43,517 bases of DNA from a virus, in IMG/VR virus record IMGVR_UViG_3300044632_001088, positions 1 to 43,517 of that record; one strand, written 5' to 3'. The position numbers were made by a program, and so were the translations under genes. The notes beneath the pieces are model-generated. The model was not told the DNA's origin and did no database searches. It saw only the letters and a list, made by a program, of their open reading frames with translations. Positions within the stretch are counted from its first letter, which is position 1; each line of letters begins with the position of its first letter. Shown one piece after another: positions 1 to 43,517 of this stretch.

Positions 1-153
1 CTCTTCCGTGTGCGTCCTCGATTTGCGAATCCTTGGTTACCCCTGCCAGTTTTGCGATGCATGCAAGGCACATTTGCAAAAAATGCCCACCACAAAATGG
101 AAATCTTAGAATTTAGCACCGAGTAAAACGCTAGTTTTCGGCACGTTTTGAGC

Positions 154-423
154 CTATTTCGCGTTGTTTTGATCCATTCGGTAGCCTAATCGCCAAAGAA
201 TGCGAGCGAGATCCTCAGCCGTCTCTGTAATCGCTTGTTCGTCAAGATCCCAATGGCATCCATGCAACAGTTCATGGATCACAACCTCGAGTTGTCGCTC
301 TCCCTTGAGTGACTTGCGAACTTTGATTTCGCGACCATGATAATCGCATTGACCGTCATGCGTGTTTGGTAATCGCTCGAACGAAAGCTTGAAATACTTG
401 TCGCGCAACCTGACTCGCATCAT
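154..423 (-). CDS. Small HExxH putative metallopeptidase-like protein
   Basis: An 89-aa protein with a zinc-metallopeptidase signature, HELLH at residues 50-54 (His50, Glu51, His54), followed by a short acidic helix that could supply a third ligand. Proteins with a similar 'HELLH...CHWDL...' pattern recur as small unknown phage proteins; the substrate is unknown. It is the last gene of the minus-strand late operon: its ATG overlaps the TGA of the metallophosphoesterase gene as ATGA (an in-frame ATG at 420 is an alternative start). No signal peptide or membrane segment is visible. A role in host or virion protein processing is inference only. Confidence 0.6.
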   Translation of the reverse strand: MMRVRLRDKYFKLSFERLPNTHDGQCDYHGREIKVRKSLKGERQLEVVIHELLHGCHWDLDEQAITETAEDLARILWRLGYRMDQNNAK

Positions 424-1286
424 TTTGCCCTCATTGTCTCGAACTTGACCCGCTCCGATCGTTCATCCCAAAAAAACCGTAGCCAAGCTGAACCAAGTGC
501 CTTAGGCCCGAGCATGCGTTCGACTTCCCAACCAGCGTGTCCGTCGCCCCATGCGTCTTTGTAGCCAGGCGCACGAATGTGCAATTGCTCGTCGTGATAC
601 AACCCGCCTCTTGAGCTAATCCTTTGGCGCGGAATTGTAAAAGACCACTCATCGTGAGTATGACCCGTTAGCACGATGTCTGCGTCAGGAGTAAATGTCG
701 CTATTCTCGATGGTTGGAGCGTCCCCTTGGTGATAATCCCTCCACCACCCGACCCATGGTAGTGATAAAGAAATTTGGAATCCTTGATGCGGCTTTCAAA
801 GGCAATAAAACGAAATACGACCCAACCACCGTAGCCACTAGACTCGACAATGCCTCCTTGCTGTCGCATTCGAGAAACAAGGCGATCGGTAAGGTCGGTT
901 TCGTGTTGCTTTGCAATTGCTGTTTCATGGTTGCCTCGACCCATAACTGCAAAGTGTTGCAAATATGGCTTATAGAACTCAGCAGCAGTTTCGACGATCA
1001 AGTCAAAATAGTTATTCCCTTGGTGCTCCGGTCGCAACGCACTTTTATCTGCACGTTTATCCCAACGCCCCTGCATTACGCAGTGCAAGTCTCCGTTGTC
1101 CAAAATCGGCGCGTTGTATTCAACCGCTTCGTCGAGGTGCTTCCGCTCAAGCGCCTGATTGCATTTTGGGTTGTCGTGGTGCACGTCGCTGCGGAGCAAG
1201 ACCCATTGCTCCCAGTCCGTCCGTTTTGACATCTCAACTCTGATTTCGACAACATTCCTTTCCAGCTTTGCAATCGTCCATCCCAT
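420..1286 (-). CDS. Calcineurin-like metallophosphoesterase
   Basis: A 288-aa protein with the full metallophosphoesterase motif series: SDVHH (Asp34, His36), NGD (65-66), GRGNHE (Asn119, His120) and TGHTH (208-211), which bind two metal ions and hydrolyse phosphoester bonds. The family includes nucleases, nucleotide phosphatases and protein phosphatases; the substrate here cannot be told. The start at 1286 is chosen because an AGGAG site lies 8 nt upstream; the same frame is open further upstream but that part lies inside the preceding glycosyltransferase gene. The remaining overlap with that gene is 53 nt. It sits at the distal end of the late operon beside the HExxH protein. Confidence 0.8.
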   Translation of the reverse strand: MGWTIAKLERNVVEIRVEMSKRTDWEQWVLLRSDVHHDNPKCNQALERKHLDEAVEYNAPILDNGDLHCVMQGRWDKRADKSALRPEHQGNNYFDLIVETAAEFYKPYLQHFAVMGRGNHETAIAKQHETDLTDRLVSRMRQQGGIVESSGYGGWVVFRFIAFESRIKDSKFLYHYHGSGGGGIITKGTLQPSRIATFTPDADIVLTGHTHDEWSFTIPRQRISSRGGLYHDEQLHIRAPGYKDAWGDGHAGWEVERMLGPKALGSAWLRFFWDERSERVKFETMRAK

Positions 1287-2373
1287 GGCAACACTCCTTT
1301 GGTTGGCGGTTGTCGATAAAATCCTTGATCGCCTGATAGCGTTTCGGCGCGTTAGCGAAGTGCACAATCCATGCGTCGTCGAGGCCAGATTCGAAGCGGC
1401 CTTCGTCGTGGGTGGAAAACCACCATTGCCAGTTGGCTCTTGCATTCAGGTTGGCAAAGGTCGCACCTGACGCAACGGCGTTTGCGATGTTGTGCTCAAG
1501 GTAGATTTGCTCTGCACAATGACTGGTGCCGATGTCGACCAATGGTCGGTTCCAGACGTCCGCAGCCGATTGATTCACAAGGACGATGCCAGAGTTGAGG
1601 CATTGGGCGGTATGCTCGATGGCTAGGCCTGATCGGTTGGCGACGGTGTTCCGTTCGCGTTCGAGCCAATCGGTTTTGAACAAGAACGACCAGTCGTCAT
1701 GGGCTACGATGTCCGCATGCCCGTACATCTCAAACAAATCTGGGCAGCGATCAGTAATTACGCAGTCCGCATCGATAAATAGAGTCTGTTCGTATTTGGT
1801 CGCAAAGTGAAATGTACGGAATTTTTCGAGCGGCCCCCAGTCCTCGGTGTCGTTGTCGAGGTCGATCAAATCCGCACCTACGCGGTCGGCGTAGGCTTGC
1901 ATGGCGGGCCGCGTCAGTTTGAGCAGTTCGACAAACTCAGTGCCGTTGGCGACCGTGACAATCGCACGTTGGCGATTGGTTGCTGGTCGCTGGTGTCGCC
2001 AGAGCATGCGTGCGCGGTCGAGCGAGACGGTCGGTTTGTTGAGCTTGGTGTTGACGGCGTTGTGGAAATTGTGGCGAAACGCAAACCATCCTTCTGGGTC
2101 AAAGCTTGGCTGCAACTCGGTAAGTAATTTCACAGCGTCTTGGCGACAGGAGCAGCCGCCAGGAATTAGTCTTTTCCAAGAATCGAACCATTGTTGGTCT
2201 GCGTCTTCTTTTTGCCAAAGAATGCGCCAAGCTCTTCGGCCGTCACGTTGTTTGCTTAAACCTTTCTCGGAAACAAACGACGTGTTGCGGACTTTGTGTA
2301 AACTGGACGCAATTATTTTGTTAATAGGTTGCTGCGTGTTTTTTGGACGCATGTTAAAAACTAATGATTTCAT
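1234..2373 (-). CDS. Glycosyltransferase-like protein (GT-A type, DxD)
   Basis: A 379-aa protein. Residues about 135-330 look like a GT-A nucleotide-sugar glycosyltransferase: a beta strand (RAIVTVANG), a segment placing the donor pocket, then LFIDADC with the metal-binding DxD at 201-203. The N-terminal 130 residues hold a short Cys-containing segment (GGCSC) and a helical region; the C-terminus is Cys-rich (CCHGMDDC...CC). The start overlaps the TGA of the upstream gene (ATGA). Being in the late operon, it could modify virion or host-surface glycans; the donor sugar and target are unknown. It is unrelated at the motif level to the second glycosyltransferase at 12078-12845 beyond the general fold. 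Confidence 0.65.
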   Translation of the reverse strand: MKSLVFNMRPKNTQQPINKIIASSLHKVRNTSFVSEKGLSKQRDGRRAWRILWQKEDADQQWFDSWKRLIPGGCSCRQDAVKLLTELQPSFDPEGWFAFRHNFHNAVNTKLNKPTVSLDRARMLWRHQRPATNRQRAIVTVANGTEFVELLKLTRPAMQAYADRVGADLIDLDNDTEDWGPLEKFRTFHFATKYEQTLFIDADCVITDRCPDLFEMYGHADIVAHDDWSFLFKTDWLERERNTVANRSGLAIEHTAQCLNSGIVLVNQSAADVWNRPLVDIGTSHCAEQIYLEHNIANAVASGATFANLNARANWQWWFSTHDEGRFESGLDDAWIVHFANAPKRYQAIKDFIDNRQPKECCHGMDDCKAGKECCRNQS

Positions 2374-4034
2374 TCTATTTCTATTTCAATGTCTATCTCT
2401 GGAATGTTAAACGTACAAGGGCTGGTATCCACCTCCGAGCATTGAACAGCAATCGTCGTGGTTAGTTCTTCTGTAAACATAGATCCAACATTTTTTTGTT
2501 CACATCCGAAAAAACAGTCTTCAGGGCAATACAAAGTCGTCCAGCATTCTGATGGTTCACAAGGATCGATTCCAGTCAACTGCGGATGCCTCGCACCAAA
2601 TGGATTCGGCACATAACTGTCTGCCATACCGCATGGGTGACCGAAAGGGTCGAATTCGATTTGCCCTGGAGGTATTGGCAGCGGATACCTTATTCCGATT
2701 GGGTCAGGAAAATAAGTGCCAAATTGATTGCAGAATGATGTTGGTGTTGCAGATGCAAATCTACAAATCTCGCTATTTTCCTCCCAGTTTGGTAAAACAA
2801 TCCGGTCAATTGATGTGGTTGCAGTTATTGGATCATCGCAGCAATCCGTGCATGGAATTGAGTCAAATATAACAATCAGTGCAGGGTCGCACTCTTCAAT
2901 GTAAACAGAACCAGCCTTGTCTGGACATACTCTATAGTCGATTGTGTAATTTGTTACATCGGTTTCAATAGTTGGAGAGTCGTCGCACCAAAAAGGAGGG
3001 CTAAACTCAGGTTGATTAACCACAATTTGGTTTATGTAGCCAAAATTTTCTAATAAATTTGAGCAATCTCTTTTGCAAACTGGTTCGTCGCAACTTTGAG
3101 TTGGGTCAAATGGATCATTTTCAATGATGTCCGCGTCGGAAAAATTGATTGTGCCGTCAGGAGCCTCAGTAAAATACCTGATGCGTTCCCAGCAAAAGAA
3201 ATTCGAGTCGACGTGGCAGTCGTCTTCATTTGCTGGATTTCTTGTGTTTTCGCACTTTAAATCACAAAATGGATCGTACAAAGACAAATCAGCTGAACAT
3301 GCGTATTCTGGGTGTTCGCATCGCTCACCAGAGAATGTCCCAACAGGAACATAACAGTCAAAATTTGGGCCAAGGTTTTCTTCGCAAAGCACAAAGCAAG
3401 GATGCAGATATGTGTTTGTTACCGTGTAACTGCTTTCGTAGTTGCTGTTAACCCTTGCTGTGTAATATCCTGTTCCAACTAATTTCATTACATAACGACA
3501 TAAAGGCTCGACAGGGTTTTCTGGGTCTTGTTCTGGGCATCGAATTAGTTCTCTTGTCCAACTGATAGTTATCCCTGTAATGTAAAACCAAACAGCAAAA
3601 TAATTTTTTTGATCAGCGTTGACTTCTAAAAGCCATTCAACTATTTTTTCTACGCCAAGTACGCAGCATAGCGCTGGTTTGCAAGTTGGTACTGTGTTGC
3701 AGTTAGGACGCCCCCTCGCAGGCGATTCTTTAAGCATCGAATCTATTCGCAAATCAGTTGTTTGCCAGGAATTAGTTGACATATGTACGCAACATTCGAG
3801 CACCGGTTCTTGGATGTTATACGACCATGACTCTGTCAGGCAGCAGCATTCGGGATCAAATGTGCGAGAAAAACGGGTCCACAGCGACGGGTCTCCGTCT
3901 TCATAGTCTTCGTGAAACGACGTTTGCGGTCGCAACGTAATTGGAATAATAACTGTTTCGTCACAGCACTCCTGACAGTCTTCAGAAGGCAAGGTGTTGC
4001 AACAATAACAACCAGGCATGTGTTTGCGTTTCAC
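2370..4034 (-). CDS. Cysteine-rich late protein (45 Cys), function unknown
   Basis: About 554 aa with some 45 cysteines (8%), many as CC or CCC clusters near the N-terminus (GCYCC, CQECC, ECCCL). No recognised domain. GTG at 4034 is chosen because it overlaps the TGA of the upstream gene (GTGA) with GGAGG about 10 nt before it; ATG at 4019 is an alternative. There is no signal peptide. Its place after the tape measure suggests a tail-tip, adhesion or other late structural protein; the cysteines could form disulphides once the virion is outside the cell, or bind metal. It shares the short phrase QDPENPV with the 304-aa protein two genes upstream. Base composition looks richer in A+T than the capsid region. 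Confidence 0.55.
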   Translation of the reverse strand: MKRKHMPGCYCCNTLPSEDCQECCDETVIIPITLRPQTSFHEDYEDGDPSLWTRFSRTFDPECCCLTESWSYNIQEPVLECCVHMSTNSWQTTDLRIDSMLKESPARGRPNCNTVPTCKPALCCVLGVEKIVEWLLEVNADQKNYFAVWFYITGITISWTRELIRCPEQDPENPVEPLCRYVMKLVGTGYYTARVNSNYESSYTVTNTYLHPCFVLCEENLGPNFDCYVPVGTFSGERCEHPEYACSADLSLYDPFCDLKCENTRNPANEDDCHVDSNFFCWERIRYFTEAPDGTINFSDADIIENDPFDPTQSCDEPVCKRDCSNLLENFGYINQIVVNQPEFSPPFWCDDSPTIETDVTNYTIDYRVCPDKAGSVYIEECDPALIVIFDSIPCTDCCDDPITATTSIDRIVLPNWEENSEICRFASATPTSFCNQFGTYFPDPIGIRYPLPIPPGQIEFDPFGHPCGMADSYVPNPFGARHPQLTGIDPCEPSECWTTLYCPEDCFFGCEQKNVGSMFTEELTTTIAVQCSEVDTSPCTFNIPEIDIEIEIE

Positions 4035-4390
4035 TCTGGACACTCCTCCCAAACAACAATCCAGTAGCCATTAATAAGCTCGACAACGATTAACGACCCT
4101 GATGCTACAGCTATTGCTGCTAGGTTGTAAGCTTCAAGCGTTTGCGTCGTGTTACCTAAAACAACGTTCGTGCCAGACGGGTTTAATGCGTATCGAGTTA
4201 CAGTCGCTTTCCCTAATGTTGTTCCGCTTCGGGCCGGCACTCCACTTGTCGCGACACAGATGTAGTGTTCCTTTGTTGCGCCCTTAGGACCGTGCCCACC
4301 AAGACTGCCTGTAGGGTGGATAAGCTTAGACAGCGCATCGGCGTCCGAGCGATTGAATGTGTAGTGAGTCGGTTCGCGAGTTTTCGCCAT
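4031..4390 (-). CDS. Small late protein, probable tail-associated
   Basis: A 119-aa protein with a beta-rich C-terminal half (alternating hydrophobic and polar stretches ending in GYWIVVWEECPE). No family recognised with certainty. It lies between two larger unknown proteins downstream of the tape measure, its TGA overlapping the next GTG and its ATG overlapping the TAA of the gene before it by one base, so it is translationally coupled on both sides. A minor tail or tail-tip component is a positional inference. Confidence 0.5.
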   Translation of the reverse strand: MAKTREPTHYTFNRSDADALSKLIHPTGSLGGHGPKGATKEHYICVATSGVPARSGTTLGKATVTRYALNPSGTNVVLGNTTQTLEAYNLAAIAVASGSLIVVELINGYWIVVWEECPE

Positions 4391-5304
4391 TATGGAGTTC
4401 GGATGAAAGTCTTAAAATCCAAGCTTTTGTATTCTCGTCGTGTGAATTTGTAAGCGTCAGCGGCATTTGGTGGGTCCGCAGTTTTGTTGCCGTTAATGTC
4501 TAACGGGCCAAAGATGTGATTGCCTTGTGGCGTCATATACAATTCCAGTTTTCCACCAGCCTTGTAATTCCAACCGAAAGAAACGTAGGGAGTTATCCAA
4601 CCACCGTTTATGACCGGAGCTAAAAGAAACGTACCCCACTCGTATTGAGGGGCATAGGTCAGTCTGTATCGTATAGACCAACATGGGAATCCGTTGTAAA
4701 TACCAAGAGTAGAACTAATTACGTTTAGCAGCAAACAATGCGTAGGAAACTTGTAAAACTCGGTAGAATTTATTGTATTGTTTCGATCAGCAATATCTTT
4801 AAGGTTAAGAGATGACGTTTCAAACTGAGTGAATTCCGTAGAACAGAGTGTTCGTCGCGTTTGTGGAAGCGGGTCGATCAATTCGCCAGCAGTGTTCGCG
4901 TACATGTCACCATTTTCGTCTGCCGCTTTTGTCATCCAGTTTTCGGTGCTGTGATTCCACTCGATGATGGTTAGCCACGTTGTCGGATCTGGACTTACAG
5001 GGTTCTCTGGATCTTGTTCATATTCGTTCTTCGCTGAATCAAACTCGCATGTCATTTCCCAATACAATGCATGCTCGTCTAATCGCTCAATCGATTTTGA
5101 TATGCACTGCAAGCCAAGCGGCCCGTAGGTCATTCCAACAACCGGTGCGTTTGCTGTGTTTAGCAAAACATCTTCGCGCGTAGCAAACACGTCGTCAGTG
5201 ACTACAAGAAAAGTCACCGTCATGGTCATGTTAAGCCGGCCCTTTTCGCCCTTTTGCAGCGCGGCATTCGTTCTTCGTCTTTCGCCAACTATTTCTGATG
5301 CCAT
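4390..5304 (-). CDS. Late structural-position protein, 304 aa, unknown
   Basis: A 304-aa, beta-rich, aromatic-rich protein directly downstream of the tape measure, where distal tail or tail-tip proteins usually lie. No motif identifies it. ATG at 5304 lacks a convincing ribosome-binding site and follows the tape-measure stop after about 5 nt, so coupling is likely. It carries YEQDPENPV near residue 95, which matches a segment of the Cys-rich protein (CPEQDPENPV); the DNA of the two segments is also similar, suggesting local sequence exchange. A distal-tail role is inference. Confidence 0.5.
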   Translation of the reverse strand: MASEIVGERRRTNAALQKGEKGRLNMTMTVTFLVVTDDVFATREDVLLNTANAPVVGMTYGPLGLQCISKSIERLDEHALYWEMTCEFDSAKNEYEQDPENPVSPDPTTWLTIIEWNHSTENWMTKAADENGDMYANTAGELIDPLPQTRRTLCSTEFTQFETSSLNLKDIADRNNTINSTEFYKFPTHCLLLNVISSTLGIYNGFPCWSIRYRLTYAPQYEWGTFLLAPVINGGWITPYVSFGWNYKAGGKLELYMTPQGNHIFGPLDINGNKTADPPNAADAYKFTRREYKSLDFKTFIRTP

Positions 5305-5309
5305 GATGT

Positions 5310-8300
5310 CTATGGGTTAAAATTTGCGATCAGTCCGGGGTTCTTGGCAATCTTGTCCGCTATTTCCTTCAAGTACTTCTCGACCATCTTTTGGTGCTTG
5401 TCTGTCATGGACGCGCGCTGTGCGGCGAGCATCGCGTCACCCATGCTTCCGACCCTTGTCGGAGCTTGGTATTGCTGGATGTTGCCCATCACGCTTTTAG
5501 CTAACGCAGCGCCAGCCTTCTCCGCTGTTTGCTGGTCAATGAGTCCAGCGGCGAGCAAGTTCTTGATTTCCTGCAAGTCGTTCTTGTATTTTATGGCAGG
5601 GTTAAATCGCTCTTGGATCGATTTGACATTGTCCTCGATCTTTTGCTTCGCCTCGTCAAACTTGCCCTGATCAATCTTCTTCTGTGCAAGCAAATTTCGC
5701 AGTCCCAGCAAATCGTTTTCCTTAACTAGCCTCTGTATTTGGTCTTGCTGTTTCTTTTCTTCCTTTTTGCGAGCTTCCTCTTTTCGTTTCTCGGCAATTG
5801 CTTCTTTTGCGTCAGCAAGTTCGTCTTGAGTAATCTTTCTGCGCTTTGCCAATTCCAGTAGCTCAACTTCATTCTTTTCTTCAACCAGCGCGCGCACTTT
5901 CTTCTTGATCGCTTCTTCTTCCTTCTTGTGAGCCTCTATGGCGTCGAATTCTTTGAGAGACTGCTGCCTTTTGGCTTGTTCGGCTACGCTTATACCTGGA
6001 GCATTAAAGCCAATGCTTTCCATGTACAGTTCTCGTTTTGTCTTTCCAAGCCTTTCAAATTCCTGCCGTGTCTTTTCTATGGCATCCAATTCGTTTTTGG
6101 CTTTTTCTTCCGCTTGCTTTTCTGCATTTCTTGTCTGAGTCTCTTTTCTTGCTTCATTGAGCCTCCATTGCCTATATCCTTCTTCGCCTAGCTCAAGACG
6201 CTTTTTCGCACGTTCTTGTTCCTTTGCCTCGTCTTCCTCTCGCTTCCGTTTCGCCATGCCCTCTTGAAATTCTCGTTCCCTTCTTGCTTCTTCAATTTGG
6301 TCAAGGACTGCATTGACGTTTGTCCATTCCATATTGAAAAGATCACCTTCAGAAAATGTGTCTCGAACATAAGCAACAAATACAGCCAAGCTCCCCGAGG
6401 CTGTCCGTAAAAAATTATAGGACTCGCCTAGCTCATCATTTGATAAAAGCAAGTCGCGGCTCAACCCGAGAAGTTGCACCATGAGTGGCATCAAATTCTC
6501 GCCCAATTGCACCTGAACCATTTTCATGTCAGACAGGTACTTGTCGTATTGCCCAGCGAGCGTCAACTGCAACTCCTCGTTCATCGTTGCAAATCGACCA
6601 CCCGCTTCAGTCGCAAGCTCGATCGCCAAGGCGACTTCTTCAAACGAGATTTGGCCGTCCGTTGTTTTTTGCCTTAAGTCTGCCATGCTTTCGCCAGTCA
6701 GCTTGGCGATCTCTTGCAACGGGTTGAAACCCGCATTGACCATTTGCAAAACTTCTTGACCAGCAAGCTTTCCAGACGCTCGCACCTGTCCAAACGCAAG
6801 AGCAAGGGACTGGAATCGCTCCGCGTTGCCCATCGAGATTGCGGACAGGCTTTTCATAATCGCGCCTGTTCGCTCTGCTTCGAGCCCGAACCCCATGAGC
6901 GTTTTCGCGCCTCGAGCAAAATCGAGGAAGGACAGCGGTGTTTTTTTGTCGAGTTCCCGAAACTCGATCATCTTCTTGGTCGCTTCGGCAGTGGAGCCAG
7001 TCAGCGCCTTCATGGCCGCTTCGGTTCTTTGATACTCAGCTGCCAGCACAACGGATTCTCGTACAAACGATTTTATTGCTCCGACAACTTGCAGGATCGC
7101 TTGTGCTGCAAGCATCGGTCCAGTGGTTATACCGAGACCGGCAATGAATTGACCGACGAACGTTTGCGACTTCAATTCGGCATTCAGGTTTCTTTGAATC
7201 GCAATCAATTCCTGCTTTGTTATGGCACTAAGTTTCTCTTGGTCCTTCACAAACTTGACTGCTTCCGCATACCGCTGTTGTGCAGTCTTGGCCTGGTCTA
7301 CCATCCCGCGAATGCGGTTGTAGTCTTTCTCTCGTTTTTGGCTGGCAACGGATGCTTCAAGTTCTTGCGAGTTTTTCTTTAACTCATCTATGCGAGCCTT
7401 TTCGAGCCTTCGCTTATTGTTTATGTCCGCAGCAGTTTGTTCAGCATTTTGTTTTTCTCGAATAGCGTTCTCGGTCGCATGTCTTGCAATTTCTTGCTGC
7501 GTATCTCGTTCTAGCTTTGCTATTGCTTCGTCAAGAGAAAGAATTTCTTTTTTCGCGGCAATCTGCTGTCCAGTGACAGGATCGATCAATGGTTTTGATA
7601 AGTCTGTCGCCGGTATCTGGGATGGACGCCCAGATGAAACGATACCGAGGCTCGCTTGCGATTTCATCAAATCAATCGCATTTTGTTTTAGCTTTTCCTG
7701 CGCAGCAAGTTCCTCTTGATTACGCTTGCGTTTTTGCTCGGCCAGGTCTGCCTCGGACTTTATCAAAAAGTTGATGGTATCCCATCGAGCGTTTTTCTCA
7801 GCTTCTGCCGCTCGTTGCGTGGCTTGCCTTTCATTGTTGATACTATCTAGCAAAAGCTTAGACGCTTGTTGCCGTGATTGTTCGATGCGAAGTATGCCCT
7901 GTATTTCTTGCTGCTGTTGTGCGAGAATCTGATCCAACTCAGCCTTTTTTCTTTTGGCCGACTCTTCTGCCGTCGCTCGCTCTTTTGCTTCTCGCTCAGC
8001 AGTGGAATTTTTCCAAATGTTATGCAAAAAGATCATTTGATCTTCTTCTCGTTTTGCCATCGCTTGTTTATGCGCAGCGTATTCGTCAAGTCTCGCCCTT
8101 TGATGCGCCTGCTGTTGTGCTTCTCGAGCCGCAACTTCGTCAATGACCTTGTATCGCTCACGATACATCGCAATCATTTTTTGATGAGTTGCCTCGTCTA
8201 TCTGTCCTTTCTGAAACAGAACATTGGCTACGTTTGCGTCCCTGGCAAACTTTTCAGCGTCGGTCAAGCTTGTTTTGACATCGCGCGTAAACCGAGCTAT

Positions 8301-8384
8301 TTCATTACGAGCGAGCCCGGTGTTTTGCATCACCTCTTTGATGTCGAACCCAATGCCAATGTTGACTGCTGTTGGGCTAGCCAT
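5310..8384 (-). CDS. Tail tape measure protein
   Basis: A 1024-aa protein, the longest gene here, placed straight after the tail assembly chaperones as in most siphoviruses. Long charged coiled-coil stretches (Lys/Glu/Gln/Arg rich) make up residues about 90-400 and 700-960. Residues about 405-440 are hydrophobic (FVGQFIAGLGI...), and about 450-640 match the tape-measure core domain (AMKALTGSTAEATK..., GQVRASGKLAGQEVLQM, TDGQISFEEV). The protein sets tail length inside the tube and is delivered with DNA at infection. At about 1.5 Angstrom per residue it implies a tail of roughly 150 nm (family rule of thumb, not measured). ATG at 8384 overlaps the end of the G-T reading frame by 8 nt. Confidence 0.93.
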   Translation of the reverse strand: MASPTAVNIGIGFDIKEVMQNTGLARNEIARFTRDVKTSLTDAEKFARDANVANVLFQKGQIDEATHQKMIAMYRERYKVIDEVAAREAQQQAHQRARLDEYAAHKQAMAKREEDQMIFLHNIWKNSTAEREAKERATAEESAKRKKAELDQILAQQQQEIQGILRIEQSRQQASKLLLDSINNERQATQRAAEAEKNARWDTINFLIKSEADLAEQKRKRNQEELAAQEKLKQNAIDLMKSQASLGIVSSGRPSQIPATDLSKPLIDPVTGQQIAAKKEILSLDEAIAKLERDTQQEIARHATENAIREKQNAEQTAADINNKRRLEKARIDELKKNSQELEASVASQKREKDYNRIRGMVDQAKTAQQRYAEAVKFVKDQEKLSAITKQELIAIQRNLNAELKSQTFVGQFIAGLGITTGPMLAAQAILQVVGAIKSFVRESVVLAAEYQRTEAAMKALTGSTAEATKKMIEFRELDKKTPLSFLDFARGAKTLMGFGLEAERTGAIMKSLSAISMGNAERFQSLALAFGQVRASGKLAGQEVLQMVNAGFNPLQEIAKLTGESMADLRQKTTDGQISFEEVALAIELATEAGGRFATMNEELQLTLAGQYDKYLSDMKMVQVQLGENLMPLMVQLLGLSRDLLLSNDELGESYNFLRTASGSLAVFVAYVRDTFSEGDLFNMEWTNVNAVLDQIEEARREREFQEGMAKRKREEDEAKEQERAKKRLELGEEGYRQWRLNEARKETQTRNAEKQAEEKAKNELDAIEKTRQEFERLGKTKRELYMESIGFNAPGISVAEQAKRQQSLKEFDAIEAHKKEEEAIKKKVRALVEEKNEVELLELAKRRKITQDELADAKEAIAEKRKEEARKKEEKKQQDQIQRLVKENDLLGLRNLLAQKKIDQGKFDEAKQKIEDNVKSIQERFNPAIKYKNDLQEIKNLLAAGLIDQQTAEKAGAALAKSVMGNIQQYQAPTRVGSMGDAMLAAQRASMTDKHQKMVEKYLKEIADKIAKNPGLIANFNP

Positions 8385-9059
8385 TTGCCACCTTGTCCAG
8401 TTTGGTGATCTTTAGCAACGCATCAAAACTTGCAGCAGACTGCTGTTTGGTAATCGCGGTCGGCTTGCGAACACGCTTGTAGCGAGGTGGCATCAAATCC
8501 TGCCATGATGGTGGATCCATCTTGGCTTGAGCGTATAGCTTCACTAGCAACTTCTCCATGATCATTGCCGTCTGCTCCCACTCGTCACCGATCGGCTCAA
8601 CGCGGTCAAACGCTTCCCAAAACGTCAATGCGCCATCAGGAAGCTTTTCTAGCCAGGAATGAACGTCAACGATGCCCCAACGCAAGGCAAGCTTTCCAGC
8701 CAGCCTTAGCCTTGGGCTACGTCGGATTTTTTTGTTTCGGAGGATACCTCCTTGGATCGGATGCCAAGCAACTCCTTGGCAGCAGACCACAGTCCATCAG
8801 CCAGCTCCAAGTCGAGGGACTTGAGTTCCTCTGCATCATCAACGAGGCTAGCACCATGCTCATCGCATAGCATTAGCGACAGCGTGACGCGTCGGAACTT
8901 CTCCCATTGAAACTCGCCCTCCTTGGTCTGTACTGCCAAGTCGCGCTTGATGCCTTCCTCTTCGGTCAGTTTCTTCAAGTGAAACTTCATCCCGCAGACT
9001 TCCACCGGCTTAACAGTCAGTGGCTTGGAAAGCAGTGCTTTGAAATCGTCCTTATTCAT
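8377..9059 (-). CDS. Tail assembly chaperone G-T, made by -1 frameshift
   Basis: Predicted 227-aa fusion. The G frame (from 9059) runs into seven A residues (8727-8733 on this strand) read as ACA AAA AAA; slipping back one base continues as ATC CGA CGT into the second frame, which stays open to 8377. The G-only product stops about seven codons after the slip site. This is the standard G/G-T device of lambda-like tails: G coats the tape measure, the T part recruits tail tube subunits. The T part (about 110 aa) includes a Trp-rich acidic helix and KITKLDKVANG at its end. The frame lacks its own good start, which supports expression only by frameshift. Confidence 0.75.
8706..9059 (-). CDS. Tail assembly chaperone G
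   Basis: A 117-aa protein beginning MNKDDFKALL, with EVCGMKFHLKKLTEEE typical of short phage tail chaperones, ending SETKKSDVAQG. ATG at 9059 has GAGG six bases upstream and overlaps the TAA of the preceding gene by 8 nt; upstream in-frame ATGs lie inside that gene. It sits between the tail tube gene block and the tape measure, the canonical place. The zero-frame termination product should be the more abundant one. Confidence 0.75.
   Translation of the reverse strand: MNKDDFKALLSKPLTVKPVEVCGMKFHLKKLTEEEGIKRDLAVQTKEGEFQWEKFRRVTLSLMLCDEHGASLVDDAEELKSLDLELADGLWSAAKELLGIRSKEVSSETKKSDVAQG
8727..8733 (-). promoter_or_regulatory. Slippery heptamer for -1 ribosomal frameshift
   Basis: Seven consecutive A residues on the minus strand, in the frame A AAA AAA as required for tandem -1 slippage. 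The upstream frame stops shortly after and the -1 frame is open for about 115 codons. A Shine-Dalgarno-like AGGAGG lies about 20 nt upstream (minus strand, near 8750), a spacing that can stimulate -1 slippage in bacteria. Confidence 0.75.
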
Positions 9060-9366
9060 CGTCATCCTCATCCGATACAAGTTGCTCGTCCAAAACCTTG
9101 CGGCACTCGATGAACCGCAAGTTGTATTCCGCTGGCGGCCTGACCGTAGACGGCTTGCCGAGTCGCTCTCGCTCCTCTTCACAAGCCTTCACGATCTCTG
9201 GGATCCGCTCCACCGGAAAGTTCACACGACACGGCAGCAACTCCGAGTTCTCTTGGTGGTTTAGGTACGCGACGTGCTTGTCGTCGACGTACACTTGCCA
9301 CTGAGTAAACTCGACTTGCTTGCCAGTGAAATCGATCCGCATATCTGGTTTCAGTTCAACAGACAT
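9052..9366 (-). CDS. Small tail-module protein, unknown
   Basis: A 104-aa protein between the tail tube gene and the G chaperone. It starts MSVELKPDMRIDF with a beta-strand-rich first half (a WQVYVDDKHVAYL segment), then a helical, charged second half ending in an acidic tail (SDEDDDE). No family recognised. It ends 8 nt inside the G chaperone gene, so it is co-translated. In related phages this slot often carries small poorly conserved tail proteins. Confidence 0.55.
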   Translation of the reverse strand: MSVELKPDMRIDFTGKQVEFTQWQVYVDDKHVAYLNHQENSELLPCRVNFPVERIPEIVKACEEERERLGKPSTVRPPAEYNLRFIECRKVLDEQLVSDEDDDE

Positions 9367-9378
9367 GAAACACCTTTA

Positions 9379-9804
9379 TCAGGAAGTAGTAGTGAACGCA
9401 GGCGCGGTGGCACCATCGAACTGGATCGTGTACGACCCCTTCATGATTTCACCTTGCGCTGCGTTGGGAAACTTGACGCTCTTCACGAAAACGGTTCCAG
9501 CGACTGACCCGCCACCTTCTGGGTATGTCACCGTGGCGGTGATGCCTGCGTATGGCTCAACGGTCGGAATCATGGCCGTAGTGATCGGCGGCGCGGCACC
9601 CAGCCAGTTAAACTCGATTTCGACTTCAGGATTGTTGCGCAGGTCGCCGGGACGCATGCGTTTCATTCCAGCGGTTCCGAGGTGAGTGATGTCCAGTGCA
9701 TCCACTCCAATCGTCAACTCGCCAATACGAGTGATTTCGGTGGTCACAAGACCAGTCCCTGCGATGGTGGCACCTAGGCCAGTGTCGGCAATACTCTTAG
9801 GCAT
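9379..9804 (-). CDS. Major tail (tube) protein
   Basis: A 141-aa protein rich in beta strands, Gly, Thr and Ala, with sequence style typical of siphovirus tail tube proteins: EITRIGELTIGVDALDITHL near the N-terminus, ending GSYTIQFDGATAPAF. It is flanked by the DUF3168-like tail completion gene upstream and the chaperones downstream, the canonical order. It would polymerise as hexameric rings around the tape measure. ATG at 9804 is two bases past the upstream stop. Slightly short for the family but plausible. Confidence 0.8.
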   Translation of the reverse strand: MPKSIADTGLGATIAGTGLVTTEITRIGELTIGVDALDITHLGTAGMKRMRPGDLRNNPEVEIEFNWLGAAPPITTAMIPTVEPYAGITATVTYPEGGGSVAGTVFVKSVKFPNAAQGEIMKGSYTIQFDGATAPAFTTTS

Positions 9805-9806
9805 TT

Positions 9807-10223
9807 TTACGGCTCCTGATAGTGAACAACAACATCAAACGAACAAACGTACCTTGGGACTTGATTGCCATCGGTTGGAGGGTCTGTGAAATACTCGTCA
9901 CCCGAGACGTACTCCACTCCACAGAACCTATGGCTCTCAACCAAGCCTCTAAATGAATCGATGCCAGTCTCACGAATCGCTTTGGACAGCAGCGAGGCAC
10001 CATCGCGGCTCGTTGCGTAGCATTCGACCGTAATGTGTGCATGTGCTGCTTTGGACAAACCTGTGATTGTGTGTTCGCGTTCGGTGTAGGTGACATAAAA
10101 GCAAATCGCTGGCAGTTGGCATTTCTCGACAAGCACATCGCTGTACATGCGTTGGCCGACGATGCCAGATACCGCAGCATAGCTAAGGACTTTCGTTCTG
10201 AACGCTTTGCCAATGGCACTCAT
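9807..10223 (-). CDS. Tail completion protein (DUF3168-like)
   Basis: A 138-aa protein with the DUF3168 layout: an N-terminal helix (LSYAAVSGIVGQRMYSDVL), LPAICFYV, a strand with HITVECYAT, a helix with SLLSKAIRETG, and a C-terminal strand (CSFDVVVHYQE). DUF3168 proteins cap the tail at the head-proximal end (tail terminator role). Start ATG 10223 overlaps the stop of the preceding gene by 4 nt. Position between the HK97 gp10-like gene block and the tube protein agrees. Confidence 0.8.
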   Translation of the reverse strand: MSAIGKAFRTKVLSYAAVSGIVGQRMYSDVLVEKCQLPAICFYVTYTEREHTITGLSKAAHAHITVECYATSRDGASLLSKAIRETGIDSFRGLVESHRFCGVEYVSGDEYFTDPPTDGNQVPRYVCSFDVVVHYQEP

Positions 10224-10549
10224 TCACCACTCACCAAGGTTATGGTCCTAGCCGCAGTCTCCGTTGATGTGGAAACGATCTTGATGTATTTGACCGAGTC
10301 CATTGCCGATCGCTTCAGCGTTACCCATCGCGATGTGCTGACGGCGGGTGCATAGAGCGTGCCGTCATCGTAGACCGTAAAAAAGTTCGATCCGTCAGCT
10401 GACGCTTGGAAGTTCAATGAGGTTCCAGTGAACGCGGCTGGCAGTAGCACGGCCAATGGAATACGGTTGGACTCCATGGTTGCCGTGGTAGAGACCGTCC
10501 CGCTGCTCGCAATTGATACAGTGTCTGTAAGTCGTAAATTTCTAGCCAA
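10220..10549 (-). CDS. Small phage protein in the head-tail module
   Basis: A 109-aa protein containing RIPLAVLLPAAFTGTSLNFQASADGSNFFTVYDDG, broken here into its recognisable pieces: 'IPLAVLLPAAFTG' and 'FQASADG', a pattern recurring in small unknown phage virion-module proteins. It appears to be a beta-sandwich. It lies between the gp10-like protein and the tail completion protein, overlapping both by 4-8 nt. A minor virion role is likely by context; exact function unknown. Confidence 0.6.
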   Translation of the reverse strand: MARNLRLTDTVSIASSGTVSTTATMESNRIPLAVLLPAAFTGTSLNFQASADGSNFFTVYDDGTLYAPAVSTSRWVTLKRSAMDSVKYIKIVSTSTETAARTITLVSGE

Positions 10550-11183
10550 GAGTCAGTCCCTCCGCTTGTTTGTAAAACTCGGCTTGGAATATGCCTAGTG
10601 ACTGGTTAAACGTCTTTTGGTACGCCCGTTTCAAAAAGTGCGCTCGCTCCAGCTTGATTGTGCTACCAGGCTGTATGTATCGACTGCTTCGTTCACGCTT
10701 AATAGCTCGCTTGCTTTGGCCGCGAGTATAGGTAACGGTTTGTTTTGATCGACCGCTCTGCTGGGTGATAATCTGTCCAGGTCGGCCCCAGTAGTACAAC
10801 TTGCGTTCGCCTTTAGTTACAGGCAGCCGAAAGTGCATCTTGCGACCCATGCCCTGCTTGGTCGCTTGCATACCGATGTACAAAATGCCACCTCGGGAAT
10901 ACTTGCGGTACTTCGAGATAACATGCTGACCGGAATCGTCTCGTTCGTATTTGGTTCTTGCTGATTGCGACCACTTATCTCTTGGGGCAACCGACTTGTC
11001 TTGGGCCCACCGCTGCGTACCACTCAGAGAGCGACTGCTTGGCGGGTCAAGTTTCGCTTGTCTCACAATTGGTTGTGCCATCTTGCGAGCGGCCGGGTCG
11101 ATGCACTTGTACTGAATTTGGTACGGCAAGTCGCCAATCGCCTTCAATATCCTGTCATCGAATTTCATTTTGAATTGAATCAC
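10542..11183 (-). CDS. HK97 gp10-like tail completion / minor head protein
   Basis: A 213-aa basic protein with the HK97 gp10 layout: an N-terminal helix of the type 'LKAIGDLPYQIQYKCIDPAARKMAQPIVRQAK', here cited only by its start LKAIGDL, then Lys/Arg-rich strands with a HFLKRAY-like C-terminal helix (LERAHFLKRAYQ). It joins head and tail. GTG at 11183 overlaps the TGA of the head closure gene (GTGA); ATG at 11168 is an alternative. Length is somewhat above the family norm because of a basic insert around residues 60-160. Confidence 0.65.
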   Translation of the reverse strand: MIQFKMKFDDRILKAIGDLPYQIQYKCIDPAARKMAQPIVRQAKLDPPSSRSLSGTQRWAQDKSVAPRDKWSQSARTKYERDDSGQHVISKYRKYSRGGILYIGMQATKQGMGRKMHFRLPVTKGERKLYYWGRPGQIITQQSGRSKQTVTYTRGQSKRAIKRERSSRYIQPGSTIKLERAHFLKRAYQKTFNQSLGIFQAEFYKQAEGLTLG

Positions 11184-11518
11184 GATGAACTCACCATCAG
11201 TTCGAGGTATCGATCCAATCCTTCGACTGGGTTGATGTACTTGATGCCGTAGAATTCGTTGTTGAACTTCACACGCATCTTGACGTTGTAGCCAGGTCGC
11301 TTGCGGACGCGAAACACGGCAGCGATACTTGCCTCAAGCTCTCGCCCTCGCATGTTTTCGGTACCCGATTGCGGGATGAACTGGCACGGCTCATTCACCA
11401 AAAAGTCGCTCCACGTCACGATCGGTTGACCGTACCCGTCCTGCGTCTCCGTCACCTGTTCGATGTTGCAGCGTTGGCGAAATGCCGATGTCTTAATGCG
11501 GTTGTTTCGTCCGCTCAT
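11180..11518 (-). CDS. Head closure / head-tail joining protein (SPP1 gp16-like)
   Basis: A 112-aa protein of the head-tail joining type: RQRCNIEQVTETQDGYGQP, W at the end of the first strand pair (TWSDF), a central NMRGRELEAS segment, then YNVKMRVKFNNEFYGIKYINPVEG and a C-terminal strand (RYLELMV). This is the classic pattern of small head-closure adaptors (TIGR01563-like). Start and stop overlap neighbours as ATGA and GTGA. It would sit under the adaptor ring and close the capsid after packaging. Confidence 0.82.
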   Translation of the reverse strand: MSGRNNRIKTSAFRQRCNIEQVTETQDGYGQPIVTWSDFLVNEPCQFIPQSGTENMRGRELEASIAAVFRVRKRPGYNVKMRVKFNNEFYGIKYINPVEGLDRYLELMVSSS

Positions 11519-12081
11519 GGGTAGCTACTCCGCATAAACTTGGCAACCAACGCCTCGTAGGCTCTCAAGTCATTTACGCGATCGTTATCGCCCCGGTTGG
11601 CGTCGAAGTAGTAGCCAACCAGCAGCAGCATGGCTCGCTTTGCGATCGCCGGCACTAGCGATTGGTCCTGCGAGTATCCGCACTTGTATTGAACCTCCCA
11701 AGCGTCCCATCGAGCCGCGTAGGCAGGAATGGTCTCCAGGTAAGCGACCCGTACCTCGTCGACGTGCAATTGGTACTTGTTGCTCGGCCAAGTAGTCAGC
11801 GTGTTGTCCGCGTTGAAATACTTGATGTGAATGATGCTGTGAACTGGGCTTTTCGGGAGTTTTAGTTCATCGTAGAACGCTCGCAACCGCACCTTGTAGG
11901 TCTGGAAGCAGCACACGCTATCGGTGTCTCTTTCCCACTGCTGCCTTGCGTCCTCGATCATCATTTGCAGTTGCTGATCGTGCGTGCTGTCGCTCGACGA
12001 AATCTCCACTTGCTTCTTGGCTTCTGCCAAGGTCAGTGGTTCCGCGATCGCTTTGGTCACCAGCTCCGGCACTAGTTTCAT
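11515..12081 (-). CDS. Head-tail adaptor (connector, gp6-like)
   Basis: A 188-aa protein with the connector pattern: EPLTLAEAKKQVEI at the N-terminus, helix QQLQMMIEDARQQWERDT, CFQTYKVRLRAF, then LPKSPVHSI and a Y-rich strand followed by PAIAKRAMLLLVGYYFDAN, typical of DNA-packaging adaptor proteins that form a ring below the portal. ATG at 12081 is chosen because it overlaps the upstream TGA as ATGA; an earlier TTG in frame is less likely. Confidence 0.85.
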   Translation of the reverse strand: MKLVPELVTKAIAEPLTLAEAKKQVEISSSDSTHDQQLQMMIEDARQQWERDTDSVCCFQTYKVRLRAFYDELKLPKSPVHSIIHIKYFNADNTLTTWPSNKYQLHVDEVRVAYLETIPAYAARWDAWEVQYKCGYSQDQSLVPAIAKRAMLLLVGYYFDANRGDNDRVNDLRAYEALVAKFMRSSYP

Positions 12082-12845
12082 ACTGGGCAATCCTCAGGCG
12101 ATTGACAAGCAGATCCTCTACACCTGGGGTCAGGACATCGATCACCTTTCCCGCTCGATGTTTCTTCCAGTCCTTCAGCAGTCGTATCATCTTTCTTCTC
12201 CATCATCATCGCGTCCCAATCTTTGGGATAGTAATGGGTTGGCACCATGTCCTCATTGTGCATGACAACCATCTCCTCAACGTGTCCGATGCGGCAACCT
12301 GGGTCGATGTACAACTTGTTGCCAGCCTCCTTCCACTGCTGCCAAAACCAAATATCGGAGTCAATGTGGTCTTCACCCCATTCACCCTTGTCGTCGGGCT
12401 TGCAGTAGAACCATGGTTTGGGAGTAATCGCCAACTTCTTGACATTCAGCACGGTCAATCCAAAGTGTGCCGCATCGACCTCGATGGGAGTTCCATCCCA
12501 CACGGCAGACGTTTGCCCTTTCTTGAACCCAAGCAGGCTTTTGATCCCGCGTCGAACTTGCATTGATGCAACTGCATCCATATTTTCGTTCGCTGCAATG
12601 CAGATCAATCGATGCACCTGGTCACCTGTGAAAACGCTGTCACCGTCGACCGTCACGACGAAATCAAGATCATCCTTAATTGCGTCTTCAAACATGCGTT
12701 GCATCAGTTGTCCGTAGTACACACCGAATGACACAGCGAGCGGCACTCCCGCTTGCCTGAGCGAGCGATCAATCCACGTCCTGGCATAAGAAATCTCATG
12801 CCGACCCGTTGTCATCACCGCTCGAACACGAACCTGTTTAGCCAT
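12078..12845 (-). CDS. Glycosyltransferase-like protein (GT-A, DGD motif)
   Basis: A 255-aa protein beginning MAKQVRVRAVMTTGRHE, with Arg/Glu segments and TVDGDSVF (metal/nucleotide-sugar DxD) around residue 65, then a helix (HRLICIAANENMD) and a Cys-bearing C-terminus. It fits a compact family of phage/planctomycete GT-A glycosyltransferases. The start has AGGAGG 9 nt upstream; earlier in-frame ATG lies before that site. It sits inside the head module between the connector and a capsid-neighbour protein, an uncommon place for a sugar transferase. Glycosylation of capsid or tail proteins is possible but unproven. Confidence 0.65.
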   Translation of the reverse strand: MAKQVRVRAVMTTGRHEISYARTWIDRSLRQAGVPLAVSFGVYYGQLMQRMFEDAIKDDLDFVVTVDGDSVFTGDQVHRLICIAANENMDAVASMQVRRGIKSLLGFKKGQTSAVWDGTPIEVDAAHFGLTVLNVKKLAITPKPWFYCKPDDKGEWGEDHIDSDIWFWQQWKEAGNKLYIDPGCRIGHVEEMVVMHNEDMVPTHYYPKDWDAMMMEKKDDTTAEGLEETSSGKGDRCPDPRCRGSACQSPEDCPV

Positions 12846-12876
12846 CGCTTTTGTTCCTCCTAGCGCTAACTTGAAA

Positions 12877-13296
12877 CTAACCAACGACAACAACGTCAGC
12901 GTTGCTGCTTGCGGCTACGTTCTTGTACTCAAGGTCGAGTACCGACATTGCCGAACCGATCACCGCGCCATTCGCGCCAGTGTCGGGAGAAATGGTCAAT
13001 TGCAGAAAGCGTTTGCGTCCTTGCAGATTGACGTGGTAAGCAACGACGACCGATGCCGTGTTGTCGATGACGCGGTTGAAATTCGAGTTGAACGTAGCAA
13101 AGCTTCCGTTCGTGTCGCTTTCTGCAAGTTGCAGCGTCACGTTGGTGCTGTTGGTGTTCGCCTCAGCACCGAGCGTTACGAGAATGGTCGCGTAGTCCGC
13201 GCCGCGAGTATCCACCGAAGCGGTTCGCGATGCGGTCGCTGCCGTCACCGGAGCGAGCATGATTGTGTAATCCAGAGCTTGTTGAGCCTTAGCCAT
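12877..13296 (-). CDS. Capsid-adjacent small protein, possible decoration protein
   Basis: A 139-aa, beta-rich protein next to the major capsid gene. It holds a strand pattern (YATILVTLGAEAN, VTLQLAESDTNG, KRFLQLTISPDTG) typical of small jelly-roll-like proteins found beside phage capsid genes. No Cys and few charged residues. By position it may bind the capsid exterior (decoration) or be a minor head protein; this is inference. ATG 13296 is preceded by a purine-rich leader; a stem-loop lies between it and the capsid gene. Confidence 0.6.
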   Translation of the reverse strand: MAKAQQALDYTIMLAPVTAATASRTASVDTRGADYATILVTLGAEANTNSTNVTLQLAESDTNGSFATFNSNFNRVIDNTASVVVAYHVNLQGRKRFLQLTISPDTGANGAVIGSAMSVLDLEYKNVAASSNADVVVVG

Positions 13297-13336
13297 CTTA
13301 GTTTTACCCTTGCAAAAAAATGTTGGTTGGAAGAGA

Positions 13337-13364
13337 GGGGGCTAAGCCCGAAAGCCTAGCCCCC
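13337..13364 (-). other. Stem-loop between capsid gene and downstream late genes
   Basis: GGGGGCTA (13337-13344) pairs with TAGCCCCC (13357-13364), a perfect 8-bp stem with a 12-nt loop, just after the capsid stop on the minus strand. No T-run follows on that strand, so it is more likely a transcript-stabilising or attenuating hairpin than a strong terminator; it could set the high capsid to low downstream ratio. Confidence 0.45.
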
Positions 13365-13386
13365 ATGCGCTAGGAGGAACTAGCGA

Positions 13387-14712
13387 TTAGCCAAAGTTCA
13401 GTGCAACAAACCCACCGGAGTTGTTAGCATCACCGCGATCGTGGACGTTGATGTCCACTCGCTGGGTTGCTCGCAAGTAGATGGTGTCGCTGAGGAACCC
13501 GAGCGAATTGTCAACGGCGAGCGAAATGCCTCGGCGCGTGCCAAGGATCGCTGTCTGTGCCAAGTCGCCAAAGTAGCAAGCTCTCGCCGTTGTCGTTCCG
13601 GTCAGTCGCGACTCAAGGGTTTGACTGATGACTACTGGGTAGCCGAGGAACGAGTACGAACGAGCACCGCTTTGCAGATCCACAATGCTGTTGCCACCAG
13701 CAGCATCCATCAGTCGCAACATCGAAGCGGCCCAACCCGCTTGGCTGATGTAAAACTTCGGATTGCTATTGCCTCGCCAAAGCTTGCGAGCACCAACCAT
13801 GGCCTCAAAGTCACCAAAGGTCAGCACACCGAAAGTAGCTCGGCTAGTCGCGGTGACGACCGAACCAGCGGCAATCGCGGATGCAAGACCCATGATCGCG
13901 CCATAGGTGCTCGTCCCGTCACCGAGAAAGCCAGCTTCGTCTTCCTTCTGAGCAAAGGTTTGAGCTACCGAGCGAGCAACCATTTCGCTGACCGAGATGA
14001 TGGCGTCATCATTCAGTTCGCTAGTGATTTGCACGGTGGCAGCCAACTTCTTGGCGTCAAGTTCGACCATGGTGTGCGTCAGGTCGGACGGAGTGATCGT
14101 CGTTCCTTCGGACATCCAGTAGCCAGTGACCTCGTTGGTCTGCTTCGGAATCTTCCACTTGGGAGCAGGCATCGTGACGTTTTGAGCCTCACGACGAAAC
14201 ACACCGTACTCTTGACGCAGTTCGACGACCGCGTTTTCCATTGCCTCAGGCACCAGGAACCCGCTCGAAACATTGTCGAACGTGGTCATGGTCGCTTTGA
14301 TGCCATGGTCCTTGCACCATGCCTTTGCCTTCTTGTTGTTGAACAGGTTGGCAAGGATGTACTGACCAGAGACGTAAGCATCCTCTTCGCTAGCGAAACC
14401 TTGGACCTTAGACGCTGCGCGGGCTCGAGCAGGAATCTTGATCGACTTTTGCTGAGCGACAGGAGCGGCAATTGCTGCTTCCTTGCGAGCCATAATGACT
14501 GCGAGGTCAGCGTCGAGCTTTTCCTTCTTTTCGATTTGCGTTCGGATCTGACCGATCAAGCCAGGCTTGTCGTCAGCGCCAACGATTTCGTCAAAGCGAG
14601 CTTGCTCTTCAGCGGTCGGCTCTCGGTTCTCAGATTGTGCCAGAGCGACGATCGCTTCGGCCTCAGCGCCCAATGCTTCCGCGCGGGCTTGCAGTTCGGT
14701 AATCGATTTCAT
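13387..14712 (-). CDS. Major capsid protein, HK97 fold
   Basis: A 441-aa protein with the HK97 layout: an N-terminal helical delta domain (about 1-105, KSITELQARAEAL..., EQARFDEIVG, heptad-rich) that acts as internal scaffold and is normally cut off by the prohead protease, then the capsid core with GFLVPEAMENAVVEL, EGTTITPSDLTHTMVELDAKK, and a P-domain/A-domain with YWMSEG and VVISQTLESR. No separate scaffold gene is visible, in keeping with a fused delta domain. ATG 14712 is preceded by GGAG within a leader hairpin (14717-14741). Confidence 0.93.
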   Translation of the reverse strand: MKSITELQARAEALGAEAEAIVALAQSENREPTAEEQARFDEIVGADDKPGLIGQIRTQIEKKEKLDADLAVIMARKEAAIAAPVAQQKSIKIPARARAASKVQGFASEEDAYVSGQYILANLFNNKKAKAWCKDHGIKATMTTFDNVSSGFLVPEAMENAVVELRQEYGVFRREAQNVTMPAPKWKIPKQTNEVTGYWMSEGTTITPSDLTHTMVELDAKKLAATVQITSELNDDAIISVSEMVARSVAQTFAQKEDEAGFLGDGTSTYGAIMGLASAIAAGSVVTATSRATFGVLTFGDFEAMVGARKLWRGNSNPKFYISQAGWAASMLRLMDAAGGNSIVDLQSGARSYSFLGYPVVISQTLESRLTGTTTARACYFGDLAQTAILGTRRGISLAVDNSLGFLSDTIYLRATQRVDINVHDRGDANNSGGFVALNFG

Positions 14713-14716
14713 GGGT

Positions 14717-14741
14717 GGACTCCAAATTGCGTTGGCAGTCC
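14717..14741 (-). promoter_or_regulatory. Leader hairpin over the capsid ribosome-binding site
   Basis: GGACT + CCAA pairs with TTGG + AGTCC (one bulged base), 14717-14741. On the minus strand the 3' arm contains the GGAG Shine-Dalgarno of the capsid gene, seven bases before its ATG, so folding would hide it. Confidence 0.4.
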
Positions 14742-14847
14742 ACGACCGAGATAGTTAGCGGTCAGCACTGCCAACTTGGTGAGAGTTGGTCAGTCGCTTC
14801 CTGGCCGCTAATAAGGGGTCCGAGTTTTCGCGATTCAATAAGCAGAG

Positions 14848-14874
14848 TTTATAGTTGCCGTCAACTGTTGTCAA
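14848..14874 (-). promoter_or_regulatory. Promoter-like site for the capsid gene
   Basis: On the minus strand TTGACA (14869-14874), 15-nt spacer, TATAAA (14848-14853), about 135 nt before the capsid start and at the very end of the methyltransferase gene. The spacer holds GTTGACGGCAAC, one arm of the palindromic operator found at 28734-28758, so the same regulator might act here. Confidence 0.45.
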
Positions 14875-15604
14875 GTTTTACGCCGTGCGCAAAACCTCGC
14901 ACCTGACTGATCGTCAACGGGAACGGTGTCAATTTCCAGGTTTTCTCGCACTTCCAACCAGTGCTTTGCAACCATGCGTCGACGCAGTTCAAGGTCGGAA
15001 CGGTCCAATTGCTTGGATTTTTTCCAAATTGGTCCTCGGGATAAACTTCGGCAAACACCGCGTTTTCATGCGGAGCTTGGTTGCTATATGGGCTGAGGAC
15101 GCCGTCCAGAATCGCGGTTTCAATGTGGATGCTGCCACCTGGCCTGGTACTTTGCCATAGTTTTTCCAACGCCCACATGGGATGTTTTAAGTGATAGAGA
15201 ACACCAAAACAAAAGATCACATCGAACTGCACCCCTAGGTTACATATGTCGTAGACCGACATCGTCAACCGTTGACAGTTACTATATCCGAACGCTTTTT
15301 GGCACAAATCCCATGTCTTCCACTGAGACTCTCTGGTGAGCCCAGGCATGCCGAGCGTGTCGCTAAAATCGTCGATCGCGACGACATATGTCGCACCGCG
15401 TCGAATCGCTTCCCAGGTCCAATAGCCGTCCCAGGATCCAATGTCCAGCACCCGCTTGCCTGTCAGGTCGTCTGGGATGCGGTAGGCATCACGATCAATG
15501 GGAGCCCAACCAGGAGTCGTGACTCCCGGCAACTCGATTCGATGATACCAATACGGAATTTGCGAAACAGCCTGTTGGACTTCCTCGTTCGCACAAACAC
15601 TCAT
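14861..15604 (-). CDS. SAM-dependent methyltransferase, CmoB-like
   Basis: A 247-aa class I methyltransferase. The N-terminus has the CmoB/DUF1698-type signature PYWYHRIELPG...TPGW, then motif I VLDIGSWDGYW, acidic motif II (VVAIDDF), and DVIFCFGVLYHLKHP. CmoB family enzymes carboxymethylate wobble uridine in tRNA with carboxy-SAM; many divergent relatives methylate other small molecules or sugars. The target here is unknown. It lies between the prohead protease and capsid genes, ATG overlapping the upstream TGA (ATGA), an unusual cargo gene in a head module. Confidence 0.75.
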   Translation of the reverse strand: MSVCANEEVQQAVSQIPYWYHRIELPGVTTPGWAPIDRDAYRIPDDLTGKRVLDIGSWDGYWTWEAIRRGATYVVAIDDFSDTLGMPGLTRESQWKTWDLCQKAFGYSNCQRLTMSVYDICNLGVQFDVIFCFGVLYHLKHPMWALEKLWQSTRPGGSIHIETAILDGVLSPYSNQAPHENAVFAEVYPEDQFGKNPSNWTVPTLNCVDAWLQSTGWKCEKTWKLTPFPLTISQVRGFAHGVKLDNS

Positions 15605-16269
15605 TTCACTAGCCTCAACTTGTTAGCCATGTGGCGCAGTCGCGTCTCCACGTTGGATCGCTCAACTGCCATTTCCTCAAACAGATCCTGCGGTGGATGC
15701 TTAATCCACGCAGCTGCCGCAGCAGTCTTCTTCCTGACCGTCGGCGACAAATCGGTAGCAAGCCCGTGCCGCACCGCGTCGTCTGCGTCAAACCAAGTTT
15801 CCGAATCCATCATCGCAAGAACTGCCTGTTCCTTGATGTCTTCGTCGATGCTCATGTACTCTGCGTACAGACTCGCCATTTCTTTGTCGTACATGGCAAG
15901 CACCTCAGACATCTTGGTCATGTCCACGCTGTTGCCGATGGCAATGGTGTGCGCTCTGTGAATCATCAACTTGCTGCCCCGCTCCATGGTTCGCTTGTCG
16001 CCAGCTAAGAAGATGATTGATGCTGCCGACGCGGCCAATGCTTCGTTGTGTGTATCGACGCCGCCACGGTGTCGCTTGAGCAAGTTGTATATCGCAATTC
16101 CTTCGTCGGCCGACCCGCCAGGCGAGTTGATGCGGACGACGGCTCGCCCCTTGATTTTGCCGAGAGCTTCGCCAACACCTTGGCTAGTGATTCCCTCGCC
16201 TGTCCAGTCGGCACCTACAACCCCATCAAGAAACAATTCGTTAGTGGATGCATTAACTAGGATCATCAT
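15601..16269 (-). CDS. Prohead protease, ClpP-type
   Basis: A 222-aa serine protease of the ClpP fold used by HK97-like phages to mature the procapsid. Visible are INSPGGSADEG (oxyanion loop), LAASAASIIFLAG with the likely nucleophile Ser81, and MIHRAHT with His104; the acid residue is probably in the following helices. It is expected to remove the delta domain of the capsid protein and to auto-digest. It follows the portal gene with a 17-nt overlap. ATG at 16269 or 16266 both fit. Confidence 0.88.
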   Translation of the reverse strand: MMILVNASTNELFLDGVVGADWTGEGITSQGVGEALGKIKGRAVVRINSPGGSADEGIAIYNLLKRHRGGVDTHNEALAASAASIIFLAGDKRTMERGSKLMIHRAHTIAIGNSVDMTKMSEVLAMYDKEMASLYAEYMSIDEDIKEQAVLAMMDSETWFDADDAVRHGLATDLSPTVRKKTAAAAAWIKHPPQDLFEEMAVERSNVETRLRHMANKLRLVK

Positions 16270-17821
16270 TCACTCCCATCAGGTAATAGGTTCTATTCGT
16301 CCATGAATCGACCAACGATCTCACGTTTGCTTCGAGGTTGTCGGACGTTGAATTGCCAGCGATGTCGAGCAACTCTTTTCTTGACTGTTCGCAATGAACT
16401 CTGGCCCGATCGCGATCGATGCCAATGGACTCGAGTTTTTCTGCTAGCTTTGGCTCCCACTTGCCGTAGTTCCTTTCGATCCAAGAAACGAAGTTTTTCG
16501 AGTGAGCACCGCGGATTGCATTGTTCGCCTCGGTGCGAATCAAACCAGAGAGCATGGTTTCCACTGCCCGAGACTCAGCGGTTTGCGATGGCGAATCTTC
16601 CTGGTCTGGTGATTCTTCTTCTTCTTGTTGAGAACCTCCATACGCTGTCGTAGCAGGATTGACATACTCATCGCCACCCTCCCGCCTTGTCATGTCCAGC
16701 TTTTCCCGAGCTTCGTTGGGACTGATGACCGTGTGCGTCAGCAAGTTGCACAGCGATGTTACCGTTGTTGCCAAGTCAGTTCGGTAGATTGCCGCGCGGT
16801 TGAATTTGAAATAGTGGGATCGTCGCACAATTTGAACCTCCGACCGCAACTTCATGTCGCACTGCAACTCCCACTTACACAACCATCGATCGAGCGCTCG
16901 ACCGTACATCAGGTTGTACTGTTCCAAACTGTTGTACGTCTTCGGCGCTCCGTCCCCAGGTACGCTGTCCAATCCAAACAGTAACCCAATGTCCGTGCGA
17001 TTGAACTTACCCATTGCCTCAAACTGAGCATCGCTGTTGGTCATCGACACTGCCTGGGCTTTCATCCCTTCACGCAGCAGAGCGGCCTTGTACGCGTTGT
17101 CGGACCCGCCTTCCTTCTTGTTAAACTCGTCGATGAACTCCTTTGCGTCTGCGTAATCGCGAAATCGACCTGGAGGCGCTTCGAGGAATAATTTGCCTCG
17201 GAATCCTCGCTTGACTTGGTTCTGATAATACTTCGTCGAGTTCACTCCCGCGCTAATCGCGCTTTCACCGATTTGCATCAGGCCGATGCCTTCGATGCCA
17301 TCGTAGGTGAAACCTTGGATGTGAATGACATCGCTGTCCCCAAACGCAACGTAGCCATTGGCATCGGTGCGTAGCGAGATGGTGACATCCTTGTCATCCT
17401 CTTTGTTCGGCTTGGTCACATGTACCTTGTCGCCGTTGAGGATAAACGTCCAGGTGCGATCTGGCAGCATCGGGATCAATTCGACGGGATTGCCAAAGTC
17501 GTCTCGTATTATTGCTGCTCGCCCGTTGCCAAACATAATCGCATGGCCGGTTACCTGGCTTTTGAAAACGTCTGGCGTTTGGAACTTGTTTGCTTGATCT
17601 CTCAACAATCGATATGCGGGATGGCGAAAGTCCGTCTCCAGTCCAACACCGGTTTCCTTTTTAATGTCCAGCGGCAACTGGCCGGCATCCTCGCAAATCT
17701 TGTTGATGCTGTACCAGAGCGACGGCAGACTGAGTGCCTCGCTGTAGCTGACGCGATCGGTCAGCAATGAGTCGTCTGTGCCCCACCACTTGATGAGCCA
17801 ACTTCGGAGAGACTTAGGCAT
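16253..17821 (-). CDS. Portal protein, HK97 family
   Basis: A 522-aa protein of the phage portal family: N-terminal WWGTDDS, SLPSLWYSINKICEDAGQLPLDI, LLRDQANKFQTPDVFKSQ, KYYQNQVKRGFRGKLFL, and a C-terminal acidic linker plus helices. It forms the dodecameric ring at one capsid vertex through which DNA is packaged and ejected. AGGAGG seven bases upstream supports ATG 17821. Order TerS-TerL-portal-protease-capsid is canonical. The C-terminal region after residue 400 (QQEEEESPDQED...) is longer than minimal portals. Confidence 0.93.
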   Translation of the reverse strand: MPKSLRSWLIKWWGTDDSLLTDRVSYSEALSLPSLWYSINKICEDAGQLPLDIKKETGVGLETDFRHPAYRLLRDQANKFQTPDVFKSQVTGHAIMFGNGRAAIIRDDFGNPVELIPMLPDRTWTFILNGDKVHVTKPNKEDDKDVTISLRTDANGYVAFGDSDVIHIQGFTYDGIEGIGLMQIGESAISAGVNSTKYYQNQVKRGFRGKLFLEAPPGRFRDYADAKEFIDEFNKKEGGSDNAYKAALLREGMKAQAVSMTNSDAQFEAMGKFNRTDIGLLFGLDSVPGDGAPKTYNSLEQYNLMYGRALDRWLCKWELQCDMKLRSEVQIVRRSHYFKFNRAAIYRTDLATTVTSLCNLLTHTVISPNEAREKLDMTRREGGDEYVNPATTAYGGSQQEEEESPDQEDSPSQTAESRAVETMLSGLIRTEANNAIRGAHSKNFVSWIERNYGKWEPKLAEKLESIGIDRDRARVHCEQSRKELLDIAGNSTSDNLEANVRSLVDSWTNRTYYLMGVNDDPS

Positions 17822-17832
17822 CCTGCAACCTC

Positions 17833-19533
17833 CTAGACAACGTAGTAACTCCCTTGAACGCGGCTCGGTTGCCGACTAGCAATGCGATAAGCCATGACGG
17901 CAGCAACGACTGGGTCAATTTTGTCTTTGCTCTCCTTTTTGTTGAACATCAACCTGTCTTGACGGTCGGCAGTCACGCATGCGTTATTGAAACACCATCG
18001 CAACATCTTGCTATCTTCAAAACGCAATCTGCCCTCTTCCATTAAAACCGTGAAATCGCGAATCGGCTCGTTGAAGTGGCTAGGATTCTGCGCCATCCTT
18101 GCTGCTTCAATTCCTTTCGCCTCGAGCGACTCAGCAGTCACCTGTCCGTTGTACGGGTCATAAGCGAGTGTTGAGATGCCATATGCTGCCATCTCTTCGT
18201 CGAGGTCTCGCTCCAACTCACTCAGCGGGTATTGAGCCTTGTGCAACTCACCGTTGTAGATCCAGTGAGCAAACGGCATTTGTGTCAGGTCTCGCTTGCT
18301 GTCGCTTGCGATGTACGCGCGGCACTTGATCTCGTAGCGATAAACCGTCTTGCCATCCTGGTCGGTCGCAACGGGGAACCTTGCACACAATGCGTAGGCT
18401 GCCAGGTCGTCGCGGGATCCGAGGTCTACTCCCGCGCCAAACGCATCGGCGTCTTTCCAGTCGGAAAGCGGACCAACGCACGAATCGAACTTAGCGATGT
18501 CGAATGCTTTGTCCGTGCTGCTTACGATTCGATTGCCGTGATAGCGGATGAACCGATTCCTGCCGACCGCAGTGCGCTGGTCCTCGTTCCACCGTTGTCG
18601 TAAGTAGTCTTGATCAAGTGATACTCCAAGGTTCGGGTTCGCTTTGATCCAGTTTGCTTCGTCACCAGGGTCGTCGTTTTCGTCGAACTCATAAATAATC
18701 GCGAACATCGCCTCGTCTTGAAAGTTGCCCTTCACCACGTTGCATGCGTACTCGTAATTCTCGAGCCACAGATACGAGTCGTCAGCGCCAGCAGTCGTAA
18801 TAATCAAGTGCAATGGTTGCGTTCTCGAACCAGACCCAGTAACCATCGTGTCGTAAAACTTCCGATGATGCTCCCCCCATTCGTGCACCTCGTCCATGAC
18901 CACCAAAGTAGGATTGAGTCCCGAGTACGGTTTGTCGCTCGATACCTTGCGAATGTAGGTCTTGTTGTGATTAAACGTAATTGTCTCGTTCTTGACATGG
19001 GACATTTTTTCAAGCGACCTGGACTGCAATCGCATCCGCTCGCATTCGCCATAGACGACTGCTGCTTGCTCTTTCTTGGTTGCTGTCAGTAGTATCTGGC
19101 CGACCGCTTCCGGCTTTCCTGTCGCTGGATCGATGTCGCCGCTCGCCAAAAACAAGCAGAGTCCAGCAGCGATCGTCGACTTTCCGTTCTTTCGGCCCAT
19201 GCTCCAGTACACCTTACGAAACCTTCGAGAGCGATCGTCATCGCGCCGCCAACCGAAGATGTTCCAAATTGCAAACGCTTGCCACGGCTCGAGCACGATT
19301 GGGTTTCCTGCAAAGGTGCCAATGCTGTGCTTGAGTACACCTGGGAAGAAATCACACACAGCGGTCGCCCAGCGTCTGTCGAAGTGATACGGGAACTCAG
19401 GAGTCGACTGCTTCTCAAGGTCGGACAAATATCGGCGCACGGCATCTTTGACTCGCTGGCATGCCGGCACCTCGCCAGACAACACACCATCGATGTACTC
19501 TTGTACTTTTGCCCCAACGCCACTAGTAATCAC
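17833..19533 (-). CDS. terL: Terminase large subunit
   Basis: A 566-aa DNA-packaging motor protein. N-terminal ATPase: adenine/Q motif region EPWQAFAIWNIFGW, Walker A SMGRKNGKST (111-120), ATPase coupling, Walker B LVVMDEVHEW (210-219). C-terminal RNase H-like nuclease: AGVDLGSRDDLAAYAL (metal-binding Asp) and TLAYDPYNG. The type is the P27/HK97-like large terminase. Start overlaps the TGA of the small subunit gene (ATGA). Confidence 0.95.
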   Translation of the reverse strand: MITSGVGAKVQEYIDGVLSGEVPACQRVKDAVRRYLSDLEKQSTPEFPYHFDRRWATAVCDFFPGVLKHSIGTFAGNPIVLEPWQAFAIWNIFGWRRDDDRSRRFRKVYWSMGRKNGKSTIAAGLCLFLASGDIDPATGKPEAVGQILLTATKKEQAAVVYGECERMRLQSRSLEKMSHVKNETITFNHNKTYIRKVSSDKPYSGLNPTLVVMDEVHEWGEHHRKFYDTMVTGSGSRTQPLHLIITTAGADDSYLWLENYEYACNVVKGNFQDEAMFAIIYEFDENDDPGDEANWIKANPNLGVSLDQDYLRQRWNEDQRTAVGRNRFIRYHGNRIVSSTDKAFDIAKFDSCVGPLSDWKDADAFGAGVDLGSRDDLAAYALCARFPVATDQDGKTVYRYEIKCRAYIASDSKRDLTQMPFAHWIYNGELHKAQYPLSELERDLDEEMAAYGISTLAYDPYNGQVTAESLEAKGIEAARMAQNPSHFNEPIRDFTVLMEEGRLRFEDSKMLRWCFNNACVTADRQDRLMFNKKESKDKIDPVVAAVMAYRIASRQPSRVQGSYYVV

Positions 19534-20018
19534 TCAGTTCCCCCCGATGCACTGTTGAGCCATTGCGCGAATTCGTCTGCTTCCTTCTCAGGATCCGGCG
19601 CGTGCAACCTGAGCCGCGACGATGGTGTCAAGCCAAGCTCGCCAAGGCACTTTACGAATGTCGACTGGAACCGATGGAAGTGCATCGCTGCTGGGTGAGC
19701 CACAAGGTCGCCTTTCGAGTTCTCGATCGTCACTCGGCCACCGCTCAACTCCTTGTTCAGCGCCTCCATCTGGGAGTAGCTAGTCGCTGCAACTTGCAGG
19801 ACATACAGGTCCGACGTAACCAGTAGGTCCATTTCGTTTAGCTGGTCGCACATGGTGTTCCAGCATTGAAACGCAACTGGATCTCTTGCGACGATCTCGG
19901 GCGCGACAGGGTATCCGCGAACACCCTTGGGTTCGTTCCAGTTGACCCGCTGTGGATTTTTGTCTGCTGCTCCGCTTAGTTGCTTAACAGCTTTAGCGGT
20001 AGGCTTTCTTCCTGCCAT
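19530..20018 (-). CDS. terS: Terminase small subunit, P27 family
   Basis: A 162-aa protein beginning MAGRKPTAKAVKQLSG, the typical opening of P27-family small terminases, then YPVAPEIVARDPVAFQCWNTMCDQL and LLVTSDLYVLQVAATSYSQM, a DNA-binding and oligomerisation helix set. It recognises the packaging site and recruits the large subunit. GAGGA a few bases upstream supports ATG 20018; the longer open frame upstream lies in the HNH gene. Overlap with HNH gene is 43 nt, with terL 4 nt. Confidence 0.88.
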   Translation of the reverse strand: MAGRKPTAKAVKQLSGAADKNPQRVNWNEPKGVRGYPVAPEIVARDPVAFQCWNTMCDQLNEMDLLVTSDLYVLQVAATSYSQMEALNKELSGGRVTIENSKGDLVAHPAAMHFHRFQSTFVKCLGELGLTPSSRLRLHAPDPEKEADEFAQWLNSASGGTE

Positions 20019-20383
20019 GCGTTCCTCAATACTTTGTCGTAATAAACGTCTGACCATTGCCGAATGGTCATTCCTGCTAACACGTTTCCCTCCACCTCGT
20101 TGTGGCATCCGTTGCATACAGCGAGCCAATTGTTTCGATCCATCCTGCGTTGCGGGTTGTCTGCGATCTTGACGATGTGGTGCAATTCCGTAGATGTGTT
20201 TGCATTCACAGGACCGTTGAGCATGACACATCGTTCGCACAACGGCCTGACACGTCGCAACCACTCTGATGCTTTGCGATGGTCAGACCCGTACCCTTCG
20301 CGCGATGTCTCACGCTTCTTGTGCGGATAGCAACGCAAGCATCGGTCTTTCACAATTTCACCACACCGACACAGCTTAGGCAT
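19976..20383 (-). CDS. HNH endonuclease
   Basis: A 135-aa protein with paired CxxC-type zinc knuckles (LCRCGEIVKDRCLRC, LCERC), ELHHIVKI with the HNH His pair, and NWLAVCNGCHNEVEG, the full HNH core. Genes of this type next to terminase are needed for cohesive-end cutting in HK97-like phages, where HNH and TerL act together. ATG 20383 is used because the upstream frame lies in the previous gene; overlap is 8 nt. This suggests cos-type packaging, with the cos site expected nearby. Confidence 0.88.
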   Translation of the reverse strand: MPKLCRCGEIVKDRCLRCYPHKKRETSREGYGSDHRKASEWLRRVRPLCERCVMLNGPVNANTSTELHHIVKIADNPQRRMDRNNWLAVCNGCHNEVEGNVLAGMTIRQWSDVYYDKVLRNAWQEESLPLKLLSN

Positions 20384-21095
20384 CTTTATTTGCCGCACTG
20401 ATGACTTGCAGCACGCCTCCTTCGATGTGCCGGTTGATGCCACCAGTAATGTCTCGCAGTGCCCAGCGGTATTGGCCGAGCGTTGCGGTAACGGCAGTAG
20501 TGATGGTCACCGTGAAACTGGTTGATGTGCGTGTGATGTTTGCGTTCTCGATAACCAACACATCGAGCTGATCTGAGTTCTCGACAACGAACCGCAAAGT
20601 TAGCGATGTTGTGTCTTCATCAAGCGGCACAGTTGCCGTGGTCGACTCGGAGTAATGCATCGTGATCGTTGATCCAGCGACGCGGTCGACCGTCACGAAC
20701 ACGGTGTCGGTGGTGATCAAATCCGTCTTGGCCTTGATTGCGGCCACCTCTGTGTCCACAAAGTTATCAATCGTGTCTATCTTTGATTCGATCGTGGTAA
20801 GTTGCGTGGTTATCGTCGACAAATCCGCAGCACTTTCCGATCGCGGCTGAAACGTCGCCGTAGTCAGCGTCAGGTCGTACACCTCGTTGGCAAATCCACC
20901 CGTCGCACCCACAAACGCATTGAGCCGATACGCACCGGCAGGAATCGACGTAAACGCAACGCTGTAGCGGTTCTTGTCGTTGGTCTTCTCGGTTGCCGAT
21001 GCGGTAGCAACGACCGTATCGCTACCGAGAGCGAACAACTTGCATGAAAGCGTTAAGCCAGTACCGGCACTAAACTCCAGCGTCTGCGTTGCCAT
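20376..21095 (-). CDS. Tail fibre/baseplate-like protein with coiled coil
   Basis: A 239-aa protein: an N-terminal beta domain (MATQTLEFSAGTGLTLSCKLF..., PAGAYRLNAFVGATGGFANEVYDLTL), a central coiled coil (DLSTITTQLTTIESKIDTIDNFVDTEVAAIKAKTD region, about 95-130, heptad-like), and a C-terminal beta domain ending RHIEGGVLQVISA. This N-domain/coiled-coil/C-domain order is common in trimeric phage fibre or upper-baseplate proteins. No exact family recognised. It lies between the tail fibre block and the packaging genes. Confidence 0.55.
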   Translation of the reverse strand: MATQTLEFSAGTGLTLSCKLFALGSDTVVATASATEKTNDKNRYSVAFTSIPAGAYRLNAFVGATGGFANEVYDLTLTTATFQPRSESAADLSTITTQLTTIESKIDTIDNFVDTEVAAIKAKTDLITTDTVFVTVDRVAGSTITMHYSESTTATVPLDEDTTSLTLRFVVENSDQLDVLVIENANITRTSTSFTVTITTAVTATLGQYRWALRDITGGINRHIEGGVLQVISAANKDA

Positions 21096-21231
21096 CTTCG
21101 TCCTTCAGTGCTTGGATCTTCGCGGCTAGCGGCAACAGCACACTTGCGGCTTGTAGGCCACCGTTCTTAACGGCCAAGTCTAAGCATGCCATCAGTTGCT
21201 GCTGTTCTTCTTTGGTGATTTCGAGGTTCAT
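21070..21231 (-). CDS. Small helical protein, 53 aa
   Basis: A 53-aa ORF: MNLEITKEEQQQLMACLDL, then a Gly-Gly turn (NGGLQAASVLLPLAAKIQAL) and a polar tail ending in TAG. GGAG lies 6 nt before ATG 21231, and the gene fills the space between its neighbours, ending 26 nt inside the next gene. The helix-GGLQ-AA-LPLA-helix pattern resembles tiny unknown proteins common in phage virion operons. Function unknown. Confidence 0.6.
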   Translation of the reverse strand: MNLEITKEEQQQLMACLDLAVKNGGLQAASVLLPLAAKIQALKDEDGNADAGV

Positions 21232-21233
21232 GA

Positions 21234-21560
21234 TTACTCCGGTAAAACGTCAGGAATGTGCAACTGGGCTACGAGTGCCGCTTGTTGCTCTGGGGTAAGG
21301 GAATCAAACATCTGCAACGCCGACTTCTTCTTGAAATCGACAAGTTGCTTGTAGTAGCTATCGCAAGCCGACCGCATCACCGACTCAAGATAGCTTTGCG
21401 GTGTGAACAGTTCCTTGAGCGGTTTCTGCTCCGAGACTGGCAGACTCGCATTGCTTGCGGTGATCTGCTCGTTCTCGGTGACGATGGGCTTGTTCGCTTC
21501 GAGCGTTGCGAAGTCTACGCCCCATCGTTGTTCTTGAGTTAGTTGCAAAAGGTCGATCAT
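21234..21560 (-). CDS. Small late protein, 108 aa, unknown
   Basis: A 108-aa helical protein (MIDLLQLTQEQRWGVDFATLEAN..., YLESVMRSACDSYYKQLVDFKKK, LTPEQQAALVAQLHIPDVLPE). No family recognised. It follows the sulfotransferase after a 74-nt gap and precedes the 53-aa gene with a 2-nt gap. Possibly a fibre-associated or virion small protein by context. Confidence 0.5.
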   Translation of the reverse strand: MIDLLQLTQEQRWGVDFATLEANKPIVTENEQITASNASLPVSEQKPLKELFTPQSYLESVMRSACDSYYKQLVDFKKKSALQMFDSLTPEQQAALVAQLHIPDVLPE

Positions 21561-21634
21561 GGTTTGGGTTCCTATGTTGCGATAAGGCCGAGGTTACGCA
21601 TACGACTGAGGAGTGCGTTGAGTTGAGTTATGTG

Positions 21635-22435
21635 TTAAGCTCTCCAAATCTCAAGATTGGAATATTTTTCCGTTAACGACGGCCCCAGTATTTTATTGCT
21701 ATTATGCGGCACTGGTTCTACAGCAGGTTTGATTTGGTGTAAATTTGGTATTCTGTGAACTCCTTCGTCGTCTTCCTGAGTGTATTGTTGTACGTTATCA
21801 AAGCAGTGATTGTAGTAGGGTAGTTCTAGATAATCATACACATTTTTTAGTGTTTGCTGTGGATGTGCGGTTAAGTCGTCAAACTCTACAAACAATAACT
21901 TGTTTTTGTAACCGCGCGATATTGCGTCCTTTACTCTATTATACGCTAAACCTACGGGCTGTTCCGCGCCAGCCCAAATGTCGCAACGTCCCTCGACGGT
22001 TTGCGATTTGAAATAATTCTCACGTTCAAAATTCCACTGGCTGGAACCCGTTGTAGTTCGCCACAGTTTTTCAAAACTGGCAAATATTTCATTCAAATTT
22101 CTAACTGGTACGATAATTTTAGGAGTTGCCCCAGTGATAAACTCCACCATTTCTATCAAACTCAGCCAACCGCGCCCTTTATCGATAATCACATTTTTCT
22201 CGGTAGTGTGATAGGAGTTCATAATTGCGGCGAGAACTCTTTTTAACTGATTGCGGTCAATCCCCTCTGCTTGGTGTTCGATCAAATTATCCCATTGATT
22301 GCGGACATTGAACAACACATCGTGAAACCCACTGGTGGCCCGACTAACGTACCAATCTGGATTTTGTGCTAGAATATTGCACAATAGCGTGCTTCCGCTT
22401 CTTGGCAATCCACTAATGAAATGAAATGTTTTCAT
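21635..22435 (-). CDS. Sulfotransferase (PAPS-dependent)
   Basis: A 266-aa protein with both PAPS-binding signatures: the 5'-phosphosulfate loop SGLPRSGSTLLCNIL (residues 8-22, Gly-x-x-Arg-Ser-Gly-Ser-Thr) and the 3'-phosphate motif VRNLNEIFAS (Arg112 to Ser120, eight residues apart as usual). It would move sulfate from PAPS to a sugar, peptide tyrosine or other acceptor. It lies directly behind the tail fibre gene (6-nt gap) but lacks a clear ribosome-binding site, so coupling is likely. The gene looks more A+T-rich than its neighbours. Target unknown; fibre or host surface polysaccharide are the obvious candidates. Confidence 0.85.
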   Translation of the reverse strand: MKTFHFISGLPRSGSTLLCNILAQNPDWYVSRATSGFHDVLFNVRNQWDNLIEHQAEGIDRNQLKRVLAAIMNSYHTTEKNVIIDKGRGWLSLIEMVEFITGATPKIIVPVRNLNEIFASFEKLWRTTTGSSQWNFERENYFKSQTVEGRCDIWAGAEQPVGLAYNRVKDAISRGYKNKLLFVEFDDLTAHPQQTLKNVYDYLELPYYNHCFDNVQQYTQEDDEGVHRIPNLHQIKPAVEPVPHNSNKILGPSLTEKYSNLEIWRA

Positions 22436-22441
22436 AATTGG

Positions 22442-24619
22442 TTAGGGTATTCCGTAGCTGACTTGTGATATATCTACGACTGCTACCCATCGTATATTTT
22501 TACTGACCAATCCAGTAACTCTGATTTCTAGTGCTTCGTTGGTGTCGTCGGCAACGATACTGGCGGATGTGCCGCTCATGGTTCCTTCGCTGTCGCGTTC
22601 CACAATCAAGCTGCCTATCATCGCTGTGCCGTTTGCTGCGTTTCTGCGCACGCCGCCGCGAATCGTCCACCATGCTCCGGTATTGTCGGTGTCGTTGTAG
22701 GCGGCAAGTTTTATACCAAGCGACCAAGTGGTTTCGGCGGGCAATGTTAAGCGATTGGTGGAACTGGGTGTACCACCATCGAGTGTCAGCACAACATTTG
22801 CCGTGGCGTCGGTGGTGTCGCGTCGAGCTATTAAAACGGTATGCTGCGCATCTCCAGCGGCGGAAAAAATTCCCGAAGCGTGGCTAGTTTCGCCGTGGCG
22901 AGTGGCTTTTGCACCAAATCCGCCGCCAACGGTGCTGACCGTGCCGCTGCTGGTGTTGCCATATCCGCCGCCAACGGTGCTGTAGTTGCCGCTGCTGGTG
23001 TTGCCAAATCCGCCACCAACGGTGCTGGTATTGCCGCTGCTGGTGTTGTTCGCTCCGCCACCAACGGTGCTGTAGTCGCCGCTGCTGGTGTTGTTCGCTC
23101 CGCCACCAACGGTGCTGGTATTGCCGCTGCTGGTGTTGAGCACTCCGCCACCAACGGTGCTGTAGTCGCCGCTGCTGGTGTTGACCACTCCGCCACCGAT
23201 TACACTATAACTTCCACTCGCCACCTGTGTGTTTGCATTTCTTAAAGTTTGCAAATCTACAGCATGAAACCCCCTAGCATTTCCTCCAGACACTGTGCCA
23301 TCTGGCATTTGGCCGACAATAGCTCCAGTGCCTTTTGGACCCAGCACTACTCCAATGTCCGCTGATCCCGTTCCTGCGGATTCGGCTCTGAGAATTGCAA
23401 ATCTGGAAAGGCTATACGTTGCAAAAGAAAGGGATAGTCGCTCGTAGTTGCTCGAATCCGTGAAGGTGTTGTAGATGCGGAAGGTCTGGGCAGCGGTGGA
23501 ATTTCTCTGGGCGAGGGTGTTGGCTGCATCCCTGACTAAAAACACATCATTATCACTTTCAATAGCAATTCCACGCCCAGTAGAAATCAAAGTAAGTGGC
23601 TGACTTCCAGCGCTAGTAGAATAAAATATTATACCACCACCAACACTTCCTGAGTTAGCTCGTATACTAAATGTGCTATTTGAATGAGATAATGAAGTGT
23701 ATCTGCCAACATCATTATTGTTCCAAATGCGAACTTCACCGTCTTTTTGTACTGTAAATTTTGAAAAATTATTTCTTTGCAAGTCCATCAGCAGACTTGA
23801 CGCATTACTCGCCGTGTCGGTGACATTCGCCTTGATGAGCGTTGGTGTGCCCGTGGTGTTCCAGGTTTGATTGATCTCTAACGCAGATACCGCTTCCGCA
23901 GAGGCAAGCGAGTGACCGAGTATTCGCACAGGTCGCTTAGACCCCGTGCCCGCTGCCTCCGGGGTAAGATCAAATCCGCTGGATGTTGCGGCTATGGAAC
24001 CACGGGTGTAGTTGCTTGCGTCGGTAAAAGATTCATAGATGCGGAAGGTCTGGGCGTTGGTGGCATTTCTCTGGGCGAGGGTTCCAGCGGCATCGCGGGT
24101 AATGAAAAGATCTCTGTTCAAAAAACAATCGCCCGACCCTGCTGTACTGCTAGACCAACTAACTCCAAAATTTGATGCCAGTGCTAACCCAACAGCGGAC
24201 TCCGGACCAAATATGGCAGACCGACCAGATGTATTTCTTGTTCTTGCCGCAGAAGCAATGTTATATCCCTCAATAAGAGATCCACCATGATAAAAGCAAT
24301 TACCTAGATACCCCTTCCCATCTTTCATTACGTTAAATTGACTCACCCCTCCCACCTGCAAGTCCATCAGAAGCGAACTGGACGACGAAGCGGTGTCGGT
24401 GACGTTGAGCCGCATCCCCGTAAACACCGTGCCCGCACTGTTCCACGTTTGCGTTGCATCGATTAGCGGAGCCAATGCCGTGACCGTACCGCCGGTGAGA
24501 CTTGCACCAAGAAACGTCGGCGTATTGCCAGTACCTAGCCCGATCAACGTGCGAAACGTCGATGCTGCCGAGAGTGCATCGGTTTTGATTTGGCTGAGGT
24601 CAAGACTGGTTGCGGACAT
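22442..24619 (-). CDS. Tail fibre with YadA-like GGG-NTSSG repeats
   Basis: A 725-aa fibre. It has two related halves near the N-terminus (each with LDLQVGG/LMDLQ and AQRNATNAQTFRIYESFTDASNY or AQRNSTAAQTFRIYNTFTDSSNY), then about six 15-residue repeats of the form NTSSGxxSTVGGGxx (DNA 22920-23190), then a C-terminal receptor-binding or chaperone-like part. The repeat matches head-domain repeats of trimeric adhesins, which form left-handed beta rolls. It most likely binds the host surface. TAATG overlap with the coiled-coil gene. Confidence 0.85.
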   Translation of the reverse strand: MSATSLDLSQIKTDALSAASTFRTLIGLGTGNTPTFLGASLTGGTVTALAPLIDATQTWNSAGTVFTGMRLNVTDTASSSSSLLMDLQVGGVSQFNVMKDGKGYLGNCFYHGGSLIEGYNIASAARTRNTSGRSAIFGPESAVGLALASNFGVSWSSSTAGSGDCFLNRDLFITRDAAGTLAQRNATNAQTFRIYESFTDASNYTRGSIAATSSGFDLTPEAAGTGSKRPVRILGHSLASAEAVSALEINQTWNTTGTPTLIKANVTDTASNASSLLMDLQRNNFSKFTVQKDGEVRIWNNNDVGRYTSLSHSNSTFSIRANSGSVGGGIIFYSTSAGSQPLTLISTGRGIAIESDNDVFLVRDAANTLAQRNSTAAQTFRIYNTFTDSSNYERLSLSFATYSLSRFAILRAESAGTGSADIGVVLGPKGTGAIVGQMPDGTVSGGNARGFHAVDLQTLRNANTQVASGSYSVIGGGVVNTSSGDYSTVGGGVLNTSSGNTSTVGGGANNTSSGDYSTVGGGANNTSSGNTSTVGGGFGNTSSGNYSTVGGGYGNTSSGTVSTVGGGFGAKATRHGETSHASGIFSAAGDAQHTVLIARRDTTDATANVVLTLDGGTPSSTNRLTLPAETTWSLGIKLAAYNDTDNTGAWWTIRGGVRRNAANGTAMIGSLIVERDSEGTMSGTSASIVADDTNEALEIRVTGLVSKNIRWVAVVDISQVSYGIP
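22920..23190 (-). repeat. Six 45-bp tandem repeats inside the fibre gene
   Basis: In-frame 45-bp units encoding NTSSGxxSTVGGGxx, nearly identical at DNA level, varying mainly at the two codons after SG and the two after GGG. The number of units could change by slippage or recombination and so alter fibre length or binding. Confidence 0.85.
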
Positions 24620-24861
24620 TACGCAAACCTCTGCTTCAGTTCAGCCATCTCTTTATGAATCGCCAGGATTTGATTCCGCAATGCGTTGCGGTCGTCTTCG
24701 CAATCCTTCAGCCGCAAGTTGACAACCGACAAATCAGCCTCAAACTTTTCGATCAATTCCTCTTTCGCACGCTCGAAGCGATGGAACAGATAAACCGTCG
24801 CACCGACAAGCGAAGACATGACCGCACCACCTAAAATGACTAGCAAGCTTTCCTGAGTCAT
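24619..24861 (-). CDS. Membrane/coiled-coil protein in lysis block
   Basis: An 80-aa protein: MTQESLLVILGGAVMSSLVGATVYLFHRF gives one membrane helix (residues about 5-27), followed by a charged coiled coil (EELIEKFEADLSVVNLRLKDCEDDRNALRNQI region). The layout (N-in anchor, outside coiled coil) suits an inner-membrane spanin or a holin accessory. ATG 24861 overlaps the protease TGA (ATGA); its TAA overlaps the fibre ATG. Spanin assignment is inference; no lipoprotein partner was seen. Confidence 0.6.
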   Translation of the reverse strand: MTQESLLVILGGAVMSSLVGATVYLFHRFERAKEELIEKFEADLSVVNLRLKDCEDDRNALRNQILAIHKEMAELKQRFA

Positions 24862-25718
24862 GCGAACACGCTCTCCTTGATCCAGTCCACGTTTCGAGGC
24901 CCAGGCGTTGACATATCGGAAATTCCAACGATCGCGGTATACGGATGACCGCAAAGCCGATCGATGACCGTTGGTGATAGCTCAGTCCAAGAGTCGTTGT
25001 GCGAGTTCAAACGCCAAATGTAATTGCGACCCGACCGATCCTTGCGTGTCGAGTAGCCGAGCCATGCCGTCGCATGACCTCCACCGTTGCTGAGACTGAC
25101 GTTTTCAAGCACACCGTTCGATGCGTAGAACGAGTTGTTCCAGACGCTTCCTGTGTGGACTGCACCCGCGCCAGAAGCGAGGTAATCGAAGATTTGCTGA
25201 TAGGACTTTAGCCAAGAGAACGACCGAATCTTAAACGTCGATGCCTGACTCCGCATCGCATCGGTAATCATCGACCGTGCGTTCGATGGATAAGGTGTTC
25301 TGTACGGCAACGCCTTCTCGGGCAACATACCAACGTCGCGTGCGACTTTAAGCCCGCCGCCGATTGTGCTACCGACATCTCGACCTAATAGCCCATCGAA
25401 CCTTTGCGATTCGAGGTAAGCGTACAAGCTGCTGAACTGATGCTCGCCGCTGTACTCCTTGAGCCTCATCGCAAGTAGCAGAAGGTACTCGCAGCAGTTC
25501 GCAAGACTGAACCCCTGGCAACTGCCCATGTTGAACTGCTTGTCGTGCCTCACCTTGCCTCTCGGGTCGATCTGCTCCGGTGCTAGGTAATCGCTCGACG
25601 ACACTAGGAACGGTGTTGCATCTGCCTGTAGGGCAACTCGATTCTCCAGGTCGATCCTGTAGCCGGTGAAGTCCTCCGGTGCTTCTGTGAATGTCAGATC
25701 CTGCTGGCTGCTCACCAT
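24858..25718 (-). CDS. Papain-like (C1) cysteine protease
   Basis: A 286-aa protein of the papain fold: oxyanion Gln61 and nucleophile Cys67 six residues apart (QFNMGSCQGFS), as in papain Gln19/Cys25; DVGSTIGGGLKVARDVGMLPEKALPY, a typical C1 mid-region; catalytic His215 in NGGGHATAWLGY; Asn238 followed by SW (LNSHNDSW). No signal peptide or pro-region. GGAGG is 4 nt before ATG 25718. It sits where an endolysin is expected, between membrane proteins. It could degrade the proteinaceous or peptide part of a planctomycete envelope at exit, or be virion-borne. No muralytic enzyme is found elsewhere in the window. Confidence 0.82.
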   Translation of the reverse strand: MVSSQQDLTFTEAPEDFTGYRIDLENRVALQADATPFLVSSSDYLAPEQIDPRGKVRHDKQFNMGSCQGFSLANCCEYLLLLAMRLKEYSGEHQFSSLYAYLESQRFDGLLGRDVGSTIGGGLKVARDVGMLPEKALPYRTPYPSNARSMITDAMRSQASTFKIRSFSWLKSYQQIFDYLASGAGAVHTGSVWNNSFYASNGVLENVSLSNGGGHATAWLGYSTRKDRSGRNYIWRLNSHNDSWTELSPTVIDRLCGHPYTAIVGISDMSTPGPRNVDWIKESVFA

Positions 25719-26092
25719 GCACCTCCGACTCGCCGCAGAAAGCTAGACACGGCACCTCGAGTGCCGTCGTCGATAACAGTAGGAATGTTAGAATCCAAAA
25801 GTTTGTCCAAATCAGTTGACGCATTGATGCGTGCATCGTCCAAATCCTTTTTGAGAGTGTTGTAGAGTTGTTCCTCGTCCTTGATCTCGCCGCTGGCTAC
25901 TTTGTCTGCCGCACTGCGAAATACGCCAGCGTAGTTCTTTGCCGTTTCGGCGTGAGTCCTCTGCACAACACGCTCAATTGATTGTGCCACAGGCTGTGGG
26001 ACAGGTGCAGGTTGCTGGTGTTGCCAAAGCATCGCACCCATAATTCCGATAATGATCCACGGTATCCAAGACGCGGGTTCCTTAGTCGGCAT
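25712..26092 (-). CDS. Membrane-anchored late protein
   Basis: A 126-aa protein: SWIPWIIIGIMGAMLW is one membrane helix near the N-terminus, then a Pro/Gln-rich linker (QQPAPVPQPVAQ) and a soluble helical domain (ETAKNYAGVFRSAADKV...). The layout fits an anchored periplasmic protein in a lysis block (possible spanin-like or holin-associated). It overlaps its neighbours by 7 and 11 nt. Function unknown. Confidence 0.55.
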   Translation of the reverse strand: MPTKEPASWIPWIIIGIMGAMLWQHQQPAPVPQPVAQSIERVVQRTHAETAKNYAGVFRSAADKVASGEIKDEEQLYNTLKKDLDDARINASTDLDKLLDSNIPTVIDDGTRGAVSSFLRRVGGAW

Positions 26093-26393
26093 CGTTGTCG
26101 TCCTCCCAATTGATAGGCTCCATGCCGGTCGGCACCGAAGATGGCTCGTCGATCTTGTTCTTCAGCCAAAATTCAAAAAGCAGAATTGCGAGCCTGAGCA
26201 ATAGTTCAATCATCGCTGGGTCGAAGCCGCGGATCCGAAAGTCGGATCGAAACTCGATCTGAGCGTCTTCTGGTTGTTGCTTGGCGATGATCCACGCTCG
26301 ACGAGCTGCGACATACGCAAGCCGCCGGCCAGGCAGCCTGACGCCACCGAATCGATCGGCGTAGATATTGGCCTCGCTTGGTTCCTCAAGCAT
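26082..26393 (-). CDS. Lysis-block small protein with hydrophobic helix
   Basis: About 103 aa from ATG 26393 (longer in-frame start 26441 possible). It has a basic middle (GRRLAYVAARRAWIIAKQQ) and a hydrophobic segment MIELLLRLAILLFEFWLK near residues 66-84, then an acidic tail. It overlaps the holin-like gene by 8 nt. A second membrane protein of the lysis unit is possible; function unknown. Confidence 0.5.
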   Translation of the reverse strand: MLEEPSEANIYADRFGGVRLPGRRLAYVAARRAWIIAKQQPEDAQIEFRSDFRIRGFDPAMIELLLRLAILLFEFWLKNKIDEPSSVPTGMEPINWEDDNDAD

Positions 26394-26571
26394 CTTTGGC
26401 ACTCGACGAGCGAAGCGACTCGCCCATGATCCATGAGCCAATCAAGATGGCCATGTCGGTAATCTGCTCTTCCGTGAACGGCAGCTTGTCCTTGAACGCG
26501 ACCGCAGCGATCGATGCCACTGCAACCCAGAAGCGGCGAGACTTGAGAAGGTCGTTGATAATGTCTGGCAT
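26386..26571 (-). CDS. Holin-like small membrane protein
   Basis: A 61-aa protein: MPDIINDLLKSRRFWVAVASIAAVAF, then TEEQITDMAILIGSWIMGESLR. It has the two-helix pattern of small phage proteins often annotated as holins (short N-helix, RRFWVA, then a second helix with IGSWI). First gene of the leftward late transcript. ATG 26571 lies about 60 nt downstream of the promoter at 26632-26661. Holin function is inferred from pattern and place. Confidence 0.6.
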   Translation of the reverse strand: MPDIINDLLKSRRFWVAVASIAAVAFKDKLPFTEEQITDMAILIGSWIMGESLRSSSAKDA

Positions 26572-26631
26572 GCGTACCTCCGTGAAAAAAACGGCGTCCC
26601 TGCCGAAGAAAGCGTTCCCTACGCAACGCGC

Positions 26632-26661
26632 ATCATAACACACTCTAATAGTGTTAGTCAA
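26632..26661 (-). promoter_or_regulatory. Late leftward promoter
   Basis: On the minus strand TTGACT (26656-26661), 18-nt spacer, TATGAT (26632-26637), close to sigma70 consensus. The spacer contains the dyad ACACT-CTAAT-AGTGT (26640-26654), placed to act as an operator. It faces the lysis and late genes. Confidence 0.7.
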
Positions 26662-26760
26662 CTTTTGCTAATGCACGGCATTAACGCATTTTATTTTGCA
26701 GTCGTTTATGAACGTTCATGAACAGTTATGAACGGAGTGCGTGAAGTTAGAAATTTCGAT
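26662..26760. promoter_or_regulatory. Dyads and ATGAAC repeats upstream of late promoter
   Basis: Part of the 353-bp gap between the holin-like gene and the integrase. TAATGC-ACG-GCATTA (26669-26683) is a perfect dyad; three 10-bp direct repeats begin with ATGAAC at 26708, 26718 and 26728, the first with palindrome TGAACGTTCA. They could be regulator sites or arm-type integrase sites, since attP lies next to them. Confidence 0.5.
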
Positions 26761-26823
26761 TGCCCGAGTGCGTCGAAAAATGCGTCGGTTTGGAAAAACG
26801 ATCAAAAATCGCAGGGAAAAATA

Positions 26824-26855
26824 TGCTTTTCAAGTCCCCTATTCTCCATCCCGAG
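26824..26855 (+). other. attP-like site resembling a tRNA 3' end
   Basis: TTCAAGT (26829-26835) looks like a T-loop, followed by CCCCT (T-stem 3' arm), ATTCTCC (acceptor 3' arm) and discriminator A (26848). The matching 5' T-stem arm is absent, as expected where homology to the host tRNA ends. It lies next to the integrase stop and is followed directly by a terminator, so integration into a tRNA gene would restore the tRNA end. No host sequence is present to confirm it. Confidence 0.5.
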
Positions 26856-26890
26856 CCCTGCGAAACATTGGTTTTCGCAGGGTTTTTTTA
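26856..26890 (+). terminator. Rho-independent terminator beside attP
   Basis: CCCTGCGAAA (26856-26865) pairs with TTTCGCAGGG (26873-26882), 10-bp stem, 7-nt loop, then a T-run (26883-26889). On the plus strand, downstream of the tRNA-like end; it could be the terminator of the host tRNA carried in attP, or stop early plus-strand transcripts in the prophage. Confidence 0.75.
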
Positions 26891-26924
26891 TTTCCAGATA
26901 AGTCGTGAAGGCCTTTTTCGGAGT

Positions 26925-28070
26925 TTAGTGCGTCGGATTTTGCGCCGCTTTTTGCCATGCGTCGGAGGTCACCAAAAGATAGTGTTCCTTCGCGATCGAT
27001 GCAGTGTTGCCAAGCCACGCACACGCAGCAGCAAGGCCGAACTCTCGCTCCAACTCCGTCTGCCGACTGGCTCGCATGGAGTGAAACAACCTCGGCCATG
27101 GCTTGATGTTGGCGCGATCAAGCCGCGTTAACAACTCTTTCCGCAAGTTGGCGTTTGCCCAGCCGGTCGGCCGATCTGCTAACGCTCGCATCTCGTCTTT
27201 CTCAATCACATATCCAGCTGACTTTTTTTGCGGCTCAAGGATGATGCGTAGGTCGGCAAACAAAGGACAGTCGCGAAAGTCTTTCCCTGCGAGATGCTCG
27301 GTCTTGGGACTTGGTATGATCATCTTGTTAGCCAACCAATCGATCTGCTCCCATCGGATCGACAACACCTCCGAGGGACATCGCAAACCACCGTACCGAG
27401 CAAGGCCCACGATCGCTTGCCACTGTGGGTCAAGATGTTTCATTAGGTTCCGAATCGTTTCAAGCGGTACCTCGACGTTGCTCGCCACTTTTGGTCTGGC
27501 AAGCCTGATTGATTGCCATGGGTTGGTGGGCAACACCTTCGACGCAACGGCATGCGAAAAGAACTGCTTGGCAAATTGAAGTCGCTTGTACTGAGTGGTT
27601 GGCTGAAGTCCATCTGCTCGCATCGCATCAAGCCAATCCTGTGCGTGACCAGCATGTACCTCATGCAACGGAGTCTTTGCGGGAATCGTTCTGAGGATCC
27701 CGTTTCTCGCAATCTCCCACACCAGCACGGTGGCCGGCTTAACCGCTTGCTTGCGTTTGTTGATGTAGTCGTCTAGGTACTCTTGGAGTGTAATTCGTTT
27801 GACACGTTTGGTCACAGGCGCCCCTGTGATGAGTCCGCAACGTGCCATGCGGTCTCGCACTGTTTTGCCGAGATTCGCTACCCATCGCAATGTGTCGGCA
27901 TCGGCCGTGACTCCCAAAATCTGGGCCGATACCAACTGTTCAATGCGACTCCGAACGACGTGAGCGTCTTTTACCGAGCATTTTCCGAGTCGAAGCGTTC
28001 GCCTCTTGCCATCGAGCCCAAAAAACTGAATCCTAATTCGTCCGTTTGGATCTCGTGAAACGCTAGCCAT
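26925..28070 (-). CDS. int: Tyrosine integrase (phage site-specific recombinase)
   Basis: A 381-aa tyrosine recombinase. Residues 1-65 form a beta-rich arm-binding part (DPNGRIRIQFFGLDGKRRTLRLG); about 90-200 the SAM-like core-binding domain; about 200-381 the catalytic domain with Arg in ARYGGLRCPSE (near 228), LFHSMRASRQTEL (box II His/Arg, near 330) and WLGNTASIAKEHY (nucleophile Tyr near 361). The GGLRCPSE and HSMRASRQTE forms are, to my knowledge, typical of planctomycete recombinases and are the main host clue. It lies beside the attP-like site. It lacks features I would expect of an integron integrase. Confidence 0.92.
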   Translation of the reverse strand: MASVSRDPNGRIRIQFFGLDGKRRTLRLGKCSVKDAHVVRSRIEQLVSAQILGVTADADTLRWVANLGKTVRDRMARCGLITGAPVTKRVKRITLQEYLDDYINKRKQAVKPATVLVWEIARNGILRTIPAKTPLHEVHAGHAQDWLDAMRADGLQPTTQYKRLQFAKQFFSHAVASKVLPTNPWQSIRLARPKVASNVEVPLETIRNLMKHLDPQWQAIVGLARYGGLRCPSEVLSIRWEQIDWLANKMIIPSPKTEHLAGKDFRDCPLFADLRIILEPQKKSAGYVIEKDEMRALADRPTGWANANLRKELLTRLDRANIKPWPRLFHSMRASRQTELEREFGLAAACAWLGNTASIAKEHYLLVTSDAWQKAAQNPTH

Positions 28071-28179
28071 AGGACCAAAGGTGTCAGGGGGGATGAGAAA
28101 TTAGACAAAAACGAAAGGACAGTAAAAATGGACACGCTCTACTGCGTATGGTGCTATAGGGATGGCACCTGGCACTTGC

Positions 28180-28590
28180 TCAACCTTCCCCCGATTGCTT
28201 CTTCTTCAGTCCCCGCGTTGCTGTTGATTGCGGCAACGCCTCTTTTGTTTCTGCCTGATGGCGAGCTGCCTCCTTGATCGCGTCTGCCCTTGCGGCGCGA
28301 TCCGCAGACTTCTTGCGACCTCCAGCCTCCGCTGGCAACCACTTGCCGCTAGCCACCAAGTCTGCGTCGGTCACCAGTCCGTCCAATTCCATACGCCGAA
28401 GCGTTCGGTAGCAACTGTAATGGCAACCTCGCACCGCGCGGGTGCCTGGTAGCAACAGTTTGCCGCAACTGGTGCAAGCTGACTCGTCGGTCACTGGTTT
28501 CGCATTTTCCTGCGTCTCCAGTAGTGACTCAGCCAACGATTGCAACTTTTTAGCTCCAGCAATTATTTCCATCAACGTTTTGTTGTTCAT
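28180..28590 (-). CDS. Zinc-finger protein near integrase, possible regulator
   Basis: A 136-aa protein from ATG 28590. A helical N-terminus, then a zinc knuckle Cys39-x2-Cys42...Cys56-x3-Cys60 (CTSCGK..., RGCHYSCY), a helix RTLRRMELDGLVTDADLVASGK and a basic Ala/Lys/Arg-rich tail. Similar 'CxxC...CxxC-YR-x-L-R' fingers followed by a short helix occur in planctomycete proteins. It is transcribed away from the early genes across the operator region, the position of a lysogeny repressor, but no helix-turn-helix is seen. The frame is open further upstream, across the operator, which is unlikely to be coding. Confidence 0.6.
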   Translation of the reverse strand: MNNKTLMEIIAGAKKLQSLAESLLETQENAKPVTDESACTSCGKLLLPGTRAVRGCHYSCYRTLRRMELDGLVTDADLVASGKWLPAEAGGRKKSADRAARADAIKEAARHQAETKEALPQSTATRGLKKKQSGEG

Positions 28591-28733
28591 GCATGCATCA
28601 TCGCATGTACAACGCAAAAAAACAGTGGAAATCCTACGATTCCGCAGTATAAGCAAAATTGTTGGTGATTTTGTGACAATTTTTGTTGACAGAGTAGTTG
28701 CAATGAACTCTGGACATCGATAATCTTCTCCGT

Positions 28734-28758
28734 GTTGACCGCAACAGTTGCTGTCAAC
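28734..28758. promoter_or_regulatory. Palindromic operator in the early/lysogeny switch
   Basis: GTTGAC-C-GCAAC-A-GTTGC-T-GTCAAC, a 25-bp dyad with mismatches only at the centre and one pair, in the divergent gap (28591-28776) between the zinc-finger gene and the early operon. A TTGACA at 28686-28691 with a partial half-site (GTTGC) lies upstream. The same GTTGACnGCAAC half occurs in the capsid promoter (14853-14865). Confidence 0.65.
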
Positions 28759-28776
28759 CGTTAGAAGAGGATTGCG

Positions 28777-29046
28777 ATGCAGCAAAGAGATGTTCAGCCG
28801 ATTGCCGTGGGTGCCAGAGAGGCGAGCGAAATGCTCGGCATCTCTATCACGACGCTCACCAAGTTGACGCAGAGTGGCGAACTGCCGTGCTACCGATTGT
28901 TTGGCGACAAGGGGGAGAGGTTCTACCCGGTAGCCGCGTTGAAGGATTTCGTTGTGCGAAGGATCGAGTTCTATGCAGATCAAGTTGCCTTGGCCGCCGA
29001 GTCTGAATCGGTACTACCGAGTGTGGAGGAATCGCACCGTGATTAG
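28777..29046 (+). CDS. HTH protein, excisionase-like
   Basis: An 89-aa protein with a winged HTH of the excisionase/MerR-like HTH_17 type: AREASEMLGISITTLTKLTQSGELPCYRL (helix-turn-helix, residues about 13-41), then a FYPVAALKDFV wing/helix. First gene of the plus-strand early operon, AGAGGA five bases before ATG, 18 nt after the palindromic operator. It may direct excision with the integrase or regulate the switch. Confidence 0.75.
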   Translation: MQQRDVQPIAVGAREASEMLGISITTLTKLTQSGELPCYRLFGDKGERFYPVAALKDFVVRRIEFYADQVALAAESESVLPSVEESHRD

Positions 29047-29311
29047 CGCTGATGGACTTAGGTATCGACGCGATGTCGTTGCGGCAACGTTTGGTCTGCC
29101 GAAGATGATGGGTCGCCTTGATGTGGCGATCGTGATGTGCGCGCCCGACCGAAGACGGCGCGACGTAGACAACATTTTGAAAGCGACCCTCGATGCCATG
29201 ATGCATGCGGGTCTTTATGACGACGACTCCCAAATTGATCGGTTGAGTGTCGTTCGCGGAAACAGTGTTAGTGGTGGTTGTTTGTTAGTTTCCTTGGAGG
29301 TGTGTAAATGA
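28973..29311 (+). CDS. rusA: RusA-like Holliday junction resolvase
   Basis: A 112-aa protein: LPWPPSLNRYYRVW at the N-terminus, APDRRRRDVDNILKATLDAM with the catalytic Asp cluster (RRDVDN), and LYDDDSQIDRL, the RusA signature. It resolves four-way junctions in phage replication and recombination. ATG 28973 is chosen over an upstream GTG since the family starts 'M-x-I-x-LP-x-PPS-N'. It overlaps the HTH gene by 74 nt and ends in an ATGA overlap with the next. Confidence 0.92.
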   Translation: MQIKLPWPPSLNRYYRVWRNRTVISADGLRYRRDVVAATFGLPKMMGRLDVAIVMCAPDRRRRDVDNILKATLDAMMHAGLYDDDSQIDRLSVVRGNSVSGGCLLVSLEVCK

Positions 29312-29685
29312 TTATGAGGTTAGATGGTTGTCCAGAGGGATGGAAACCTGTGCGGTACGGCAAGCCAAGCCGTGGCGAGCATGTAGTGACGAATCATGGC
29401 GTGATTCAGTGGATGCTGGATGACGCAGTGACAAGCAGTTTTCATCTGGTCGTGGCAGAGGAAAAGCGGAACGGAGTGCGATCGTTCCGCAATGCCAGTG
29501 AGTTCATCGAAGAGATGGCTACGGACAATTGGCTGATCAATGTGGAGACCGGCGCGCTCGAAACCGTGCTGCTGGTCGACGACGATGGAGTGGAGACCGT
29601 GCGCGGTCTCGTTAGCTACATCGATCTTCTGTCTCGCTACGAATTCGCAGATGGAAGGGTATGTGGTCGCCATGAAGATCAATAA
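29308..29685 (+). CDS. Early hypothetical protein, 125 aa
   Basis: A 125-aa protein, ATGA-coupled to rusA. It has RLDGCPEGWKPVRYGKPSRGEHVV at the start, then mixed alpha/beta (WMLDDAV, FHLVVAEEKRNG). No family recognised. It ends 14 nt inside the Sak4-like gene. Probably an accessory of the recombination/replication set. Confidence 0.55.
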   Translation: MIMRLDGCPEGWKPVRYGKPSRGEHVVTNHGVIQWMLDDAVTSSFHLVVAEEKRNGVRSFRNASEFIEEMATDNWLINVETGALETVLLVDDDGVETVRGLVSYIDLLSRYEFADGRVCGRHEDQ

Positions 29686-30466
29686 AGGTGTGCAGAAGAA
29701 AGCGCGTCGAATGCTGTTGTACGGTGAGAACGGCATCGGCAAATCGACATTGGCTACGCAGTTTCCAGAACCAATCGTCCTGAATTTTGAGGACGGTGTT
29801 TACGGCATTAATTGCGACAGCACCGAGCGCATCAAGTCGTTTGCGGAGTTGCAAGACATACTGGTTGTCGAACTAGTCAACACGCAATATCGGACGCTAG
29901 TGCTAGATACTGCGGACTGGCTTGAGAAGTTGCTGATGGACGAGGTCGCTCGCCAAGCCGGGAAGCAGACGGTTGAGGACATTGGTTACGGCAAAGGCTA
30001 CCAAGCTTTGGAAAAGCTGTGGAAAAAGGTGCTCACGATGCTGGAGTTTTATTGGCACCAAAATCGCCATGTGGTGATGACGTGCCACGAAACGATCGAT
30101 CGGTTTGCTGATCCCGAAGGGGATACGTTTAACTTTTATCGACCAGCGTTGCATAGAAGCGGTTCGGGTTGCGTGACCGAGTGGTGCGACGAAGTGCTGT
30201 TTCTTAAACACAAGCGATTCACTCGCAAACGCGATGAGGGATACAACCAGGAGCGACACATCGCGTTGTCGACTGGTGAACGCGTCATCGTGTGCAACAA
30301 GCAACCGGCGATCGAAGCGAAGAATCGATTGCATCTGCCGGACGAGGTGCCGATGAGCATCGAGTCGTTTTACGAGCCACTCAGTGGCATTGTGCCGAGC
30401 TTCGGTTCCGCGAAGCGCGAACCTGTGATTGAAGATTCCGTGCCATCTTTGTCAAACATGTTCTAG
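29672..30466 (+). CDS. Sak4-like RecA-fold ATPase (AAA_24)
   Basis: A 264-aa P-loop ATPase: Walker A YGENGIGKST near residues 17-26, FEDGVYGINCD, Walker B TLVLDTADWLEKLL, and VVMTCHETIDRF. This matches the phage nucleotide-binding AAA_24/Sak4 group of single-strand annealing recombinases, commonly paired with a DUF669 protein, as here. ATG 29672 (MKINKG) is preferred over ATG 29651. A function in recombination-dependent replication and repair is expected. Confidence 0.82.
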   Translation: MKINKGVQKKARRMLLYGENGIGKSTLATQFPEPIVLNFEDGVYGINCDSTERIKSFAELQDILVVELVNTQYRTLVLDTADWLEKLLMDEVARQAGKQTVEDIGYGKGYQALEKLWKKVLTMLEFYWHQNRHVVMTCHETIDRFADPEGDTFNFYRPALHRSGSGCVTEWCDEVLFLKHKRFTRKRDEGYNQERHIALSTGERVIVCNKQPAIEAKNRLHLPDEVPMSIESFYEPLSGIVPSFGSAKREPVIEDSVPSLSNMF

Positions 30467-30476
30467 GAGGTCAGTT

Positions 30477-30920
30477 GTGGCTACGTTGGATTTTAACGCT
30501 AGTGAGTATGTGGTTCAGGATTACGCTCCGATTGAGCCAGGCGAGTACAACGCGATCATCATCGAGAGCGATGACAAGCCAACGGCGAAGGGAGGTCGGT
30601 ACGTTGCTCTCAAGTTGCAGATTGTCGACGGCAAGTACCAAAACCGAACGCTTTACGACAACCTGAATCTATGGAACCGTTCCGAGCAAGCGCAAAACAT
30701 TGCTCGAGGTACGTTGGCCGCGATCTGCAAAGCGGTCGGAGTCGCCAATCCTCCCAACACGGCAGTGCTTCATAACAAGCGATTGCGAGTTGTCGTTGCA
30801 CTGGAGAAGCGTGAGGACACAGGCGAGTTCAAGAATGTCGTCAAGGCTTATCGGCCTTGTGACAACATGGTTGCTGCGGCCCCTGTGGTGGCTCCCACAG
30901 GAGTCGCTAAACCATGGTAG
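30477..30920 (+). CDS. DUF669 protein, probable ssDNA-binding partner
   Basis: A 147-aa protein with the DUF669 pattern: PIEPGEYNAIIIESDDKPTAKGGRYVALKLQIVDGKYQNRTLYDNLNLWN, cited here in parts (start IEPGEY, then GGRYVALKL, then NLNLWN), and LRVVVALEKRED. GTG at 30477 is chosen because AGGAGG lies seven bases upstream; an in-frame ATG upstream lies inside the Sak4-like gene. DUF669 proteins act with phage recombinases and probably bind single-stranded DNA. Confidence 0.85.
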   Translation: MATLDFNASEYVVQDYAPIEPGEYNAIIIESDDKPTAKGGRYVALKLQIVDGKYQNRTLYDNLNLWNRSEQAQNIARGTLAAICKAVGVANPPNTAVLHNKRLRVVVALEKREDTGEFKNVVKAYRPCDNMVAAAPVVAPTGVAKPW

Positions 30921-31009
30921 ATGATCTGCTTGAGATGCCGTGGCTGACGGAACTGTTGGTAGGAGGAACGATCCTTTTAGGAATCATCTTAGGAGTCTTG
31001 TCATGTTAA
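30914..31009 (+). CDS. 31-aa small membrane protein
   Basis: MVDDLLEMPWLTELLVGG then a hydrophobic run (TILLGIILGVLSC): one membrane helix. It overlaps the DUF669 end by 7 nt and the acetyltransferase start by 7 nt, a coupled position that argues for real translation. Function unknown. Confidence 0.45.
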   Translation: MVDDLLEMPWLTELLVGGTILLGIILGVLSC

Positions 31010-31464
31010 GGACTGATGCCATGAGTATTCGTTGGCTACTGTCATCTGATGTACCTGTTGTCGCGCGGATAGAGCAGCAGTGCTTTGCTCTACCGCTAAC
31101 GGAGACAGAGATCATGGAATGGTTGGCAATGCAGGATTGTATCGGCCTAGTGTACGAGGCGCGCGGTCGCATTGCTGCCTACATGATCTACGTCTTCGAC
31201 GACCTTCAGTACTACATACTCAACATGGCAGTGGCTCCCGAGTTTCGATTTCAAGGGGTCGCGACAGAGTTGGTGCGGCATCTCAAGTTAGGTCTCGTAA
31301 GCGATCGTCGGCGCATTAGAACGAAGGTGCGGGAAGACAATGTGCCGGCGATTCGCTTTTTCGAGAAACATGGGTTCATCACTCGCCCAGACAAGCTAGG
31401 TGTGGAGTACGTCCACACTGGCAAGAAGCGATTGAAAGTCTTGCATATGAAGTACGAGGCATAG
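31003..31464 (+). CDS. GNAT N-acetyltransferase (RimI-like)
   Basis: A 153-aa GNAT protein: VPVVARIEQQCFALPLTETEI, IAAYMIYVF, YILNMAVAPEFRFQGVATELV (acetyl-CoA loop, motif A with QGVA), then EDNVPAIRFFEKHGF. This matches RimI-type N-terminal acetyltransferases. AGGAG 8 nt before ATG 31003 decides the start; ATG 31021 is an alternative. Its substrate is unknown; phage GNAT enzymes can modify host proteins or toxins. Confidence 0.85.
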   Translation: MLRTDAMSIRWLLSSDVPVVARIEQQCFALPLTETEIMEWLAMQDCIGLVYEARGRIAAYMIYVFDDLQYYILNMAVAPEFRFQGVATELVRHLKLGLVSDRRRIRTKVREDNVPAIRFFEKHGFITRPDKLGVEYVHTGKKRLKVLHMKYEA

Positions 31465-31476
31465 GAGTCGACATCG

Positions 31477-31794
31477 ATGCCACGGATCGGCAAGCAAAAG
31501 CGAATTGGAGAACCTCGGGTTACGCGCGACGACGAAATAGAAATTCGTGAGTCTGTGCTTTATGGCTACGAGGCAACGATCGATTCGCTGATCAGGAGGC
31601 TCGCTAAACGGCAAGTGCTGGAGTTAGACGGTGACACTTATTGGACGGAGCAACGTGTTCGCAGTTGGTATTTGGCCTACGTCGGCCGGCTGCAACGCCA
31701 GCATCCGTACCATGCGAACATGCGATGTCCAACGTGCGGGGTCAAGCTCGCTGTAAGGCGATGTTTGGGATGTGATTTGAGGAGACAGAAGTAA
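31477..31794 (+). CDS. Early protein with C-terminal zinc ribbon
   Basis: A 105-aa basic protein: IGKQKRIGEPRVTRDDEIEIRES at the start, a helical middle (TIDSLIRRLAKRQVLELDG, RVRSWYLAYVGRLQRQ), and MRCPTCGVKLAVRRCLGCDLRRQK, a CxxC...CxxC zinc ribbon. Likely nucleic acid binding. Close to the acetyltransferase (12-nt gap). No exact family. Confidence 0.55.
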   Translation: MPRIGKQKRIGEPRVTRDDEIEIRESVLYGYEATIDSLIRRLAKRQVLELDGDTYWTEQRVRSWYLAYVGRLQRQHPYHANMRCPTCGVKLAVRRCLGCDLRRQK

Positions 31795-31842
31795 TGCCGA
31801 AAGGCAACGGTTAGCCAGCATGTATAGGAAAGGGTTATTAAT

Positions 31843-32694
31843 ATGGGATTGAGAGTGGTAAGCGGCGAGTTGATCGACAACGTGACAATTAACGCAGCTA
31901 AGGAGCTGGATAAACGTATTCGCGAATGTCTTCGGGATTACGTCCAGCTAGGCAAGTTGCTGATGGAGATGAGGGACAACCAAGCCTATCGGCTGGTCGG
32001 ACCATACGACACGTTCGAGGATTACTGCAAGGACGTGGAGGGGCTGGCATACACAACAGCTCAATACAAGATCAAAGCGTACTTAGTGCATTCGGCCATC
32101 GAGCAAAATCTGGGTCCCACAAAAGTGGGGCCTAGTATTGAGTCGCAAGTTCGCCAGTTCTTTGAGCACGAGAACGCCATCGCCAAGTTTAAGACCGAGA
32201 AGCGGATCGTTGAAAAGCGGGACGGGACCAAGACACAGGTCGAAGTTCCCGTTGCCGTTGCCAACCCAAAAAAGGTTGCCGACCAGTGGGCCGCGATCGT
32301 AAAGGCACACGAAGCGGTTGTTGCCAGAACGGAGCGGCAGCATCAAGAGAAGGTCGAGAAGGCGAAGGAAGCTGGCGAGCCAGAACCGACATACCGTCGC
32401 CCGAAGCTAACAGGCAACTTCGTTGTCAATGAACTTCCAAGGGAGTATCAACCGGCGCGCAAGACAAGTGGCGAGGCTCATCATTTTGTTCGATGGGTAA
32501 GCAGCGTGATGAAGGGCGTTGAAGCGATTGAGAAAATGAATGAAGACCCGGATCGATGGGACAGGTTGGTTGCGAACCCAGATCGCAAGAAACTTACGAA
32601 AGCGGTCGTTGAATGCTTACTAAACGACATTACGGATGCTGTCTTGGTATTAAACAATTTCAAGGATGCGGTGCAAAATGAATTCCGAAGTTGA
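31843..32694 (+). CDS. Early protein, 283 aa, probable DNA-associated
   Basis: A 283-aa protein: ELDKRIRECLRDYVQLGKLLMEMRDNQAYRLVGPYDTFEDYCKDVEG (helical N-terminus with a 'YxTFEDYC' segment as in phage or ParB-neighbour proteins that resemble DUF3102-like plant/phage kinetochore-type domains), a charged middle (EKVEKAKEAGEPEPTYRRPKL), and a helical C-terminus. It may bind DNA or act in host-takeover; not assigned. Confidence 0.5.
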   Translation: MGLRVVSGELIDNVTINAAKELDKRIRECLRDYVQLGKLLMEMRDNQAYRLVGPYDTFEDYCKDVEGLAYTTAQYKIKAYLVHSAIEQNLGPTKVGPSIESQVRQFFEHENAIAKFKTEKRIVEKRDGTKTQVEVPVAVANPKKVADQWAAIVKAHEAVVARTERQHQEKVEKAKEAGEPEPTYRRPKLTGNFVVNELPREYQPARKTSGEAHHFVRWVSSVMKGVEAIEKMNEDPDRWDRLVANPDRKKLTKAVVECLLNDITDAVLVLNNFKDAVQNEFRS

Positions 32695-32947
32695 GCGATC
32701 TTGCGGTTGCGAACCGTGCCCTGTGGATTTGGATACCTACGGATTTAAGACGGAATGGGAAGATCCGTTTTTTGTTGGCAAGCAATGCTTATGGCATAAG
32801 CAAATTCGAGGAACTAGGGGGTGCATTAGTCCAGATGTTCTTGATGGTGCGCCTGCTATTTTTGTGCAGTTCAGAGACGATCAATTTACAGTTCCAGTGT
32901 CGGAACTGCGTCGATGGGCAAAACGTGTTGGAGGTAAGCGAAAGTGA
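32678..32947 (+). CDS. Small Cys-containing early protein, 89 aa
   Basis: An 89-aa protein from ATG 32678 (MNSEVERSCGCEPCPVDL). Two close CxC/CxxC cysteines at the start, then a mixed beta region (ISPDVLDGAPAIFVQFRDDQFTVPVSEL) and a basic end. It overlaps both neighbours (17 nt before, 4 nt GTGA after). Function unknown. Confidence 0.5.
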   Translation: MNSEVERSCGCEPCPVDLDTYGFKTEWEDPFFVGKQCLWHKQIRGTRGCISPDVLDGAPAIFVQFRDDQFTVPVSELRRWAKRVGGKRK

Positions 32948-33327
32948 ATGTAGTAAACGCAGACAAGCTAAGTCGGTGGATTGACGCAAACAGAGAGCGT
33001 TTGTCGATTGGCCAGCGAGGTACGCTACAAGAATTGGCAACACACGCTGAGAAGGATCTTGGTTTCAAAATTACATCTGGTTCGGTCGCATCGCTGATGA
33101 AGCATAAGGGCATTCCGACAAATCGGGTGAGTAAGGCCGAAACCGAAAGGATGGCATTGCTAATTGAAAACGAAAAACTGAGAGCGGAAAACAAGAAACT
33201 AAAAAAGGTGATTGCGGCTATTGCTGCATCTGAGTCTCTTGATCCGACGTTGCAGGAAATTGTGTTTGAAGGTCTTGATGAAGAGATGCGGAACGCGATT
33301 TTTGCAAACAGCATCATCTCCGCTTAA
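32944..33327 (+). CDS. Small protein with coiled coil, GTG start
   Basis: A 127-aa protein starting at GTG 32944 (GTGA overlap with the previous stop). Residues 1-60 form a small helical domain (LSIGQRGTLQELATHAEKDLGFKITSGSVASLMKHKGIP) that may be a helix-turn-helix; residues 70-95 a coiled coil (ALLIENEKLRAENKKLKK). A DNA-binding dimer is plausible; followed by a terminator. Confidence 0.5.
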   Translation: MNVVNADKLSRWIDANRERLSIGQRGTLQELATHAEKDLGFKITSGSVASLMKHKGIPTNRVSKAETERMALLIENEKLRAENKKLKKVIAAIAASESLDPTLQEIVFEGLDEEMRNAIFANSIISA

Positions 33328-33363
33328 TTGTCTGACGAGGCGGGCGTTAATCCTTCAAGTAGC

Positions 33364-33399
33364 ACCCGGCTACGACCTGCCGACCGGGTTTTTTATTTT
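33364..33399 (+). terminator. Rho-independent terminator
   Basis: ACCCGG (33364-33369) pairs with CCGGGT (33384-33389), 14-nt loop, followed by a T-rich run to 33399. It closes the first part of the early operon. Confidence 0.55.
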
Positions 33400-33422
33400 A
33401 CTTTTGCCACTAGGTCTTAGCT

Positions 33423-33674
33423 ATGAAAAAACCAAAATACTCAAAACGCCGTTGCGTGGCAAAGAATTGCGGCTGCTTGTACGACCCGTCGGCGCCAAAC
33501 CAAAAGTACTGCAACGCACACAAGAGCACAAAGTTTGTTGCCGCGAAGTCAGATACAGACGCGGAGATTCTTTTGCGTTTGGCATTGAGCGATGTAGTGA
33601 CTAAGCAGCAGCAACGTGCATTGGTTAGTTTGGTCGCAGAGTATTTGGCCGATACGGCTACGGAGGTTAGTTGA
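33423..33674 (+). CDS. Small zinc-finger protein
   Basis: An 83-aa protein with an N-terminal finger CVAKNCGCLYDPSAPNQKYCNAH (Cys-x4-Cys...Cys-x2-His) and a helical C-terminal half (ILLRLALSDVVTKQQQRALVSLVAEYL). Fingers of this shape occur in many small phage and planctomycete proteins. Function unknown. Confidence 0.55.
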   Translation: MKKPKYSKRRCVAKNCGCLYDPSAPNQKYCNAHKSTKFVAAKSDTDAEILLRLALSDVVTKQQQRALVSLVAEYLADTATEVS

Positions 33675-33675
33675 C

Positions 33676-33774
33676 ATGACTTGGATTGCACTTGCTGAAA
33701 TCTTTTGCGTCGTGTGTGTGTACCTAGCGTGTGGTGTTTGGGGGTACGTCATGTTGGAGGACTGGATGCGATGA
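33676..33774 (+). CDS. 32-aa small membrane protein
   Basis: MTWIALAEIFCVVCVYLACGVWGYVMLEDWMR, cited as its start MTWIALAEIF and hydrophobic core (FCVVCVYLACGVWGYV). One membrane helix. It overlaps the next gene as ATGA, so it is probably translated. Function unknown. Confidence 0.45.
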   Translation: MTWIALAEIFCVVCVYLACGVWGYVMLEDWMR

Positions 33775-34067
33775 GAACTAAAACACCTATCGAACTGCTT
33801 GAAGAACTCGCCTACGAAAGCGAGTCGATCGCGGTCAAAGCAAAGTTGGCTGTGGTCAGGGCCCATATTCAGACTATGGAGCAGCAACGAACGGAACAGC
33901 GGTACAAGCAGATCGCTGTGCTGCAAGGAATCAAGCTTTTGGCTTCCTGGCATTATGACCCTGAAGCTGACTTCGGAGATCTGTCTCCTGACGATCAGGT
34001 AGCACATATCAATGCTCGGATTGTTTGGGAGTGCAATATGGCGTTGAAGGAGCTTGGTGTGAATTAG
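33771..34067 (+). CDS. Small helical early protein, 98 aa
   Basis: A 98-aa helical protein (MRTKTPIELLEELAYESESIAV, AHIQTMEQQRTEQRYKQI, INARIVWECNMALKELGVN). GGAGG about 11 nt upstream. ATGA overlap with the small membrane protein. No family recognised. Confidence 0.5.
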   Translation: MRTKTPIELLEELAYESESIAVKAKLAVVRAHIQTMEQQRTEQRYKQIAVLQGIKLLASWHYDPEADFGDLSPDDQVAHINARIVWECNMALKELGVN

Positions 34068-34086
34068 GTAAAAAAATAGGCAACAA

Positions 34087-34184
34087 GGATCGGTGGACTA
34101 GACGACGGCGTTTTGCGCCGAGAGCAGAAACGGTATCTGTAGCCACGTCGGCTGTCTTTGCAGGTTCGAGTCCTGCCCGATCCA
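34087..34184 (+). tRNA. tRNA-like element, atypical or degenerate
   Basis: A 98-nt sequence with a perfect 7-bp acceptor stem (GGATCGG 34087-34093 with CCGATCC 34177-34183), discriminator A, and a perfect T-arm (GCAGG-TTCGAGT-CCTGC, 34160-34176). Inside are a 5-bp hairpin (34106-34120, D-arm place), a 5-bp hairpin with a 7-nt loop AACGGTA (34124-34140, anticodon-arm place), and a 4-bp long-variable-arm hairpin (34141-34153). But there are about 12 extra nt before the D-like hairpin, position 33 is A not U, and no GG in the D-loop, so the anticodon (CGG by position) is not reliable. It may be degenerate or have a non-decoding role. Confidence 0.5.
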
Positions 34185-34188
34185 TTGA

Positions 34189-34215
34189 GACGAACGCTAA
34201 TCAATTGTTATGCGG
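34189..34215 (+). repeat. attC-like remnant Z (left edge of cassette array)
   Basis: GACGAAC (34189-34195) and GC, a 11-nt spacer, then GTTATGCGG (34207-34215). It has the outer arms of the attC elements further right but lacks the long hairpin. Its right arm GTTATGCGG is the exact reverse complement of CCGCATAAC (34436-34444) at the end of the gene that follows. Confidence 0.6.
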
Positions 34216-34230
34216 TTTGGAGGTTTGATA

Positions 34231-34434
34231 ATGGCACAATTTACGAACAGAGACAAGTTGATAATCATGCAGGAGCAAGCCATGTGGATCGTGGCAAACA
34301 TCTTGCGAGACGAAGCATCATCGGTGGATCACACATGGCAGGCTCGCATTCGGAAGCTGTCGGAAGAATCGCGACAAATCGCACAGGAGCTACGCGATTA
34401 CAACGAACAGTTCGAAGAAGAGGACGACGAGTAA
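34231..34434 (+). CDS. Cassette gene 1, small helical protein
   Basis: A 67-aa protein from ATG 34231 (GGAGG 8 nt upstream): MAQFTNRDKLIIMQEQAMWIVAN, a helical, acidic end (YNEQFEEEDDE). It is framed by the matched arms GTTATGCGG (34207-34215) and CCGCATAAC (34436-34444), 9/9 reverse complements, as in a gene cassette. No family recognised. Confidence 0.55.
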   Translation: MAQFTNRDKLIIMQEQAMWIVANILRDEASSVDHTWQARIRKLSEESRQIAQELRDYNEQFEEEDDE

Positions 34435-34435
34435 T

Positions 34436-34456
34436 CCGCATAACGCACAGGATAAC
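34436..34456 (+). repeat. attC-like remnant A (left arm only)
   Basis: CCGCATAAC-GC (34436-34446), the left arm of an attC-like element, followed by a short ACAGG...TGCG region instead of the long hairpin and right arm. It looks like a deletion remnant joined to the leader of the next gene. Confidence 0.5.
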
Positions 34457-34479
34457 CCAGTGCGAGAAGGAGATTAACA

Positions 34480-34758
34480 ATGGCAGAAGACACTAACGAG
34501 CACTTGGGTTCATCCGATTGTTCGTCGGATTGGTTGGATAGTATTCGATCAATTCCGATAGTTTGGGAAGACTTAGAGTTGCTTCCTAAGCCATGCCACG
34601 ACTGTGCTGTCACTACAGGTTTTTATCGTGAGTACAGCGATGCGTATAAGGACATGCCGCCCGAAGAACAGATAGCAAGATCGAAACAATGGTTTTGCCA
34701 CAACGCTTGCAATCGTGCCTGCCGAGGCCATGCAAACAACATTGGAGTGTCGTGGTAG
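34480..34758 (+). CDS. Cassette gene 2, Cys-containing small protein
   Basis: A 92-aa protein: MAEDTNEHLGSSDCSSDWL, CHDCAVTTGFY, MPPEEQIARSKQWFCHNACNRACRGH. Cys/His spacing (CHDC, FCHNACNRAC-x-GH) suggests a zinc site. AGGAG before ATG 34480. It is followed by a complete attC-like element (34763-34850). No family recognised; similar 'CxxC...CHxACxRxCRGH' proteins are common in planctomycete phages and cassettes by my reading, not verified. Confidence 0.55.
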   Translation: MAEDTNEHLGSSDCSSDWLDSIRSIPIVWEDLELLPKPCHDCAVTTGFYREYSDAYKDMPPEEQIARSKQWFCHNACNRACRGHANNIGVSW

Positions 34759-34762
34759 ATAC

Positions 34763-34850
34763 GACGAACGCACAAAATCACCGGGTTGCCGCCGGTGAGT
34801 ATCGATTCAAAACAGCCGGACGGCAACTCCGGTGCATTTTTTTGTTATGC
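34763..34850 (+). repeat. attC-like element B
   Basis: Left arm GACGAAC (34763-34769); AAAAT (34774-34778) pairs ATTTT (34836-34840); CACCGG (34779-34784) pairs CCGGTG (34829-34834); GTTGCCG (34785-34791) pairs CGGCAAC (34821-34827); unpaired T34828 and C34835; 29-nt loop; right arm GTTATGC (34844-34850). The same design, including the lone T and C, is seen in elements C and D. Its right arm is the reverse complement of the left arm of C. Confidence 0.8.
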
Positions 34851-34860
34851 GAGGGTGATG

Positions 34861-35160
34861 ATGGCAATGAGTTTGGAAGAAGCATGGTCGCACGTTAAAG
34901 CGTTGTGGCCGAATGCGGAGCGATTGGATCGGCACGATGGCAATCATGTAGCTTGCTGGAAGGATTCGACTATCGTGGTTGGTCCGATGTTTTTCTATCG
35001 CATTGATCCGGGCATTGTGGATTGGCCGGAAGGGGTATTGAAGTTCGAGCCTCAGAAGCGAACGATTGACCATCCGAAGGAGTTCGACAATCCAGCGACG
35101 AAGGAAGATTACGAAACGATGCACGATTACTTGTATCCGAAAAATGCACGCAAGGAATAG
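34861..35160 (+). CDS. Cassette gene 3, small protein
   Basis: A 99-aa acidic protein (MAMSLEEAWSHVKALWPNAERL, VACWKDSTIVVGPMFFYRIDPG, EDYETMHDYLYPKNARKE). GAGGG five bases before ATG 34861; ATG 34858 and 34867 are alternatives. It starts 10 nt after the right arm of element B and is followed by element C, the cassette layout. Function unknown. Confidence 0.6.
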   Translation: MAMSLEEAWSHVKALWPNAERLDRHDGNHVACWKDSTIVVGPMFFYRIDPGIVDWPEGVLKFEPQKRTIDHPKEFDNPATKEDYETMHDYLYPKNARKE

Positions 35161-35162
35161 CT

Positions 35163-35254
35163 CGCATAACGCAATGCGTAACCGAGCCCCCGCCGGTTAC
35201 GCCTCCATTTCAAAAATCGAAGTTCGGGGGCTTCGGTTCACGCAATTGTTATCG
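35163..35254 (+). repeat. attC-like element C
   Basis: Left arm CGCATAAC (35163-35170) is the exact reverse complement of GTTATGCG at the right end of element B. GCGT (35176-35179) pairs ACGC (35240-35243); AACCGA (35180-35185) pairs TCGGTT (35233-35238); GCCCCCG (35186-35192) pairs CGGGGGC (35225-35231); unpaired T35232 and C35239; 32-nt loop; right arm GTTATCG (35248-35254, extending to GGG 35256). Confidence 0.82.
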
Positions 35255-35262
35255 GGTGATTT

Positions 35263-35556
35263 ATGCTCAAGTTAGAAGTGCCAGAGGGAATTGAAAAGCA
35301 AATCGCAGACGCTCTTTTGTCTAGTGTGGTTGGTGACGCAATTAAAGACGGAGTCGGTCGACTGTCAAAGAAGATCATGGAAGAGGATTGGGATTCTCCT
35401 GTCCGCAGGGCGATCCAGAACATAGGAACAGAGATTGTCAAAGAAATGCTCGATACCCCAGAGAATCGGGAGATCGTACGACAGCATGTGCTGGCTGCCT
35501 TTCAAGACAAGACGCTTATTAAGTCATTGATTATCGAAGCGTTCAATCGGGACTGA
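35263..35556 (+). CDS. Cassette gene 4, small helical protein
   Basis: A 97-aa helical protein (MLKLEVPEGIEKQIADALLS, DAIKDGVGRLSKKIMEEDWDS, ...NREIVRQHVLAAFQDKTLIKSLIIEAFNRD). It starts six bases after the right arm of element C and is followed by element D: a compact single-gene cassette with little leader. No family recognised. Confidence 0.6.
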   Translation: MLKLEVPEGIEKQIADALLSSVVGDAIKDGVGRLSKKIMEEDWDSPVRRAIQNIGTEIVKEMLDTPENREIVRQHVLAAFQDKTLIKSLIIEAFNRD

Positions 35557-35561
35557 TTCAT

Positions 35562-35657
35562 CCCGATAACGCTGGCAATCACGGGGCCGCGACCGTGAAA
35601 GCCAGCCATCAGAAAAGACGTTGACGCGGCTCCCGTGCATTGCTTTGTTCGTCGTCC
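35562..35657 (+). repeat. attC-like element D
   Basis: Left arm CCCGATAAC (35562-35570) is the exact 9-nt reverse complement of GTTATCGGG ending element C. GCAAT (35575-35579) pairs ATTGC (35639-35643); CACGGG (35580-35585) pairs CCCGTG (35632-35637); GCCGCG (35586-35591) pairs CGCGGC (35625-35630); unpaired T35631 and C35638; 33-nt loop; right arm GTTCGTC (35647-35653). Confidence 0.85.
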
Positions 35658-35670
35658 TTGGAGGCTGATT

Positions 35671-35934
35671 ATGAGAGTCGCAGAGTTGATTGCAGAGTTG
35701 AAGAAGTTACCACCAGAGTCGGAAGTCATCCTCCAGAAAGACGCGGAAGGTAATGGGTACAGTCCATTGTACAAAGTGGATGGTAATGCCATTTACATAG
35801 AGGATTTGGCATGGAGTGGCAAAGTCGTTTCGACGGAGTGGTCGGCCTGCGATGCATGTTACGAGTCAGAGGAAGAGTGGGAAGCATTTAAGGCGTCGAA
35901 TCCGCGTTGCTGTGTTTTGGCACCAGTGAACTAG
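35671..35934 (+). CDS. Cassette gene 5, small phage-type protein
   Basis: An 87-aa protein: MRVAELIAELKKLPPESEVILQKDAEGNGYSP, the opening of a small family common in phages ('V-ELI-L..P...VI-QKD-EGNGYSPL'), then YIEDLAWSGKVVSTEWS and a Cys-containing end. GGAGG nine bases upstream. After its stop GACGAAC (35939-35945) matches the right arm of D (GTTCGTC) as reverse complement, so it too may be a cassette whose own attC is lost. Confidence 0.6.
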   Translation: MRVAELIAELKKLPPESEVILQKDAEGNGYSPLYKVDGNAIYIEDLAWSGKVVSTEWSACDACYESEEEWEAFKASNPRCCVLAPVN

Positions 35935-35938
35935 GTAG

Positions 35939-35985
35939 GACGAACAATCATTATATGGAATTCCACATATCACGGCGTTATGTGG
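35939..35985 (+). repeat. attC-like remnant E
   Basis: GACGAAC (35939-35945), reverse complement of the right arm of D, then a GTTATGTGG (35977-35985) that could be a right arm. The space between is taken by the first 27-bp iteron instead of a paired stem. Confidence 0.4.
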
Positions 35986-36031
35986 AATTCAACATATCAC
36001 GGTGATATATGCAAAACAACATATCCTGGCA
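35951..36031 (+). repeat. Three 27-bp tandem iterons
   Basis: Units 35951-35977, 35978-36004 and 36005-36031 at an exact 27-nt period. The first two match at 24 of 27 positions (TTATrTGGAATTCmACATATCACGG); the third is diverged but keeps ACATATC. The inner part is a near palindrome around GGAATTCC. The third overlaps the start codon of the next gene, so they could be a repressor operator for the helicase-primase genes or replication iterons. Confidence 0.65.
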
Positions 36032-36254
36032 ACACGAAGAAGAGATGCCTAAGACTCCTGGCGAATTCCTATGTTTGTTTTTATGCGAACAGCATGGGCT
36101 CAGCGCGAAGCAAGCTGTTGAGGTATGGATTGAACTGCAAGAGTATTGCCATCGCTATGTGCAAATGAAAACGAACGAGAAGTGCTACCTCAATGGGATC
36201 GCGTTTGATGGTCATGGGGGGATGTTTGTCTGTCTCAAAAAGGAGTTGGAGTAA
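36009..36254 (+). CDS. Small early protein before the helicase
   Basis: An 81-aa protein: MQNNISWQHEEEMPKTPGEFL, LFLCEQHGLSAKQAVEVWIELQEY, NGIAFDGHGGMFVCLKKELE. The start lies inside the third iteron; ATG 36045 is an alternative. It ends in a TAATG overlap with the helicase gene. Function unknown. Confidence 0.55.
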   Translation: MQNNISWQHEEEMPKTPGEFLCLFLCEQHGLSAKQAVEVWIELQEYCHRYVQMKTNEKCYLNGIAFDGHGGMFVCLKKELE

Positions 36255-37873
36255 TGGAACTGCGTTGGTATCAGAGCGAAGCGGTCGATGCGACCTATCA
36301 ATACCTATGCTACGAAACAGGCAACCCAGTGATATGCTCTCCCACTGGCAGCGGAAAGTCACTGCTGATCGCTGAGTTGTCGCGACGTGCGATCGAAGAC
36401 TTCGATGGTCGCGTCATTGTGGTTCAGCACCGAAAGGAGTTGATTCAGCAAAATGCGGCTAAGTTGCAACAGTTGATGCCAACACTTGACATTGGCGTCT
36501 ACAGCGCGGGGCTGAAGTCGAGAGATACGCAGCACACGGTAGTCTTCGCTGGCATTCAGTCGGTGTATGACAAGGCGCATTTATTTGCGCCGAGGCAACT
36601 GGTGCTAGTGGACGAAGTGCATCTTGTCCCCAATGACGGTGAAGGCATGTACCGAACATTCTTTGCTGACATGGCGAAGATCGGTAGGCATCGAGTCGTG
36701 GGACTGACGGCTACTCCTTACCGAACGGGTGAAGGATCGATATGCCGAAAGGACGGACTGTTCTCCAAGATCGTTTATGACGTTCCGATCGGATTGCTGA
36801 TCAGGCAAGGCTACCTGTGTTCTGTGAGCAACAAGCCGGCCGATGGTACGCAGGACACAAGTCGACTACACAAACGCGGAGGTGAATTTATTACCAACGA
36901 AGTTGAGTCGTTGTTCTCCGGCAAGCTAGAGATTGCTTGCCAAGAGATTCTAGCGAAGACATCCGATCGGCATTCCGTGATGGTGTTTTGCTCAAGCGTG
37001 GCTCATGCCGAGCGCGTTTGCGGATTGCTACCTGATGCGAACATGGTCGAAGGCAACACGTCGCCGCTGGAGCGAGCTGCGATTCTTTCCAAGTTCGCGA
37101 AGATGGAACTCAAGTACTTGGTCAACGTCGATGTGCTGACCACGGGATTCGATGCTCCGTGTGTTGATGCCATTGCCATCCTCAGAGCAACCGCGTCTCC
37201 AGGGCTGTTTGCCCAGATTGTGGGTAGAGGATTGCGAACACATGAGAGCAAGAACGAGTGCCTCGTATTGGATTTCGGCGAGAATTTGAAACGTCATGGT
37301 CCGATCGATGCGATTGATTTCAACAAGCGGAGCGAGAAGTCGTCGCGCGGTTTGGATCCAGACGAACCGACAAAGGTTTGTCCTAATTGCGGTCAGGATA
37401 TCGCGATCAGAATGCAATTGTGCGAATGCGGGTTTGCGTTTCCTGAGCGAAAGCCAAACCACCAAGAACGAGCTGACGAGGAATCGCAGATCATCAGCGA
37501 GCCGGTCTACTTCACGGTTGAGTCATCCTATGCAACTCGGCATGAGAAAGAAGGCAAGATACCATCGATGCGAGTGACCTACACTTGCAAGATCAACGGT
37601 GAAGGCAACATCGACTATCCCATCAGCGAATGGATATGCCTGGAGCACCAAGGGTTGCCAAGATCAAAAGCGATTCAGTGGTGGCATGCTCACTGCGATT
37701 ACGAGGTGCCCAAGGATGTCGATACTGCGTTGGATATTTACAAACGTGGCGCGGTTGCTAAACCGAAGTCGATAGTTGCTGTCCAGCAGGGTCGATTCTG
37801 GCAAATCGTGGAACGAGAAATCGAAGAGATTCCCGATCCGCTTGCTGCTTACGCTGACGAACTTCCGTTTTAA
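36254..37873 (+). CDS. SF2 DNA helicase (DEAD/DEAH-like, UvsW/RecG-type)
   Basis: A 539-aa superfamily 2 helicase: Q-like LRWYQSEAVDA, Walker A SPTGSGKSLL (about 28-37), motif II DEVH (about 119-122), ATPYR (motif III region, about 152-156), LTTGFDAPCVD and QIVGRGLRTH (motif VI near 324). The C-terminus holds a zinc ribbon CPNCGQDI...CECGFAFP (about 376-395) and a further small domain. Found beside phage primases and recombinases, it probably remodels forks. GGAG before ATG 36254 and TAATG overlap with the previous gene. Confidence 0.88.
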   Translation: MELRWYQSEAVDATYQYLCYETGNPVICSPTGSGKSLLIAELSRRAIEDFDGRVIVVQHRKELIQQNAAKLQQLMPTLDIGVYSAGLKSRDTQHTVVFAGIQSVYDKAHLFAPRQLVLVDEVHLVPNDGEGMYRTFFADMAKIGRHRVVGLTATPYRTGEGSICRKDGLFSKIVYDVPIGLLIRQGYLCSVSNKPADGTQDTSRLHKRGGEFITNEVESLFSGKLEIACQEILAKTSDRHSVMVFCSSVAHAERVCGLLPDANMVEGNTSPLERAAILSKFAKMELKYLVNVDVLTTGFDAPCVDAIAILRATASPGLFAQIVGRGLRTHESKNECLVLDFGENLKRHGPIDAIDFNKRSEKSSRGLDPDEPTKVCPNCGQDIAIRMQLCECGFAFPERKPNHQERADEESQIISEPVYFTVESSYATRHEKEGKIPSMRVTYTCKINGEGNIDYPISEWICLEHQGLPRSKAIQWWHAHCDYEVPKDVDTALDIYKRGAVAKPKSIVAVQQGRFWQIVEREIEEIPDPLAAYADELPF

Positions 37874-37888
37874 GTCAAAGGACGAATC

Positions 37889-39985
37889 ATGGACGAGATG
37901 ACTAGAGATGCTTTGCGCTGCGCCGAAGTTGGTTGGAAGCTGGTGCCAGTCAATGGCAAGATGCCGATCCTCACAGGTTGGCCCGATCGGCCGATACAAA
38001 CAAAACATCAGATCCTTGAACAGTCTGGTCACGATGGATGGGGAGTCATCCTCGGCAAAGGATCAGGCGTCATCGACGTTGAATGCGATAGCGAAGAAGC
38101 GTTTGATGCGTTCCTGTCGCTTGTTGGAGGTGAAGCTCCCAAGACTGTTTCATGGCACTCGTCGCGTGGAATGCACTTCATCTTCAAGTGGACGGAAGGT
38201 TGGCCCGAAACATCGGTCCTGAAGTTTCGAGGCATCGAGTTTCGCATTGGCAATAAGGCGGCGCAGTCGGTGTTGCCACCTAGCAACGGACGAGGGTGGG
38301 TCATCGCGCCATGGCAAGGTGAAGTGCAGGAGTTTCGATGGCGAGATGAAGTGCTTGGCATCCCATCGGAAACCGTATTGATTAGCAATCACGCTGGTGA
38401 ACCTCTTGACGTGGAAGCATGGCTCAATCGTCGACGAGTGCCAATCCTCGGCGCGAAGGTTGCCGATGGCACCAAGAAGTGGTTCATTGCGTGCCCTCGC
38501 AGTGAAGCTCACACGACAGCTAATCACATGACCGATTGCATGGTGACCCAGGCACCTGACGGGAGCCTCGGTGGCAAGTGTTTTCATCAAAGTTGCGGCA
38601 TGAGCAACTGGCAAGAATTAAAGAATGCGATCGGAGCGCCAGAGTGGATCGACTACTACGACGAATCGAGGAGCCGGCATTGGGGTGAAATAGCTGATCG
38701 ACTCTGGCCGAGTGTGCTTGTGAAGTACGCGGATGAAGACGAAGACGACGACAACGATTTCTGCTTAGCGATGTTGCCGCAACATGGACTCATTCGAGCG
38801 ATCTATGACTATTACACCTCGATTGCATTTCGACCTTCTCCCGTGATGGGGCTAGCCGTGTCGCTGTCGCTGTGCCAAACGATTTTCGGACGCAGGATAG
38901 CGAGCCAAACCGACATGAGGACCAACGACTATAACGTCGTCATGGCATGCACTGGCTCAGGCAAGGAGGCATGCGAAACAGCAATTACCAAAATACTTCA
39001 GCAAGCGGATCCGAACTTCGACATTATGATGCCGGCCGATGTGCAGTCTGGTAACGGTTTGATGAATGCCATGGCTCAGCAACCGTGCAGGATTTGGGTG
39101 TGCGACGAGTTCGGCAAGATCCTCAGCGCGGTGTTGGACAAACGGGGCAATCAGCACCTGAAAAACATCGGTACGCACCTCCTCAAGATTTACGGCAAGT
39201 CGAGCGGCAAGTACACAGGTGCCGCACACTCGGACAAGATCAGGAACGCCGTTGACCAACCGCACTTGTCGGTATTGGGCCTGACAACTGGGGCAACCAT
39301 TTCGTCGGCGATCACGCATGACCAGCTGACGGACGGACTGCTGGGCCGAATCGCGTTTTGGAACCTACAGGCCAGGCCAGACGCTAATTACGAACTGGAA
39401 GTCAAAGATCCAAACGCTAGCTTGGTCGACGCGGTGAAGTCGTGGATAGCGTTCGCCCCCCATGGTGAAGAAAACAACTTGGCTAGCCTGTTCCCAAGAC
39501 CGATCGTAATCCCAATGCGGGACGCGGTCCTAGCTCGATGGCGAGAACATGGCGCGACGATCGATCAGCGGATGGCATCGGAAAGCGAGATCAGAGCAGC
39601 GATCTGGGGTCGCGTTAACGCTCGCGCGATGAAGCTTGCCCTCGTACACCGTGCTGCGAGGCTCTCACGGCCCTCGGAATGCGTTGGAGCAGTGATTGAG
39701 GCTCAGGATGTCAACTGGGGCATCAAGCTTGCCAATCGGCTTGCTAGGGTCTCCTGCGACATCATCGATCAGCAAGTGGTCGACATCGGTCTATCGAAAG
39801 CTAAAGCGGTTTTATCTCAGGCGATCGCAACCGGCGAACCGATCAGCAAGCACTCTATTTTGCGGAAGCACCGGACTCTCTCGTCCGGCGATCTGGAAGC
39901 CGCGGCAGAGCAACTTGGCATCGAGGCAAAAGACGTGCCAACTCGAGGCCGGCCGAAGCGGATGTACCACCCCCCCGTTCGGTAG
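37889..39985 (+). CDS. Primase-polymerase / DUF3987 replication protein
   Basis: A 698-aa multidomain protein. Residues about 1-150: Prim-Pol (AEP-like) domain (MTRDALRCAEVGWKLVPVNGKMPILTGW, GVILGKGSGVIDVECD, WHSSRGMHFIFKW). About 200-235: zinc-binding (FIACPRSEAHT... CFHQSCGMSNW). About 300-560: DUF3987-like helicase/ATPase with a P-loop ACTGSGKEACE (about 351-361), IWVCDEFGKILSAVLD and GLLGRIAFWNLQ. Such fused primase-helicase proteins start phage replication. AAGGA before ATG 37889. Last large early gene. Confidence 0.85.
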   Translation: MDEMTRDALRCAEVGWKLVPVNGKMPILTGWPDRPIQTKHQILEQSGHDGWGVILGKGSGVIDVECDSEEAFDAFLSLVGGEAPKTVSWHSSRGMHFIFKWTEGWPETSVLKFRGIEFRIGNKAAQSVLPPSNGRGWVIAPWQGEVQEFRWRDEVLGIPSETVLISNHAGEPLDVEAWLNRRRVPILGAKVADGTKKWFIACPRSEAHTTANHMTDCMVTQAPDGSLGGKCFHQSCGMSNWQELKNAIGAPEWIDYYDESRSRHWGEIADRLWPSVLVKYADEDEDDDNDFCLAMLPQHGLIRAIYDYYTSIAFRPSPVMGLAVSLSLCQTIFGRRIASQTDMRTNDYNVVMACTGSGKEACETAITKILQQADPNFDIMMPADVQSGNGLMNAMAQQPCRIWVCDEFGKILSAVLDKRGNQHLKNIGTHLLKIYGKSSGKYTGAAHSDKIRNAVDQPHLSVLGLTTGATISSAITHDQLTDGLLGRIAFWNLQARPDANYELEVKDPNASLVDAVKSWIAFAPHGEENNLASLFPRPIVIPMRDAVLARWREHGATIDQRMASESEIRAAIWGRVNARAMKLALVHRAARLSRPSECVGAVIEAQDVNWGIKLANRLARVSCDIIDQQVVDIGLSKAKAVLSQAIATGEPISKHSILRKHRTLSSGDLEAAAEQLGIEAKDVPTRGRPKRMYHPPVR

Positions 39986-40415
39986 TTCTGACCTTTTGAC
40001 CTTTTGACCGTAGTAAAGGGGGCCAAAGAGGGAGCCTCCTGAAAACTCCCCCCTAGAGAGGGGTCTGACTAGGGAAAGGGAGAACCTTATGGTAATAAGG
40101 ATATAAGGGGGTATATATATATATTTCCTTTGTTTTCATTGAGATTCTTCTTGTTCTTTTAGCCGGGCAAAAGTTTACCACTATGGCAGGAAGGGCGGCT
40201 TGTATTAGCTCGGCTAATGACTTCTAGCCTAATTGCCGTTTTGACCAAAAATGGGAAAAAGTTGACGGAAATTGTTTCTTGAGGTCGATTGACTTGTCGA
40301 CAATAACCGTCTAGCTTAGGGTGAAGTCGCACCTAGGGTGAAGTTAGGCCTAGGGTGAAGTCAGGGTGAAGGTGAAGTTGCACTTAGGGTGAAGTTGACA
40401 CGAAAGGGTGAAGTT
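39986..40415. other. Candidate replication origin: AT-rich zone plus iterons
   Basis: A 430-bp gap without a convincing gene. It has CTTTTGACC direct repeats just after the primase stop, small hairpins (CCCC-TAGAGA-GGGG, and CCTTAT-GGTA-ATAAGG near 40086), a (TA)n-rich AT tract about 40110-40135, a TTGTCGACAA palindrome near 40292, and from 40318 about seven AGGGTGAAGT units. AT-rich DNA plus iterons next to primase and helicase genes is a common origin layout; unproven. Confidence 0.5.
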
Positions 40416-40426
40416 ATGGGTGAAGT
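40318..40426 (+). repeat. GGGTGAAGT repeat cluster 1
   Basis: Seven or eight irregularly spaced copies of (A)GGGTGAAGT, several separated by GCACCTA or similar. The last copies are just before and over the ATG of the 40416 gene and resemble a Shine-Dalgarno, AGGGTGAAGTTATG. Confidence 0.8.
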
Positions 40427-40745
40427 TGAAAAGGACTGGGGCGAAAAGCCCGACAATGACGGGCCGATCAATTTGGTGAAATTGTGGGATTCGTATGAGG
40501 CAAAGGTTTGGGCACTGCACCCCAAAGACTTCCAGCCGAGGGGTGAACCTTCAACTGTCATTAAACCGTTTTGCCAGAGCGCCGGTCTGTGGTTGGTTGC
40601 TAGGCGCGAATTGGGTGAAGGTGCCGATTGGATTGTCGAGATGGACGGTTTTTTAACCGACTCCGATGTAAATCAGCTGGCGCAAAAGTATTTGTTTCTT
40701 GAAATAGAGGACGATTTGAAAACAAAGGTGATGAAGGGAATTTAG
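40416..40745 (+). CDS. Small early protein, 109 aa
   Basis: A 109-aa protein (MGEVEKDWGEKPDNDGPINLVKLWDSYEAKVWALHPKDFQPRGEPSTVIKPFCQSAGLWLVAR, cited in part as WGEKPDNDGP and SYEAKVWALHPKDF). Its start is within a GGGTGAAGTT repeat, which gives the ribosome-binding site. No family recognised. Followed by the CopG-like gene after 10 nt. Confidence 0.55.
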   Translation: MGEVEKDWGEKPDNDGPINLVKLWDSYEAKVWALHPKDFQPRGEPSTVIKPFCQSAGLWLVARRELGEGADWIVEMDGFLTDSDVNQLAQKYLFLEIEDDLKTKVMKGI

Positions 40746-40755
40746 GGGTGAAGCT

Positions 40756-40983
40756 ATGGCGAAGAAGAAAGTTCCAGCCGATCGATTCCGCAATCAGTTT
40801 AAAGTCACCGTGAGGCTCAACGAACTTCAGGAAACGGTAGAACGGCATGCCGAGAAAGCCGGCCTGACCGTTTCCCAGTGGGTTCGGCAAGTGATTGCGG
40901 ATCGGCTAGGCGAAGATTGCCCCGATGTTCGTAGGGGCAACATTTCCTATTGGGAGAAAATAAAAAACAAAAAAAATGACTGA
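40756..40983 (+). CDS. Ribbon-helix-helix (CopG/Arc-like) protein
   Basis: A 75-aa protein: FKVTVRLNELQETVERHAEKAGLTVSQWVRQVIADRLG matches a ribbon-helix-helix (strand KVTVRL, helix, GLTVSQWVRQVI, helix). GGGGTGAAGCT directly before ATG 40756 is again a repeat-like RBS. Likely a transcription or copy/partition regulator; it may bind the nearby repeats. Confidence 0.75.
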   Translation: MAKKKVPADRFRNQFKVTVRLNELQETVERHAEKAGLTVSQWVRQVIADRLGEDCPDVRRGNISYWEKIKNKKND

Positions 40984-41081
40984 AGATCACTTGTCTTCAT
41001 TGTCGACAACACATAGACTGGTTGCATGCCGACCGCGTTGTGTGGTTGGTCAAGTGGACCGCAGGAAGAAGGAAAAGTAAG

Positions 41082-41297
41082 ATGAGCACAACACGAATCA
41101 ACACAGTCGACAGCCACGGCAAATGGGCAGTAGTTACCGAAAGCCAAGGCACGACAGCCGAGTATTGCATCACATGCTTCGACAGCAAGAAAGAAGCGAT
41201 CGAATGGATGAACGAAGAAGGCGATGCAGGAAACGATGCGGAAGTCATGCTGACAAGCAAGGCTCTCAAAATGTACCCAGATTGCGTTATCCAATAA
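41082..41297 (+). CDS. Small acidic protein, 71 aa
   Basis: A 71-aa protein from ATG 41082 (MSTTRINTVDSHGKWAVVTE..., SKKEAIEWMNEEGDAGN). A small alpha/beta pattern with a WxxE helix. AAGGA upstream. Upstream ACAACAC...GTTGTGT inverted arms (41008-41041) flank its leader. Function unknown. Confidence 0.5.
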   Translation: MSTTRINTVDSHGKWAVVTESQGTTAEYCITCFDSKKEAIEWMNEEGDAGNDAEVMLTSKALKMYPDCVIQ

Positions 41298-41318
41298 TGA
41301 TCCCAGAAAAGATAACTT

Positions 41319-41341
41319 TCCGGCTTTTTCAAACAAAGGGA
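41319..41341 (+). repeat. 23-bp direct repeat, copy 1
   Basis: TCCGGCTTTTTCAAACAAAG followed by GGA, identical to 41564-41586. Each copy lies just before a small gene. Confidence 0.8.
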
Positions 41342-41350
41342 AATACAGAG

Positions 41351-41536
41351 ATGACAATACAAGAACAAATCGCCAAACAGAAGGAAGCATTCCGGCTGTT
41401 GTCGAGGTCGCGACAGAATCATCTGCGGCGAGATGCCGAGGGTTTTTGCAACTCGAATCCAGATTGCGCGAATCATAACGGCTTTTGGCGCGGTCTGTCA
41501 GCGAGGCACGTTTTGGAAGCGTATTACGGCAAATAA
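41351..41536 (+). CDS. Small protein, 61 aa
   Basis: A 61-aa protein: MTIQEQIAKQKEAFRLLSRSRQNHLRRDAEGFCNSNPDCANHNGFW. A helical basic start and CNSNPDCANH as a possible metal site. It lies between the two 23-bp direct repeats. Function unknown. Confidence 0.45.
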   Translation: MTIQEQIAKQKEAFRLLSRSRQNHLRRDAEGFCNSNPDCANHNGFWRGLSARHVLEAYYGK

Positions 41537-41552
41537 TTCACAACGCCCAGTC

Positions 41553-41574
41553 GCCGGGTGGGCTCCGGCTTTTT
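41553..41574 (+). terminator. Probable rho-independent terminator
   Basis: GCCGG (41553-41557) pairs CCGGC (41565-41569), 7-nt loop, then five T (41570-41574). GCCCA (41545-41549) could instead pair TGGGC (41559-41563). It lies between two small genes and inside the direct-repeat copy 2. Confidence 0.5.
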
Positions 41575-41586
41575 CAAACAAAGGGA
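41564..41586 (+). repeat. 23-bp direct repeat, copy 2
   Basis: Identical to 41319-41341; spacing 245 bp. Confidence 0.8.
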
Positions 41587-41595
41587 GGACAGGCA

Positions 41596-41793
41596 ATGGC
41601 AGTCGAACAAATCAAAATTGACGGTGAAGTGTACTTTTTCGGCATGGCGAAGAACGGATCTTGGATCACTCCAGGTTACGCGACGAAGGCCGAAGCGATC
41701 GAAGCAGTCGATTTGCTGGCTTCGGGCGGAGATGCCCCCAAGGGCGCCGATATTGAGTTCCTGCTCAATATGTGCGGGTGCGACGACGACTAG
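41596..41793 (+). CDS. Small protein, 65 aa
   Basis: A 65-aa protein (MAVEQIKIDGEVYFFGMAKNGSW, ATKAEAIEAVDLLASGGDAPKGAD, ending NMCGCDDD). GGGAGG upstream of ATG 41596. Its stop overlaps the first GGGTGAAGT unit of cluster 2. Function unknown. Confidence 0.5.
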   Translation: MAVEQIKIDGEVYFFGMAKNGSWITPGYATKAEAIEAVDLLASGGDAPKGADIEFLLNMCGCDDD

Positions 41794-41974
41794 GGTGAAG
41801 TCGACTATAGGGTGAAGTTATAACCTCGCAGCAATGCGAGGTTTTTTTATTGGGTGAAGTCGTGGGGTGAAGTTGCAAGGTGAAGTCGTGAGGTGAAGTC
41901 GCAGGGTGAAGTCGCAGGGTGAAGCTGGGGTGAAGTTCTAGGGTGAAGTTCTAGGGTGAAGCTGGGGTGAAGTT
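41792..41974 (+). repeat. GGGTGAAGT repeat cluster 2
   Basis: About twelve copies of GGGTGAAGT (or AGGTGAAG, GGGTGAAGC) spaced 10-18 nt, interrupted by a terminator (41823-41848) and ending at GCACCTAGGG. No gene is visible in 41794-42357 beyond these repeats and the next array. Confidence 0.85.
41823..41848 (+). terminator. Rho-independent terminator
   Basis: ACCTCGCA (41823-41830) pairs TGCGAGGT (41835-41842), GCAA loop, followed by seven T. It closes the small-gene operon. Confidence 0.85.
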
Positions 41975-42000
41975 GCACCTAGGGCGCGGTTGGACAGTCA

Positions 42001-42247
42001 ATCGATAGAGACGATCGATAGAGACGATCGATAGAGACGATCAGTAGAGACGATCGGTAGAGACGATCAGTAGAGACGATCAGTAGAGACGATCAGTAGA
42101 GACGATCAGTAGAGACGATCGGTAGAGACGATCAGTAGAGACGATCGGTAGAGACGATCAGTAGAGACGATCGGTAGAGACGATCGGTAGAGACGATCGG
42201 TAGAGACGATCGGTAGAGACGATCGGTAGAGACGATCGGTAGAGACG
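42001..42247 (+). repeat. 13-bp tandem repeat array (19 copies)
   Basis: Nineteen copies of ATCrrTAGAGACG (ATCGGTAGAGACG, ATCAGTAGAGACG or ATCGATAGAGACG), exactly 247 bp. Core GAGACGATC. The GATC-GTCTC core recurs in reverse orientation in the 23-bp array (43215-43468). Confidence 0.95.
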
Positions 42248-42264
42248 ATCGAAAAAACATTGAA

Positions 42265-42325
42265 CTACACTTGCCTACATTGTCGACATTGTCTACATTG
42301 TTTGCATGCGGGAAACGTTTTCCGC
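42265..42325 (+). promoter_or_regulatory. Leader repeats upstream of the GP88-like gene
   Basis: CTACATTGTCGACATTGTCTACATTGTT, i.e. ATTGTC at a 9-nt period, then the near palindrome CGGGAAACGTTTTCCG (about 42308-42323). Regulator sites or part of a promoter. Confidence 0.45.
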
Positions 42326-42357
42326 GTTGGTTCAACGTTTTTTTGGGAGTAGATACC

Positions 42358-43161
42358 ATGCAAGTACTTGGCGAATTCTCTAAATCGGTCGACGGATCGA
42401 AGAGTCTAAATTTTGACGTATCGGCCGGATCGAATTGTGACGACCGTTGCCGATATCATCCGCGGTCGACCGCGGACAATGCTGTAGGTGGTTGTTATGC
42501 TGTAGTGGTAGAATCTAGAGCGGATAGACGACAATTGACGGAAAAACTATTGCGACATGGAAAAACGGATCCGGTTACGGTGGTTAATGCTGCCATCGTC
42601 GAAATTGGACAATTGACGGAAAAACGCAAGATACTTCCTTGGTTCCGTTTTTCGACAAACGGTTCTGTTCCGAAATTGTCGGAATTGTCGGAACGCAAAA
42701 AAACGGCCGTTCTATCCGCGTTTAGAGCGTTGGTAAAAACGTTGTCGGTTAATGGTTGTGTTCGTTCGCGAATCCATCTTCCGGTTGAAACGGCCGAAAA
42801 AGCGATGGAATATTCTGAATTGTCGGACGTTGTGACAATTAGGGAATCAGTACAATCGGTCGACCATAGTTACAATCCCAGCTGGGGTTGCTCATTTGTG
42901 GTTGGCGAAGAAATTCAAGAGGGAAAAAACATAACTGGACGCCGCGTCGATGCTGCGAAACAATTCGCCAAAAAACGTTTAGAATCGACCGGCCGAAAAA
43001 CTATCGTTTGTCCGGCCGTTACCAGTGGTTGGCAAAAACGTTTTTCCGGTCGACCGGATAAGATTTTATGCGGACAATGTACAGCATGCGCGAACCCAAA
43101 TCTGGACGTTGTTTATCCGTACCATGGGCCAAAATTGGTACTGATCGGTGGCAAGCAATGA
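42358..43161 (+). CDS. Cys-rich GP88-like phage protein
   Basis: A 267-aa protein from ATG 42358 (GGGAG 8 nt upstream). N-terminal CxxxCRYHP...GCYAVVVESRADRR (Cys27, Cys31, Cys46), a middle ILPWFRFSTNGSVPKLSEL, DVVTIRESVQS, and a C-terminal ILCGQCTACANPNL (Cys238, Cys241, Cys244). This resembles phage GP88-like (PF17338) proteins, of unknown function; metal or Fe-S binding is likely. Wording of codons (many AAA, CGG, TTG with few GC-ending) looks different from the neighbours, a sign of separate origin. It is flanked by the two repeat arrays. Confidence 0.5.
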   Translation: MQVLGEFSKSVDGSKSLNFDVSAGSNCDDRCRYHPRSTADNAVGGCYAVVVESRADRRQLTEKLLRHGKTDPVTVVNAAIVEIGQLTEKRKILPWFRFSTNGSVPKLSELSERKKTAVLSAFRALVKTLSVNGCVRSRIHLPVETAEKAMEYSELSDVVTIRESVQSVDHSYNPSWGCSFVVGEEIQEGKNITGRRVDAAKQFAKKRLESTGRKTIVCPAVTSGWQKRFSGRPDKILCGQCTACANPNLDVVYPYHGPKLVLIGGKQ

Positions 43162-43181
43162 TCGATAAAATAAATTAGGAT

Positions 43182-43211
43182 AACGGTCGACTATGTCGAC
43201 CGTTTTTTTTT
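43182..43211 (+). terminator. Rho-independent terminator
   Basis: AACGGTCGAC (43182-43191) pairs GTCGACCGTT (43195-43204), 3-nt loop, then a T-run to 43211. It terminates the GP88-like gene. Confidence 0.9.
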
Positions 43212-43214
43212 GGT

Positions 43215-43468
43215 ATCGTCTCCCAGCTGACCTACCGATCGTCTCCCAGCTGACCTACCGATCGTCTTCCAGCTGACCTACCGATCGTCTCCCAGCTGAC
43301 CTACCGATCGTCTTCCAGCTGACCTACTGATCGTCTCCCAGCTGACCTACCGATCGTCTTCCAGCTGACCTACCGATCGTCTACCATACTGACCTACTGA
43401 TCGTCTCCCAGCTGACCTACCGATCGTCTACCATACTGACCTACCGATCGTCTCCCAACTGACCTAAT
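43215..43468 (+). repeat. 23-bp tandem repeat array (11 copies)
   Basis: Eleven copies of (CG)ATCGTCTCCCAGCTGACCTAC with variants (CTTCC, and two 24-bp copies with CTACCATACTG). Nearly the whole 43162-43517 gap is this array plus the terminator and an end hairpin. Core GATCGTCTC is the reverse complement of GAGACGATC in the 13-bp array. Confidence 0.95.
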
Positions 43469-43477
43469 GCGATGGTT

Positions 43478-43508
43478 GGGGGGGTGCCCAAAAACATGCC
43501 ACCCCCCC
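43478..43508. other. GC-rich hairpin at the right end
   Basis: Seven G, T, G (43478-43486) pair with C, A, seven C (43500-43508); 13-nt loop. It lies 9 nt from the window end; function unknown. Confidence 0.5.
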
Positions 43509-43517
43509 GTCAGCGAT

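Follow-up and report, generated by a model that had tools for sequence, protein, structure and literature searches.

In the iteron replicons of P1 (oriR-repA-incA) and F (oriS-repE-incC), two arrays of one site flank a single gene. Binding sites of two related lengths occur at ori2 of V. cholerae, where the RctB 29-mer equals the 39-mer minus 10 nt and one initiator binds both (PMC6090056). Contiguous direct repeats serve as sites for ribbon-helix-helix (RHH) proteins, as at parS of pSM19035 (PMC9499535), and StbA of R388 binds two sets of five 9-bp repeats, its ATPase partner being dispensable for stability (PMC3098194). Direct repeats, inverted repeats and putative terminase-binding sites are also found in the cos regions of 936-type lactococcal phages (PMC6105707).

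Here we describe a locus in a virus contig of 43,517 bp (hereafter the window, meaning the whole stretch of DNA that was analysed) in which two tandem arrays, inverted relative to each other, flank one gene for a conserved cysteine-rich protein of 267 amino acids. The arrangement is real, conserved and rare; it is neither ordinary nor an artefact, and close mechanistic precedents exist. A first-pass annotation held that no described system has such a layout, which is too strong a statement given the comparable P1 and F replicons and the two-length sites of RctB.

Like the locus described here, the P1 and F units combine one gene between two arrays of the same direct-repeat site, short repeat units, and an operator-like palindrome before the gene. 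Unlike them, the phage unit lacks a RepA/RepE-type protein (the 267-aa gene matches no replication-initiator (Rep) family), a DnaA box (TTATNCACA is absent from the window) and a clear AT-rich element (the spacer is only 59% AT), and the phage carries a PrimPol-helicase of its own in addition to an integrase. With ori2, it shares short direct-repeat sites that each contain GATC and two site classes differing by 10 nt (PMC6090056), but the short iterons of ori2 are unrelated to its 29/39-mers and RctB (658 aa) has no counterpart in the phage. The pSM19035 parS, ParR/parC and StbA/stbDR systems are similar in their contiguous or near-contiguous direct repeats, in the small DNA-binding protein (a putative one in the phage) encoded nearby, and in having two repeat sets around a promoter or gene; in contrast, no partition ATPase was found among the major ORFs of the phage, its units measure 13 or 23 instead of 7-11 bp, and its arrays are inverted and lie 1 kb apart. 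Finally, the 936-type cos regions (PMC6105707) also place repeats and an inverted repeat near the cohesive end (a probable one in the phage), whereas the phage has far more repeats, a second, inverted array 1 kb inside, and distant terminase genes.

Genome type and ends

The minus strand of the window encodes an HK97-type capsid protein, portal, Clp-type protease, TerL/TerS and tape measure, and the plus strand a Sak4-like protein, a helicase and a PrimPol-DUF3987 protein. Together with a tyrosine integrase gene (26925-28070), these structural and replication genes indicate that the virus is most likely a temperate tailed phage, and its genome is probably complete or almost complete. Transcription runs outwards in both directions from about 29 kb and meets at the contig ends, and the cumulative GC skew has its minimum at 28,643 and its maximum at 43,213, immediately ahead of the right array.

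One relative with the same gene and two-array layout was found (IMG/VR contig 3300034166_001066, 41,910 bp). It continues without a break across the junction of the window ends, where base 43,517 and base 1 are separated by exactly 10 bp (CACGCCGCTC), and a third contig (L034), which comes from another sample and is identical to the window, likewise stops at window base 1. The simplest reading of these sequences is that the contig ends represent a cos with 10-nt 3' overhangs that were lost in library making, so that the right genome end (43508-43517) is a probable cos. The TerL type (PF03354/PF20441) fits this reading. With cos at the window end, a distance of about 50 bp would separate the right array from the genome end. 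Beyond the junction lies a conserved non-coding leader (1-153) that carries TTTGCRA three times, near positions 21, 50 and 72, as a candidate cosB.

Two inverted arrays with one exact core

The left array (42004-42250, plus strand) comprises 19 units RRTAGAGACGATC of 13 bp. It is in perfect phase (TRF span 42001-42251, 96% matches, score 432) and contains 18 full AGACGATCRRTAG cores. The right array (43215-43466, minus strand) has 11 units of 23-24 bp (91% matches, score 416) with 10 full AGACGATCRRTAG cores, and is inverted relative to the left one. When the window was shuffled 60 times with dinucleotides preserved, TRF scores did not exceed 55, far from the 432 and 416 observed, and the two inverted arrays flanking one gene thus exist as placed in the first-pass annotation.

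Read on the minus strand, the right unit consists of RRTAG, an insert of 10-11 bp (mostly GTCAGCTGGG) and AGACGATC. The word common to both arrays is accordingly the 13-mer AGACGATC-RR-TAG, which makes up the entire left unit and to which the right unit adds the 10-bp insert. The inversion originally noted for the reverse-complement cores holds, but the core given for them (GAGACGATC/GATCGTCTC) was inexact; of the 11 right units, only 5 contain it unchanged. Variation is confined to the RR pair (GG in 9, AG in 7 and GA in 3 of the 19 left units) and the 10-bp insert, while TAG and AGACGATC are invariant except in the outermost units. Scanning for AGACGATCRRTAG with up to one mismatch gave 28 hits for the window and 31 for the relative. 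Every one of these 59 copies is exact and lies within the arrays, with no one-mismatch copy in either sequence and none outside the arrays. The reversed AGACGATCRRTAG pattern, used as a control in the same scan, gave 0 matches.

The two pitches, 13 and 23 bp, differ by 10 bp, which is close to one helical turn. The rotation from one core to the next would therefore be similar in both arrays (about 70-90 degrees), as would fit side-by-side protein binding. The 23-bp unit brings TGA or TAG stops into every frame within 69 bp, so the right array is non-coding, and, judged by the terminators on both sides, the arrays lie outside the transcription unit of the gene. Both properties point to a role at the DNA level. 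No Rfam match was found in 39900-43517. The arrays also lack the unique spacers between repeats that characterise CRISPR, since their units are contiguous and the insert is itself repeated.

Apart from the relative, the array repeats were not found in other viral contigs, and blastn searches with the right array against phages and with the left array against plasmids returned nothing. Another 18 stretches contain CGGTAGGTCAGCTGG, one copy each, and these single matches were taken as chance. Each left unit contains GAGAC and GATC; a decoy of restriction or Dam sites was considered and rejected, as both words also occur often in the rest of the genome.

The gene between the arrays and its surroundings

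From left to right, the region is ordered as terminator, GGGTGAAGT array, 13-mer array, palindrome, gene, terminator, 23-mer array, G7/C7 repeat and genome end. The first intrinsic terminator (41822-41843, plus strand; a 9-pair stem followed by a T-run) closes the rightward operon before the 13- and 23-bp arrays. An operator-like 18-bp palindrome, GCGGGAAACGTTTTCCGC, lies between the left array and the gene (42308-42325) and is perfect in the relative (GCGGGAAACGTTTCCCGC). The gene itself (42358-43161, plus strand) is followed by its own intrinsic terminator (43182-43204, plus strand), whose stem covaries: GGTCGAC/GTCGACC in the window is replaced by the paired changes GGCCGCA/TGCGGCC in the relative. 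No promoter position could be assigned confidently. A G7/C7 inverted repeat, GGGGGGGTG...CACCCCCCC (43478-43508), lies between the right array and the end of the genome and is kept in the relative with a changed loop.

The GGGTGAAGT array is a distinct direct-repeat array of about 11 copies (41793-41977, plus strand; TRF and motif positions). Its motif differs from that of the left array, 26 bp before which it ends, and it is present in the relative (L031) at 12138-12275. A second GGGTGAAGT cluster is found at 40319-40426, and both clusters follow closely on the PrimPol-DUF3987 gene. They are reminiscent of the GGTGAACAG iterons of phage P4 and may constitute the replication origin. Single GGGTGAAG copies also precede start codons in the manner of a Shine-Dalgarno sequence (40746).

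The 267-aa product is cysteine-rich, as first annotated: it has 9 Cys, arranged in the motifs C-x3-C...CYA and CPA...C-x2-C-x2-C...HG. The different codon use ascribed to the gene is weakly true, with a GC3 of 0.41 and a deviation (z -1.8) that is smaller than in several other phage genes (down to -5.8). Compared with the relative, the protein is 96% and the DNA 91% identical (about 9% different), and with a dN of 0.022 and a dS of 0.41 (dN/dS about 0.05) the gene is under strong purifying selection. The layout is kept in the relative despite changed copy numbers, the right array having 15 units (11 in the window) and the left one at least 18, split over two contig ends.

Scanning viral contigs and GTDB genomes with the 267-aa protein identified only this one close relative, and tblastn in phages and plasmids returned nothing; several shorter contigs that belong to this virus group stop short of the array region. 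The gene and the repeats do co-occur, both arrays being present in each of the two genomes that carry the gene and the repeats in no other viral contig. Since these are only two related genomes of one lineage, their co-occurrence is not independent evidence.

Family of the 267-aa protein

The protein was initially described as GP88-like, but no match to PF17338 (GP88) was obtained at E <= 10 in the window. The hits to PF23872 (DUF7227), with E-values of 0.16 and 0.06, stay below the 27-bit cut-off, and nothing significant was matched in Pfam, PHROG, NCBIfam or PDB. An AlphaFold2 model had a mean pLDDT of 37 and was rejected as a basis for fold searches. Both GP88 (PF17338) and DUF7227 (PF23872) proteins resemble the 267-aa protein in the C-terminal CPA...CxxCxxC...HG and in a CYA-type N-terminal Cys motif, and several DUF7227-like genes are also located near the right genome end. 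For comparison, we used a family of 148 phage records with a similar Cys layout, 11 members of which were aligned for a profile. Using hhalign, the 267-aa protein matched this alignment with an E of 0.0075 over 36 C-terminal columns, which correspond to the CPA...CxxCxxC...HG stretch, and 1 of 150 column shuffles scored as well. The only link to DUF7227-like phage proteins is this weak C-terminal Cys motif, and distant homology is no more than possible. Among the family members compared, these possible distant homologues, the only ones found, have no flanking inverted arrays; should the homology hold, the arrays would not be a trait of the family.

In Caulobacter phage S2B (L069), a 35-bp direct repeat occurs before and after the DUF7227-like gene (1133-1167 and 1990-2019). 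As a counterpart of the inverted arrays these repeats were rejected; they look like gene-by-gene regulatory modules instead.

A proposed role as docking sites for a common protein

We propose that the arrays are cis-acting polar docking sites for one phage-encoded protein that recognises AGACGATCRRTAG, with sites in two spacings (13 and 13 + 10 bp) and opposite orientation flanking an independently transcribed gene beside cos. The binder would coat each array cooperatively and pair the two arrays, looping out the gene. The module would then act like an iteron unit, in which an ori array and a control array lie on either side of a gene, or like an array of RHH operators, and would control the gene, the way the terminal region is replicated and maintained, or both. 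Unequal exchange would hardly homogenise inverted arrays of different unit length, which makes a common ligand the simplest reason for the core identity, and the preservation of the layout in the relative also supports the proposal. We put the probability that some sequence-specific protein binds both arrays at about 0.8. For cooperative coating and pairing of the arrays, with control of the gene or of the terminal region, the odds appear evenly balanced, and any single biological purpose could be named only tentatively.

Two candidate binders are encoded within or close to the unit. One is the 267-aa product of the flanked gene. The earlier suggestion that such a protein binds the repeats on either side of its own gene is retained in the broader form that this or another array-binding protein is, as we infer, the best class of explanation. 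The other is a putative RHH DNA-binding protein of 75 aa encoded about 1 kb upstream (40756-40983, plus strand), with matches to NikA-like proteins (E 4.7e-4), DUF6290 (2.3e-4) and RHH_1 (0.021), all under curated cut-offs. Its residues 9-29 are identical and residues 1-51 nearly identical in the relative, with the C-terminal tail replaced, and its AlphaFold2 model is all-helical, lacks the RHH strand and is uncertain (mean pLDDT 68). If one protein binds both arrays, the locus would be a natural experiment in spacing, presenting a polar site at 13- and 23-bp pitch around a gene at a phage terminus. It would also provide a new, compact model of how arrays pair, and could allow a function to be assigned to a Cys-rich phage protein that has no detectable family.

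A bidirectional origin is expected at the minimum of the cumulative GC skew. At 43213 the skew has its maximum instead, which speaks against an origin here, although gene direction confounds this signal. The missing Rep family, DnaA box and clear AT-rich element likewise count against the iteron reading. A more far-reaching version of the docking-site proposal, in which the Cys-rich protein would be a new type of array-binding protein of a self-contained terminal module, recognising the 13-bp polar site in both spacings, pairing the inverted arrays beside cos and thereby controlling replication, termination or circularisation, strikes us as improbable on present sequence evidence.

Alternative explanations

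The arrays could serve transcription control only, with the 75-aa RHH-like protein or the gene product binding the left array, looping to the right one and silencing or timing the 267-aa gene, with no role in replication. This alternative overlaps with the docking-site explanation and narrows it. The left array is directly upstream of the gene, with the operator-like palindrome in between, and the RHH-like gene, whose predicted DNA-contact segment is identical in the relative, lies 1 kb upstream; yet thirty sites would be a large number for a single promoter, the right array is located beyond the terminator, and the RHH matches do not reach curated cut-offs, leaving this a possible but doubtful account. 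That the right array is a packaging element, i.e. a large cosB or terminase-recognition region, is unlikely. Its position near an end resembling a 10-nt cos and the repeats of the 936-type cos regions would be in line with such a function, but the left array is equally conserved, about 1 kb away and inverted, the terminase genes are about 18 kb off, and the TTTGCRA repeats in the non-coding leader across cos are a better cosB candidate.

Copy number differs between the relatives and the phage has other tandem arrays, as would be seen after neutral satellite expansion or in a functionless remnant of a mobile cassette. We judge this to be very unlikely in view of a core that is exact in 59 copies across differing unit lengths and orientations, and of the purifying selection on the gene. 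A mobile unit, which had been offered as one explanation, also finds no support in the only gene of the unit, which has no transposase or recombinase match, and no relative that lacks the unit spans the site. The chance that the facing arrays form a polar barrier at the terminus, stopping forks or polymerases like Tus-ter clusters, seems slighter still: the cores point inwards from both sides, transcription converges, and the skew extremes (maximum at 43213, minimum at 28643) would suit a terminus, but the skew tracks the orientation of the genes, the units already have terminators between them, and no Tus-like protein was found. The least probable alternative is a centromere for the partition of a plasmid-like prophage, which tandem direct repeats and an RHH-like protein would recall through their resemblance to parC/parS arrays. 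The partition system contemplated in the first-pass annotation finds no support in the major ORFs that were scanned, among which there is no ParA, ParM or TubZ (the NTPases are the Sak4-like protein, the helicase, PrimPol-DUF3987 and TerL), and the phage encodes a tyrosine integrase.

Other features of the phage genome

Outside this region, the genome also holds genes for a sulfotransferase (21635-22435) and a GNAT acetyltransferase (30940-31464), as well as a Methyltransf_9-like methyltransferase gene (14861-15604) inside the head gene cluster. An exonuclease-like gene (420-1445) shows 71-97% identity in about ten otherwise different viral contigs and is a travelling module; the phages sharing it have neither the 267-aa gene nor the arrays, and little else in common with the window. 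Tandem repeats of 45/90 bp (22914-23197) lie inside a 725-aa ORF without a family (22442-24619) and possibly mark a variable fibre-like region. Just before the helicase operon, a 27-bp repeat with ATGTGGAATTCAACAT-like dyads (35951-36025) is present in 2.8 copies, compared with 2.1 in the relative, and has an operator-like appearance.
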